Part shown: positions 1 to 53,518 of the stretch, one piece after another
How positions within the stretch are numbered: position 1 is the stretch's first letter
Layout: each line of letters begins with the position of its first letter
Assembly (NCBI GenBank): GCA_938031175.1
Contig: CALHGZ010000014.1
Location: forward strand, 1-53,518
Source of the DNA: Candidatus Kapaibacterium sp.
GTDB taxonomy: Bacteria; Bacteroidota; Ignavibacteria; Kapaibacteriales; UBA2268
Direction of reading: 5' to 3'
Length of the DNA stretch: 53,518 bases
Made by a program: the position numbers and the translations under genes
Notes under the pieces: model-generated
Database searches by the model: none
Told to the model about the DNA's origin: nothing
Seen by the model: the letters and a program-made list of their open reading frames with translations, nothing else

Positions 1-1053
1 ATAGCCATTAGAATTTGATTCGCCTTCAGATATAAGTGTTTCCTCTGAGTAAATTTTAACTAAAGCACCGCTTATTGCATTACCAGATGAATAGTCTTTT
101 ATGAATAATTTTATTTTTGCAGTATTGCAGGTATCGGTTGTGCTTTGTGATTTTAAATAATGAACAAACTCTTTTTCACTACCACAATCAATTTCAAAGT
201 TAAATTCTGATACTTGATAATGATCGTGATGAATAGAAACACCCCATTTCCCTTTGCATAGATCCTCGAAAATTACATAACCATGTTCGGTAACTTTTGA
301 AGATTTTAAATGACCACTTTGCCATAATTTAACAGTTGCACCATTTATCAATTCTGATGTGCTTTTATCTTTTATATAAATTTTTACTTTACTGTTACAA
401 CACGTGTCTTTAGATTCGGATTTTGTTTCCATATCGAAAGTCATCGTTAAAGTGTCGCATCCTTCAATCTTGAAATCTTCTTCAATAACTTTATAGCCAT
501 CTTTTGCAAGTCTAAGCCAATATTCGCCTTTACAAATATTGTCAAATACAAGTTTACCCTCAGAATTTGTATAATTTTTCCGAAGGATTGAATTTCCTTT
601 GCTTAATTTAACTTGAACTTCTTTCAAAGCATCTTCTGATTCTTTATCTCGGGCATATATGATAATCATACCACAACAAGAATCTTGATTATGCAAAGTG
701 ATTGGTAAACTTCCTCCTTTTGTAGTATTTTTTATATTAACCAGACTCTCTTCATAAGTATTAAAGTCTATGTGACTTATTCTGAGTAGAACATTTTCTA
801 TATTAGTAGGTAACTTAGAGAGAGTAAAATTACCATCCTCATCAGAAACTGTTTTTTCGATTAAATTTCTATTTGGGACACCTAATGCTTCAATTGTTGC
901 ATTTGAAACTCCTGTCCCTGAATTATCTATAATCCGAGCTGTAAAAGTGGTAGAATTTTCTGGTGTTACATTGTCATCGCAAGATATAAAAATTAATGAC
1001 AATCCAAGTAAAGCGATGAAGAACATTTTTATGTAAATTGAAAATAAACTCAT
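1..1053 (-). CDS. Cys-rich repeat lipoprotein (carboxypeptidase-regulatory-like domains), partial
   Basis: The frame is open from an ATG at 1053 to the left edge (351 codons, no stop reached), so the C-terminus is missing. A perfect AGGAGG lies at 1058-1063. The N-terminus is a lipoprotein signal with lipobox ending FISC (Cys25), then Asp-Asp. The rest is a chain of roughly 90-residue beta-rich modules with phrases such as GNFTLSKLP, GKLVFDNICKGEYWLRL and GYVIFEDLCKGKWGVSI, typical of CarboxypepD_reg-like or Cna-B-like folds. At least three later modules carry Cys at matching places (DTCC at the start, C-K-G in the middle, a Cys near the end). Probably a surface-anchored structural or adhesive protein. 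The function is not known. Confidence 0.75.
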   Translation of the reverse strand, partial: MSLFSIYIKMFFIALLGLSLIFISCDDNVTPENSTTFTARIIDNSGTGVSNATIEALGVPNRNLIEKTVSDEDGNFTLSKLPTNIENVLLRISHIDFNTYEESLVNIKNTTKGGSLPITLHNQDSCCGMIIIYARDKESEDALKEVQVKLSKGNSILRKNYTNSEGKLVFDNICKGEYWLRLAKDGYKVIEEDFKIEGCDTLTMTFDMETKSESKDTCCNSKVKIYIKDKSTSELINGATVKLWQSGHLKSSKVTEHGYVIFEDLCKGKWGVSIHHDHYQVSEFNFEIDCGSEKEFVHYLKSQSTTDTCNTAKIKLFIKDYSSGNAISGALVKIYSEETLISEGESNSNGY

Positions 1054-1134
1054 ATAACCTCCTAAAAATAAAAAAATACAATGTTTTAATAATCATTAAC
1101 AAATGATTAAAAAAAAAATTTCAAAGTATTGAAA

Positions 1135-2460
1135 TTAGAATATAAAATAAGTTAAATTTTGAGGAAGTGTATTTTTCAAAAATTCTAAATATCGATTTTT
1201 TCTTAAGATAACTATTCCATCTAAGGAAGTTAATTTTAATAGGAATGCATCATTGATACTATCTCCGGCTGAAATAATTGGTGGGGTATTATTGAAGATT
1301 GATTTATAGACTTGCTCTTTTCCATCAGCTATTGGTATAGGTTCTAATAGTTCTTCTGTCAAAATTCCATTCTTTGTTTTGTTCTTTAATCCGATGGAAT
1401 TTTTGGGATCAATGCCAAATAGTCTTGTTGCAACTGTTTTAACAATAATATCAGGGCTTGAGGATATAATTTTTATTTTGAAATTATTAGCTTTTAGAAA
1501 TAGTAACATATTTAATAAATTCCTATTGGCTGATGGTGCAACAGAATAAAAATTCTTATTGTTCTCTTTGAATTCTATCATTTGTCCTTTTTTGTTCAAA
1601 ACTTTGTGCGTTGTTTGTATCAATTTTTCAATAGTTAAGCCTTTCATTGAAACAGCCATATCGAGAAAAGCCCTTTGAAAATTTCCATTTTCTATTTCTT
1701 GGAGATAATTAGCATAGCTAAAATCTTTAAATTCACCATCTGCTTTGAGTTGAGCAAATGTAGCTTCTCCAATATCACCATCTAATAGAGTATTATCGAG
1801 ATCAAAAACAGCAATCAATTCATTGTGAGATTTTTTCTTGATTATTTCATTTAACTTATCAACTAGATTAATATCTAAATCATAATTATTAATATGTCTA
1901 TCAATTAAATGTTTTTCAGCTATTTTAATGAAAATTTCACAATCGTAAGCGAATTTAATTTCATCTATAGAATCATCATCAACTTGTCGTAAACTTATAT
2001 TAAGTTCAAAAAATTCTTCATTTTGGAATTCCTCTGCTTCATCTTGCCTCATAGTCCCACCCTGAAATGCAAGGGCATGTTTGCTACTCATTGGTAATTG
2101 CTTATAGTAATCAGGATTAGCGTAAGTAAGATAACGTTTTGCCTTCACGTGGTTTTCCACTAAATGTGTAATTTTTTCCGAAAATCCCAATTTCCTCAAA
2201 AAATCAGCTCCTAAATACTCATGATTCAGGACACCAAATCCAACCATATTTTCAGATTCTTTATTATCGCTCTGTAAATTTCCAATATCATGGAAGAAAG
2301 CAGCAAGAATGAATTCTTCATCAAACCCCAGTTTCATTGCTAATCGAGCTGATGCAGTCATATGTTGCAGCAATGAATACTCATCGCCAAAATAAACATT
2401 CTTTGCTTTTTGACATAAACTTTTTATTTCCTTTATTTTTTCCTTGATTATCTGATTCAA
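1135..2460 (-). CDS. PhnZ-like HD-domain oxygenase fused to HAD-IB phosphatase
   Basis: 441 residues in two domains. Residues 1-190 match the PhnZ/HDIG family of mixed-valence di-iron oxygenases that split the C-P bond of hydroxyphosphonates. The ligand set is present: H33, H57-D58, H80, H104 and D161, with K108 and the FQGGTM stretch at 132-137. Residues 213-441 are a HAD phosphatase resembling phosphoserine phosphatase: DLDNT at 220-224, the Ser run at 333-335, a Lys around 360-363 and GDSIND at 399-404. The start is TTG at 2460 behind AGGAA. The first in-frame ATG (residue 34) would remove H33, so TTG is favoured. No phnY-like partner is in the window. Substrates of both halves are inference. 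Confidence 0.8.
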   Translation of the reverse strand: MNQIIKEKIKEIKSLCQKAKNVYFGDEYSLLQHMTASARLAMKLGFDEEFILAAFFHDIGNLQSDNKESENMVGFGVLNHEYLGADFLRKLGFSEKITHLVENHVKAKRYLTYANPDYYKQLPMSSKHALAFQGGTMRQDEAEEFQNEEFFELNISLRQVDDDSIDEIKFAYDCEIFIKIAEKHLIDRHINNYDLDINLVDKLNEIIKKKSHNELIAVFDLDNTLLDGDIGEATFAQLKADGEFKDFSYANYLQEIENGNFQRAFLDMAVSMKGLTIEKLIQTTHKVLNKKGQMIEFKENNKNFYSVAPSANRNLLNMLLFLKANNFKIKIISSSPDIIVKTVATRLFGIDPKNSIGLKNKTKNGILTEELLEPIPIADGKEQVYKSIFNNTPPIISAGDSINDAFLLKLTSLDGIVILRKNRYLEFLKNTLPQNLTYFIF

Positions 2461-3580
2461 TTCTATTTCCTGATTTAATTAGCCATTAGTCGACGAATTA
2501 AATAATTTATATTGCATTGATTAAATTACTTCAAATTATTGTTTGTGTATTAAAAGATAGTTAATTTTTACAGAAACTTAGGTGTAATATGAAAGAATTG
2601 AATTCAATACTATCGTGTTGCTTTGAAATAAATGAAAAAATGGTAGTTACCGGGGGAAAATACTACAGAATACTTAAAAGCTATACCTGAAAAATTAATT
2701 ATTTTTAGTAAAAAGATTGTTCAGATTTATTAATATCAATATTGTCATTCCCCTTATTATGTTAGCAATCAGCAACCAATATCCACCATCAAGATGATTA
2801 GTCAGCTATCCAACTAATTTCATTTCAACTTAGTGTAATACAACTCCAAATTTTTATTTTCTTAACATTCTTGTATATTAACTTTGAATAATTATATATC
2901 CTTAGATTCAAATTTATATTCTTTTGTACTTTTAAAAAATTATTCCGACTCTTGATCAAAAAAATTATTACTCTTTTGTTAATAGCGTTTTGATTTTATC
3001 CAGCATAAATAACCTTTTTGTCTGAACTGAGATTTAATAATCAACTCCAGAATTAAATTACGTGAGTTCTTAGCAGGCAAATAAATTTATGAAATGCTTA
3101 ATTTTTTAATCCATATTTTACGGTATAAGTCTAATTTTTTTAATATAAGTAGGTTTGCCGATATTGTTGAATACACTGATTTTTCAATCAAAATTATTTC
3201 CGTCAGTAACGGTTAATGTCTAAAATTAAAAATTATAGCAGAAGATTATTTATTTTTATCCGATAAAACCATACTTTAATAAAAAAATGATATACGATAG
3301 TTCTCTCATTTTCGAAAAATCTTATATTCCCTTCTTTTAGTAATTTTTTGTTCCTAGACTTGTAAAGAGTTATTGGCTAATAGCAAAATTGCAGATAAAG
3401 ATAGCAAAAAAAGAATCAAAAGAGAAAATGAAATAGCTCTTTTCATTATTAAACCGATAATATAACAGACAAACCCAATATCTTTCTCGGCATTATATCA
3501 TAATCCTTTAGCAAAATTGAATGATTTTATTGTATAAACGTAAATTGATGATAAACTTTAGCAATTAAATAATAATTTCT
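2461..3580. other. Gene-poor, probably decayed stretch of 1.1 kb
   Basis: Very AT-rich with frequent stops in all frames and no supportable full gene. Two short frames are the only structure seen: plus-strand 2589-2690 (33 codons, start ATG, no clear ribosome site) and the minus-strand signal-peptide-like frame at 3354-3446. Downstream of the latter on the minus strand, broken phrases such as ISVFNNIG resemble part of a T9SS sorting tail but are interrupted by stops. No tRNA, terminator or repeat array was recognised. Confidence 0.5.
3354..3446 (-). pseudogene. Orphan signal-peptide-like ORF, likely remnant of an exported protein
   Basis: A 30-residue frame starting MKRAISFSLLILFLL and continuing hydrophobic to LLLANNSLQV, followed by TAG. 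The Lys/Arg start plus hydrophobic core is a good Sec signal peptide or a single membrane segment. The following sequence on this strand is broken by stops in all frames, so a decayed exported protein is the simplest reading. A genuine tiny membrane peptide is possible, but no strong ribosome-binding site was seen. Confidence 0.3.
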
Positions 3581-4192
3581 ATGACAGTTTTAAGATATCT
3601 AGTTTCAGGATTAATTTATCTTGGATTTATTTCCTTGAATTCTTGTTCTCATCATTTTATAACTATAAGAGAAAAAAATAATATTTTCATAATCGCTACA
3701 AGTGGTATACACGAAAATGATTGGAACACTTCAGTAATACTCGAGAATTCAAAATTAAAAAATGAATTAAAATTTCTAATAAAATTACTTCCCGAAGATT
3801 CTCATTTTAATTTATTGTTTATTGAAAACGAGTTTAAACCCTGGCGGCTACAGTTTGTAAAGGCTGATTACATCAACAAAAATACTGCTTTATTAACACT
3901 AGATGCATTCAAATTTGAAACAAGCAATTTATTATTAACAAAATCTTTTTTAGATTCAATGCTATGCATCATAAATGATACATTTAATAATACAGAATCA
4001 ATTGATATATTTATAATTGTCGATAAAATATTTAGCTTTATCGATAAAGAAAAATTTTCAAGTGCAGAGTTAGATAAACTCAAAAAAATGAAATGCAAAA
4101 TTAATTTTGTAATTTATGAACCTAATTTGGATTGTGATATATGTTTCATTTTATCTAAAGTAACTGGCGGTAAAGTGATATTTCGTCATTAG
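3581..4192 (+). CDS. Hypothetical lipoprotein, possible degenerate VWA-like fold
   Basis: 203 residues. The N-terminal signal ends in the lipobox LNSC (Cys22). The family was not recognised. The order of parts loosely recalls a von Willebrand A domain: a first strand FIIATSG near 36-42 where DxSxS would sit, a PWR stretch near 87-89, a strand IFIIVD at 143-148, and a final segment LSKVTGGKVIF at 191-201 like the LAxxTGG end of VWA domains. The metal-site serines and aspartates are not intact, so metal binding is doubtful. The stop codon abuts the stop of the convergent gene at 4193 with no spacer. Confidence 0.6.
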   Translation: MTVLRYLVSGLIYLGFISLNSCSHHFITIREKNNIFIIATSGIHENDWNTSVILENSKLKNELKFLIKLLPEDSHFNLLFIENEFKPWRLQFVKADYINKNTALLTLDAFKFETSNLLLTKSFLDSMLCIINDTFNNTESIDIFIIVDKIFSFIDKEKFSSAELDKLKKMKCKINFVIYEPNLDCDICFILSKVTGGKVIFRH

Positions 4193-4918
4193 CTATTTTT
4201 GAGCTTTTTTAGCAGCTTTAGCCAAATCTTTCCTAAAAGTATCAGCGAACAGCCTTCCAATATCCACTGATGCTCGATTTATGGCATCTTTAATTTCTTC
4301 TTCGGATAATGTTGCCAACTCAGCTGCCTGAGCAACATCAGTAATTCTTTTGCCAGTAGATTCTTCAACATTTGGAATAAACCTTCTTCGCAATGGTACA
4401 CTCAAGGATTCAGAGTTTTCCCAGACTAGATCTCCTGTGTTTCGTTCAGTGATAGATGAAGTAACTTTTAAATGTAAATTCACATTATATTGAGTAGATA
4501 AAATTCTGCATTCATCAAGTATTGTTGTAACTAAAAATTCTGTATTTGCATCAATTTTGTTCACAGGTATAATATCAATATGTTTGAGAATTATTTCTTT
4601 AATGCCTTCGGAAACCCTTGCCGATATTTCTTCTGGATTCGCAGCTTTTATTAGCTTGTTCTCAACTTCAGCTGTTAAAATTGAAGTGCCGATTATTTGT
4701 GCTAAATCTAAAATAACTTCACCAAATTTTGATTTATCTTCTTCCTTATTTACAGGCTTACTACTATAGATTATATCAACCCGACCCGCATCGGATGATA
4801 CCATAGATTCAAAATAAAATCGCTTGTTCGTCAAATCATACTTATGTAAATTGTTCGTATGTGAGCAGGATATAAACAAGAGTAAAAAAAATAAGGTGGC
4901 ATATAATATTATTTTCAT
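4193..4918 (-). CDS. Hypothetical lipoprotein
   Basis: 241 residues with a lipoprotein signal (MKIILYATLFFLLLFISC, Cys18). GGAGG sits eight bases before the ATG. The mature part has an alternating beta region (residues 35-170, with a DLVWENSESLSVPLRRRF stretch) and an Ala/Lys-rich helical C-terminus ending AKAAKKAQK. It resembles envelope lipoproteins of the LpoB/GNA1162 kind only in general layout, and the family was not recognised. It follows the thiamine-binding-type gene by 29 bp on the same strand and may be co-transcribed. Confidence 0.6.
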   Translation of the reverse strand: MKIILYATLFFLLLFISCSHTNNLHKYDLTNKRFYFESMVSSDAGRVDIIYSSKPVNKEEDKSKFGEVILDLAQIIGTSILTAEVENKLIKAANPEEISARVSEGIKEIILKHIDIIPVNKIDANTEFLVTTILDECRILSTQYNVNLHLKVTSSITERNTGDLVWENSESLSVPLRRRFIPNVEESTGKRITDVAQAAELATLSEEEIKDAINRASVDIGRLFADTFRKDLAKAAKKAQK

Positions 4919-4947
4919 TTAAAACCTCCGTATAAATCATAATCTAA

Positions 4948-5259
4948 CTAACTATGCTTGATTTCCCGATTTAAAAGAGTTTCTATCTTTTCAACTTTTT
5001 TTTGCATCCTTGATTCGTCCCCTTTTCGATAATCAACTTTTATTACTGAGTAAATTCTGTTGCATTGAGGTTCAAGAACTTCAAAACATTGACTTATGAG
5101 ACCAAATACTTCATTCCAATTACCTTCTATGATAGTACCCATTGGTGTTAATTTGTAATTTAGGCCACTTTTGTCAATAATATCAATTACTTGTGAAACA
5201 TATTTACTGACACTTTCACCTTTATCTGTTGGAAACATTGCAAATTCAACAAGTACCAT
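4948..5259 (-). CDS. MTH1187/YqgV-type thiamine-binding protein (DUF77)
   Basis: 103 residues with the hallmarks of the DUF77/thiamine-binding superfamily: a ferredoxin-like fold beginning VEFAMFPTDKGESVSKYV, then YKLTPMGTIIEGNW and a C-terminal helix. Members bind thiamine or a related pyrimidine compound in the cytosol, and their physiological role is unclear. An ATG lies six codons upstream at 5277. However, a strong GAAGGAGGG falls inside that extension, five bases before the ATG at 5259, so 5259 is chosen as the start. It reads in the same direction as the lipoprotein gene 29 bp downstream. Confidence 0.8.
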   Translation of the reverse strand: MVLVEFAMFPTDKGESVSKYVSQVIDIIDKSGLNYKLTPMGTIIEGNWNEVFGLISQCFEVLEPQCNRIYSVIKVDYRKGDESRMQKKVEKIETLLNREIKHS

Positions 5260-5412
5260 TTTCCCTCCTTCTTCCATTTATTAATTTAAAAGCAAAATTA
5301 ATATCTTTTATTTTAATTTTAAATTAAACTTATTTAAAAAATTCAATTATACCTTACGAATTGGAAATAAATTAGTTTTATCTAATGATAAATTTGGGGA
5401 TTTTTGTATTAT

Positions 5413-6306
5413 TTATGTTTGTATAATCATATAGCCAATAATAATTACAATTAAAATTATTAGAGAAATAAGTGAGGTTTTCATTTTGGACGTTTTCTTT
5501 TCAAAATCAGTAAATTTGCCATTTAAAATTCTAATTTCTGATTGAAATTGTGCATACTTTTCTATATCAAGGGTATAAAGGTTATTCTGCAATTGATCAT
5601 AACCTTTATTTATAAGATCTAATTCTCCTCTTAGATTATTAATATTTACATCCATTTCATTAATTTTCTTGTGAATGTTGATCCTAGTAAGATTCTCTGT
5701 TACATAGTTCAAATCCACTTTTTCTTTAATATTTATAATTTCATTCTTAAGATTGTTGATTTCAAATTTCATAGTATTCAATGTTTCAGATAAGTTGTCA
5801 TTATATGATTGTATTATAGATTCGTTTTTTTTACTTTGCAAAATCAATCTTAATTCGGATTTACTAGTGTAAGATTCGAGATCGTTTTTTAACTGATTTT
5901 GAATATTTTGGATTGTTACATCAATTTTTCTGACACTGTCATTGAGGATAGTATTGAAATTTTTTTCAATTGAATAGAATTTGTTCTGAATTTTCTCATA
6001 AAAATCGAATATTTCATCTTGAATTTTTATTAAAAAATCTAAATTTTGCCAGATTTCGTTTATTTTCGATATTTTTTTTTCAATATCAACAAATTTTTCA
6101 TTAATACTTCGATAAATCAACGATTGAAACTCTTCATTTTTATATTTTATTATTTCCATATTTTCATTAATTTTTTTGTCAATTTGCTTTAAATTTTCAA
6201 TTCTTTTATAAAGAGTTTCGAATGCGTGGGAATATTCATCAGCCTGAGCTCTCACTTTATCAAAAAGCTCAAGTATATCAGGCTTTATGGATTTTTGCTC
6301 ATCCAA
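5413..6306 (-). CDS. Tail-anchored coiled-coil protein
   Basis: 297 residues. Residues about 15-275 are almost entirely charged, Asn/Lys/Glu/Ile-rich heptad-like helix, i.e. a long coiled coil. Residues 279-295 (ISLIILIVIIIGYMII) form one C-terminal membrane segment with almost nothing after it. There is no N-terminal signal, so the coiled coil should face the cytoplasm, possibly as a membrane-bound scaffold or tether. The start overlaps the end of the 90-residue gene upstream by 22 bp, which suggests translational coupling. No known family was recognised, and low-complexity coiled coil limits homology claims. Confidence 0.6.
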   Translation of the reverse strand: MDEQKSIKPDILELFDKVRAQADEYSHAFETLYKRIENLKQIDKKINENMEIIKYKNEEFQSLIYRSINEKFVDIEKKISKINEIWQNLDFLIKIQDEIFDFYEKIQNKFYSIEKNFNTILNDSVRKIDVTIQNIQNQLKNDLESYTSKSELRLILQSKKNESIIQSYNDNLSETLNTMKFEINNLKNEIINIKEKVDLNYVTENLTRINIHKKINEMDVNINNLRGELDLINKGYDQLQNNLYTLDIEKYAQFQSEIRILNGKFTDFEKKTSKMKTSLISLIILIVIIIGYMIIQT

Positions 6307-6557
6307 GTCTTAACTCTCCTATTAAAATATTCTAGGCAATCAGATAATTGTTCTAAAAGTATATAATCAATTACATCCTGAGGTTCATTTTTATTTGTTA
6401 CTAATTTTTGAAGTATTTCATTCCGGAAATCTTTATCAGATTTGAGCTTATGACGGAAATTATTATAAATATATTCGGCCAAAAAGCCGTAACTTGACAA
6501 TTCATCAAAAAAACTGACTGGCTTGAACAGTCTCTTGACAGATGTAAATGACTTCAT
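6285..6557 (-). CDS. Small hypothetical protein upstream of coiled-coil gene
   Basis: 90 residues, basic N-terminus (MKSFTSVKRLFKP), then a mixed helical region with FDELSSYGFLAEYIYNNF and QDVIDYILLEQLSDCLEYFNRR, ending SKNP. There is no signal peptide or membrane segment. It was not recognised. Its end overlaps the start of the coiled-coil membrane protein by 22 bp, so the two are probably made together and may interact. Confidence 0.5.
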   Translation of the reverse strand: MKSFTSVKRLFKPVSFFDELSSYGFLAEYIYNNFRHKLKSDKDFRNEILQKLVTNKNEPQDVIDYILLEQLSDCLEYFNRRVKTWMSKNP

Positions 6558-6696
6558 CGCAAAAATAAAATATTTGACCCCTTATTAGCATATCGGACAA
6601 TCATAGTAAAACTTAATTATTATAAATGTTCTGTCGATTAATACTATTATTTATATAAATCCGTTATTAAAAAAGCAATAGAAAACAAAAATTACT

Positions 6697-8820
6697 ATGG
6701 ATAATGTTATGAAAATGAGGATTTTGAATTACATTCTTATTGGACTGATTTTCATTTTTGTCAATACATTCTCTTCTTATGAAGAAGAGACAAAGTATGA
6801 AATTTTGACAAGTACAATTGTCAATATGCTAAATATGAGGCATTATAGTCCACCAGAAATCGATGATAGCCTTTCCCTAAAATTTTATAATAATATTCTT
6901 AAAAAAATTGATCCAGGGAAACGCTTCATTACAAAAGAAGATATAACAAAATTAGATAAATATATGTTTTTTCTTGATGATGCTCTCAAAACCAAAAATT
7001 TTTCTTTTTTTAATGAATTATATCAAATTATAGAAAAAAGGATTGACGAAACAAAGAATTTTTATAAAGATTTATTAAAAGATCCTTTTGATTTCAAAAA
7101 ATCTGAATATTTCGAACTCGACCCACAAAAAACAGATTATGCAAAAGATTTAAAAGAAAGAAAAGAACTTTGGAGAAAATTATTCAAATACGAAGTAATT
7201 ACACGAATAGCAGAGCAACTCGAAACTCAAGAAAAAGCCCGTGAAAATAACGATACCTCAATTACAATTAAATCCATCGAAGAAATTGAGAAAGAAGAAA
7301 GAGAAAAAGTTCAGAAGAGATGGGATGACTTTTTCATACGTATTGGAAAATTAACTAGAGAAGATAGATTTAATGACTATATCAATGCATTTACTGAAAT
7401 ATTTGACCCACATACTCAATTTTTCCCTCCAAAGGACAAAGAGGATTTCGATATAAATATGTCTGGAAGTCTCGAAGGTATTGGAGCACAACTTTCTCAA
7501 AGAGACGAATATATACGTGTTGAAAGAATTATCCCCGGTAGTCCGGCATGGAAACAAGGCGAATTAAAAGAAGGTGATATCATCTTAAAAGTAGCTCAGG
7601 GTGATTCTGAACCCGTTGATGTCGTAAATATGCGACTTGATGATGCTGTTAGATTAATTCGTGGTAAAAAAGGTACTGAAGCAAGATTAACCGTACGAAA
7701 AGTTGATGGAAGCATTAAAGTTATATCTATCATCCGAGACATCATCCAATTAGAAGAAACATTCGCAAAATCACTTATTTTAGAAAACAACAATCAACGT
7801 TTTGGCTACATTAAATTACCCTCATTTTATGCTGATTTTAATGATCGTTATGGAAGAAGAAGTTCACTCGATATGAAACAAGAATTAATCAAACTCAAAA
7901 ACGAAGATATAAATGGCCTTGTTTTAGATTTACGTAACAATGGTGGCGGTTCATTAGATGATGTAGTTGATATTGCAGGTTTGTTTATCAAAACGGGTCC
8001 AATTGTTCAGGTTAATTCACGCTACGGCGCACCACAAATCAGGCAGGATTTTGATCCTAATATTTATTACAATGGACCACTTATCATTTTAGTTAATTCC
8101 GTTAGTGCCTCTGCATCAGAGATTTTAGCTGCTGCAATGCAGGATTATAAACGTGCAATAATTATGGGAAGCGAGCATACTTTCGGGAAAGGTACCGTGC
8201 AGGCTATGCTCGATTTAGACCAAAATATAAATCCAAAATATAATTCCTTAAAACCTTTTGGTGCACTGAAACTTACTATACAAAAATTCTACAGAATTAA
8301 TGGCGGTAGTACACAACTTAAAGGAGTTGAACCTGACATAATTTTGCCTGACTCATATATGCATACTGATATTGGAGAAAAAAGCTATGATTATGCACTC
8401 CCTTGGACAAGTATTTCCCCTGCTAATTACGAACAAATTGAATCATCTTCATTTTATTTTAATAAAGTGATTGAAAATAGTAAAAATAGAGTAAAAAATG
8501 ATAAATACTTTTCTGCAATTGAATCCAAAGCTAAAACTTTGAAAGATTTAAGAGAAAAAACACTCATTCCTCTAAATTTCGATGAATTCATTCAGGATAG
8601 AAAATTTAGAAAAGAATTGGCTTCATCTCTTGAACAAAATGATGAAGAAATTAAAAATTTCAATATTAAGCCTCTTAAGGCTGATTTAAATAATGATGAA
8701 AAAAATGAAAATCTTAAAGACAGAAACGAAGCCTGGTATTCATCTGTGAAAAAAGATAATTACATACGCGAAGCAATTAATGTTTTAATTGATATGAACC
8801 ACTACCTGAGTAAAAAGTAA
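6697..8820 (+). CDS. prc: Carboxy-terminal processing protease (Prc/Tsp type, S41)
   Basis: 707 residues with an N-terminal signal/anchor (residues about 8-24). The family cuts periplasmic proteins near their C-termini and takes part in cell-wall enzyme turnover. Visible parts are the N-terminal TSP/DUF3340-like helical region with DPHTQFFPPKDKEDF, a PDZ domain from about residue 250 (GSLEGIGAQL), and the S41 protease core with LDLRNNGGGSLDDVV. The catalytic Ser-Lys pair is S472 in VSASASEI and K498 in TFGKGTVQ, with D483 between. The length fits the long Prc class rather than short CtpA. It is monocistronic and divergent from 6557. Confidence 0.92.
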   Translation: MDNVMKMRILNYILIGLIFIFVNTFSSYEEETKYEILTSTIVNMLNMRHYSPPEIDDSLSLKFYNNILKKIDPGKRFITKEDITKLDKYMFFLDDALKTKNFSFFNELYQIIEKRIDETKNFYKDLLKDPFDFKKSEYFELDPQKTDYAKDLKERKELWRKLFKYEVITRIAEQLETQEKARENNDTSITIKSIEEIEKEEREKVQKRWDDFFIRIGKLTREDRFNDYINAFTEIFDPHTQFFPPKDKEDFDINMSGSLEGIGAQLSQRDEYIRVERIIPGSPAWKQGELKEGDIILKVAQGDSEPVDVVNMRLDDAVRLIRGKKGTEARLTVRKVDGSIKVISIIRDIIQLEETFAKSLILENNNQRFGYIKLPSFYADFNDRYGRRSSLDMKQELIKLKNEDINGLVLDLRNNGGGSLDDVVDIAGLFIKTGPIVQVNSRYGAPQIRQDFDPNIYYNGPLIILVNSVSASASEILAAAMQDYKRAIIMGSEHTFGKGTVQAMLDLDQNINPKYNSLKPFGALKLTIQKFYRINGGSTQLKGVEPDIILPDSYMHTDIGEKSYDYALPWTSISPANYEQIESSSFYFNKVIENSKNRVKNDKYFSAIESKAKTLKDLREKTLIPLNFDEFIQDRKFRKELASSLEQNDEEIKNFNIKPLKADLNNDEKNENLKDRNEAWYSSVKKDNYIREAINVLIDMNHYLSKK

Positions 8821-9079
8821 AAATAAACATTAAATTCAACTTTTTGATAACCTATAAAGAAAATTTCTATAAAAATATTTGAGAAAATTAAAAAATTATT
8901 TACAGAAATCTTCAAAAAAAAGCTTTTTCTTGCTTTAAGAATTGTTTTAAAAAATGATTTGTCTTTTAAACCAATTCATTGCATCTCAGAAATTATATCT
9001 GATGAAGTTTATTATCATCATCAATTTTTTAATTTTTCTGTAACTTCCATTTTTACTCGATTTTGTCCTTAGATTTGAC

Positions 9080-9874
9080 GTGCGCTATTTTCTTCTTATT
9101 TTAGGAAAGTTCTTAAAAATATATTATTATTTAAAATTCGAGACAATTAAAATTTTGAAGTCATACACAAGTATGAATAATACTCTTTATAAAAAAATAA
9201 AAAAACTCAATTTCAATCCACAACACGTTGCTGAGGTAGGTGTACATTTCCCTGAAACATCTAATATTCTTTTATTTATAGAAAATGGCTGTAGAGCAGA
9301 TTTATTTGAACCGGATCCTTTATGTATTGCAAAAATTATGGAAAGATTTAAAGGATATAAAAATGTTAATATCCATCCGTATGCTATTTATGACAAAGCA
9401 ACTACTTTGGAATTGTATAGGGTTGGGTCGTCTAGTTTTGTGAAAAATCTTAAAACAAGTCCGGCGATAATAAACGATAAGTATTTAACTAATAATGATG
9501 ATCTATTCTATGCAGAAGCCCGTTTATTTAAAGATTTTGACGATGGCACAATTGATTTGTTAAGTGTTGATACGGAGGGGTGTGAATGGTATGTGATAAA
9601 ATATATGATTAGCCGACCTGCAATAATCTCATTAGAAACTCATAGTAAGCGATATAAAAATCCTTACCTCAAAGAAATTCAAAATTGGATGAAAGATAAT
9701 GGATACAAAATTTGGTATAAAGATCAATCGGATACCGTTTATATAAAAAAAATTTTTAAACCTGATATTTTATCTCATTGGTACTGGCCACAGTATTGGA
9801 AACATTTAATTAAAGTTTTAAAATATAAAATAATTGATCTCTTTATGTTAAAATCTATTTCAATTATTTTCTAA
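9080..9874 (+). CDS. FkbM family methyltransferase
   Basis: 264 residues. The SAM-binding Rossmann core includes VAEVGVHFPETSNILL and the acidic strand end LFEPDP. FkbM-type motifs follow: NVNIHPYAI, a serine-rich SSSFVKNL segment, and IDLLSVDTEGCEWYVIK. The family O-methylates sugars or polyketide-like acceptors, often in surface glycan loci, but no glycan cluster adjoins it here. The start is uncertain. GTG at 9080 has no clear ribosome site and adds a hydrophobic N-terminus, whereas ATG at 9173 (codon 32) begins just before the fold. It stands alone, with 395 bp without genes after it. Confidence 0.8.
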   Translation: MRYFLLILGKFLKIYYYLKFETIKILKSYTSMNNTLYKKIKKLNFNPQHVAEVGVHFPETSNILLFIENGCRADLFEPDPLCIAKIMERFKGYKNVNIHPYAIYDKATTLELYRVGSSSFVKNLKTSPAIINDKYLTNNDDLFYAEARLFKDFDDGTIDLLSVDTEGCEWYVIKYMISRPAIISLETHSKRYKNPYLKEIQNWMKDNGYKIWYKDQSDTVYIKKIFKPDILSHWYWPQYWKHLIKVLKYKIIDLFMLKSISIIF

Positions 9875-10269
9875 ATCTTATTTTTCTTCTTTCATATTAT
9901 TGAATTATAAGAATTAATTTTAGCAGTCAATAAAATTAAAATATATTACCAATTAAATAATCAAAAATTATCAACGATTAATATTTTTAATCATATACTA
10001 AACAACAAATATTCAAGCTAATAAGAACAAAATATAACTGCACCTCATTAAAAGTTTTTTTTTGGAATGGACGATAATTAATAAAAATACACAGCAACGA
10101 AATGCATAGCAAAAACATTCCACACAGAATTAAATTTTCCTGGGATAAAATTTATAAACAATAAATCAAACTTAGTTTATTAATACAAATTATTTTATAC
10201 AACATTTTGTGAAACTCTTGATTGTTTATTCTGTTAGAAAATAGATAATTAATATTAATCCGGTGAAAC
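9875..10269 (+). other. 395-bp intergenic region, nothing recognised
   Basis: AT-rich, with stops in all frames. A small hairpin (GATTAA/TTAATC near 9979-9995) lacks the GC content or T-run of a terminator. The last 80 bases must carry the promoter and leader of the gene at 10270, but no confident promoter match was found. Confidence 0.4.
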
Positions 10270-11358
10270 ATGAAAAAATTATTTAATCTCTTGATACTTT
10301 TCTATGTTATTTCATTATCAGTTCAAGCACAGTTTCAAAAAACTAATAGGAATAGCCCTATTATTATTGACCATCAATCCGTAAAGGAATTTCGTAACAT
10401 TCCTCAAAATTTTATTGATTTAGCAGCAAGTCGAAAATTAATTTTTTTACACGCTTCCGTTGGCAGTACAATTGATAATGGATTGAATTGTATACAGGGG
10501 ACACGTACACATCCAGCTGAATGCAAAGAATTTGAACCATATAAATACAATCGAAGCAACTGGAAATTTCAAGGACTAGAAAAAGGCGGCTGGTTTGGTA
10601 AATGTGATAATTTCACTTCTTTTGTAAATAAGTACATTGATGATTACGATATATTTTCTTTCAAATATTGTTATCTCGAGGGATTAGATGATTTAATGGA
10701 ACCCTGTGGCAATCCATTTAATGGTGAAAAAGTCCAGAATGCTTTTAATTATCTAAAAAATGCTTATGAAACATTGGAAAATAATTATCCAGACAAGATT
10801 TTCGTTATATGGACAATCCCTTTAACTCAAACAGGGCAATTTTGTACAGATACTTTAAACGCTCTAATCCGTAAATATGTTAATGATAACAACATGATAC
10901 TTTTCGATATTGCTGATATCGAGACATTCGATCCCGAAGAAAAACCAACCAGAAGTGAACAAGGATTGGAACTGGCATATAAAGGATATTGTGGTGAACA
11001 ACAGCCCGGTGCAAAATCTTGCCATCCAAATTGGACTTGTTCAATTATGCTTGCTAAGGCATTTTGGGTTATGGTAGCTAAAATAGCTGGATGGGAACCG
11101 ATAACAAGTCTTAGCAAGAATATTTATAATGAAACACTCATAATCTATCCAATCCCAGCTTTAGATTATATAAGCATTAGAACAAACGAAATAGCACTTA
11201 AATTTGAAATAAGAGATATATTTGGGAACATATTAATCGAGATAATTCCTGAAAATTTCGAAGAAACAATTAAAATTTCTCATCTGAACAGAGGCATGTA
11301 TATTGTCAAAATTTATCATAAGGACCACTTTGAATTAATGAAGTTTATCAAGGAATGA
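10270..11358 (+). CDS. SGNH-hydrolase-like T9SS cargo protein
   Basis: 362 residues. The signal peptide ends SVQA at residue 20. A block LIFLHASVGSTIDNGL (58-73) takes the place of the first SGNH block, and a late CHPNW near residue 254 could supply the catalytic His of an SGNH/GDSL-type esterase. The central strand IFVIWTIPLTQTG fits the same fold. Seven or more Cys in the mature domain suggest disulfides. Residues from about 287 form a T9SS type A sorting tail (YPIPALDYISI, then SHLNRGMYIVKIY and a basic end), so the protein should be exported and surface-attached or released. The substrate is unknown, and the hydrolase assignment is inference from weak motifs. Confidence 0.7.
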   Translation: MKKLFNLLILFYVISLSVQAQFQKTNRNSPIIIDHQSVKEFRNIPQNFIDLAASRKLIFLHASVGSTIDNGLNCIQGTRTHPAECKEFEPYKYNRSNWKFQGLEKGGWFGKCDNFTSFVNKYIDDYDIFSFKYCYLEGLDDLMEPCGNPFNGEKVQNAFNYLKNAYETLENNYPDKIFVIWTIPLTQTGQFCTDTLNALIRKYVNDNNMILFDIADIETFDPEEKPTRSEQGLELAYKGYCGEQQPGAKSCHPNWTCSIMLAKAFWVMVAKIAGWEPITSLSKNIYNETLIIYPIPALDYISIRTNEIALKFEIRDIFGNILIEIIPENFEETIKISHLNRGMYIVKIYHKDHFELMKFIKE

Positions 11359-11519
11359 AAATTGAAATAGTGATAATTATTTTTTATCCTAATTAAACTA
11401 ATTGACAGCACGCTGAACATATTTTCTCTCAATTAAAATTAATTAAAAAGATAATTTTTTTTGAGAACAACAAGAAAAAACAGAGGAATAAAATTTATTG
11501 GTGCAGGCTCTTTATCTAG

Positions 11520-11593
11520 CTCCTGAGGAGGGACTTGAACCCCCGACCCTCTGATTAACAGTCAGATGCTCTAACCAGCTGAGCTACTCAGGA
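11520..11593 (-). tRNA. tRNA-Asn (GTT)
   Basis: A full cloverleaf on the minus strand: 7-bp acceptor TCCTGAG/CTCAGGA with discriminator G, D arm GCTC...GAGC, anticodon stem CTGA/TCAG around loop CTGTTAA (anticodon GTT), and T arm with GGTTCAAGTCC. The CCA end is not encoded (CTA follows). Confidence 0.95.
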
Positions 11594-11602
11594 ATCAGAT
11601 CA

Positions 11603-11634
11603 CAAAATTAACAAAATATTCAATTTTTTGCAAT
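11603..11634 (-). promoter_or_regulatory. Bacteroidota-type promoter of tRNA-Asn
   Basis: On the minus strand a TTG at 11633-11631 is followed after 20 bases by TAATTTTG at 11610-11603, matching TTG-N19-21-TAnnTTTG recognised by Bacteroidota sigma-A. The -7 element ends 10 bases before the mature tRNA 5' end, the expected distance for a start a few bases upstream of the tRNA. Confidence 0.6.
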
Positions 11635-11730
11635 AAAAATTTTCTCACCCTCTAATTTCATAGAATCATAAATATCCCTTATATTCGTAATGTGAAATTT
11701 ATTACCACAATCGGGCATAAATTGAACTAA

Positions 11731-12468
11731 ATGCTCACAGAAACAGAATCAGTTATTTTAAATAGCCGAAAATTCGGTGATACAAGTAAAATTTTAACTC
11801 TTTTCAGTCGGGATTATGGTCGTCTTTCCATTTTAGCAAAAGGTGCAAGACAAAAGAAAAACAAATTCCGTAGTATTTTAGAACCAATTAATATAATATC
11901 ATTGACATATTATAAACGTCCTAATAGAGATTTGCATCTACTATCTTCAGCAGAAGTTAAATATCCATTAATAAAAATTTTTGATTTATACGATAATTTA
12001 GCAGCCGGTTTAGCTATTATTGAAATGCTCTATTATTCAATTCAGGAACAGATTGTTTATGAAAAATTATATCAAAAAACAATTCAAACCCTAATTAAGT
12101 TAGATTCTTCGGACTGCAATCCTTTTGCATTACTTGTAAACTATCAGATTTACTTAGCCAGTTCATTAGGTTTTGGTATAGATTTTGATTTAAACGAAAA
12201 ATTATATGATACTATATTCTTTTCAGTTACAAACGGTAATTTCATTTGTGCTGATAATCATACAGGAAATCAATTGTTTAGAATAGATTCAAAACTTTTC
12301 GAAAAAATTAAAAAATATTCTGTTGATAATGAGTTGGACACAAAAGTAAATTTTACTGACAGCGAAAAACAAGTGATTCTTGATATGTTTTCCCGTTACT
12401 TTTCATTCCATTTAGAAAAAAAATTTTATCTCAGGACACAAAAACTACTGATAAATAGTTACTTATGA
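11731..12468 (+). CDS. recO: DNA repair protein RecO
   Basis: 245 residues, the usual RecO length. The N-terminal OB-fold is clear (ESVILNSRKFGDTSKILTLF, then GRLSILAKGARQKK), followed by the all-helical RecO C domain. RecO loads RecA on SSB-coated gaps together with RecR. The four-Cys zinc site found in many RecO proteins is not evident: only one Cys lies in the relevant FICADNH segment. The TGA stop overlaps the next gene's ATG (ATGA), so the two genes are translationally coupled. Confidence 0.92.
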   Translation: MLTETESVILNSRKFGDTSKILTLFSRDYGRLSILAKGARQKKNKFRSILEPINIISLTYYKRPNRDLHLLSSAEVKYPLIKIFDLYDNLAAGLAIIEMLYYSIQEQIVYEKLYQKTIQTLIKLDSSDCNPFALLVNYQIYLASSLGFGIDFDLNEKLYDTIFFSVTNGNFICADNHTGNQLFRIDSKLFEKIKKYSVDNELDTKVNFTDSEKQVILDMFSRYFSFHLEKKFYLRTQKLLINSYL

Positions 12469-13772
12469 TTTGGAACATATTATTAACATTTTTTTTCGTC
12501 GGATTGAACGCTTTTTTTGTTGCAGCCGAATTTGCAATTGTCAAAGTACGTTCATCACAAATTGAGTTACGGATTCGTGCAGGTAGTAAATTTGCAAAAA
12601 TTACTAAACATCTAATAAAACATCTGGATGAATATTTATCAGCAACACAATTAGGAATAACTTTCTCTTCTCTAGGATTAGGATGGATTGGAGAAAGTGT
12701 TGTTGCAACAATCATTTTCGATATTATTCATTTATTCGGATTGAATATTTCATCTGAGGTAATCCATAGCATATCACTACCTACAGCTTTTGCTACTATA
12801 ACATTTCTTCATATCGTCTTTGGTGAGTTAGCTCCTAAATCACTGGCAATTCAAAGATCTGAACAAGTTTCACTTTTGGTATCACTACCCCTACGGATCT
12901 TCTATTTTATTTTCAAACCGATTATTTGGTCTTTAAATAGTATTGCAAATCTTTTTGTCAGGTTAATTGGCCTTGAAACAATAAATCAAGAACAAGAACT
13001 CCATAGCTCAGAAGAATTACAATATCTACTCGATGAAAGCCAGAAAAGCGGAATTATCGAACAAACAGAACATCAGATTTTACAAAACGTGTTTGGTTTT
13101 TCCGAAATAAATGTAAAGCAGGTAATGGTACCGCATAACAAAATCGTTGCTATTGATATCGAAATGCCCACTAAAGAAATTATTCAGAAATTTATTGAAG
13201 AGGGATATTCTCGTATGCCCGTCTATCGGGATACGATCGATAATATAATCGGGGTCATCTACGCAAAAGATTTAATAAGTATGGCTTATAATCAGAATTT
13301 AATTATTATAGATGATATTTTACGACCTGCATACTTTGTAAATGAAAGCGATAAAATTGGTTATATTCTTCGTTTACTTCAAAAAGAAAAAATACATTTA
13401 GCAATTGTAATAGATGAATTCGGTGGTACTGCTGGAATTGTAACTCTGGAAGATATTTTAGAAGAACTGGTTGGCGAAATTCAGGATGAGTATGATGAAG
13501 AAAAACCAATTGTTGAACAAATTGACGAAAATTCCTATTTCGTTCTAGCTTCTGCAACTATTAATGATGTCAATGAATTTTTACCTGAACCATTACCCGA
13601 AAGTGAAGACTATGAAACTGTTGGTGGTTTGATTATGCATAGCGTCGGACGTATTCCTGAGCTTTATGAAATAATTTTGCTCGATAATTATAATTGTGAA
13701 ATTTTAAAACGCTCTGAAAGGTATATTGAATTGGTGAAACTTACCCTGGTAAATAGAGAACAATTGACTTAA
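12465..13772 (+). CDS. HlyC/CorC (CNNM) family membrane transport protein
   Basis: 435 residues. The order is a CNNM/DUF21 membrane domain (residues 1-190, with NAFFVAAEFAIVKVR and FGELAPKSLAIQ), a CBS pair (about 205-325, with VMVPHNKIVAIDI and VIDEFGGTAGIVTLEDILEELVGEI) and the CorC_HlyC domain at the C-terminus (ETVGGLIMHSVGRIPE). The family is linked to magnesium efflux or homeostasis and to small-ion transport, with CBS domains sensing nucleotides. It starts inside the recO stop codon. The exact ion is not determined by sequence. Confidence 0.9.
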   Translation: MIWNILLTFFFVGLNAFFVAAEFAIVKVRSSQIELRIRAGSKFAKITKHLIKHLDEYLSATQLGITFSSLGLGWIGESVVATIIFDIIHLFGLNISSEVIHSISLPTAFATITFLHIVFGELAPKSLAIQRSEQVSLLVSLPLRIFYFIFKPIIWSLNSIANLFVRLIGLETINQEQELHSSEELQYLLDESQKSGIIEQTEHQILQNVFGFSEINVKQVMVPHNKIVAIDIEMPTKEIIQKFIEEGYSRMPVYRDTIDNIIGVIYAKDLISMAYNQNLIIIDDILRPAYFVNESDKIGYILRLLQKEKIHLAIVIDEFGGTAGIVTLEDILEELVGEIQDEYDEEKPIVEQIDENSYFVLASATINDVNEFLPEPLPESEDYETVGGLIMHSVGRIPELYEIILLDNYNCEILKRSERYIELVKLTLVNREQLT

Positions 13773-13947
13773 AATACCAAAATGAAACATCTCAATACAC
13801 TAAACTTTATTTGATGCAAAATCTTGTGTCATGGCACTTAAGTTCTTCATTTTAATTATTCTTGGTTAATTAGAATGAAGATAATTTTATAAGTTAATCA
13901 AAATTGTTTTATAATTGAAGTGTCTCATATTTTTTTTATACTTTCAA

Positions 13948-14277
13948 TTATCTACTCTTTACTATGATTGCAAGCCAGATAGTTTCAATATCTGGATTAG
14001 TATAATTGACACGATGCTTTTTGTTTGGTGGTATGTATATATAATCACCGGGATTCATTTTTGTAATACCTTCATCCTTAAACTCAATTTCAGCATTTCC
14101 TTGCAGTAGTAATACCCATTCAGCCCAATCCTGATCGTACCAAAATCCATTTGGTGATTTTTGCCCTTTTGAGGTAATTCTTTCGATTTTTAAATACTCA
14201 TTATTGAAAATTATTTCAAATACTTCATCCTGAGATGCATCAGGTAAATCTTTAAATATGTTACCAAAATTTATCAT
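13948..14277 (-). CDS. Cupin-domain protein
   Basis: 109 residues from ATG 14277. An upstream in-frame ATG at 14337 would run into ruvB, so the later start, six bases after the ruvB stop, is preferred. A single small cupin barrel is visible: WAEWVLLLQGNAEIEF (first motif, Glu in place of some His ligands), then NPGDYIYIPPNKKHRVNYT (second motif with His). The likely role is binding a metal and a small molecule, and the function is unknown. It directly follows ruvB on the same strand, so it is probably co-transcribed. Confidence 0.8.
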   Translation of the reverse strand: MINFGNIFKDLPDASQDEVFEIIFNNEYLKIERITSKGQKSPNGFWYDQDWAEWVLLLQGNAEIEFKDEGITKMNPGDYIYIPPNKKHRVNYTNPDIETIWLAIIVKSR

Positions 14278-14282
14278 GTAAT

Positions 14283-15317
14283 TTATTCGAATAATCTTGT
14301 ACTTTTTTGATGTAATTTCAATCCAAAATGTTGGCATGCCAATTCAGTTACAACTCTTCCTCTCGGAGTACGTTTTATAAATCCCTCCCTTATTAAATAA
14401 GGTTCATATACTTCTTCGATAGTCCCAGCTTCCTCCCCGACAGCAACCGCCAATGAACCCAACCCAACCGGTCCTCCGCTAAATTTTTGTATAATAGTTA
14501 ATAGAATACGTTTATCCATATCATCCAATCCATAATTATCTACTTCGAGAGCTTCGAGAGCAATAAGGCATATTTCTTTTGTTATAACTCCATTACCCTT
14601 GACCTGTGCAAAATCACGAGTACGTCTTAATAATCTATTTGCAATACGAGGAGTGCCACGGGAACGAGCGGCTAATTCCTTTGCACCTTCATTTTCAATA
14701 GGGACATTCAATATTTTTGCCGAGCGTTTAATTATTTTTTCAAGTTCATCAACACCATAATAATCTAATCTATTGGTAATACCGAAACGCGAGAGTAAAG
14801 GTGATGATAGTAAGCCGGCACGCGTTGTCGCACCAATGAGTGTAAAATGAGGTAATGCTATCTGAATTGTTCGAGCAGACGGTCCTGAATCTATCATTAT
14901 ATCTAAACGATATTCCTCCATTGCAGAGTATAAATACTCTTCTACAACTGTTGAAAGACGATGGATTTCGTCAATAAAAATTATATCACCTTCATCCAAA
15001 TTAGTTAATAATCCGGCTAAGTCGCCAGGTTTTTCCAAGACCGGACCAGATGTTGTTTTTATATTAGCACCAAGCTCTTTGGCTATTATATAACTCAAGG
15101 TAGTTTTACCAAGACCAGGAGGTCCTGTGAGTAGAACATGATCTAATGCTTCTCCCCTTTGCAAGGCTGCTTTAATGAATATTTTTAAATTATCCACAAT
15201 TTTGCTTTGCCCGGTGAATTCTTCAAAACGGACTGGCCTTAAATTCGACTCGAATTCATCGTATTCACTTTTTATTGCTGATGTTAGGTCAGTTGAACGT
15301 TTTGATTCTTTGTTCAT
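14283..15317 (-). CDS. ruvB: Holliday junction helicase motor RuvB
   Basis: 344 residues, normal length. An AAA+ core with Walker A GPPGLGKT at 65-72, Walker B DEIH at 116-119, sensor 1 GATTRAG at 162-168 and arginine-finger/sensor 2 region [11 protein letters not shown]. The C-terminal winged helix ends with [16 protein letters not shown]. It drives branch migration with RuvA at Holliday junctions. ruvA and ruvC are not in the window. Confidence 0.97.
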
Positions 15318-15561
15318 ATCACTAATAGAATTTTATAATTGCAATATAAATAATTGTAACGAATTTTTCGGTAATCAACTTTATTGTATTATAAAAATAT
15401 GTTAGAAGGTAATTATTTATGAATCTAGTTTAAGCGGATTTCTATTTATAAAGAAGAAGTATTTTCTGACAATTGCAGAAATCGATTAAATATTCCATAA
15501 AAATATAGTCGAATAATTTTCAATTCCGATTAAAACGAGTAGTTCAAGTTTTAAGAATTAG

Positions 15562-16911
15562 TCAATGACTATGTTCATCATCATTGCCATGATGATTATG
15601 AACGTGTTCATCATGATCATGATGGTGGTCTTCGTGGTCGTGATGCTCAAATTCTTCAAAATTAACTTCTTCTGTAATTGAGAAATCGAGCAGGAAATCC
15701 ATTACTTTTTTGGCAAGGACTGAATTCAGGAAGTCAGTATTTTGCATCAATCGATTCCGCAAAAATTCTGGATCGCTATTCATTCTCTGCGATTCTGATT
15801 CAACTATTGGGTCAATGTCATAATCTTCTACTTTTATATTTTCTGCATCAATGATCTTTTTCCGTATAATTTCCCATTTGACAGTATGTTCAGCAATAGG
15901 CTTTAGATCTTTAACAATATCCGGGCTTGAAAAGTATTCCTGATCTTTTTGATTTTTGTATTTTTCTTTCAAATCCTTTATCATTGCATTAATAACTTGC
16001 CAAGTGAGAGTTTCAGGAATTTCGAAATTGTGATTTGAAACAAGATAATTAATTATTTGTTTCTCCATTAATTCCCTGCTTTTTTCATTCCATTCATCTT
16101 GCAAACGCATAGCCACTTGTTCTTTGTAGTCTTCGACTGTTTCAAGATTTCCATTTGTAATCGCCTTGACAAATTCATCATTAAGTTCAGCAGGCAGCAA
16201 TTTTTGTATTTCATGAATTGTAATTGAATAAGTTTTGTCGGGTGCAAATTTATCTTGCTCTTTCGGACGGTATATAACTGACTCACCAATTTTTTTGCCG
16301 ATAATTAGATTTTTGAACTCTGGTATAACCACTTCGCCAGCTAAATAAATATGTGTTTCTTCCTCCTTCGCTCCAATAATTGGCAATCCGCTCGATGGGT
16401 CAACTTCCCTTATTTTTACACCTACAACATATTGTTCATCTGAGACAATTTCATCAGGGACAAAATTACCATTATTGAGTAAAATTTTGTTTATTGTTTG
16501 TTCAATTTCCTCATCTGTTACATTGTGTATAGGTTCTTTGATGTGGATTCCTTTATAATCAATCAATTCAAATTCAGGTAATTTATCATATTCGACAATA
16601 AATTCTACGTGAGTATCAGTATTGATTACATTTTTCAGAACAGGTTCTCCTATAAAATTTATTTTTTCTTTTTTCGAAATATCAAAGAAAATTTCATTGA
16701 CAGCTTCCTCATTAGCGGACTCTTCAATTTCCTTGCCGAATCTTTGTTTGATTAAATTAATTGGTACTTTACCTTTCCTAAATCCAGGCAAAGCAATGTC
16801 TTTCCTTGCTTTTTCGTATGCTTCGTCATAATACTTTTGCATCTCGCCTTTTGTTAATTTAATCGAGATTTCCTCTCTGACTCCACTTATTTTTTTTATT
16901 GCTTTTTCCAA
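15562..16911 (-). CDS. tig: Trigger factor with histidine-rich C-terminal tail
   Basis: 449 residues from TTG 16911. The ribosome-binding signature is GFRKGKVP in LPGFRKGKVPINLIKQRFG, followed by the FKBP-like PPIase domain and the helical C domain. It is a ribosome-tethered chaperone for nascent chains. There is no ATG near the 5' end. GGAG at 16921-16918 lies six bases before TTG 16911, and that start gives an N-terminus the same length as E. coli trigger factor up to the first strand. TTG 16923 or 16917 are alternatives. The last 30 residues contain 13 His mixed with Asp/Glu, an addition not part of the usual fold and a probable metal-binding tail. The tRNA-Leu gene ends 22 bp upstream. 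Confidence 0.93.
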   Translation of the reverse strand: MEKAIKKISGVREEISIKLTKGEMQKYYDEAYEKARKDIALPGFRKGKVPINLIKQRFGKEIEESANEEAVNEIFFDISKKEKINFIGEPVLKNVINTDTHVEFIVEYDKLPEFELIDYKGIHIKEPIHNVTDEEIEQTINKILLNNGNFVPDEIVSDEQYVVGVKIREVDPSSGLPIIGAKEEETHIYLAGEVVIPEFKNLIIGKKIGESVIYRPKEQDKFAPDKTYSITIHEIQKLLPAELNDEFVKAITNGNLETVEDYKEQVAMRLQDEWNEKSRELMEKQIINYLVSNHNFEIPETLTWQVINAMIKDLKEKYKNQKDQEYFSSPDIVKDLKPIAEHTVKWEIIRKKIIDAENIKVEDYDIDPIVESESQRMNSDPEFLRNRLMQNTDFLNSVLAKKVMDFLLDFSITEEVNFEEFEHHDHEDHHHDHDEHVHNHHGNDDEHSH

Positions 16912-16933
16912 TTTCAACTCCAAATGAAAAAAG

Positions 16934-17015
16934 TGCGGAAGGGGGGACTTGAACCCCCACGAGTTACCTCACTAGATCCTAAGTCTAGCGCGTCTGCCAA
17001 TTCCGCCACTTCCGC
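16934..17015 (-). tRNA. tRNA-Leu (TAG)
   Basis: Minus-strand class II tRNA of 82 nt: acceptor GCGGAAG/CTTCCGC with discriminator A, anticodon stem CTAGA/TCTAG around loop CTTAGGA (anticodon TAG), a variable arm TGAGGTAACTCG, and T loop GGTTCAAGTCC. CCA is not encoded. It lies just upstream of trigger factor on the same strand. Confidence 0.95.
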
Positions 17016-17362
17016 AGAATTGAGATTACAAATATAAATAATTTAAATGATATACTGAAATTAGATGTATAACAAATTTAAATTTGCCAATAACAACAAT
17101 GTTGACGACAAATGACCCTAGCCAGTATTAAAAGAAAAAACAGAATCCAATATATATTCAAAAGTAACAGAAACCGATTATAAAGATTAATATCACAGGC
17201 ATTATAAAAATGGCAGCAAAAATTTTAAGAAAAATAATTTTTTGCAACGATAAATTATTTTATGTGTAATTATGTTTGAATGAAAATTGAAATATGATTA
17301 AACGTTTTCATTTAAACAAGTGTCAAACAACTGTAATTTTGAAACAAATTATAAGGTGCATT
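17016..17362 (+). other. 347-bp intergenic region upstream of LTxxQ lipoprotein
   Basis: Divergent spacer between tRNA-Leu and the lipoprotein gene. It contains the tRNA promoter on the minus strand. On the plus strand TATGTTTG at 17271-17278 fits a -7 element, but no TTG lies at the right distance. An in-frame ATG at 17294 exists upstream of the chosen lipoprotein start and would spoil the signal peptide. Confidence 0.4.
17029..17059 (-). promoter_or_regulatory. Probable Bacteroidota-type promoter of tRNA-Leu/tig
   Basis: On the minus strand TATATTTG (17036-17029) is a perfect TAnnTTTG -7 element, 14 bases from the tRNA 5' end. The -33 position at 20 bases holds TTC rather than TTG, so the match is partial. 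No other promoter was seen between the tRNA and trigger factor, which suggests read-through into tig. Confidence 0.4.
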
Positions 17363-18052
17363 ATGAAACATAATATCCTGAAACAATCATTACTTTTGAG
17401 CCTATTCGTAGCTTTACTAATATCAAGTTGCGACAGAATTCCTACAGAACCAGAATCAACTGCATTAAGTAACACTAATAGCGAATTATTTACAATAGTT
17501 GAATATGATGTATTCGCTGGCGATTTTCAGGAAGCCACATTAGATCAAGAATTGGCAATGCGAGTTGAAAATGGTAAACCTAATCCACCTGTTCGTCCAA
17601 TACCATTATTAGGAATCTTAAGATTAATGAATTTAACTGAAGATCAAAAAGCCGAAGTTCTTGAATATTTAGCCGCACACAGAGATTGTGTCAAAGCTGC
17701 GATGTTGAAGATGCATACTCAACAGCGACAACTAATGGAGCGTGTAAACAACGCCCGTAAAGAAATTATGGAGAAAGTAAAGTCTGGAGAAATTACACGA
17801 GAAGAAGCCCAGCTACAATTAAAAAATTTAAATGAAAACTTTTTCGAGGCGATGTATCAATTAAGATTAGAAACTTGCGAAGCTTTGAAAGAATGCAGGG
17901 CAACTTTAATTGATGCTATCAATAATATGGAACTTACCGAAGAGCAACGTGCAATTTGGGAGCGTTGGCTGGCTTCATTACCCGAAATTAACTGTGAAAG
18001 ACCTATTAAGGATAATGGTGGACGTGGACCTGGAAACGGACCAAGAAGATAA
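17363..18052 (+). CDS. LTxxQ-motif (Spy/CpxP-like) lipoprotein
   Basis: 229 residues from ATG 17363, preceded by AAGGTG. This start gives a clean lipoprotein signal ending LISSC (Cys23). Two LTxxQ motifs mark the Spy/CpxP family fold: LTEDQ at 91-95 and LTEEQ at 191-195, 100 residues apart, separated by charged helices. Spy and CpxP are periplasmic helical chaperones or stress sensors, but those are soluble, whereas this one should be lipid-anchored. Four Cys (109, 172, 178, 211) may form disulfides. The C-terminus is Gly/Arg/Pro-rich. A terminator follows directly, so it is a one-gene unit. Confidence 0.7.
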   Translation: MKHNILKQSLLLSLFVALLISSCDRIPTEPESTALSNTNSELFTIVEYDVFAGDFQEATLDQELAMRVENGKPNPPVRPIPLLGILRLMNLTEDQKAEVLEYLAAHRDCVKAAMLKMHTQQRQLMERVNNARKEIMEKVKSGEITREEAQLQLKNLNENFFEAMYQLRLETCEALKECRATLIDAINNMELTEEQRAIWERWLASLPEINCERPIKDNGGRGPGNGPRR

Positions 18053-18078
18053 AGTTTTTATCCTCAAAAAATGTAAAT

Positions 18079-18102
18079 AAGCCGGCTATAGCCGGCTTTT
18101 TT
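18079..18102 (+). terminator. Rho-independent terminator
   Basis: A perfect inverted repeat AAGCCGGCTATAGCCGGCTT followed by a T-rich run. It lies 27 bp after the LTxxQ lipoprotein stop. Confidence 0.85.
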
Positions 18103-18137
18103 ATTTTTGATAGATATTTTCATACTTTTGCGATAAT

Positions 18138-19268
18138 ATGAATAACGGGAATAACAATTATAATTTTTTATTTTATATGCCAATCGAAGGTTTTGGTGGT
18201 CTCGAAATTCAAACTTTGTTGAGAGTCAAAGACGCATTAAATTTAGGATTTGGAGCTTTAAGCATTGTAAAAAAAAATACCAGAAGTTATAATTATTGTA
18301 AAAAATTTGAGATACCCTTTAAAATTGTTAATCAAAAATTAAAATACTTTGACCTTTTAGCAATTTATCAGCTTGGTAAAATTCTAAGGGATCAAAACAC
18401 TGACATAATTATTGTTCCTAAAACCGAACTTCTTCCAATTGTAGTCTTTGCACGAAATATCTATAAAAAAAACTGCTCGATAGTATTATACCAACAGATG
18501 CAGTCTGGAATAAAAAAGCTAGATCCATTTCATAATTTTATTTATAAAAATCTTGATGGAGCTATAGTTCTTGCTGAATATATGAAGCGACAGCTTACAG
18601 AAACAACTATTTTCCCTTCGAGTAAAATAGCAATAATTCCTTATGGTATTGAAATTGAGAAATTCAGTCTTCATTCTGACAAAAGCACAATTAGAAGAGA
18701 CCTTGGATTGCCTGAAAGAAAATTTATCATTGGAAATATCGCCCGTATCGAGGAAAAGAAAGATCAACTTACAATTCTGCAAGCTTTCAGCAAACTCGAA
18801 TTAGAGAATAAATTTCTAATTATATGCGGTAACATTGACGATCAATCATATTTCGACAAACTTATCAATTATATTCAAAATAATGATTTAGCTGATAAAT
18901 TCAAATATATTCAATTTACTGATAATATCCCTAAATTAATGAATTGCTTTGACTTATTTATATTATCAACTCCCGCTGAAACATTTGGATTGGTTATAAT
19001 TGAAGCTATGGCAAGCCGAGTTCCAGTAATAGCTACTGACTGCGATGGAGTTCGTGAAATAATAAATCACAATTTTAATGGGCTATTATTTAAGGCTGGC
19101 AATTTTATTGATCTTAAATTGTTAATAGAAAATATTGCCAATGATAAAATATTAAACAATACCATAGTAAATAATGCATATAACAATATTAATAAGCTTT
19201 ATTCATATCAGAAACAAACTGAATTATTTTTTAAAACCTGTCTAAACTACAACTTCCTAAAAAAATAA
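18138..19268 (+). CDS. Glycosyltransferase family 4 (GT-B)
   Basis: 376 residues. The N-terminal GT-B lobe opens with the Gly-rich acceptor loop GFGGLEIQ. The C-terminal lobe has IIGNIARIEEKKDQLTILQAF and the family EX7E motif at E281-E289 (ETFGLVIIE), then a loop with ATDCDGVREII that contacts the nucleotide sugar. It is a cytosolic or membrane-associated retaining transferase, probably for surface glycan or LPS. It stands alone between a terminator and serA, so donor and acceptor are unknown. Confidence 0.88.
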   Translation: MNNGNNNYNFLFYMPIEGFGGLEIQTLLRVKDALNLGFGALSIVKKNTRSYNYCKKFEIPFKIVNQKLKYFDLLAIYQLGKILRDQNTDIIIVPKTELLPIVVFARNIYKKNCSIVLYQQMQSGIKKLDPFHNFIYKNLDGAIVLAEYMKRQLTETTIFPSSKIAIIPYGIEIEKFSLHSDKSTIRRDLGLPERKFIIGNIARIEEKKDQLTILQAFSKLELENKFLIICGNIDDQSYFDKLINYIQNNDLADKFKYIQFTDNIPKLMNCFDLFILSTPAETFGLVIIEAMASRVPVIATDCDGVREIINHNFNGLLFKAGNFIDLKLLIENIANDKILNNTIVNNAYNNINKLYSYQKQTELFFKTCLNYNFLKK

Positions 19269-19491
19269 TATTAACAATTCGAAAAAAACATACTCAAAAC
19301 ACAAATAAATTTGTTAAATTATTATAATGATTCTAATTCCTAAGAATTAAATTCTCAATGGGAAATACAAAAGAATTATTTCAATAAAACAACTTATATA
19401 TTAAACACAAACGTTACATTCCTCCTATAAATTTTGAACAATGGTTTAAATTTTATTATATTGTGATTTTTAATCATTTTATGGAGAAAAT

Positions 19492-20400
19492 ATGAAAATT
19501 TTAGTATCTGATGGTATTGATGCAATCGGTGAAAAAATATTAAAAGATGCAGGTCATGAAGTCCATATTCAAAAATATTCACCAGAGGAACTAATACAAG
19601 TGATTGGCGATTATGATGCTATCATCGTTCGTTCAGCAACAAAAGTAACCAAAGAAGTAATTGATGCTGGAAAAAATTTGAAAGTTATAGCCCGTGGAGG
19701 TGTAGGATTAGACAATATTGATGTAAATTATGCAAAAGAAAAGGGAATTACTATATTGAACACTCCCGGCGCCTCATCAATTTCAGTTGCAGAATTGGCA
19801 ATTGCTCATATGTTATGTTTGATGCGTTTTCTAAATTTAAGCAATATAGAAATGCGTCAAGGTAAATGGCCCAAAAAAGAATACTCAAAGGGTCGTGAAT
19901 TAACTGGTAAAACATTGGGTATCATTGGGTTAGGAAATATCGGGAAAGAAGTTGCAAAACGAGCTTTGGGACTTATGATGAATGTTATTGCATACGATCC
20001 TTACGTTACTTCGACAGAATTGAATATAAAACTTGTTACAAAAGATGAATTATTGGCAAATTCAGATATTATAACCCTGCATATACCATTTATCAAATCC
20101 GAAGGACCAGCAATTACAAAAGCTGAATTTGACAAAATGAAAGATGGTGTGATACTAATCAACTGTGCTCGTGGCGGGGTTGTTTCAGAAAAGGATTTGC
20201 TCGAAGCCTTGAATTCCGGCAAAGTAGCTTACGCAGGTATAGATGTATTTGAAAATGAACCACCTACTGAAGCCCAGAAAGAGTTAATAAATCACCCAAG
20301 AGTTTCTGTAACACCTCACACTGGCGCCTCTACTGTTGAAGCTCAAATAAGAGTTAGCGAAGAAATTGCCCATAAAGTTGTAGAAGCATTAAATAAATAA
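19492..20400 (+). CDS. serA: D-3-phosphoglycerate dehydrogenase (short form)
   Basis: 302 residues, a D-2-hydroxyacid dehydrogenase without the C-terminal ACT domain. The NAD site is GLGNIG at 146-151. The catalytic set is R227 (CARGG), E256 (FENEP) and H276 (TPHTG). It oxidises 3-phosphoglycerate to start serine synthesis. The substrate is inferred from family similarity and from the DUF1015 neighbour, which accompanies serA in other Bacteroidota. Lack of ACT suggests no serine feedback. GGAG-type bases (ATGGAGAAAATATG) lie before the start. It is 13 bp ahead of the DUF1015 gene. Confidence 0.85.
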   Translation: MKILVSDGIDAIGEKILKDAGHEVHIQKYSPEELIQVIGDYDAIIVRSATKVTKEVIDAGKNLKVIARGGVGLDNIDVNYAKEKGITILNTPGASSISVAELAIAHMLCLMRFLNLSNIEMRQGKWPKKEYSKGRELTGKTLGIIGLGNIGKEVAKRALGLMMNVIAYDPYVTSTELNIKLVTKDELLANSDIITLHIPFIKSEGPAITKAEFDKMKDGVILINCARGGVVSEKDLLEALNSGKVAYAGIDVFENEPPTEAQKELINHPRVSVTPHTGASTVEAQIRVSEEIAHKVVEALNK

Positions 20401-20413
20401 AAATGAGGAACCA

Positions 20414-21655
20414 ATGGCAGTATTCAAACCATTCATTGCATATAGACCAACGAATGAATTTGCAAAACAAATTGCTTCCAAACCATATGACGTCTTGAGT
20501 AGTGAGGAAGCTCGGGAAGAAGCAAAAGACAATCCATTGTCATTTCTTCACGTTGGTAAACCCGAAATTGACTTAGATCCTTCAATTGATCTATACGACC
20601 CACTTGTTTACCAAAAAGGGAAAGAAAATCTCTATAAACTCATAAATCAAGGATATCTCAAACCTGATCCTGATCGATATTTTTATATTTATGCCCAGAC
20701 TATGGAAAATAGAACTCAATATGGTTTAGTCGGATGCGCCTCTGTTAATGATTATTGGAACAATGTTATCAAAAAACACGAAAAAACCCGTAAAGATAAA
20801 GAAGAAGATAGATGCAATCATGTTAGAGTAACTAATGCACACACAGGACCAATTTTCCTTACATACCGTGATGTCGATGAAATAAATGCAATTGTTAAAA
20901 GTATTATACAAAACAATCCTGAAATTGATTTTATAGCCGATGATAAAATACGTCATCAGGTATGGGTAATTCGTGATAAAAAACTAATTGAAGAAATCGA
21001 AAAAATACTAAGAAAAGTGCCTAATTTTTATGTAGCAGATGGTCATCACCGTAGTGCAGCAGCCGCTATAGTGGGAAGAGAAAGACAATTGGCAAATCCT
21101 AATCATACCGGTAACGAAGAATACAATTTCTTTCTCGCAGTTTTATTCCCTGCTTCGCAACTATATATAATGGACTACAATAGAGTTATAAAAGATCTTA
21201 ATAATCTGGAAGAAAACGAGTTTTTACAAAAATTGCAGGAAAATTTCACAATTGAACCGCTTGCAATGCAATACAAACCCAAGACAAAAGGGGAAATTGG
21301 AATGTATCTAAACTCAAAATGGTATAAGTTGACAGCTAAAAGTCATCTTTACAATACTGCCAGCCCTGTGGAAAAATTGGATGTTTCCATTTTGCAGAAT
21401 TATGTATTAGCTAATATACTCGGTATTGAAGATCCACGCACAAGTAAAAGAATTGATTTTATAGGCGGTATTCGTGGTTTAGACGAACTTGAAAGAAGAG
21501 TCAATTCTGGCGAAATGAAGATTGCCTTTGCTATGTATCCAACATCAGTTGACGAATTAATGGCAATCGCTGATATGGATATGATTATGCCTCCAAAATC
21601 GACTTGGTTCGAACCAAAATTACGTGATGGCTTATTTATCCATTTCCTTGACTAA
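20414..21655 (+). CDS. DUF1015 family protein, likely linked to serine metabolism
   Basis: 413 residues. A typical DUF1015 protein with the N-terminal FKPFIAYRPT segment and the signature DGHHR at 209-213 (YVADGHHRSAAA). That motif resembles the nucleotide-handling DGHHR of ParB/sulfiredoxin-fold kinases such as the archaeal free-serine kinase SerK, so a phosphotransfer role on serine or phosphoserine is possible but is inference. GAGGAA precedes the start. It is co-transcribed with serA and ends at a terminator, forming a two-gene unit. Confidence 0.85.
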   Translation: MAVFKPFIAYRPTNEFAKQIASKPYDVLSSEEAREEAKDNPLSFLHVGKPEIDLDPSIDLYDPLVYQKGKENLYKLINQGYLKPDPDRYFYIYAQTMENRTQYGLVGCASVNDYWNNVIKKHEKTRKDKEEDRCNHVRVTNAHTGPIFLTYRDVDEINAIVKSIIQNNPEIDFIADDKIRHQVWVIRDKKLIEEIEKILRKVPNFYVADGHHRSAAAAIVGRERQLANPNHTGNEEYNFFLAVLFPASQLYIMDYNRVIKDLNNLEENEFLQKLQENFTIEPLAMQYKPKTKGEIGMYLNSKWYKLTAKSHLYNTASPVEKLDVSILQNYVLANILGIEDPRTSKRIDFIGGIRGLDELERRVNSGEMKIAFAMYPTSVDELMAIADMDMIMPPKSTWFEPKLRDGLFIHFLD

Positions 21656-21677
21656 TCTAAATATAATATGAAATTAC

Positions 21678-21705
21678 AGGCGTGTCATTAAGACACGCCT
21701 TTTTA
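21678..21705 (+). terminator. Rho-independent terminator after serA-DUF1015
   Basis: 9-bp stem AGGCGTGTC/GACACGCCT with a 5-base loop, followed by TTTTATTTAT. Confidence 0.88.
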
Positions 21706-21830
21706 TTTATATTTACAAACCAGAAAAATATATAAAATTTTGAATTTAAAATTTTAGATAAATTTATTAAATCTTAATAAATATCAAATAACTTAGCGAT
21801 GTTGTTTTTCAAAATAAAATTGGGGCATTT

Positions 21831-23180
21831 ATGATATTGTTCAAAAACTTTAAATTTTATTTATTATTTGCTGTATTATTCACTCTTATTTTCATTGGAT
21901 GTAATGAGACATCTACAGATAGTACTGATCAAAAATCAGCAATAAGAATCGCTGTATTTTCTGATCCACATTTATATGATCCAAGCTTAGGCACAAGTGG
22001 AGCTGCATTTGAAGCATACTTAGCTGGTGACAGAAAAATGATTGCAGAAAGCAAAGCAATCCTCGAAGCTGCAATCGATATGGTTATGAATGATAATTGC
22101 ACTATAATTTTAATCCCAGGTGATTTAACAAAAGACGGAGAAAAACACAACCATCTCTTGCTTGCTGAGAAACTTAAAAGTTTAGAACAAAAAAGAAAGA
22201 GAGTTTTTGTTATACCAGGAAATCATGATATACTAAACCCAAATTCAGTTAGCTACTTACCAACAGGCGAGAAAAAGAAAATTGAACATATAACACCTCT
22301 TGAATTTGCCGAGATATACAAAGAATTCGGCTTTGGAGAGGCTAAATATAGAGATAATAGCACATTGACATATATAGCTGAATTAAATCAGCATTTTTGG
22401 CTTTTTGCTATTGATGCCTGCATTTACGAAAACAATCAATCGCAAGCTCATTCTACAACAGGTGGTCTAATAAAAACTTCAACTTTAAACTTTATCTTGG
22501 AAAAGTTAGCAGAAGCCAAGTCAAAAAATATAATCCCTATTGGTATGATCCATCACGGCATTGTCGAACATTTTCCCGGACAATCAATTGTTTTTGCAGA
22601 TTATTTGGTAAAAGATTTTACTAATATAGCAAATGCATTTGCCGATGCAGGATTAAAAATTATCTTTAGCGGACACCACCACGCACAAGACATCTCCAAG
22701 CATGAAACAAATGGCAATTTCATTTTTGATTGCCAAGTTGGTTCTACTGTAACATATCCCTGCCCGGTAAGGTTTTGTTCAATTGACAAAGATAAATCTA
22801 TTGCTTCACTAGAAACTTCCAGAATATCCAAAGTAACAATAAATACCGGTAATAGAACATTTCAAGAATATGCTCTGTACAAACTTTTAGATGGTTTCCC
22901 GGAACTTGTCAAAGCACAGTTGATGCTACTCGGTGCTTCCAAAGATGCTGCAAATCTACTTGAACCGATTGTTACAACTACATTTGTAGCCTATTACCAA
23001 GGTGATGAACCTGAACAAATGACTCAGCAAATACGAGATATGATTGCACAGCTGAAAAAATATCCAGACAATAATGTTCAATTATTTACATCACTCCTCG
23101 AAGGTATATGGTACGATACAACTCCAGACAACAATGTTGAAATAAATTTAAAAACAGGAACAATAACAAAGCTTAAATAA
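21831..23180 (+). CDS. Calcineurin-like metallophosphoesterase lipoprotein
   Basis: 449 residues, lipobox FIGC (Cys24). The five metal-site blocks are all visible: D45-P-H47, GD at 97-98, GNHD at 130-133, H241 (MIHHG) and GHHH at 281-284. It is a dinuclear metal phosphoesterase acting in the periplasm or on the outer surface. The substrate is not predictable and could be a nucleotide, phospholipid or sphingolipid type. A C-terminal extension of about 150 residues beyond the fold has no recognised domain. It is a single-gene unit with a hairpin after it. Confidence 0.85.
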   Translation: MILFKNFKFYLLFAVLFTLIFIGCNETSTDSTDQKSAIRIAVFSDPHLYDPSLGTSGAAFEAYLAGDRKMIAESKAILEAAIDMVMNDNCTIILIPGDLTKDGEKHNHLLLAEKLKSLEQKRKRVFVIPGNHDILNPNSVSYLPTGEKKKIEHITPLEFAEIYKEFGFGEAKYRDNSTLTYIAELNQHFWLFAIDACIYENNQSQAHSTTGGLIKTSTLNFILEKLAEAKSKNIIPIGMIHHGIVEHFPGQSIVFADYLVKDFTNIANAFADAGLKIIFSGHHHAQDISKHETNGNFIFDCQVGSTVTYPCPVRFCSIDKDKSIASLETSRISKVTINTGNRTFQEYALYKLLDGFPELVKAQLMLLGASKDAANLLEPIVTTTFVAYYQGDEPEQMTQQIRDMIAQLKKYPDNNVQLFTSLLEGIWYDTTPDNNVEINLKTGTITKLK

Positions 23181-23207
23181 GAATCATAAATTCTTGAGAC
23201 AATACTT

Positions 23208-23250
23208 AATACCCTCTAAATACAAAGCAATCTTTGAATTAGAGGGTATT
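23208..23250. terminator. Hairpin between convergent genes, probable bidirectional terminator
   Basis: 12-bp perfect stem AATACCCTCTAA/TTAGAGGGTATT with a 19-base loop, placed between the convergent phosphoesterase and ftcD genes. The T-runs are weak on both sides, so efficiency is uncertain. Confidence 0.55.
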
Positions 23251-23324
23251 TCATTTACTCATAAATTATTAACATTCGGCAATACACAAGACTATATCAT
23301 ATTAAAATACCATTATAATTAAAT

Positions 23325-24953
23325 TTATTGCTTTTTTTCTCTATCATTAAGAATTTTCAAAACTTTTTTAAAATTAACCGCAGAATTCTTTACTATATGC
23401 TCAGCTTCATTGAGAATTTTTTCTTTAAAATGTTCATCCTCAATACCCGGTAAATTTATGAGTACATTTTTATATGCTCCCCAAATACCAGTTTCCAAAG
23501 CTTTTGCACCAACTTCGACATCTGATTTAGATGCCATATTACCAATTCTTGCAGTTTGAATTACATATTCCCAAATCTCATTAGCCAACCTCATAGTTTT
23601 AAGCGGAACCTCGATTGCTTTTTTTAGTCCTTCCTGCATAGCATTATGTCTTACCCTGGCTTCCTCATCAGTATTTTTTGGCAAACGCACAGCTTCCAAA
23701 TAATCATTGAATGCATTTGTATCTGCATCTATCATTGGTATTAACTTTTGCACAGCAAAATGCAGAGGTGGTATAATCTTCCTTAATTTTTGCTCAAGAT
23801 GCTCGAATTTTCTGACTCCATAGGTCAACTTTGCAACCATTGAAACTAATCCAGCACCAATTGCAGCAATTGCAGCAGAAGCAGAACCACCACCGGGTGC
23901 TGAACTTCTTGCTGCTATTGATTCAATAAACTTCCTTGTTGATAAACTGGCTAACGGTTCATTTGGTTCTTCTTTAATTAAATATTCAATTATTCTTTTG
24001 CTTGGTTCAAATTTTGAAATAGAATTTAAACCTAATCTATCAATAACAAGCTTAATTTTTTGATCCTCGTCTAATATAAATAAGTTCTCTTTTTCTATAT
24101 AATAATCAGCTGCCATCAACATTGCTTCTAGAGGAATTAAACCTACAAGCTCTGAACCCGCCACTGCTATATTCAAATCTTTTGCTTCCTTTTTGATTTC
24201 TTCAAAAACAATATGAGGAGGGGTAATTTTATAATTAGTTAGATTAATCGAAACTTGAGCCATATTATACTCTTCAACAAACCATCCAATAGCTTTTACT
24301 TCTTTGAACTTTCCCGGTTCATTAGGACCTCTACCAGCTTCTCTAATGTTTAAGGCAATTCTATGAGCCTGATTGTTAGTTCCTAAAATATTCACGTTAT
24401 AAGCAATTAGAAAGAATCTGGCACCAGTAACAGTTGCTCCCCACTCTGGAATGAATTCGGGGGGACCAAAATCGGGATACCATTCGGGCTTTCGGATTTT
24501 GTCGGCTAAGCCTTCATATTCACCAGCTCTAATTTGTGGTAATGTTTTGCGATAATCCCGCTCTGAAGCATATTCATATAAATAAACCGGTACATTTAAT
24601 TCCTCTGCTAATCTTTTCCCAAATTCTTTTGCACATTGGACACATTCCTCCATTGAAACATTGCTGACGGGAATGAATGGACATACATCCATTGCACCAA
24701 TGCGTGGATGTTCACCAGTATGTTTGCTCATATCAATCAATTTACGAGCTACTCTTGCAGAATTAAGAGCTGCTTCGACAACAGCTTCAGGTGTACCAAC
24801 AAATGTATAAACAGTCCGGTTTGTAGACCTACCGGGATCAACATCGAGAAGACTAACCCCAGGTGTTTGAGCTATTGCATCAGCTATTGATTGAATAATG
24901 CTTTCATCTCTACCTTCTGAAAAATTAGGCACACATTCAACTATCTTTTTCAT
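23325..24953 (-). CDS. ftcD: Bifunctional glutamate formimidoyltransferase / formimidoyl-THF cyclodeaminase
   Basis: 542 residues. Residues 1-325 are the formiminotransferase (VECVPNFSEGRD, DVDPGRSTNRTVYTFVG, HPRIGAMDVCPF). Residues about 340-535 are the cyclodeaminase (SIAARSSAPGGGSASAAIAAIGAGL). Together they move the formimino group from formiminoglutamate to tetrahydrofolate and release ammonia, the last steps of histidine breakdown. The fusion order is that of the animal enzyme and of many Bacteroidota. No hut genes adjoin it here. It is divergent from panD with a 179-bp spacer. Confidence 0.95.
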   Translation of the reverse strand: MKKIVECVPNFSEGRDESIIQSIADAIAQTPGVSLLDVDPGRSTNRTVYTFVGTPEAVVEAALNSARVARKLIDMSKHTGEHPRIGAMDVCPFIPVSNVSMEECVQCAKEFGKRLAEELNVPVYLYEYASERDYRKTLPQIRAGEYEGLADKIRKPEWYPDFGPPEFIPEWGATVTGARFFLIAYNVNILGTNNQAHRIALNIREAGRGPNEPGKFKEVKAIGWFVEEYNMAQVSINLTNYKITPPHIVFEEIKKEAKDLNIAVAGSELVGLIPLEAMLMAADYYIEKENLFILDEDQKIKLVIDRLGLNSISKFEPSKRIIEYLIKEEPNEPLASLSTRKFIESIAARSSAPGGGSASAAIAAIGAGLVSMVAKLTYGVRKFEHLEQKLRKIIPPLHFAVQKLIPMIDADTNAFNDYLEAVRLPKNTDEEARVRHNAMQEGLKKAIEVPLKTMRLANEIWEYVIQTARIGNMASKSDVEVGAKALETGIWGAYKNVLINLPGIEDEHFKEKILNEAEHIVKNSAVNFKKVLKILNDREKKQ

Positions 24954-25132
24954 AATAAAAACTCAATGATTTAGCAATAAACAATAATATACTTCGTTTC
25001 AAAAATAACATAATAATGAGTTTACAAATATAACTTAATTATACCAAGTTTTCAGATTTTGAAGCTTTTTTTATAATTAAATGTTTTTTTGCAATTTGCA
25101 TATTTAAGTATTACATATAAAAAAATTATACT

Positions 25133-25525
25133 ATGCAAAGAATAATGCTGAAATCGAAAATTCACCGAGCTAAAGTAACAGAGGCAAATCTCTATTACGA
25201 AGGTAGCTTAACAATTGATAAAGAGTTAATGGAAGAAGCTAACATTCTTGATTATGAAAAAGTTAGTGTTGTCAATATTAATAATGGCGAAAGGTTTGAA
25301 ACATACGTTATACCAGGCGAAAGAGGTAAAAGAGAAATTTGCCTAAATGGCGCTGCTGCTCGCAAAGGTGCTGTTGGTGATGAAATTATAATTATCAGCT
25401 ATACAATTCTCGACGAAAAAGAACTTTTAAATTGGAAACCATCTCTTCTACTTGTTGATGAACATAACAACGTTAAAGCTAAGTACCATTCAATTGAAGA
25501 ATCTAACTTAATACCGAATTACTAA
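25133..25525 (+). CDS. panD: Aspartate 1-decarboxylase
   Basis: 130 residues, normal length. It is a pyruvoyl enzyme making beta-alanine for pantothenate and CoA. The self-cleavage site is G24-S25 in [10 protein letters not shown]9 and H11 in KSKIHRAKV and the NGAAAR substrate loop are present. First gene of a close plus-strand run (2 bp to the next gene). No PanM-like maturation factor is visible. Confidence 0.96.
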
Positions 25526-25527
25526 TA

Positions 25528-26298
25528 ATGACAAAAAGTAACACTTTCGCTGCTATAATACTAGCTGCCGGAATGGGTAAAAGAATGAACAATCCCGGAT
25601 TGCCAAAAGTACTATTACCAATCGCTGGTAAACCTCTTATTAGTTACGTCATAGAAACAGTTAAAAAATTAAAACCACAAAAATCCCTCATTATAGCTGG
25701 CTATCAACGTGAAAAACTCATTGATTACCTTAACAAAATCGATTTTGAACACATAATAGTTATACAAAATGATCAATTAGGCACCGGTCACGCCGTTAGT
25801 CAGACTCAAAAAACTCTTGAAAATTTTAGCGGTGATATTCTCATATTATCCGGTGATGTACCTTTCATCAAATCATCAACTCTTGAGCGATTTCTTACCC
25901 TACATTACGAGAATAAATCCGATTTATCTGTACTTACTTCAAGTATATCCGATGCTTCTGGCTACGGTAGAATCATTAGAAATGAAAATGGAGATTTTAT
26001 TAAAATAGTGGAAGAAAAAGATGCTACAGATGATGAAAAAAAAATTAATGAATTCAATAGCGGTATATACATCGTCAAATCAAATATTTTATACAAATTA
26101 TTATCAAAATTAAAGAACAATAATGCACAAAAAGAATATTATTTGACTGACATAATACAAATAGCTTATGATGCCGGTTTAAAAGTTTATGCCTTTAAAT
26201 TAGCCAATTATAAGGAATTATTAGGAGCTAATACATACGAGGAATTAAAAAATCTTGAAAACATTTATTTGTCCGAATTAATTCAGGAACAAAGTTGA
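25528..26298 (+). CDS. Sugar nucleotidyltransferase, GlmU N-domain-like
   Basis: 256 residues. The pyrophosphorylase signature is IILAAGMGKRM followed by LPKVL (residues 8-28), then QLGTGHAVSQ and LILSGDVPF, close to the uridylyltransferase half of GlmU. The left-handed beta-helix acetyltransferase half is absent and the protein ends at the Rossmann-like domain. It probably makes UDP-GlcNAc or another NDP-sugar from a sugar 1-phosphate. Another enzyme must supply GlcN-1-P acetylation if it serves cell-wall synthesis. The stop overlaps the next start. Confidence 0.85.
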   Translation: MTKSNTFAAIILAAGMGKRMNNPGLPKVLLPIAGKPLISYVIETVKKLKPQKSLIIAGYQREKLIDYLNKIDFEHIIVIQNDQLGTGHAVSQTQKTLENFSGDILILSGDVPFIKSSTLERFLTLHYENKSDLSVLTSSISDASGYGRIIRNENGDFIKIVEEKDATDDEKKINEFNSGIYIVKSNILYKLLSKLKNNNAQKEYYLTDIIQIAYDAGLKVYAFKLANYKELLGANTYEELKNLENIYLSELIQEQS

Positions 26299-26696
26299 TA
26301 GAAAAAATTGACCATATCGGTATAGCAGTTAAGGATCTGGAAAATTCCTTTGCAAAATTTAAAAATATATTCAACATCAGCAATTATCATCAAGAAACCG
26401 TTGAGGAACAAAAAGTAAAAATTATTTCATTTCTAATTGCTGATGTTCGAATCGAATTAACTGCTCCTACTGACCAAGATTCACCAATTCATAAATTTCT
26501 TGAAAAGCGAGGAGAAGGTATTCATCACATTGCCTTTAAAGTAGATAAAATAATAGAAGAACTCGATAAACTAAAAAATTTAGGAATAAATTTAATCAAT
26601 GATAGCCCAGTTGATGGTGCACATAATATGAAAATAGCTTTTTTACATCCTAAATCAACAAATGGAGTATTAATAGAATTATGTACAGAAAAGTAA
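26295..26696 (+). CDS. mce: Methylmalonyl-CoA epimerase
   Basis: 133 residues, a vicinal-oxygen-chelate protein. It starts at TTG 26295, overlapping the preceding TGA, with AGGA upstream. Metal-site residues are the His in IDHIGIAV, the His in GIHHIAFKV and the Glu in GVLIELC. It interconverts R and S methylmalonyl-CoA between propionyl-CoA carboxylase and mutase, neither of which is in the window. Its last 16 bases overlap the next gene. Confidence 0.92.
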   Translation: MIEKIDHIGIAVKDLENSFAKFKNIFNISNYHQETVEEQKVKIISFLIADVRIELTAPTDQDSPIHKFLEKRGEGIHHIAFKVDKIIEELDKLKNLGINLINDSPVDGAHNMKIAFLHPKSTNGVLIELCTEK

Positions 26697-28378
26697 AATT
26701 AATCATCAAACTTATCTTGCTACATTTAGTAGCTATTAATTTACACGAAACATCTGCACAAGCAGATTTGATAAGCATAGCCAAAACTGAATTAAACCGA
26801 GCGATGGAATCGCTCAAAAAAGAACAACTGCCACCATATTTTATCTCATTGAACATTACAGAAACATATACAATTACATTAACCTCATCATTTGGAAATT
26901 TGCGGAACGAAAATGAAAACCGCAGAAGAATTTTAGATATAGATCTTCGTGTCGGCGACTACCAATTCGATAATACACATATAATAAGAGGTGAAGCATT
27001 TAGCTTTGGAAGATACAGCGAAATTATCGAATTACCAATCGAAAATAACCCTGAAGCAATCAAAATTGCAATATGGAATGCAATAAACCAAGAATATAAA
27101 TCGGCAGTTGAACGTTACCAGAAAGCTTTAACTAACCAAGCAGTAAAAGTTAGAGAAGAAGATACATCAGCTGACTTCTCAAAAGAAAATCCCATTAAAT
27201 ATATCGGTAAGCCTTTACAAATTAAAATTGATAAAAATTACTGGATTAATAGAATTAAAGGTTTATCTGCTCATTTCAAAGGGAACGACTGGCTTTATTC
27301 AGGTAATGTCAGATTTTCATTCGAAATAAATGACAAATACTTCATTAGCTCAGAAGGATCCGAATTATACTGGCCCGAAACAAGCACAAGAATCAGCATC
27401 AATTCATACACCAAAGCTGATGATGGTATGACCTTACCTTTGTACAAAAGTTATTTTGCTTTCCACCCTGATAACTTACCAAAAGATGAGCTTATACAAC
27501 AAGATATTTACAAAATGATTAAACTTCTATCTGAACTTCGCAAAGCCCCATTGGCTGAGCCATATTCTGGTCCGGCAATATTGTCTGGCGAAGCTGCAGG
27601 TGTTTTTTTCCATGAAATATTTGGTCATAGAGTTGAAGGTCATAGAGAAAAAGACCCTAATCAAAGTCAAACATTTAAGAATCAAGTCGGGACCAAAATA
27701 CTTCCTGAATTCATCAATGTAATTTTTGACCCTACATTGAGAAAGATTGGTAATCATGAATTATCAGGATTCTACCCTTATGATGATGAAGGTGTCAAAG
27801 CCCAAAAAGTTGTAAGCGTCGAAAAAGGTATTTTCAAAAATTTTCTTATGTCCCGCTCCCCTATCGCTGACTTTCCAAAATCGAATGGGCATGGACGTAA
27901 AGAACCTGGATATAAAGCTGTATCACGTCAATCGAACTTAATTGTCGAAGCTGTTGAGAAAGTTCCAGTCGAAAAACTAAGAGAATTGCTACGTGAAGAA
28001 TGCAAAAAACAAAATAAACCTTATGGACTATTCTTCGATGTCGTCCAAGGCGGATTTACATTTACCGGGCGAACAATACCAAATGCCTTTAACGTTGATC
28101 CAATCATCGTTTATAAAGTTTATCTTGATGGAAGACCTGATGAACTAGTAAGAGGTGTTGATTTAATTGGAACTCCACTTGCAACATTCGCTAATATTTT
28201 AAAAGCTGGCGATGATTTGGGTGTTTTCAATGGTATATGTGGTGCTGAATCCGGTGGTGTACCCGTTGCTGCAGTCTCACCAAGTTTACTTGTATCACTT
28301 ATAGAAGTTCAACGCAAACAAAAATCTCAAGCTAAACCACCAATACTTCCTGCACCAACAACGAAAGGAATACAATGA
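26681..28378 (+). CDS. Exported TldD-like metalloprotease (HExxxH present)
   Basis: 565 residues against about 480 for cytoplasmic TldD. A signal peptide precedes ETSAQ near residue 27. The zinc motif is H311-E312-I-F-G-H316, followed by RVEGHR, and the C-terminal beta-sandwich has DDEGVKAQ, SNGHGR and GAESGGVPVA. TldD proteins pair with an inactive TldE to open and cleave peptides. This one carries the active-site motif and is followed, with a 4-bp overlap, by a paralogue that lost it. The N-terminal 200 residues (MESLKKEQLPPYFI) are shared with that paralogue. Likely periplasmic; the substrate is unknown. Confidence 0.88.
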   Translation: MYRKVKLIIKLILLHLVAINLHETSAQADLISIAKTELNRAMESLKKEQLPPYFISLNITETYTITLTSSFGNLRNENENRRRILDIDLRVGDYQFDNTHIIRGEAFSFGRYSEIIELPIENNPEAIKIAIWNAINQEYKSAVERYQKALTNQAVKVREEDTSADFSKENPIKYIGKPLQIKIDKNYWINRIKGLSAHFKGNDWLYSGNVRFSFEINDKYFISSEGSELYWPETSTRISINSYTKADDGMTLPLYKSYFAFHPDNLPKDELIQQDIYKMIKLLSELRKAPLAEPYSGPAILSGEAAGVFFHEIFGHRVEGHREKDPNQSQTFKNQVGTKILPEFINVIFDPTLRKIGNHELSGFYPYDDEGVKAQKVVSVEKGIFKNFLMSRSPIADFPKSNGHGRKEPGYKAVSRQSNLIVEAVEKVPVEKLRELLREECKKQNKPYGLFFDVVQGGFTFTGRTIPNAFNVDPIIVYKVYLDGRPDELVRGVDLIGTPLATFANILKAGDDLGVFNGICGAESGGVPVAAVSPSLLVSLIEVQRKQKSQAKPPILPAPTTKGIQ

Positions 28379-30129
28379 AAATAAAATATTTCATAATATT
28401 ATTTTTCTTCTTTACTATTTCATTCTCATCAGCAAAAGAGGTTTTATTACAAGCTATGCGAGATGAAATCAAACGATCTATGGAATCATTACAAATCGAG
28501 AAATTAGATAAACCTTATTACATCGAATATACATTACGCATTAATACAAGCTATCATATTGAAGCTTCTTTAGGCAGCTTGATCAACGACCAAACAACCC
28601 AAACAGCCCGATTAAATGTTTCTGTCAGAATCGGCGATTATAAATTCGATAATTCTAATTTCTTTGATTTTGGTTTTGCTTTTTTCGGAAGCGGTGATGA
28701 TGAAGAAAATTATCGAAACAGAACGGTTCCTTTAGAATTAGATTACAGTTCATTACGCCATGAACTTTGGCTTGCTACTGACGCTGCATATAAACAAGCT
28801 ACAGAAATATATACAAAAAAATTAGCAACTTTACAAAATCGAATTCGAACCGATACAACCCATGATTTTATCTATATTGAACCAGAAAAAAATTTTTATA
28901 AGATTTCTTATCCACATTTTGATAAAGAACGCTTCATAAATTCTGTCAAAAATGTATCAAAGATATTTATAAATTTTCCTGAGATACAAAACTCTAAGGT
29001 AATATTTGAATACATTCCCGAAACCATACTGTACGTTAATAGTGAAGGACGAGAATACATAAAAAGTGAATTTCATAGTGGTTTTGAAGTGGTGGCTCAC
29101 TCCCAAGCTGATGATGGAATGCCTCTTTCCAATTTTTACTCTGTTTATGCAAAATTTCCTGATGACCTACCAAACACCGATTCACTATTAAAAGCAGTCA
29201 AATTAATAGCCGAAAAATTAATCGAACTTAGAAAATCACCAATTATTGAAGAATCGTATTCCGGTCCAATCCTTTTCGAAGGACAGGCTGCATCCGAGAT
29301 TGTAGCACAAATTTTTGCACCAAATCTTGTTGCAGTTAGACCTCCACTCACAGAAAGTGGAATACAACAGACCAATCGCTCTTCTGCTTTCCAAAATAAA
29401 ATTGGTGGTAGAGTTTTACCAGAGTTTATGTCAATCAAGGCTGACCCCACAATTAATAAATTTAACAAGACTTTGGTAATTGGTAATTATAGCATTGACG
29501 ATCAAGGTGTTAAAGCTCAAACAGTTGAATTAGTTAAAAACGGTTATTTGAAAAACCTTTTATCAGGACGTACACCAACAAAACGTGTGAAAACTAGCAA
29601 TGGGCATTTCCGTAGTGGTGGAGCCATGCTCAGTACAATATTAATCGAATCAGAAAAAGAATATTCTAAAAACAAAAATGAACTGAAAAAACATTTGCTT
29701 AAATTAGTTAAAGATAGAGAATTGCCCTATGGAATAATTGTCAGAAAAGTTCTGAATCAAAATGTACAGTTTACAACATTAAGACGTTCTGCCGGTAACC
29801 TTTTCATAAGTTATCAAGCAGAACCTAAAATAAAAATAATAGAAGCATATAGAATCTATCCTGATGGTAGAGAAGAATTAATAAGAGGCGCCGAAGGTAG
29901 TGGATTTACTCCACAATCCTTTAAAGATATCATATTATGTGGCCAGGATAAGTACGCGTTAAATTACCTTGCACCATCAATAACATCACCATACTTAAGT
30001 GGTGGAAGTCAATACATTGGAGCTACCATAATCAGTCCCGATTTGTTATTTGAAGATGGTGAAATAAATAAAATTGAAGAAGATTTTCCGAAACCCCCAT
30101 TGTATTCAACACCTTTAATAAAGAATTAA
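28375..30129 (+). CDS. Exported TldE-like partner lacking the zinc motif
   Basis: 584 residues, signal peptide ending SFSSA near residue 20. Homologous throughout to the preceding protein: MESLQIEKLDKPYYIEY near the start, then SYSGPILFEGQAA, LPEFM, DDQGVKAQ and TSNGHFRSGG. At the zinc site H311, E312 and H316 are replaced by A311, Q312 and P316 at identical residue numbers, so it cannot be an active HExxxH protease. By analogy with TldE it probably forms a heterodimer with the upstream protein. ATGA overlap joins the two genes. Confidence 0.85.
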   Translation: MKIKYFIILFFFFTISFSSAKEVLLQAMRDEIKRSMESLQIEKLDKPYYIEYTLRINTSYHIEASLGSLINDQTTQTARLNVSVRIGDYKFDNSNFFDFGFAFFGSGDDEENYRNRTVPLELDYSSLRHELWLATDAAYKQATEIYTKKLATLQNRIRTDTTHDFIYIEPEKNFYKISYPHFDKERFINSVKNVSKIFINFPEIQNSKVIFEYIPETILYVNSEGREYIKSEFHSGFEVVAHSQADDGMPLSNFYSVYAKFPDDLPNTDSLLKAVKLIAEKLIELRKSPIIEESYSGPILFEGQAASEIVAQIFAPNLVAVRPPLTESGIQQTNRSSAFQNKIGGRVLPEFMSIKADPTINKFNKTLVIGNYSIDDQGVKAQTVELVKNGYLKNLLSGRTPTKRVKTSNGHFRSGGAMLSTILIESEKEYSKNKNELKKHLLKLVKDRELPYGIIVRKVLNQNVQFTTLRRSAGNLFISYQAEPKIKIIEAYRIYPDGREELIRGAEGSGFTPQSFKDIILCGQDKYALNYLAPSITSPYLSGGSQYIGATIISPDLLFEDGEINKIEEDFPKPPLYSTPLIKN

Positions 30130-30158
30130 TAACTGTTTTGAATATAACCGGCATTTTT

Positions 30159-31313
30159 ATGAATACAGAAAAAACACCAAATAATTTTGACGGAATGCAA
30201 CTCACTGCATTATTATTCAAAAACAAAGTTTTTATAATAATATTCACAATGGTTGCAACTGCAGTAGCATCATTAATCGCTTTTTTAAAGCCTGATGAAT
30301 ACATGGCAACTGTTAGTGTAGTACCACCTAAAGTCTCAAGTTCAGTTTTTGAAGGTGTTCTAGGAAATATAAGTTCAACCCTAAGAGATATTGGTCTAAC
30401 AAAATTAGGAACGCAAAGTGAAGGCTACACCTTTATGGTAATTCTTACAAGTAGAACATTGATTGATTCAATGATCAAAATTTTTGATTTGCCCAGAAGA
30501 TATAATATGATAGACAAATCAATGGTTGATATTCGAAAAGAATTCATTGAAAATTATGAAGTATCCATTGAAAAAGCCGGTAACTACACAGTAACAATAT
30601 GGGATAGAGATAAAGATACAGCTGCCCTAATGGCTAATACCTTTATTAGACTCGCTAATCAAAAAGCTATGGAACTTTCGCAACAAGAAGCAAAAGTTAC
30701 CCGTGAATATTTAGAGGAGCGTTTTAATTCAATTGACTCAGCACTTGCAGTTTTGAGTGATTCTCTTGGCAAATTCGCTGGTAGCAAAATGATAATAGCA
30801 CCATTAGAACAAGCCCAAGCAATAAGCTCAGCAATATCTGATGTTAAAGCTAAATTGATTGAATCAGAAATTTATTACGAACTTTTCAAAAAAACTTATG
30901 GCTCTGTTGATCCAATTACTGACTATTACAAAAATCTTAAACTCGAGCTGAGTAAACAACTTAATGAAATTCAATTTAAACCAGGATTTGCAGGTAATTT
31001 CACAATTAAGGAAGCGGCTGGAATCGGAATATCATATATAAAATTATACACCGAAATCGAAACATACAGTAAAGTCAAAGCAGCCTTATTCCCAATGCTT
31101 GAAAAAGCGCGTTTGGACGAACGACGAAATGCTCAATTTCTCTTTGTTGTTGATGAAGCAGTTCCTCCCGACAAAAAGGACAGACCAAAACGTTCAATTA
31201 TAATTGGTGGTACTGCTGTTGGCTCTTTTGTTTTCTCTATTTTCTTGGTAATTGCAATTAACCGATACAAAATATTCAAAACTCAATATGCAGAGGCACA
31301 AGAGGGAATATGA
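30159..31313 (+). CDS. Wzz/GumC-type polysaccharide chain-length determinant
   Basis: 384 residues from ATG 30159 (a TTG 21 bp upstream is less likely). Two membrane segments flank a large periplasmic domain: residues about 25-45 and FVFSIFLVIAI near the C-terminus, with the Pro-rich VDEAVPPDKKDRPKR just before the second. The Wzz signature MATVSVVPPK follows TM1. There is no cytoplasmic tyrosine-kinase domain. It sets O-antigen or exopolysaccharide length, which fits the O-antigen ligase 405 bp downstream. Confidence 0.85.
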   Translation: MNTEKTPNNFDGMQLTALLFKNKVFIIIFTMVATAVASLIAFLKPDEYMATVSVVPPKVSSSVFEGVLGNISSTLRDIGLTKLGTQSEGYTFMVILTSRTLIDSMIKIFDLPRRYNMIDKSMVDIRKEFIENYEVSIEKAGNYTVTIWDRDKDTAALMANTFIRLANQKAMELSQQEAKVTREYLEERFNSIDSALAVLSDSLGKFAGSKMIIAPLEQAQAISSAISDVKAKLIESEIYYELFKKTYGSVDPITDYYKNLKLELSKQLNEIQFKPGFAGNFTIKEAAGIGISYIKLYTEIETYSKVKAALFPMLEKARLDERRNAQFLFVVDEAVPPDKKDRPKRSIIIGGTAVGSFVFSIFLVIAINRYKIFKTQYAEAQEGI

Positions 31314-31718
31314 ACTGGCATTGAATCCCCTTACACGGATTAGAAATTTAAAAATTTAATGGGGTTACGATATTAAAGGCGACATAGATAATGAAGCAAG
31401 AAAAATCAAATAAGTCACGTGAAAAAGAATTTGACAAGCAAGTGGATTAAATGCCAAAAGAGAGTGGTTATTATGAGTATGTAAAAGATATCCTAATTCA
31501 ATAATATAACCTTGGATTATAGACCAGATCCACTGGAATTTACTTGTAAATCAAAATGATAAACAAAAAAAAGTTTAAGGAAGAAATAAAGCTGTATTTA
31601 AGGGCGGAGTTAGTAAAGAAATTCCACGAAAGCGGTAGATACGGAGAAGGAAAGTTTAGTGGAAGAACAAATAAGTGGAAACCGTATAAAAAGTTAATTA
31701 GAAATACAGAAAATCAAA
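31314..31718 (+). other. 405-bp stretch with three small same-frame reading frames, possible foreign remnant
   Basis: Between the Wzz and O-antigen ligase genes three short frames lie in one reading frame separated by stops: 31391-31450 (19 codons), 31451-31504 (17 codons) and 31556-31726. Codon use differs from the neighbours (many AAG, GAG, AGG, GCG). This could be a decayed gene or an inserted fragment. No inverted repeats or transposase motif were seen. Confidence 0.4.
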
Positions 31719-31726
31719 ATGTCTAA
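31556..31726 (+). CDS. Small basic ORF overlapping the O-antigen ligase start
   Basis: 56 residues, very basic, with KKFHESGRYGEGKFSGR and NKWKPYKKL. It was not recognised. Its last codons overlap the next gene by 8 bp (ATGTCTAA). No clear ribosome-binding site is present, and codon use is AAG-rich, unlike adjacent genes. It may be the 3' end of a broken gene whose earlier parts are the in-frame pieces from 31391. Confidence 0.3.
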   Translation: MINKKKFKEEIKLYLRAELVKKFHESGRYGEGKFSGRTNKWKPYKKLIRNTENQNV

Positions 31727-33137
31727 TTCTACTCTCATAAATTCATCTGGCAAAGATTATTTATTTAAACATAATATAGAAGCACCATATTTAATCATCA
31801 CACTTATATTAATCTCAATCCCTCTATTTTTAACAATCCAAAATGATTTCGAATTATACTTTATTTTATCGTTAATAACGATCCCTGTTATTTATTTTAT
31901 CTTTTTAAACAAAAAAGTTTGGTTGTATAGTGTATTTTTACTATCAGCATATTTTATGCGCGATTCTTCCGCTGGTGTTTCATTTTATGATATCATCAGT
32001 GGCATATTTTATTTAGGTGGATTGGCAATTTGGTTTTTCCATAAAATAATAATAAAAAAAGAGAGAATTATTTATAGTTTTACTGATTGGCTCATAATTG
32101 CTTTCTTCATTCTACTCATACCCAATTTATTCATTGCCTTATTAAATGGTGTAAAATTAATTGATTGGATACGTGAATTTGGCTTATTTATCTTAATCCT
32201 TTATTATTTCCCTGTCAGAGATATTATAATTGAAAAACGTGATTTAGTAATTCTTTTACTCATAATGCTTGTAGTAACAGTAATTTTGAACTTAGCTCAA
32301 TTTTATCAGTATTATTCACTTTTACAAAAAGAATTTTTATATGTATATCAATTAGCAACCTCAATTAGATATAATCAATCATTATATACCACATCAATTA
32401 TTTTCGGGATGGCATTTGCAGCATTGCAGAGGAACTTTATACTTCGTTTCCTTTTATTAATCTTCTCAGTTATGACCGTTGTAGCTTTAATTGCAACATT
32501 CTCACGAACATATTGGGTCTTAGTACTTGTTAACTTATCGATTATATTCTTTTTCATTCCAAAATACGGTCGTAGATTTATTATTATAGCTACCCTCATT
32601 GGAACTTCAATATTCACCATTTTCACATATATTGTATTTAAAGATAAAGTTGAATTTTTCTTCTATGTACTTGAAAAAAGATTCATTTCAACTGCTGCTG
32701 GCGTGAAGGATATATCAATTCAAATGAGACTAAATGAATTCGATGGTGCTTGGGAACAAATTGAAAAGTATCCTCTTGGTGGTTCAGGCTTAGCTAGAAA
32801 ATTCAGTTATTACGATCCCATTGGAGTTACGACCCAAAGAACACATTTTATTCACAACGGATATTTATATTTAATCTATAGACTCGGTTATCCGTTGGCA
32901 TTTGTTTTTTTTATATATTTACTTATGATTTTTATTAAAAGCTTTTATTATGTTTTCAAAACAAAAGATATTTTTTATAAAACAATTGCAATTTGTTCGG
33001 CAACATCAATTATGATGATGTTAATTACAAATCTTGTAACAACGACCATACCCTTGCGAGAGGGGTCATTGCTAATGGGCTTAATTATTGGATTTATTGC
33101 AATTATCGAAAGAAAACATATAAATCGTGAACTTTAA
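31719..33137 (+). CDS. O-antigen ligase/polymerase family protein
   Basis: 472 residues with about 11-12 membrane segments, the first near residue 25. The Wzy_C/WaaL-type periplasmic loop appears around residues 315-385, with RLNEFDGAWEQIEKYPLGGSG and RTHFIHNGYLYLIYRLG, where the conserved Arg and His of the family lie. It joins or polymerises undecaprenyl-linked glycans on the outer face of the inner membrane. It probably works with the Wzz-type protein upstream. PBP2 begins 26 bp downstream on the same strand. Confidence 0.85.
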   Translation: MSNSTLINSSGKDYLFKHNIEAPYLIITLILISIPLFLTIQNDFELYFILSLITIPVIYFIFLNKKVWLYSVFLLSAYFMRDSSAGVSFYDIISGIFYLGGLAIWFFHKIIIKKERIIYSFTDWLIIAFFILLIPNLFIALLNGVKLIDWIREFGLFILILYYFPVRDIIIEKRDLVILLLIMLVVTVILNLAQFYQYYSLLQKEFLYVYQLATSIRYNQSLYTTSIIFGMAFAALQRNFILRFLLLIFSVMTVVALIATFSRTYWVLVLVNLSIIFFFIPKYGRRFIIIATLIGTSIFTIFTYIVFKDKVEFFFYVLEKRFISTAAGVKDISIQMRLNEFDGAWEQIEKYPLGGSGLARKFSYYDPIGVTTQRTHFIHNGYLYLIYRLGYPLAFVFFIYLLMIFIKSFYYVFKTKDIFYKTIAICSATSIMMMLITNLVTTTIPLREGSLLMGLIIGFIAIIERKHINREL

Positions 33138-33163
33138 ACATTGTATCATTGTATATAAAGTAA

Positions 33164-35122
33164 ATGATAATGCAAACCATAGATAACATTAATCCTGAAT
33201 TTGGATCTGAAAAAAGAACCAGAGTTTTCAAGATTCTTGTAATCTTCTTTTTCATTATATTTACAGGTAGGCTTTTTCAATTACAAATTATCGAAGGTAA
33301 TTTATATAAAAACTTAACAGATACACAGGCAATCAAACAAGTCATAATTGAACCTTTTCGTGGAAATATTTATGACAGAAATAACAATTTAATTGTACAT
33401 AACGAACCATCATTTTCACTAACAATAACCCCAAATGATTTCCAATTGGAATCAATACCTCTTCTCCTCTCAATATTACCACTGGATACTTTAGAATTAA
33501 TAAAAATATACTCAGCAAAAATGTCTGAAAAATTATTTAGACAAACTGTACTTGAATATTTTGCCAAATTTACAGGTTATGATACCTCATTTATAATGGA
33601 AAATATAAATTCTCACAGTCATTATTCAAGATTTGTACCTGTTAAGGTTTACCGGGATTTGAATTTTATTGAATTATCTTTATTAGAAGAATACAGTGAT
33701 TATTTAAGTGGTATTGATATACTTATCGAATCAAAAAGATTGTATGAATTCAATGGAACAATGGCTCATATACTTGGGTACAGCAGGGAAATTTCCAAGC
33801 AAGAGCTTGATATAATGAGTTATTTCAGGCGTGGAGATATCATTGGGAAAAAAGGTATCGAAAAATCTTATGACGAATTTTTAAGAGGACAGCAGGGAAT
33901 CCAATTTGTTGCAGTTACAAGTGCCGGTGCAAGGGTTCAAGAGTTCGGAAAAGATAGAAACGATATTGAAGCCTTAAACGGATTTGATTTAAAACTAACC
34001 ATAGATACTAAGCTTCAGGAATTAGCTGAATCTTTGCTCGAAGGTAAGCGAGGTTCTGTAATTGCAATAGACCCACAAAACGGTGAAGTGATTGTATTAG
34101 CAGTTAAACCAGATTTCGACCCAAGAAAATTTACTGGTAAAATTTCACGAGAATTTTATCAGTCATTGATTAATGATCCGGAAAAGCCAATGCTGAATCG
34201 TGCTATTCAATCTAGATATTCTCCAGGCTCTACCTGGAAAATGTTAATAGCACTTGCAGCTCTTAACGAGGGAATAATAAATACCAACACTACAATTCAC
34301 TGCCCCGGCAGTTTCCACTACGGTGGACGTGATTTTAAATGCCATGGCGCACACGGTTCAGTCAATGTACAAAAGGCGATCCAGGTATCTTGTAATGTTT
34401 TTTTCTATCAGCTGGCCCTCAAATTAGGAATGGAAAAATTTGAAAAATATGGACAAATGTTCGGTTTCGGGCAATTAACAGGTATTGATTTGCCTGACGA
34501 AAATCGTGGAATATTTCCTACTATGGAGTGGTTGAAAAAAAGAAATCAGACTTTTACTAAAGGTCGACTTGTGAATTATGGTATTGGACAAGGGGAAATC
34601 TCCGTTACACCATTACAAATGGCTGTTTACACAGCTACAATAGCTAATAAAGGAAGATATATCCAGCCACATCTTGTCAGAGCTATATATAATAATTTGA
34701 CAAAAACACAGGAAAATATAGCATATCAAACTCGTTATTTAGATATTGAACCAAGGCACTTTGAAGTCATCCACAAAGGTATGTATGACGTGGTTAATAC
34801 ACCCGGTGGAACTGCTAATAATGCACGTGTTAGCGGTATAAATGTATGTGGGAAAACCGGAACTGCACAAAATCCTCACGGAAGAGATCATGCCTGGTTC
34901 GTTTGCTTTGCACCAATGGAAAATCCAAAAATTGCAATCTGTGTTATGGTTGAAAATTCTGGTTTCGGTTCTGTTGCTGCTGCTCCAATTGCTAGAGAGA
35001 TACTAAGTGCATTCTTTTATCCCGATAGACCCAGAAAGAAAGATAGTATTTTCGTGCATCAAGAAATTCCTGACAGTTTACAGGACAGAAGCTCATTCAT
35101 AATGAATGATAATAATCAATAA
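33164..35122 (+). CDS. mrdA: Penicillin-binding protein 2 (elongasome transpeptidase)
   Basis: 652 residues. The N-terminal anchor (about 20-40) is followed by the PBP dimerisation domain starting RGNIYDRNNNLI. Transpeptidase motifs: S356-T-W-K359 (SPGSTWK), SCN in QVSCNVFFYQ and KTG in CGKTGTAQNP. It cross-links peptidoglycan during rod growth with RodA and MreCD. The usual mreBCD and rodA partners are not beside it; instead it follows an O-antigen ligase by 26 bp. Confidence 0.95.
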   Translation: MIMQTIDNINPEFGSEKRTRVFKILVIFFFIIFTGRLFQLQIIEGNLYKNLTDTQAIKQVIIEPFRGNIYDRNNNLIVHNEPSFSLTITPNDFQLESIPLLLSILPLDTLELIKIYSAKMSEKLFRQTVLEYFAKFTGYDTSFIMENINSHSHYSRFVPVKVYRDLNFIELSLLEEYSDYLSGIDILIESKRLYEFNGTMAHILGYSREISKQELDIMSYFRRGDIIGKKGIEKSYDEFLRGQQGIQFVAVTSAGARVQEFGKDRNDIEALNGFDLKLTIDTKLQELAESLLEGKRGSVIAIDPQNGEVIVLAVKPDFDPRKFTGKISREFYQSLINDPEKPMLNRAIQSRYSPGSTWKMLIALAALNEGIINTNTTIHCPGSFHYGGRDFKCHGAHGSVNVQKAIQVSCNVFFYQLALKLGMEKFEKYGQMFGFGQLTGIDLPDENRGIFPTMEWLKKRNQTFTKGRLVNYGIGQGEISVTPLQMAVYTATIANKGRYIQPHLVRAIYNNLTKTQENIAYQTRYLDIEPRHFEVIHKGMYDVVNTPGGTANNARVSGINVCGKTGTAQNPHGRDHAWFVCFAPMENPKIAICVMVENSGFGSVAAAPIAREILSAFFYPDRPRKKDSIFVHQEIPDSLQDRSSFIMNDNNQ

Positions 35123-35181
35123 AAACTCAATTTATAATCAATCCTTATCAAAACTCACTAGTTATACTGGCGATTCGAAAT

Positions 35182-38100
35182 TTAGATTTTAAAAAAAATC
35201 TTTATTTGTTGATCTAATTTAAGATAATATAGTCCTGATGGTAAAAATGATATATCAATTCTTCTTGATATTGTAGCATCTAAAGTATTCCTTAAAACAG
35301 TTGTATTCAAAACACATCTGCCTAAAATATCATAAATGCGAATATCGCTGTTTGCTGAATGAGTGTTGCCTTTTATTTGTAATTCGATATAATTCTCAGC
35401 CGGATTTGGGATTATATCAAATAAGTAATATTCACTGATACTACTAATATTTGAATGGAAATAATAAATTGAATCGGATCGGATTGAATTGCATCCATTA
35501 TCAGCAATTGCCTCTACCGAGTAAAAACCTGATTGTGTTGCCAAATAAAAATTATTTTCTGTTATCCCTATTTCAATATTATCTAAAAACCAGCGATTTT
35601 TCCCTTTAAAATCAGAAAATATGGTGTCATTCTTTAATGATATATGCGGTCTATCTGGAATCTCTAAAACGGTGAACGAAGCACTTGCACGACTCAAACA
35701 GCCATTTTGATTATCATAAATATATTCAAATTCATAAGTTCCAGGTTCCAGTTCTTTGGGATATAGTTTATTGTCAATAATTCCAGATCCTACATATCTT
35801 CCGCCTGAAGGTTGAGCAATATCCAAAATGATTTCTTGAGAATTGTTGCATACATTCAATTCTTGATTAAATAAAATTTTCTCTTTATTCTTTAATTGTA
35901 CTGAAAACACAGTTGTATCTGTACATTCACGATTGCCAAGAGTTTTAATGAGAGTGATTTTACCATATTTGGCATAATTCCAACTTACTTTTATGTTGTT
36001 GCCATTATTTTCTAAAATTTCTCCATTTTCAACAACCCAAAAATATTGATAATCATTGGAGGTATTGGCAAAATATTCTATTATTTCTTCCGAACATACG
36101 ACTGAATCACCAGAAATCACTGATTTTTTAAATTCAATAACATTAATTTTCAATTCTGTTGAATCCTTACATCCTGTGACCAAATTAATACGAACAATTT
36201 TTAAAATTCCTATACCCTTTACCATCCATTTAATACGCATAGAGTCACTTTTGTTGACATCAAGTAAAGAGCCTTGATTTGTGTACCAATATGTTTCAAC
36301 ATCAGCTTGCTTTGTGGTTTTATATGAATAAATTGTATTGTGACAAACGTTCATATCTCCTATCAAGCTTAGGTCAGGATTTTGCAGGACATTTACAATA
36401 AATTCAGTCGAATCTTTACATCCCGTTGAATTATTCCTCTGGATTAATTTCAATTTACCTATACCAGGTTCATTCCATACAATTCTTACTTCTCTGTTTG
36501 AATTAAGTCCGATAATTCTACCATTATCAACTTCCCACATAAATGCCAGCAATGAATGAAAATTAGATGAATAAACATATTCTCGGTTTTGACATACAAT
36601 GTTATTACCTGTTATTTCAGGCTTAGGAAGCATATTGACAGTGATATTCTCTGTAATTGAATCCTTGCATCCTGTTTCTGAATTAATCATAATTAGTTTT
36701 AATGATGCATTTTGAACATTGCTCCAAAGGATTTCAACTTCATTTACATTATTATTCCCCTGGATACTGCCACCTGCAACAATCCATTGATAATTAAAGC
36801 CTGTTAAATTAGGTGCTGAATACTTATGAATACTTCTTTCGCAAACATTGAATTCGCCAGAAATAGCTGGTTTTGGTAAAGGATTAATTGTTATGTTTTT
36901 GGAGATCGAGTCACTACAATTAGTCAGATTGTTTGTTTGAATAAGCTTTATGTTACCTGTCTCAGTTGTACCCCATTGAACTTTTACTTCATCTCCTGTT
37001 ATCGGACCTACAATTGTACCACCGCTTGCATACCATTGATTTGTTACTCCCTGACCAGTATTGGCAGTATAAGTTTCAATAGTTTTAGCACAAACGGTAA
37101 AATTTCCAGAGAAATCTGGTTCTGGCAATGGATTAATAGTTATTATTTTTGTTATTGAATCTGTACAACCCGTAGTATCATTTGTTTTTACAAGCTTGAG
37201 CGTACCGGGAGAATCATTATCCCATCGAACTGATACATTAGATGAATTTGTAGAGCCTTGAATGACTCCACCATTTACAGACCAGCTATGAGAAAATCCT
37301 GTTGGATTTGTAGCATTATATGAAACGGTTGATTTATTGCATACAGACAAAAGCCCAGTAAATTCTACTTCTGGAATTGAATAAACCTGAATAAAGTTGC
37401 TCTTTATAATCGTATCTCTCCCTGAATTGTTTATAGCTATTAATCTTACAGAATAGTTACCTACTTGGTTATAAGTGTGCTGAGGATTTCTCGTTGTGTA
37501 ATCATTAATTCCATCATTATTTACATCCCATAGCCACTGAGTAGGGTTATTTTCACTTTGGTCATTAAATTGTACTGTCAAACTACCACAACCAGCGCGT
37601 GGACTTGCACTAAAATCAGCAATTGGTACAAATGTAAAGCCACAATTATTACTATTTAAAGGCTGCATAGCTCCATAACCACATCTACCAGATGGAGTAG
37701 AGTAATTCATAACATATTCACCCCCAGCAACATCCGACCAGCTATTGAGTTGTCTTTTAATAGTTCCATAATTAATTGCGTAATGCATAGAATAACTTTG
37801 ACCTATTACGTGCCCTAACAAATGTGCGTGACCAAATTCGTGCAAAATCACGCTTTCAGCATCGGATTGATTATTTGATGGGTTACCCGGTCCCCAATTC
37901 CAATTTACATTTGAATTCATAATTATATCCACTTCATTTAAAAACCAGTTATTTCCCCCAGAGCAACTGAACCAATAACTGTATGTATAAGCTAATACTC
38001 CATTTGGAACTGGACAAGAATTCGTTGACATAGATAAAATGTTTATACCATCGGAACCCGGACAAGTGATATTACTTGTACTATTCGCAAAATCAAATCT

Positions 38101-39105
38101 AACATATGTTTGACATCGCCATGTTTCTAATGCACGCATAAAACAATTCACAGCCGCCTGATTTGAATATAAATTGTTATTAAATGTAAATCTGTAACCA
38201 CCGTTATTATTATAATTTACAAGATGAATATAATAATTATCATTTACATTCAATAAAGCAAATCTGACAGTCAAAGACGATGATGAAGTCGCAGAGTTCC
38301 CATTATTATCAATCACTTGAATTGTTCCTGTTCCAGCTTTGGATGGCACTTTGAGTTTGATTAAAGTATCTGTCCAAGTAATGAATGAATTTGAAGGAGC
38401 TGATATATATGAAGCACCGCCATTATCGGCATTTCGAAAATTTACTGTTCCACGGACATTGCCAAAACCTGTACCTCTTATAGTTAGAGTATCTCCTGTA
38501 CCTGCATTGATTGTTGTTGGGCTAAAGCTTGTTATATTAACAAGTATCCTGTCTTGATTATAACTTTTAATTATTTTAAGCGATTTTTTCCTGTTAATTT
38601 CCTTATATTTGATACCGCTTATTGATTCTATTTTTTTGTAAAATTCATGAATATTACTATATCTCTCTAATACACTTATAGCCTCATCGCCAGTGAATTC
38701 GTAAAAACCCTGTACTGAAGAAAATAATTCATATTTATCTTTCACATCATTAGCTCTGACAGCGAAACCGGCTGGAATAAGGAAAAAAATACCATATTGA
38801 CCAATTTCCATTGATTCATCGGGACAGATTGTAATCCTTCTATCCCCTAATTGACCACCAATTGTAACTAATTTTATGATTTCTCTTGATGTCTGCCCTT
38901 TGAATATTTTATAAATCTTAATATTGTAATCTGTAAATATCATGGTTTCAGATTCATTAAAGTAGGATTCTTCGCTTAGGACTTCGCCTTCAATAATCAG
39001 TTCTGAAAGAGTTATTTTTTCCTCAAGGCTCACTGGAATAAATTTAGAATATGATTTTATAACTGTGAGTAATAAAAGTATGCAAATTAAGGTTATATTT
39101 TTCAT
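35182..39105 (-). CDS. Large secreted metzincin protease with TIG, PKD and Ig-like repeats, T9SS cargo
   Basis: 1,307 residues from ATG 39105, which gives a proper signal peptide; an upstream frame to 39210 adds 35 polar residues and is rejected. The order is: signal peptide; N-terminal region about 22-185; IPT/TIG domain about 190-282; matrixin-like protease with zinc motif HEFGHAHLLGH from residue 422 and a Met-turn candidate in QSYSMHYA; PKD domain about 497-585 (WLWDVNNDG, NPQHTYNQVGNYSV); six tandem repeats of about 83 residues; and a T9SS sorting tail (IIPNPAENYIEL, then FLPSGLYYLKL). It is exported by T9SS and probably cut and attached to the surface. Confidence 0.9.
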   Translation of the reverse strand: MKNITLICILLLLTVIKSYSKFIPVSLEEKITLSELIIEGEVLSEESYFNESETMIFTDYNIKIYKIFKGQTSREIIKLVTIGGQLGDRRITICPDESMEIGQYGIFFLIPAGFAVRANDVKDKYELFSSVQGFYEFTGDEAISVLERYSNIHEFYKKIESISGIKYKEINRKKSLKIIKSYNQDRILVNITSFSPTTINAGTGDTLTIRGTGFGNVRGTVNFRNADNGGASYISAPSNSFITWTDTLIKLKVPSKAGTGTIQVIDNNGNSATSSSSLTVRFALLNVNDNYYIHLVNYNNNGGYRFTFNNNLYSNQAAVNCFMRALETWRCQTYVRFDFANSTSNITCPGSDGINILSMSTNSCPVPNGVLAYTYSYWFSCSGGNNWFLNEVDIIMNSNVNWNWGPGNPSNNQSDAESVILHEFGHAHLLGHVIGQSYSMHYAINYGTIKRQLNSWSDVAGGEYVMNYSTPSGRCGYGAMQPLNSNNCGFTFVPIADFSASPRAGCGSLTVQFNDQSENNPTQWLWDVNNDGINDYTTRNPQHTYNQVGNYSVRLIAINNSGRDTIIKSNFIQVYSIPEVEFTGLLSVCNKSTVSYNATNPTGFSHSWSVNGGVIQGSTNSSNVSVRWDNDSPGTLKLVKTNDTTGCTDSITKIITINPLPEPDFSGNFTVCAKTIETYTANTGQGVTNQWYASGGTIVGPITGDEVKVQWGTTETGNIKLIQTNNLTNCSDSISKNITINPLPKPAISGEFNVCERSIHKYSAPNLTGFNYQWIVAGGSIQGNNNVNEVEILWSNVQNASLKLIMINSETGCKDSITENITVNMLPKPEITGNNIVCQNREYVYSSNFHSLLAFMWEVDNGRIIGLNSNREVRIVWNEPGIGKLKLIQRNNSTGCKDSTEFIVNVLQNPDLSLIGDMNVCHNTIYSYKTTKQADVETYWYTNQGSLLDVNKSDSMRIKWMVKGIGILKIVRINLVTGCKDSTELKINVIEFKKSVISGDSVVCSEEIIEYFANTSNDYQYFWVVENGEILENNGNNIKVSWNYAKYGKITLIKTLGNRECTDTTVFSVQLKNKEKILFNQELNVCNNSQEIILDIAQPSGGRYVGSGIIDNKLYPKELEPGTYEFEYIYDNQNGCLSRASASFTVLEIPDRPHISLKNDTIFSDFKGKNRWFLDNIEIGITENNFYLATQSGFYSVEAIADNGCNSIRSDSIYYFHSNISSISEYYLFDIIPNPAENYIELQIKGNTHSANSDIRIYDILGRCVLNTTVLRNTLDATISRRIDISFLPSGLYYLKLDQQIKIFFKI
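35891..37385 (-). repeat. Six tandem ~83-codon Ig-like repeats in the metzincin gene
   Basis: Each unit starts with a Pro-rich linker and G-x-x-x-VC, continues with a W-x-x-x-x-G-x-I core and V-x-I-x-W, and ends with G-x-L-K-L-I-x-x-N-x-x-T-x-C-x-D-S. Two Cys per unit sit at fixed positions and probably pair. Units diverge from N- to C-terminal, the sixth being least like the rest, so these are old duplications. Confidence 0.8.
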
Positions 39106-39285
39106 TTTAAGATTATTATCTGTATTCGTGGAACATATGTTTATTACGTTTTTATCGTCAATTTGATGAAATAGTTGATTTCTATACGATAAAACTGAGT
39201 ATTTATACAAGTTAATTTTTTATTAAGGCTAAAAAATTCATTTTTTTATTATTTTCGAGAAATATTTCTAATTGAAAACTTAAAT

Positions 39286-40185
39286 ATGGATATTATAACA
39301 CAAAATGAATTAGAGCAATTCCAGAAATTGAAATCCTTTCCTCATATCAGTTTTTCAATATTCATAACAATAGGCATAGTTCTTTTGATGGCATTTGGTC
39401 AAGCTGGATTATTGGTAATTATTCCCGATCATTTAAAGGACTTACTTAAACCCTATGCAATTGGAGTAACGCAGATTGCTTTAATGCTTATCCCAGTCAT
39501 TTTCGCAGCAGAAAAGTCTCCTTTAACCACAAAAGAAATTTTCAGACTTAATTTGTATCAGCCTCCTAATTTTTATATATTTTCAATATTAGCTCTAAGC
39601 TCAATACAATTTTTTTTCTTTGGATATCTGGTATTTCAGGATTCGATTATTCCACCAGATTTTATAGATAAATATGAATTATTAAAGACGGAATTTGAAT
39701 TAATCTATAAATCTATTCTTGCTGGCGAAAATGAACTAGAATTTATTCGTGCTATCATTATTGGCGCTTTAATTCCATCAGTTAGCGAAGAACTTTTATT
39801 CAGAGGATTTTTACAACGTTCGCTTGAAGTAAAATTATCTCCTTTTTGGGCTATTACAATTTCCTCAATCATTTTTGGCTTTATACATTTCAATCCGATA
39901 AATCTTGTACCTCTAATCGTAATTGGAATTCTACTTGGCTATATTGCCTATGTCACAAGAAGTATTGTACTTCCGATAATAATCCATTTTATAAATAATA
40001 GCATTGCCATTATTGGTTTATACAATCCTACAGCAGAAAATTTCGGTAAATCACTGGAAAGTATGGAACCTAATATGGCTATATTTGTTTCTATTGCTGC
40101 TTTGTTGATTACTTTTTGTTTTGCTATTATTTTAAAAGTAATAAGCACAAATTATTATAATAATCAAAAAGAGCCTTCAATCTGA
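39286..40185 (+). CDS. CPBP family intramembrane glutamic endopeptidase
   Basis: 299 residues with about eight membrane segments. Family motifs: E168-E169-xxx-R173 in SEELLFRG, H201 in FGFIHFN, and H234 with N237-N238 in IIIHFINNS. These are CAAX-prenyl-protease/bacteriocin-immunity type (ABI) proteases; bacterial members process or sense membrane proteins and substrates are rarely known. The 3' end overlaps the convergent TonB-receptor gene by 22 bp. Confidence 0.9.
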   Translation: MDIITQNELEQFQKLKSFPHISFSIFITIGIVLLMAFGQAGLLVIIPDHLKDLLKPYAIGVTQIALMLIPVIFAAEKSPLTTKEIFRLNLYQPPNFYIFSILALSSIQFFFFGYLVFQDSIIPPDFIDKYELLKTEFELIYKSILAGENELEFIRAIIIGALIPSVSEELLFRGFLQRSLEVKLSPFWAITISSIIFGFIHFNPINLVPLIVIGILLGYIAYVTRSIVLPIIIHFINNSIAIIGLYNPTAENFGKSLESMEPNMAIFVSIAALLITFCFAIILKVISTNYYNNQKEPSI

Positions 40186-42371
40186 AAACCGACGTATCTT
40201 GTCATACCAAGATTTCCGACCATATAAGTATAGTAGTAGTTTAGAAGATTTTTCGCATTTATGACTAGATCCAATGGAAAATTAAATTCTTTACCTTTGA
40301 ATATTAACCTTGTATCGACAATATGTATGGGAACTCTTGCATCATAGTCACGAACCTGTAATTTTAACTCCTCATCAATTCGTTCAACTTTGCTCATAAA
40401 TCTATATTCTAATTGCAATTCTAAGCAATTGTAAGGAATAAAAATTTTATTATACCAAAGTACATTGTGTCTGTATTTCAATGTTCTATTATCATATAGG
40501 TTTCTTGGATCAATTCCGGTAACTGAAGTTTCGAATCCAAACAATTTATCAACATAACCTTTAATATTTAATTCCAATCCAAAAATGCGTGAATCAGTTA
40601 TATTATCAAACTTTATGTAGTATGAATTAGTTGAAAAAGTTGGTTCTATTAGATACGATAATCGAGTAAAGAAAAATGTTAAATCTGTGTAAATTTTGAT
40701 AGAATTTAAATCAATGCTGGAATTACCACCAATTTCAAAATTCCAGCTAACTTCGGATTTTAAATTTGGATTTTCTATAACTTTAAAGCCCTGAAAATCC
40801 ACAGATGCGAATCTCTCAGCAATTGAAGCAGCACGAAAACCACGTCCGCTTGAAAACCTTATGCTATTGTTCGAATCAAGTTTATATATAGCTCCTATTT
40901 TGGGTGAAAATTCGAAATTACTTTTTGCTATTTGGGTTTTTTCATAATCAAGCCGAAATCCCGCTGTTATTATCAATGGCATTAATGGTTGATACTCAGC
41001 TTGCTCAAATACTGAAAAGAGATATTGATTACGATTACCATAAGTTTTTGAGCTAACCTCGTGATATGTATAGTTTATCCCGGATGTTAGCAAGATATCT
41101 TTAAATAATTTAGAATTATACTGTAATTCATTATTGAAAGCAATTGCATCGGACTGTCTGTAGTCACTATGATTAGTGGGATATGTATTTTTAAAAATAG
41201 TTGTATAAATACCTGATTTTAAAGATAAAAAATTGTTATTATCAAAAATTTTCATTGCATCAGCAAATAACATATATTTATCTGATAAAGCTCTGTTAGA
41301 TAAATCAGTACCCGATGATGGAAATGTAGCACTATCAAGACTGTGCCAATATACCCAGTCTGCTCTGTTATTGGTTGAAATACTTGCAGAAAGCCCGGCA
41401 TTGAAAGTACTTGCAAAATCATACCTAAGTTTCGTATAAAAATTAAATCTTTTGCTATCATTATATTTTCGATAGCTCTGGTCTTCAATATAATAAACTG
41501 ATGAATTTATACTTAAACGGCTGAATTTTTTGGAATATCCCAACTCAATACCAGTGTTTGTATGCAATTTATCTGAATAGACCCACTGTTTATAGCTTGG
41601 TTTGGTGTAAATACCACTAAAAAGTCTCGCCTTAAATGACCCCTGTTCAGTAGCTTCCTTAGTAATAATATTTATTACTCCACCCAAAGCATTTGTCCCA
41701 TATAAAGAAGAACCTGCCCCCTTGATAATTTCGACGCGACTAATGTCGAAAATAGGTAATGCATCAAACTTAATATCCCCAACATCCCCTGATAAAAGTG
41801 GAAACCCATCCAATAAGAGGATGACCCTTGAGCCAATGCCAAAAGCAAAACCCGAAGAACCACGAATGCTTATATGGTCACCGCTCATACTTACACCGGG
41901 AACATAACCTAATACCTCATCGAGTTTTGTAATATTTCTACTTATTAATTCCTCTGTGGAAATATTGGCAATAGATACAGGCACTTCCTGAACCGATTGA
42001 ACCCTTTTACTCGCTGATACAATAATATCCTCTGTTCTTATTACCTGTTCCTCAAGGTATAAATTCAGATGAATTGTATCGTTAGCTAAAACTGTTATTT
42101 CAGTTCTCAACTGTTTATAACCAATCAAGCTTGCAAGCAGTGTGTAATTACCACTTTTAACCGAACGGATAATAAATTCCCCTTTTTTGTTGGCAATTGC
42201 ACCAAATGCCGTCTTCTCAATTCTAATTGAAGTACCAGCCAATGGTTTGCCAGTTTCTTTAGAATAGACTATTCCTTTAATATATCCTTTCTCGGAGAAT
42301 AATGGAGTCCCTTCAACAAAATTTAAGGATATTACTATCAAAATAATTAAATTTAATTTATTTTTCATCAT
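40164..42371 (-). CDS. TonB-dependent outer-membrane receptor
   Basis: 735 residues. Signal peptide, CarboxypepD_reg-like domain (about 28-110, GYIKGIVYSKETGKPLAGTSI), plug domain (about 118-235, with LDEVLGYVPGVSMSG and VEIIKGAGSSLYGTNALGGVINI) and a 22-strand-type barrel ending in Phe, the usual outer-membrane signal. It imports a scarce ligand (iron chelate, cobalamin or sugar). There is no SusD partner, which argues against a polysaccharide system. It follows a lipoprotein gene by 8 bp. The ligand is not predicted. Confidence 0.93.
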   Translation of the reverse strand: MMKNKLNLIILIVISLNFVEGTPLFSEKGYIKGIVYSKETGKPLAGTSIRIEKTAFGAIANKKGEFIIRSVKSGNYTLLASLIGYKQLRTEITVLANDTIHLNLYLEEQVIRTEDIIVSASKRVQSVQEVPVSIANISTEELISRNITKLDEVLGYVPGVSMSGDHISIRGSSGFAFGIGSRVILLLDGFPLLSGDVGDIKFDALPIFDISRVEIIKGAGSSLYGTNALGGVINIITKEATEQGSFKARLFSGIYTKPSYKQWVYSDKLHTNTGIELGYSKKFSRLSINSSVYYIEDQSYRKYNDSKRFNFYTKLRYDFASTFNAGLSASISTNNRADWVYWHSLDSATFPSSGTDLSNRALSDKYMLFADAMKIFDNNNFLSLKSGIYTTIFKNTYPTNHSDYRQSDAIAFNNELQYNSKLFKDILLTSGINYTYHEVSSKTYGNRNQYLFSVFEQAEYQPLMPLIITAGFRLDYEKTQIAKSNFEFSPKIGAIYKLDSNNSIRFSSGRGFRAASIAERFASVDFQGFKVIENPNLKSEVSWNFEIGGNSSIDLNSIKIYTDLTFFFTRLSYLIEPTFSTNSYYIKFDNITDSRIFGLELNIKGYVDKLFGFETSVTGIDPRNLYDNRTLKYRHNVLWYNKIFIPYNCLELQLEYRFMSKVERIDEELKLQVRDYDARVPIHIVDTRLIFKGKEFNFPLDLVINAKNLLNYYYTYMVGNLGMTRYVGFQIEGSF

Positions 42372-42379
42372 AACCCTGC

Positions 42380-42868
42380 TTAAAATGGTTGTGGTGGTAA
42401 ATTACTAAAATCTACTTCAATTTTTATAAATATTGAATCGCCCGGAAATAATTTAATAGAAGAAGGTCTCGTTTTATCACCAGTTTCTGTATAAACTCCA
42501 ATTGCTCTTTGAGCTGTAATAGTATCACTGTATTGCTGTGCCACAACTATGTATTTAAGTTCGACAGGAGTATCCTTAATTTCAATAGAAAAAAAAGCCG
42601 AGTCAACAAATAACGGTAAAGAGTTGAATGTGAAAAATGCGTTTCCACTCAAAATTTCATTAATTATATCAGTCGGTGGATAATTTTTAAAAGCCACAAC
42701 ACGAACAGCAAAAACTGAATCAGTCGGTGGCCATCCTTCCTTTCCATCAACGAAATAAATATTACCTGTCAGAAAAGCTCTCGTTGCGATATTCCTATTT
42801 GTTCCTGGATTTAAGCCTTCGTCACATGAAACAAGCAATATTAACATAAATAGAAATAGCTTTTTCAT
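42380..42868 (-). CDS. Lipoprotein co-transcribed with TonB receptor
   Basis: 162 residues, lipobox LVSC (Cys15). The mature part is beta-rich with Pro-containing phrases (GWPPTDSVFAVRVVAFKNYP, SIKLFPGDSIFIKIEVDF). The family was not recognised. Its stop lies 8 bp before the receptor start, so it probably helps the receptor capture its ligand or is an accessory surface lipoprotein. There is a divergent spacer of 213 bp to the small membrane-protein unit. Confidence 0.75.
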   Translation of the reverse strand: MKKLFLFMLILLVSCDEGLNPGTNRNIATRAFLTGNIYFVDGKEGWPPTDSVFAVRVVAFKNYPPTDIINEILSGNAFFTFNSLPLFVDSAFFSIEIKDTPVELKYIVVAQQYSDTITAQRAIGVYTETGDKTRPSSIKLFPGDSIFIKIEVDFSNLPPQPF

Positions 42869-43005
42869 ACTTTTACCTCAGATTGTGGCTACTAAAATAA
42901 TAAATTACTATGCCTCAAAAAAAATTATAATAAAATCAACTTTTGTAGTCTTATTCCTACAAATCGATAGGAATATTTCTTATAAAAATTTCAGAAATTA
43001 ATGTA

Positions 43006-43036
43006 TTTGACCGATGTGTTGTTATTATTAAATTTG
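43006..43036 (+). promoter_or_regulatory. Bacteroidota-type promoter for the 33-residue membrane protein
   Basis: TTTG at 43006-43009, 19 bases, then TAAATTTG at 43029-43036: a perfect match to the TTTG-N19-TAnnTTTG consensus. The predicted start near 43043 leaves a leader of about 40 bases containing GGGAGG. Confidence 0.65.
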
Positions 43037-43081
43037 CATAAAACTAAATTTTGATTAACAATTTAAGGGAGGTTTTACAAA

Positions 43082-43183
43082 ATGAAAAAAGAAAGGATAA
43101 CATATCGCACCGTAAAAGATTATGCATACACATTCTTTTTCTTTGTACTTGTAACTACTGCATTGGTTATTGCATTCATATAA
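43082..43183 (+). CDS. 33-residue single-span membrane protein
   Basis: A short gene with a strong ribosome-binding site (GGGAGG at 43068-43073), a consensus promoter upstream and a strong terminator downstream, so it is a complete transcription unit. The product has a basic N-terminus (MKKERITYRTVKDYAY) and a hydrophobic C-terminal half (TFFFFVLVTTALVIAFI) forming one membrane span with the N-terminus probably inside. It was not recognised. Small proteins of this shape often act as subunits or regulators of larger membrane complexes, but nothing here shows which. Confidence 0.65.
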   Translation: MKKERITYRTVKDYAYTFFFFVLVTTALVIAFI

Positions 43184-43227
43184 ATAAAATTTTATAGTCC
43201 TGACCAATTTATATAATTGAGATAAAC

Positions 43228-43252
43228 AAACCGGCTTTAAGCCGGTTTTTTC
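43228..43252 (+). terminator. Rho-independent terminator
   Basis: Near-perfect palindrome AACCGGCTTTAAGCCGGTT followed by TTTT and TCG. It closes the small membrane-protein unit and separates it from the carotenoid operon. The GC core resembles that of the terminator at 18079. Confidence 0.88.
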
Positions 43253-43342
43253 GTTCAAAATTAATCCCATTAAATAAAAAAAACATATAAACGTTTTTAG
43301 CTTAGCCTAAATTTTGTATTTATTAAACAAACTCAATTAAAA

Positions 43343-43816
43343 ATGGAAATAGTTTTAAATTTAATGATTGTTTTTTTTGCATTCTGGGCGATGGAATTTG
43401 TTGCCTGGTTCTCGCATAAATACATTATGCACGGATTTTTATGGATTTTACACGAAGATCATCACAATCAACCTAAAGGATTTTTGCAGAAAAATGACGC
43501 ATTCTTCTTAATATTTGCTATACCAAGTATGTTTTCATTTATACTAGGCGCATTATTAAACATAATTCCATTGATTTCTGTAGGAGCTGGAATTTTACTT
43601 TATGGAATAGCTTATTTTCTTATGCACGAAATCCTGGTTCATAAAAGATACAAAACGCTCTACAATTTATTGTTTAAAAATTCAAAAAGCAGATATTTAA
43701 AAGCCCTTTTGAAAGCTCATTATGCTCACCACAAACATTTAACAAAAGATGGTGGCGAATCCTTCGGCATGTTGATATTTCATCCAAAATATCTTAAACT
43801 GGCAAAAGAGAAATAA
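43343..43816 (+). CDS. crtZ: Beta-carotene hydroxylase (CrtZ type)
   Basis: 157 residues, fatty-acid-hydroxylase superfamily with four membrane segments. The di-iron His boxes are H25-xxxx-H30 (HKYIMH), H37-xx-H40-H41 (HEDHH), a third His cluster in LMHEILVHKR and HYAHHKH near the C-terminus. It adds 3-hydroxyl groups to beta-ionone rings, giving zeaxanthin from beta-carotene. First gene of the ten-gene operon; its TAA is followed directly by the next ATG. Confidence 0.92.
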   Translation: MEIVLNLMIVFFAFWAMEFVAWFSHKYIMHGFLWILHEDHHNQPKGFLQKNDAFFLIFAIPSMFSFILGALLNIIPLISVGAGILLYGIAYFLMHEILVHKRYKTLYNLLFKNSKSRYLKALLKAHYAHHKHLTKDGGESFGMLIFHPKYLKLAKEK

Positions 43817-44539
43817 ATGGAATACACTTATTTATTGATTAACAGTTTTACATTGTTAGTAACCTTTGTCGCAAGCTTCGATAAACGCCTTTCATATTAC
43901 AAAAACTGGAAATATTTATTCCCAGCTATATTTATAACTGGAACAACATTTATCATCTGGGACGTTTGGTTCACTGAAATGGGGGTATGGTCTTTCAACC
44001 CTTATTACCTTACAGGTATAACTATTATTAATTTACCCCTCGAAGAATGGCTTTTTTTCATAACTGTTCCCTATTCTTGTGTTTTTATTTATGAATCCAT
44101 TAATTATTTTTTCAAAAATACTTCAAATACAAATGTTTCGAAATACATAGCATTGTTTTTAGGGATCTTTCTTATAATTTCAGCTATAATCAATAGTCAA
44201 TTGATATATACATTTATCACTTTCATATCCACCGGTCTAGTTTTGATTTTACTCTCATTCACTGTTTCATCTCAATGGTTGGAAAAATTTTTTCGAGCCT
44301 ACATTGTACATTTAATACCCTTTTTCATTGTGAATGGTATGTTAACAGCATTTCCTGTTGTTGAGTACAATAATTTTGAAAATTTATCAATAAGACTTTT
44401 TACAATACCAATTGAAGACACTATATATAGTATGCTTCTTTTAATCGGAAACATTTTTTTCTTTGATTTATTCCGTGGCAAAATCGAATTTAATTTAAAC
44501 TTTTTCAAAAAAGTAAAACTTAATAAAATAACCGACTAA
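43817..44539 (+). CDS. crtY: Fused lycopene beta-cyclase (CrtYcd type)
   Basis: 240 residues with six to seven membrane segments. Two homologous lycopene-cyclase halves in one chain: the first with NLPLEEWLFFITVPYSCVF, the second with TIPIEDTIYSMLLLIGN. This is the fused form of the actinobacterial CrtYc/CrtYd heterodimer, also known from archaea and Bacteroidota, unrelated to the flavoprotein CrtY. It cyclises lycopene to beta-carotene. It starts directly after the crtZ stop. Confidence 0.9.
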   Translation: MEYTYLLINSFTLLVTFVASFDKRLSYYKNWKYLFPAIFITGTTFIIWDVWFTEMGVWSFNPYYLTGITIINLPLEEWLFFITVPYSCVFIYESINYFFKNTSNTNVSKYIALFLGIFLIISAIINSQLIYTFITFISTGLVLILLSFTVSSQWLEKFFRAYIVHLIPFFIVNGMLTAFPVVEYNNFENLSIRLFTIPIEDTIYSMLLLIGNIFFFDLFRGKIEFNLNFFKKVKLNKITD

Positions 44540-44602
44540 ATTAATCGTATTTTAGTCAAAAAAATCGCATATAAATATCTAATTTTAAAAATCGAGATTA
44601 AT

Positions 44603-46084
44603 ATGAAAAAAGCTATAGTTATAGGTTCAGGTTTTGGTGGATTAAGCATAGCCAATAAACTTCAAGCATCAGGATTTGAAGTAACAATATTTGAAAAAAA
44701 TGATAAAGTTGGTGGGCATGCATATCAAATAATTGAAAAAGGCTATACATTTGATATGGGTCCTTCACTAATAACAGCACCGGAAATTATTAGATCAATA
44801 TTCAATTTTGCTGGCAAAAAACTCGAAAACTATGTTGAATTAATCCCTCTTGATCCCTTCTATCGGGTTTATTTTCACGATAAAACATTCATAGATTATA
44901 CCGGCAACTCCGATAGAATGATAGAACAAATGAAAAATTTCAATCAAAACGATGCAAAAAATTATCCAACTTTCATTGAAAACTCACGCAAACTTTATGA
45001 CGCCATTATCACAGAAGGTCTTGGCAGCACTCCATTCAACAGAATCAGTACGATGTTAAAATTCATACCTCGAGCAATGAAGCTTAAAGCGCTAAATTCA
45101 GCTTATAAATTAACTGAAAAGTATTTTGAAGATTTCAGACATCGATTTTTGTTCTCATTCCATCCCTTATTCATAGGTGGGAATCCATTCAGGGTTCCGG
45201 GCATATACTTGATGATTTCATATTTAGAAAAAGCTGGTGGTGTTTGGTTTACTCGTGGTGGATTGTATAGCCTTGTTAAAGCATTTGAAACAATTTTCAT
45301 CGAAAATGGCGGCAAAGTCTTTACCAATTCACCAGTTCAAAAGATAATAACTGAAAATAATGTTGCAAAAGGTGTACTGGTAAACGGCGATTTCCATCCA
45401 GCCGAAATTGTAATATCAAATGCTGACGTAATTTATACTTATAAACACCTTTTAAATGGGAATTCAAGAAAAAAATGGAATGATAATAAACTCGATAAAG
45501 CCAAAGTAGCAATGAGTAGTTTTTTACTATATCTTGGTGTGAAAAAACAATATCCCAAATTGTTACATCACACATTAATTCTTTCACCAAGATATAAGGA
45601 GTTAGTTGAAGATATTTTTGACAATAAAATTTTGCCCGAAGACTTCTCAATGTACCTTCACGTTCCTACTAGGACCGACCCTTCAATGGCTCCTGAAAAT
45701 TGCGAAAGTATGTATGTTTTAATTCCTGTAGCCAATCTGCAAAGTGGCATAAATTGGGAACAAGAAAAGAGAATTTATGCAAATAAAATCATCAACTATC
45801 TTGAAGCAGATTTTGATTTAGTAGGCTTGAGAGAGAATATAGAAGTCGAGTTAATGTTTACTCCAAAGGATTTTCTTGAACATCGAAACTCTACTTTCGG
45901 CAGTCCTTGGGGATTGGAACCTATATTAACCCAATCAGCATATTTTAGACCACATAATAGAAGTGAAGATGTTCGAAATCTGTATTTAGTCGGAGCAGGA
46001 ACCCACCCAGGTGCTGGATTACCCGGAGTTATGCTTTCGGCAGAAGCTACATTTAATTTAATTAAAAATGATTTCAAAAATTAA
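44603..46084 (+). CDS. crtI: Phytoene desaturase (CrtI type)
   Basis: 493 residues. The N-terminal FAD site is VIGSGFGGL (residues 6-14) with the acidic ribose-binding residue in IFEKNDKVGG, followed by YTFDMGPSLITAP. The C-terminal family block is LYLVGAGTHPGAGLPGVMLSAE. It introduces four double bases of unsaturation to turn phytoene into lycopene at the membrane. It overlaps the prenyl synthase start by 17 bp if ATG 46068 is used. Confidence 0.95.
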   Translation: MKKAIVIGSGFGGLSIANKLQASGFEVTIFEKNDKVGGHAYQIIEKGYTFDMGPSLITAPEIIRSIFNFAGKKLENYVELIPLDPFYRVYFHDKTFIDYTGNSDRMIEQMKNFNQNDAKNYPTFIENSRKLYDAIITEGLGSTPFNRISTMLKFIPRAMKLKALNSAYKLTEKYFEDFRHRFLFSFHPLFIGGNPFRVPGIYLMISYLEKAGGVWFTRGGLYSLVKAFETIFIENGGKVFTNSPVQKIITENNVAKGVLVNGDFHPAEIVISNADVIYTYKHLLNGNSRKKWNDNKLDKAKVAMSSFLLYLGVKKQYPKLLHHTLILSPRYKELVEDIFDNKILPEDFSMYLHVPTRTDPSMAPENCESMYVLIPVANLQSGINWEQEKRIYANKIINYLEADFDLVGLRENIEVELMFTPKDFLEHRNSTFGSPWGLEPILTQSAYFRPHNRSEDVRNLYLVGAGTHPGAGLPGVMLSAEATFNLIKNDFKN

Positions 46085-47054
46085 TATGGTTACAAACGAA
46101 ATTATAACGCCTGTACAAGAATACCTGATTAGATTTAATAATTATTATAATGATATAGTTAAATCAGATATTCAGATAATCAATGAAATAAATGATTATT
46201 TAAGCCAAAGAAAAGGTAAACAAATAAGACCTGCTATCTCCTTCCTCATTGCACAAGTATGTGGTGGTGTTAACGAAAATACCATCAAAGTTGCTACTGC
46301 TATGGAACTATTGCATAACGCAGCACTTATCCATGACGATATTCTTGATCATTCTGATTACCGGCGGGGACTAGAGACTATCCATAAAAGATGGGATATT
46401 CCTACAGCAATACTTTATGCTGATTATTTGCTTGCTCTCAGTTTTAATATTGCAAGCAAAACCAAATTGAAAAAAATTAACAAATTAATTTCAAAAACCT
46501 TCAAACTTATGTGTGAAGCAGAATTCCTGCAAAAAATTAAAGTTAGGGATATTCATATTAAAGAAGAAGAATATTTTACGATAATATATGGCAAAACAGC
46601 ATCACTTATTGAAGCAACATCTGAATCAGCCGCTATTTCCGCAACAAGTGATCGAAATACAATACAAAAATTTAAGAAATTTGGCAAATATTTGGGATTA
46701 CTATATCAAGTTAAAGACGATATAATAGACTATGCATCCAGTAAATCGGTCTCTGGAAAACCACAATACAACGACATTAAAGAAAAGAAAATCACACTTC
46801 CTCTTATACATTCATTCAGTAAAATCGGCACAAACAATCATATTGCAGATATGATGAAAAATGGTCGCTTAAATGAAGAAGAAATTAGCCGAGTTGCAGA
46901 AACTGTTTTAAAAACCGGCGGGATTGACTATTCATTCAAATACGCCCTAAAGTTTTATTCAAAATCTTTTCACATATTATCCAAATTTCCTGAAAGCGAA
47001 TCTAAATCCTCACTATATAAATTACTTAATTACTTGCTAAACAGGAATCAATAA
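46068..47054 (+). CDS. crtE: Trans-polyprenyl diphosphate synthase
   Basis: 328 residues. First Asp-rich motif DDILD at 90-94 (LIHDDILDHSDYRRG), second DDIID in YQVKDDIIDYA. Context in the carotenoid operon suggests geranylgeranyl diphosphate synthase, but positions 5 and 4 before the first motif are A85 and A86. C20 enzymes have a bulky residue in this area or the DDxxxxD form, and small residues there open the tunnel to longer chains. A long-chain (menaquinone side-chain) or relaxed product is therefore possible. ATG 46086, two bases after the crtI stop, is an alternative start. Confidence 0.85.
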   Translation: MISKINMVTNEIITPVQEYLIRFNNYYNDIVKSDIQIINEINDYLSQRKGKQIRPAISFLIAQVCGGVNENTIKVATAMELLHNAALIHDDILDHSDYRRGLETIHKRWDIPTAILYADYLLALSFNIASKTKLKKINKLISKTFKLMCEAEFLQKIKVRDIHIKEEEYFTIIYGKTASLIEATSESAAISATSDRNTIQKFKKFGKYLGLLYQVKDDIIDYASSKSVSGKPQYNDIKEKKITLPLIHSFSKIGTNNHIADMMKNGRLNEEEISRVAETVLKTGGIDYSFKYALKFYSKSFHILSKFPESESKSSLYKLLNYLLNRNQ

Positions 47055-47056
47055 TC

Positions 47057-47941
47057 ATGAAAGATTCACATATAAAACTATCTGAAAAATATGCAAGTGC
47101 AGTAATGAGGCACTATGCAAAAAGTTTTTATTTTGCTGCCCAGCTTCTACCAAAGAAAAAAAGAAAAGCAGCTGCATCAATTTATGCATTTTGTAGATAT
47201 GCTGATAATATAATAGATGTACCGCGAAATCGGACTGTCCAAGAGTTAGCCAATGAAATAGAGTACATACGAAATGAACTCATAACTTCCTATAGAACGG
47301 GAGAATCAGAGCATCCAGTAATTAAAACTTTTATCAAAACAGCTTTTGAATATAATATTCCATTGCAATACCCGATTGAATTACTCGATGGTGTATTAAT
47401 GGACCTCAATTTTCAGGGATACCGAAATTTCGACGAATTATATACATTCTGTTACAGAGTGGCATCTACAGTTGGATTGATGATGGTACATGTTTTAGGA
47501 TTCAAATCTGAATCAGCTCTTGTCTATGCTGAAAAAATGGGCATCGCTATGCAACTCACTAATATATTAAGAGATATACAAGAAGATATTCAAATGGGAA
47601 GAATTTACATACCTGATGAAGATTTAAAAAGTTTCAGAGTCGATATAAGTAAAATAAAACGCTCAGAATTTGACATAAATTTTTATAACTTAATGAAATT
47701 TCAGGTCGAAAGAGCTGATAGATACTATAGTGAAGCTCAAAAAGGTATCAAACTACTCTCCGGCGATGCTCAATTTGCAATATATTCAGCAGCAAGAATA
47801 TACAAAGGAATATTAGAAAAAATTAAAAGAAATAATTTTAATCCTTTCAAAGGTAGAGTATATGTACCATTAACTAAAAAATTTCTCATTTTAATAAATG
47901 AATTTTTTAAGAAAAAAATTTTGCCAAGATTCCAAGAATAA
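47057..47941 (+). CDS. crtB: Phytoene synthase
   Basis: 294 residues, squalene/phytoene synthase fold. Substrate-binding Asp motifs are in YAFCRYADNIIDVP and in LTNILRDIQEDIQMGRIYIP. The FYRVAxxVG region (FCYRVASTVGLMM) is intact. It condenses two geranylgeranyl diphosphates to phytoene. Two bases separate it from the prenyl synthase stop. Confidence 0.94.
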   Translation: MKDSHIKLSEKYASAVMRHYAKSFYFAAQLLPKKKRKAAASIYAFCRYADNIIDVPRNRTVQELANEIEYIRNELITSYRTGESEHPVIKTFIKTAFEYNIPLQYPIELLDGVLMDLNFQGYRNFDELYTFCYRVASTVGLMMVHVLGFKSESALVYAEKMGIAMQLTNILRDIQEDIQMGRIYIPDEDLKSFRVDISKIKRSEFDINFYNLMKFQVERADRYYSEAQKGIKLLSGDAQFAIYSAARIYKGILEKIKRNNFNPFKGRVYVPLTKKFLILINEFFKKKILPRFQE

Positions 47942-47990
47942 TTTATAATAATTAAAATTAGCAAGCGTTTATAAGTATTTAAATAGTAAA

Positions 47991-48980
47991 ATGGAATCCA
48001 GAAAAAAAGAACATATTAAATTAGCATTCGAATCATCTGTAGGGATTGAAGAGCAGGACCATAGATTTAATTATGAACCGATGCTTTCAGCACATCCCAC
48101 TGATGAATTGAAGCCCTTTGAATTCCTTGGTAAAAAAATGAATGCTCCCATTTGGATTTCATCTATGACCGGTGGCACAGAAAAAGCAAATAAAATTAAC
48201 AAAAATCTTGCTCGGGCAGCTAATGAATTCGGTTTAGGAATGGGTTTGGGTTCTTGCCGAATTATTCTCGAAGATGATACATATTTTGATGACTTTAACC
48301 TTAGAGAAATTATAGGTTATGAATATCCATTTTATGCTAATTTAGGAATTGCTCAAATTGAAAAAGTTCTTGAAGATAAAAAAATTGATCTTGTTAAAGA
48401 ATTAATGTTTAAATTGCAAGTTGATGGTTTGATAATTCATGTTAATCCATTACAAGAATGGTTACAACCTGAAGGTGACCGATTGAAACGCTCACCCATA
48501 GAAACTATTACAGACTTCATTGAAAATTTTGAGGGGAAAATAATCGTTAAAGAAGTTGGACAGGGAATAGGACCCGAAAGTTTACAAAAGTTATTGCAAT
48601 TACCTTTAGCTGCTATTGATTTTGGTGCTTTTGGGGGTACTAACTTCGCTAAATTAGAATTATTAAGAGCTTCTGATGAAAATAAAGAGCTTTTTGAACC
48701 TTTTTCAAAAATTGGACACAATCCCTACCAAATGGTTGAATATTTAAATAATCTTGCTGAAAAGATAGATTTCGCTTTTAAAGAATTTATTATTTCAGGA
48801 GGAATAAAAAACTTTTTAGATGGTTTTTATTTACTAAAAAAATTGAAATTCAAAGCTGTCTACGGGCAAGCATCAAATCTATTAAAATATGCTTCTGATA
48901 GTTACGAAGCTTTAAAAAATTACCTTAGTAAACAAATTGATGGACTATCTTTAGCTTTTGCTTTTTTACGTGTTATCTAA
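47991..48980 (+). CDS. fni: Type 2 isopentenyl-diphosphate isomerase (FMN)
   Basis: 329 residues with the type 2 IDI pattern: RKKEHI at the start, WISSMTGGT, GLGMGLGSCR, YANLGIAQ and DFGAFGGTNFAKLE, all lining the FMN and magnesium/diphosphate sites. It interconverts IPP and DMAPP, feeding the prenyl synthase. It lies between the carotenoid and mevalonate halves of the operon, 49 bp after crtB. Confidence 0.92.
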   Translation: MESRKKEHIKLAFESSVGIEEQDHRFNYEPMLSAHPTDELKPFEFLGKKMNAPIWISSMTGGTEKANKINKNLARAANEFGLGMGLGSCRIILEDDTYFDDFNLREIIGYEYPFYANLGIAQIEKVLEDKKIDLVKELMFKLQVDGLIIHVNPLQEWLQPEGDRLKRSPIETITDFIENFEGKIIVKEVGQGIGPESLQKLLQLPLAAIDFGAFGGTNFAKLELLRASDENKELFEPFSKIGHNPYQMVEYLNNLAEKIDFAFKEFIISGGIKNFLDGFYLLKKLKFKAVYGQASNLLKYASDSYEALKNYLSKQIDGLSLAFAFLRVI

Positions 48981-49014
48981 AAAATGGTTAAGTTTAACAA
49001 AAGAAAAGAATATA

Positions 49015-50418
49015 ATGACAAAATCGAACATATTAACAGGCTTCTCAAAACTGACAAAATATCAAAAAATCGAATATTTTGCTCAGCATTTTGAAAATCC
49101 AAAAGAAGTAGTTGAGGAATTAATAAGTTATTTTTATAAAGATCCGCAGAAACAAAAACTTTTCGACGAATTCAGTGAAAATACCATTTCAAATTATTAT
49201 TTGCCCTATGGTATTTTACCGCAAATAATAATAAACAACAAAAGCTATACTGTACCACTTGTTATTGAAGAATGCTCGGTAGTAGCAGCAGCATCAAGTG
49301 GTGCAAAATTCTGGAATACACGAGGTGGATTCCATTCAGAGGTTAAATCAATGAAAAAAATAGGACAGGTGCATTTTATTTGGAAAGGAGATAAAAGAAA
49401 ACTCGAACAATCAATGCCCGAGCTTAAGAAAATACTCATCGAAAACACTAACCATATAACCCACTCTATGGTTGCTCGTGGCGGAGGTATATTAGATATC
49501 GAATTAGTTGATATGACCCACGAAATACCTCATTATTATCAATTAAAAGCTACTATAGATACCCGAGATTCAATGGGAGCTAATTTTATTAATTCTTGCC
49601 TCGAGGAATTCTCAATTGATCTACAGAAATTCTTCAAAGAAAAAGATATTTTTGTGGGTTCGGAAAAAGAATGTACAATTATTATGGCTATATTATCAAA
49701 TTATACACCTGAATGCCTTGTTAATACTTATGTAGAATGCGACATAAAAGACTTAGCCGATCCATCAATAAATATGACACCCGAAGAATTCGCTTGGAAG
49801 TTCGAGAAAGCAGTAAAAATTGCTCAGATAGATATTCATAGAGCCACAACCCACAATAAAGGCATATTTAATGGAGTTGATGCAGTAGCATTAGCTACAG
49901 GTAATGATTTCAGGGCAATTGAAGCCTGTGGCCACGCCTACGCTTCAAGAAATGGTAAATATTCAAGCTTAACCCATTTAGAATTAGAAAATGGAAAATT
50001 CAAATATAATTTGTCAGCACCCTTTGCTTTAGGTACAGTTGGTGGAATCACCGCTTTACATCCCCTTGCTAAGCGTTCAATAGAGGTACTTGGCAAACCA
50101 GATGCCGAAGAATTAATGAAAATAGCTGCCTCCGTTGGATTAGCCAACAATTTCAGCGCGATCAAAGCTCTAATAACTCACGGCATACAAAAAGGACATA
50201 TGAAAATGCACCTTTCTAATATTCTCAATTACTTAGACGCCACTTTAGAAGAAAAAAAGAAAGCTTTTGAATATTTCAAGCACCACAAAATTTCTTTTAA
50301 AGCTGGAACAAATTTCATTAATGAATTGAGAAAAATAAGCAGCAATAATAATCAAAAGCAAAATGGTAATTCTGAAACTCAAATAAATCATTCGTTAGAT
50401 GTAAAAGCTTCTTTATAA
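49015..50418 (+). CDS. mvaA: HMG-CoA reductase, class II
   Basis: 467 residues from ATG 49015. An upstream frame to 48958 would overlap the isomerase gene and lacks support. The catalytic Glu is in VIEECSVVAAAS, the catalytic Lys in NKGIFNG, the Asp in ATGNDFRA and the His in GIQKGHMKMH; DTRDSMGANF is the cofactor-side motif. Class II enzymes are bacterial and often labelled degradative, yet in this mevalonate operon the direction must be synthetic, reducing HMG-CoA to mevalonate. The longer C-terminal tail after residue 440 is Asn/Gln-rich. Confidence 0.93.
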   Translation: MTKSNILTGFSKLTKYQKIEYFAQHFENPKEVVEELISYFYKDPQKQKLFDEFSENTISNYYLPYGILPQIIINNKSYTVPLVIEECSVVAAASSGAKFWNTRGGFHSEVKSMKKIGQVHFIWKGDKRKLEQSMPELKKILIENTNHITHSMVARGGGILDIELVDMTHEIPHYYQLKATIDTRDSMGANFINSCLEEFSIDLQKFFKEKDIFVGSEKECTIIMAILSNYTPECLVNTYVECDIKDLADPSINMTPEEFAWKFEKAVKIAQIDIHRATTHNKGIFNGVDAVALATGNDFRAIEACGHAYASRNGKYSSLTHLELENGKFKYNLSAPFALGTVGGITALHPLAKRSIEVLGKPDAEELMKIAASVGLANNFSAIKALITHGIQKGHMKMHLSNILNYLDATLEEKKKAFEYFKHHKISFKAGTNFINELRKISSNNNQKQNGNSETQINHSLDVKASL

Positions 50419-50425
50419 CCTTGAC

Positions 50426-51346
50426 TTGAAAATAACCAGTTTCCGTTCACATGGAAAATTATTAATTACCGGAGAGTATCTCATTCTCAAAGGTGCTACG
50501 GGTTTTGCTATACCTCTTAAATTAGGTAATACAATAACAATAAAAGATTGTAATTCCGAATATTTATCCTGGCATACTTACTCAAGAGGAAAAATTTGGA
50601 ATACATATCTTTTCCATCCGCTAAAAAATTTCAAAATACTTGAAGCAAGCGATAATGAATCCGCTGAATTCCTTAAAAATATAATGGTTAATCTAATTAA
50701 GCTCAAACCCGACTTTAGGTATGAAACACTCTCAAAACATGTAGAATGTAATCTTGAATTTGATATGAACTGGGGATTTGGTAGCAGTGCTACAACAATT
50801 TCAAATCTTGCTTTTTGGGCTAATATAAACCCTTTTGATCTTAATAATCTGATTTCCAAAGGTTCTGGATATGATATTGCCTGTTCACGTTCTGCTACAC
50901 CGATTTTATACTCCAAATCTGATTCAGCTCCGAATATTGTAAAACTAAATTTCTCACCACCATACCTTAGTAATATTTATTTTATTTACCTTGGTAAAAA
51001 ACAATCCACAGACAAAAGTATAAATGATTATCTTAAAATTGCTGAATCTCATACTGAAAATATTGAAATTATATCCCAAATTAGCAGGGAATTTGTAAAT
51101 TGCAATGATATCATAGAGGCTATGTCACTAATAGATAAACATGAAATGATTATCTCTGATTTATTAGGAACAATTCCGATTAAAGAAGCATCATTTCGGG
51201 ATTTCCATGGTTCAATAAAATCTCTGGGTGCCTGGGGTGGGGATTTTATTATGGCATTGTCGAAAGAACCACATGACTATATATTTGAGTATTTTTACAA
51301 AAAAGGATTAACAACTATTTTTAGATTCGACCAATTAGCTCTATGA
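50426..51346 (+). CDS. GYDIA family GHMP kinase, probable phosphomevalonate kinase
   Basis: 306 residues. The GHMP start is RSHGKLLITGEYLIL, the ATP loop is WGFGSSATT, and the GYDIA signature is KGSGYDIACS. This Bacteroidota-specific family sits beside HMG-CoA reductase and mevalonate decarboxylase, and no other phosphomevalonate kinase is in this operon, so that step is the best inference. The start is TTG 50426, 7 bp after the reductase stop; no in-frame ATG precedes the first strand. Its end overlaps the decarboxylase ATG by 4 bp. Confidence 0.85.
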   Translation: MKITSFRSHGKLLITGEYLILKGATGFAIPLKLGNTITIKDCNSEYLSWHTYSRGKIWNTYLFHPLKNFKILEASDNESAEFLKNIMVNLIKLKPDFRYETLSKHVECNLEFDMNWGFGSSATTISNLAFWANINPFDLNNLISKGSGYDIACSRSATPILYSKSDSAPNIVKLNFSPPYLSNIYFIYLGKKQSTDKSINDYLKIAESHTENIEIISQISREFVNCNDIIEAMSLIDKHEMIISDLLGTIPIKEASFRDFHGSIKSLGAWGGDFIMALSKEPHDYIFEYFYKKGLTTIFRFDQLAL

Positions 51347-52461
51347 AAACTAAATCGTTAACCGAAAAATATTTATCCGATGCAAATTACCTTCGAAGTA
51401 GTAGAAAATTTGATGAAGAAGGTGAATTTTTCTGGCGTAGTCCATCAAATATAGCACTAATTAAATACTGGGGCAAAAAAGAAAATCAAATTCCAAATAA
51501 CCCTTCACTCAGCTTTTCGCTCAGTAATTCATATACAGATACAAAAATTTCCTATAAACCTAACAAAAAAGATAATCAAATAAATATTGAATTCTATTTT
51601 GAAAATACACCAAATAAAGAATTTGAACAGAGAATAAAAAATTATTTTGAAAAAATTTCAGATTTTGAGCCATTTCTAAAACAATATAAAATCGAAATTT
51701 ACAGTTCGAACAGTTTTCCACATTCTTCCGGCATCGCATCATCAGCATCTGCTTTAAGTTCAATTGCATTGGGTATATGTTCGATTGAAAGAAAATTATT
51801 TAATACATTAGATTCGAGAGAAGAATTTTATCAAAAAGCTTCATTTTTAGCTCGAATTGGCTCGGGTAGCGCCTGTCGTTCAATTTACGATGGTTTTAAT
51901 TTATGGGGTTATACTGAATTTATTGCCGATTCTTCCGATGAAGTGGCAATACCAATAAATAATTATGTAAATGATATTTTCTTTGATCTTAGGGATACCA
52001 TATTAATTGTATCTTCTGAAAAGAAAAAAGTTTCGAGTAGTCAAGGTCATAGCCTAATGGAAAAACATATATTTGCAGAAGCTCGTTATAATAAGGCAAT
52101 AGCAAATTTAAAAGAATTTATTTCTGCACTTAAAACTGGTGATTTGAATCAATCGGCAAATATTATTCGCAATGAAGCTCTTATGCTCCACGCTTTAATG
52201 ATGAGTTCAGACCCACCTTTTATACTAATCAAACCCGAAACATTAAGAATCATTAACCTAATTGATAATTTTATCAAAGATACTAATTTACCAATCACTT
52301 ATACATTAGATGCAGGTCCAAATTTACATTTGATATATCCAAATCAATATCATCCGCAAGTACTTGATTTTATCAAATTGCTTGTTATTGACATAATTAA
52401 TTATGAAAATATAAAATTTGATTTTATAGGTGGTGGTTGTCAGTTATTAGCCGAAAAATGA
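51343..52461 (+). CDS. mvaD: Diphosphomevalonate decarboxylase
   Basis: 372 residues. Family motifs: NIALIKYWGKKENQIPNNPS near residue 37, SSGIASSASALSS (phosphate loop) and ARIGSGSACRSIYDGF. It phosphorylates and decarboxylates mevalonate diphosphate to IPP. An N-terminal extension of about 30 residues precedes the usual start. It is joined to both neighbours by ATGA overlaps. Confidence 0.94.
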   Translation: MKTKSLTEKYLSDANYLRSSRKFDEEGEFFWRSPSNIALIKYWGKKENQIPNNPSLSFSLSNSYTDTKISYKPNKKDNQINIEFYFENTPNKEFEQRIKNYFEKISDFEPFLKQYKIEIYSSNSFPHSSGIASSASALSSIALGICSIERKLFNTLDSREEFYQKASFLARIGSGSACRSIYDGFNLWGYTEFIADSSDEVAIPINNYVNDIFFDLRDTILIVSSEKKKVSSSQGHSLMEKHIFAEARYNKAIANLKEFISALKTGDLNQSANIIRNEALMLHALMMSSDPPFILIKPETLRIINLIDNFIKDTNLPITYTLDAGPNLHLIYPNQYHPQVLDFIKLLVIDIINYENIKFDFIGGGCQLLAEK

Positions 52462-53363
52462 GTAATCATGTTTCATTCCCTGCTAAGTTATTACTTTTCG
52501 GTGAATATGCTGTCCTATTTGGCGGAAATGCCTTCTCTATTCCGATATTTAAATATTATGGTAATTTAGCCTTTTCGCAAAAAAATGATAAAAATGCAAT
52601 TAAATCCAATAAGGTATTAAAAAGATTTTCCCATTATCTAATCAAATTAATTAACTCCAACTCTTTTTTAAATAACTTCGATTTTATAGAATTTCGAAAA
52701 GAAATAGATGCAGGCTTATACTTTAATTCAAATATCCCAAGAAGTTATGGTCTTGGTAGCTCTGGTGCATTATGTGCTGCTATTTACTCTCATTATTTTC
52801 ATTCTCAAGAATTACTAGATCTTGCAATAATTAAAAATCAATTAGCTTTATTCGAGAATTACTTTCATAAATCTTCTTCAGGATTTGATCCCTTAGTTTC
52901 ATATATTCAAAAACCTATTTTCCTTAAAAAATCAACCATCCCAGATATAATTGAATTTAATACCTTTATCAAATCACTCGACATCTACCTTTTAGATTCA
53001 CATGTTAGAGGAAAAACAAAAGATTCAATGAATAATTTTTTGAATAAGTTAAATAATGTCGCCTTTCAAAATAATACATTAAATAAATTTATAGAATTGA
53101 CTAATCTCTGTATTGATACATTATTGAAGCCAAATTCAAATTATTTTTATCAATATCTATTTGAATTATCACATTTACAATTCAATGAGTTTGGTGAACT
53201 TATTCCAAATCATATTAAAGATCTTTGGTATCAAGGATTAAAATCGAGAAACTTTTGTCTAAAACTATGCGGTTCAGGCGGTGGTGGTTTTTTTATATTT
53301 TTCAATAATTCCGATTCGACTCCTGAGGAACTATCGAAAAGACTGATAAAAGTTTTCATATAA
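52458..53363 (+). CDS. mvk: Mevalonate kinase
   Basis: 301 residues from ATG 52458, which overlaps the decarboxylase stop (ATGA). Motifs: PAKLLLFGEYAVLFGG at the start, SYGLGSSGALCAAIY (ATP loop), SSSGFDPLVSYI and the C-terminal LCGSGGGGFFIFF. It phosphorylates mevalonate. The GHMP family alone does not separate mevalonate from phosphomevalonate kinase, so the split of roles with the GYDIA protein is inference. Last gene of the operon, followed by a terminator. Confidence 0.87.
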   Translation: MSNHVSFPAKLLLFGEYAVLFGGNAFSIPIFKYYGNLAFSQKNDKNAIKSNKVLKRFSHYLIKLINSNSFLNNFDFIEFRKEIDAGLYFNSNIPRSYGLGSSGALCAAIYSHYFHSQELLDLAIIKNQLALFENYFHKSSSGFDPLVSYIQKPIFLKKSTIPDIIEFNTFIKSLDIYLLDSHVRGKTKDSMNNFLNKLNNVAFQNNTLNKFIELTNLCIDTLLKPNSNYFYQYLFELSHLQFNEFGELIPNHIKDLWYQGLKSRNFCLKLCGSGGGGFFIFFNNSDSTPEELSKRLIKVFI

Positions 53364-53386
53364 AATAAATAGATTTAACAAATCAA

Positions 53387-53420
53387 AACGCCCTGCATAA
53401 AGTAGCAGGGCGTTATATTT
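53387..53420. terminator. Rho-independent terminator ending the mevalonate-carotenoid operon
   Basis: Perfect 10-bp stem AACGCCCTGC/GCAGGGCGTT with an 8-base loop and a following AT/T-rich run. It lies between convergent genes and may serve both strands. Confidence 0.9.
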
Positions 53421-53436
53421 TTTATTTTTGATAGGA

Positions 53437-53518
53437 TTATTTTACGACAGTCAATTGACGAGTGATAAGCACTTCGCCTGATTTGACTACCAATGTGTAA
53501 ATGCCGCTACTTAGTTTG
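53437..53518 (-). CDS. 3' end of a T9SS cargo gene (sorting tail), partial
   Basis: Minus-strand frame open to the right edge, stop TAA at 53439-53437. The visible 26 residues (KLSSGIYTLVVKSGEVLITR, then QLTVVK) are the end of a T9SS type A sorting domain: L-x-x-G-I-Y, two strands and a basic terminus. The rest of the protein lies outside the window. Confidence 0.8.
   Translation of the reverse strand, partial: KLSSGIYTLVVKSGEVLITRQLTVVK

Follow-up and report, generated by a model that had tools for sequence, protein, structure and literature searches.

A pair of TldD-like proteins with putative Sec signals, one with an intact and one with a dead metal site, in Candidatus Kapaibacterium

A survey of bacterial genomes supports the conservation of a putatively exported TldD-like pair, in which one subunit (P1) has a complete metal site and its paralogue (P2) a dead one. 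We consider it likely that P1 and P2 constitute an exported, self-enclosed metallopeptidase working like E. coli TldD/TldE, in which P2 arose by duplication within its own lineage. The sequences themselves provide the grounds for this proposal, namely the metal sites, the joint occurrence of the genes, their natural fusion and the probable separate origin; the predicted folds and the predicted packing of the two halves lend it support. No paper on an exported TldD was found in the open literature, as judged by titles and abstract openings.

The gene pair and its metal sites

Two adjacent genes were identified on the forward strand of the window, that is, the whole 53,518-nucleotide stretch of contig CALHGZ010000014.1 that was analyzed. 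The first (26681..28378, +) encodes P1, the putative exported catalytic subunit of 565 aa, assigned on the basis of its open reading frame and translation, a match to the PmbA/TldD C-terminal domain PF19289 (92.3 bits; Pfam cut-off 22) and a PDB phmmer match to E. coli TldD (E 1.8e-12). The second (28375..30129, +) encodes the 584-aa P2, assigned on the basis of its open reading frame and translation, PF19289 (52.9 bits) and a structural model. In line with the preliminary description, which had reported two adjacent ATGA-coupled paralogues, the stop codon of P1 and the start codon of P2 overlap in the sequence ATGA (28375..28378, +). The curated cut-off of 635 of the NCBIfam TldD/PmbA equivalogs was not reached (P1 at best 87.9 bits, P2 36.8 bits), and neither protein gave a sequence-level match to the N-terminal domain PF01523.

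P1 carries the metal-binding and catalytic motif HEIFGH (27611..27628, +), whose residues H311, E312 and H316 align with H262, E263 and H267 of E. coli TldD, while P2 has A311, Q312 and P316 in a dead site (29305..29322, +; sequence and alignment). The contrast described earlier was thus recovered, with residue numbering and alignment columns coinciding between the two proteins. The third metal ligand of E. coli TldD is C454 (PMC5810440), and in the alignment its column holds C520 in P1 (28238..28240, +) and alanine in P2. HExxxH and the remote cysteine are therefore confined to exactly one of the two subunits, as in the TldD/TldE heterodimers of M103.

In an unbiased phylum set, from which one broken copy (genome G128) was left out and in which one fused protein (L043) was split and read apart, HEIFGH is kept in 28/28 P1 rows and HExxxH is absent from 27/27 P2 rows, so that the contrast is no accident. 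Among the named loci, all 79 P1 rows have HExxxH, a biased count because the scan pattern [AS]GVFFHEI held part of the motif; the bias touches this number alone and leaves the 28/28 and all P2 counts unaffected. HExxxH is likewise absent from all 67 P2 of named loci in which P2 spans the site. A second protein that keeps HExxxH, which had been put forward as the observation that would speak against the pair, was accordingly found in 0/27 and 0/67 cases, respectively.

The active site of P1 differs in detail from that of TldD, since the clamp-tether residue Lys456 is replaced by Ala and Asp272 mostly by His in the alignment. All three TldD subsite residues W256, V396 and I398 are changed in P1 as well. 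Together with the altered clamp lysine, these changes would suit a heterodimer of this fold that, like the N-deacetylases of the family, serves as an amide hydrolase for a small molecule or a non-peptide amide in the envelope. We regard such an activity as unlikely: in the alignment, the general base and the three metal ligands of P1 are unchanged relative to TldD, and a housekeeping peptidase is more in keeping with a distribution that covers most genomes of the order and extends to several phyla.

Export signals, linkage and predicted packing

At the sequence level, both P1 and P2 look putatively Sec-exported. The putative signal peptide of P2 (residues 1-20; 28375..28434, +), with an SSA^K cleavage site placed by eye, passes both the strict and the lax version of a home-made test. 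The putative signal of P1 (residues 1-26; 26681..26758, +), read by eye with cleavage at TSA^Q before Q27, is atypical in that its core contains charged or polar residues, and it passes neither version. It was accepted because an AxA^Q site recurs in 18/28 P1 and because orthologues pass (strict 21/28, lax 26/28), in tests that are crude and permissive enough to be passed also by 361 (strict) and 556 (lax) of 1027 neighboring open reading frames. The initial view that both proteins carry signal peptides hence stands directly for P2, but for P1 by way of its orthologues. TldE-type proteins passed neither test (0/21 strict, 0/21 lax).

P1-level matches occur in 116/123 genomes of the host order and also in Acidobacteriota, Gemmatimonadota and other phyla. 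P2 is present in 28/30 genomes with P1; in the two others, P1 is cut by a contig end (G113) or broken in three frames (G128). The possibility that the genes are usually unlinked, raised beforehand, was not borne out, as P1 and P2 are adjacent in 19/28 genomes and in 71/80 named loci, one fusion counted in. For 8/9 named genomes with a non-adjacent P1, P2 is located elsewhere in the genome. Moreover, natural P1-P2 fusions were found in two records (L043 and L100), both without an internal, second signal.

The preliminary description had proposed prediction of a TldD-like complex, which was carried out on a natural fusion. Modelled as a single chain, the L100 protein is predicted to form two TldD-like halves (pLDDT 82.5, pTM 0.82), of which the P2 half matches TldD with Z 31.4 and the P1 half with Z 28.4. 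The alignment behind this model had 13 rows, of which 12 were obtained by reading across the stop codons that separate the two genes. When P1-only and P2-only rows were aligned with the fusion, P2 rows fell on the P1 half, and that alignment was dropped. The pTM of 0.82, taken with the existence of natural fusions, suggests a stable P1-P2 heterodimer enclosing the active site. An arrangement without a heterodimer, in which P1 would be active by itself, either as a monomer or as a homodimer, and P2 would have a binding function of its own, would agree with the 9/28 genomes in which the two genes lie apart, and precedents are on record: homodimers are formed by E. coli TldE on its own, and activity was reported for a homodimeric TldD from Sulfolobus (PMC5810440). 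Yet both genes are still there in those nine genomes, and this near-constant co-occurrence, together with the natural fusion and its packed model, makes the arrangement unlikely.

The most frequent neighbor clusters around the pair (41/118, 35/118 and 29/118 loci) look like housekeeping genes, as judged by eye from sequence, so that gene context gives no lead to a substrate. No RiPP genes were noticed by eye among the recurrent neighbors. For a role as dedicated leader peptidase of a single secreted RiPP or peptide-derived product there is a precedent in E. coli TldD/E, which, according to PMC5810440 and PMC10885120, mature microcin B17 and other RiPPs while being encoded outside their clusters. 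Among 41 genomes of the order, however, the RiPP markers YcaO and MNIO were found in only 2/41 and 7/41, respectively, and neither was found in the genome of the window. On these grounds a dedicated role was rejected, or at least lowered to a most improbable one.

Predicted fold and descent of P2

With the signals left out, P1 exceeds E. coli TldD (481 aa) by ∼58 residues, and P2 exceeds E. coli TldE (450 aa) by ∼114. The model of P2 (pLDDT 89.9, pTM 0.88) aligns with TldD over residues 19-568, with 438 residues aligned and Z 29.9. Because of this match, the N-terminal region of P1 and P2 is, on predicted structure, a diverged canonical N-terminal domain with insertions, and an added N-terminal domain was rejected. 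An excess of ∼100 residues due to a shared N-terminal region, as suggested at the outset, therefore holds with regard to the greater length of both proteins but not with regard to an extra domain. The canonical TldD fold, including its N-terminal domain, was found in the predicted models of P2 and of both halves of the L100 fusion. For TldE/PmbA-type chains the Z of the P2 model is 23.1-26.5, versus 29.9 for TldD; Foldseek did not tell the two types apart for P2.

In the phylogenetic tree, P1 and P2 are sister groups, split from TldD and TldE at 100/100, with long stems parting the groups. The same split was obtained in a tree of the C-terminal domain from which the metal-site columns had been removed, where support for P2 itself is just 62/71. 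A single dead clade of P2 and TldE was rejected (AU p = 3.27e-5), in a test that shares the long-branch bias of the model. In the alignment, the clamp region has a median length of 29 residues in P2 (range 13-38), compared with 21 in TldD and 9 in TldE.

The sequence profile of P2 is nearer to TldE/PmbA chains (1vl4, 1.3e-5; 5nj5_B, TldE, 1.8e-4) than to TldD (0.014), a preference that runs against the separate-origin reading.

This preference and the long stems between groups could both be accommodated if P2 came from TldE, the pair being an exported TldD/TldE copy, with convergence or mutual gene conversion having drawn P1 and P2 together spuriously in the trees. We deem such a descent very unlikely in view of the joint position of P1 and P2 in both trees, the AU result, with its shared bias, and the clamp segment. 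P2 is thus probably not an exported TldE, the profile result being the contrary observation. Since the trees join P1 with P2, apart from TldD and TldE, the dead site of P2 is probably an event independent of the site loss in TldE, and evolution seems to have produced the active/dead asymmetry on two occasions. What remains of the notion of an envelope version of TldD/TldE is a conserved, putatively exported active/dead pair; in the trees, it is set apart from TldD and TldE themselves.

Proposed mechanism and comparison with known systems

In the mechanism we favor, a Sec signal of its own would take each subunit across the inner membrane, and folding would take place outside the cytoplasm. In P1, H311, H316 and C520 would coordinate one metal ion, Zn or Fe, and E312 would serve as the general base. 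With the catalytically dead twin P2 closing the shell, access to the presumed chamber would be limited to peptides that are short or unfolded; these would thread in and be clipped, presumably processively, from the N-terminus. Evolutionarily, a duplication within the P1/P2 lineage would have been followed by loss of the site in P2, without TldE ancestry. The task could be, as a guess at the substrate, the ATP-independent clearance of unfolded or cleaved envelope peptides. Metal, chamber, mode of clipping and compartment are what we infer here.

The genome of the window carries a second pair (contig C4, locus L205), a TldD/TldE of canonical sequence with matches to both PF01523 and PF19289. Like P1 and P2, it is an adjacent active/dead pair and probably exported too, but a twin-arginine-type signal is present on TldD only, TldE having none. 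Judging from its sequence, genuine TldD/TldE pairs seem to have envelope versions too.

Sec unfolds its cargo, while Tat carries folded complexes. A wider reading, which we put forward tentatively and hold to be somewhat less probable than its opposite, is that hollow active/dead Tld peptidases had two origins from symmetric ancestors and reach the envelope by Sec and Tat routes; for the host order, as for some Acidobacteriota and Gemmatimonadota, P1/P2 would be a core, ATP-free envelope chamber for the disposal of peptides. Each of P1 and P2 would then need its own signal for Sec, and TldD alone would be signalled for Tat, with TldE riding along. If true, the inactivation of one member of an identical pair of subunits took place in two separate lineages of one fold, which would make the role of a dead subunit testable by comparison, beyond E. 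coli alone. An uncharacterised envelope peptidase would be nearly universal in one order, and one genome might hold two export solutions for the same machine, one via Sec with a signal on each subunit and the other via Tat with a single signal.

Of the known systems, E. coli TldD/TldE (PmbA; MEROPS M103; structures including 5NJ5; PMC5810440) resembles P1/P2 in having HExxxH and a remote cysteine in one subunit, a dead paralogue as partner and the same two-domain fold, the latter for P1/P2 by predicted structure. In contrast to the E. coli pair, both P1 and P2 have putative Sec-type signals, their N-terminal domain is not recognised by PF01523, the dead P2 groups with its active partner rather than with TldE, the clamp-tether Lys and the Asp are replaced in P1, and P1-P2 fusions occur. 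The TldD/TldE arrays of Bacteroidota (L194-L201) also place active and dead paralogues side by side, with a Tat-like N-terminal signal on the active one. Unlike P1, their active member has the motif HESVGH and Asp at the position of TldD Cys454 (4 rows aligned) and, unlike P2, their dead partner is short (438-458 aa) and lacks a signal.

Gene pair and distribution

Two open reading frames on the forward strand, at 26681-28378 (565 aa; P1, the TldD-like subunit with an intact metal site) and 28375-30129 (584 aa; P2, its twin with a dead site), overlap by an ATGA. Both translations match PF19289 above its cut-off; no NCBIfam TldD/PmbA model scored either protein above its own cut-off. In an alignment with E. 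coli TldD, HEIFGH (residues 311-316) and, further on, C520 of P1 occupy the columns of H262, E263, H267 and C454; the same four columns of P2 hold A, Q, P and A. The ligand roles in TldD are those described by Ghilarov et al. 2017 (PMC5810440). Coordinates, translations and alignment agree with the preliminary description of adjacent, ATGA-coupled frames with HExxxH in the first and A/Q/P in the second.

When 296 genomes of the phylum were searched at protein level, 49 gave a match, often a weak one to other Tld proteins, and 30 had P1-level matches (25 in the window's order, three in its class and two in other classes). P2 was found in 28 of these, adjacent to P1 in 19 (one fused) and apart in nine; contrary to the proposed refuting condition of usually unlinked genes, adjacency is the commoner arrangement. 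The two genomes lacking P2 are G113, in which P1 reaches the contig end, and G128, in which P1 is split over three frames (L055:8405-10200); the latter could fit mutual dependence of P1 and P2, or could stem from sequencing errors. With P1 as query, 122 of the 123 genomes of the order gave some match and one gave none; 116 reached P1 level (E 1e-90 or better), and the remaining six had only weaker matches, perhaps to P2, to fragments or to a canonical TldD. Genomes G333, G376 and G377 carry two P1-level matches each.

A profile scan of named genomes returned at least 572 related stretches, of which 80 loci were retained. Hosts among the loci listed belong to Kapabacteria, Ignavibacteria, other Bacteroidota, Acidobacteriota, Gemmatimonadota, Latescibacterota and Aminicenantes, with one Opitutae and one gammaproteobacterial MAG. 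P2 adjoins P1 in 70 of the 80 and lies elsewhere in the genome for eight of the nine listed loci without an adjacent P2. Apart from L100, whose P1 is fused to P2, each of the loci listed has a P1 that retains both HExxxH and the Cys in its CGA context (79/79), a count biased by a scan pattern that held part of the motif. In the phylum set (G128 left out, halves of the fused locus L043 scored separately), HEIFGH occurs in 28/28 P1 rows. The claim of a dead second subunit withstood both surveys, HExxxH being found in 0/27 P2 rows of the phylum set and in 0/67 adjacent P2 listed from named genomes with the site covered (three of the 70 end before it). A small ORF (about 187 aa) with a hydrophobic stretch close to its N-terminus occurs in 10 loci, including L038, L039, L079, L085, L088, L090 and L102; in L102 it sits between P1 and P2, and it accounts for gaps of about 0.55 kb between them.

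Fusions and predicted structures

In L043 and L100, P1 and P2 share a single open frame (1146 and 1183 codons) with a short linker and no second signal. Further fusions are suggested for G320 and G318, which share the genus code of L043's genome (G086), by open frames 1175 and 1189 aa long, respectively; three other genomes with this code keep separate genes. The L100 fusion, modelled without its signal (1104 residues, 13 alignment rows), gave pLDDT 82.5 and pTM 0.82, and its halves matched TldD with Z 31.4 (residues 540-1092) and Z 28.4 (residues 1-522). Since such a pTM over two equal halves would otherwise be hard to reach, the predicted packing of the halves is probably defined. The window's P2 model (pLDDT 89.9, pTM 0.88) aligned with TldD at VIA-align Z 29.9 (438 residues, rmsd 3.7) and with TldE/PmbA-type chains at Z 23.1-26.5.

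Origin of the dead subunit

In a 65-row tree, P1 and P2 jointly split from TldD, TldE and kin at 100/100, each forming a single group. In a second tree, built on just the C-terminal domain without its metal-site columns and without three divergent rows, they still grouped together, P2 on its own having 62/71 support, and a forced single clade of all dead subunits was rejected (AU p 3.27e-5). The clamp region has a median length of 29 residues (13-38) in P2, 21 in P1, 21 in TldD and 9 in TldE; the brace region measures 13, 18, 20 and 10, respectively. Counting against the tree-based reading, a P2 profile placed TldE/PmbA-type solved structures (1.3e-5 to 1.9e-4) ahead of TldD (0.014), and Foldseek ranked the two types alike. 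We nevertheless give the trees by far the greater weight.

Export and function

Signal peptides had been proposed for both subunits. Under the strict version of a home-made, crude and permissive test, P1 passed in 21/28 and P2 in 24/27 rows of the phylum set, and in 56/72 and 51/55 rows of 540-625 aa among the named loci listed, against 0/21 TldE-type proteins and 361/1027 neighbouring ORFs; the lax version gave 26/28, 27/27, 71/72, 54/55, 0/21 and 556/1027. Most orthologues pass, but the window's own P1 fails both versions. An AxA^Q-like site (loose pattern) occurs in 18/28 P1 and 12/27 P2, obeying the Bacteroidetes Q-rule, for which PMC5837995 gives Ignavibacterium album a Q-value of 77%.

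The window's genome also holds a canonical pair outside the window, on contig C4 (L205:2810-5652), whose 505-aa TldD begins with the twin-arginine-like MKNRRDFLK; the adjoining dead TldE has no signal. TatC is present, and we infer that this TldE would be exported with TldD by Tat, as a folded pair on one signal. RRx[FL] lies near the start of 21/36 TldD-type vs 0/21 TldE-type proteins examined, at least one match (L213) looking spurious. A PF01523 pair occurs in only 4/41 genomes of the order, with weak partial matches in three more. Bacteroidota loci L194-L201 hold arrays of TldD-like HESVGH genes with a Tat-like signal and TldE-like genes without one, L198 having the longest run, of three consecutive pairs; four aligned TldD-like rows from such arrays have Asp at the Cys-ligand position.

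Also in the window, a 1342-aa ORF at 35182-39210 on the reverse strand contains HEFGHAHLLGH, a metzincin-like HExxHxxGxxH, and its C-terminal end presumably resembles a type IX secretion sorting domain.

Gene neighbourhoods of the P1/P2 loci offered no substrate lead. YcaO and MNIO were found in 2/41 and 7/41 genomes of the order and in neither case in the window's own, which argues against a RiPP-bound role; our preferred guess is general peptide clearance in the envelope. By analogy with E. coli, P1 and P2 would be expected to close around the metal together and to cleave peptides that are unfolded.
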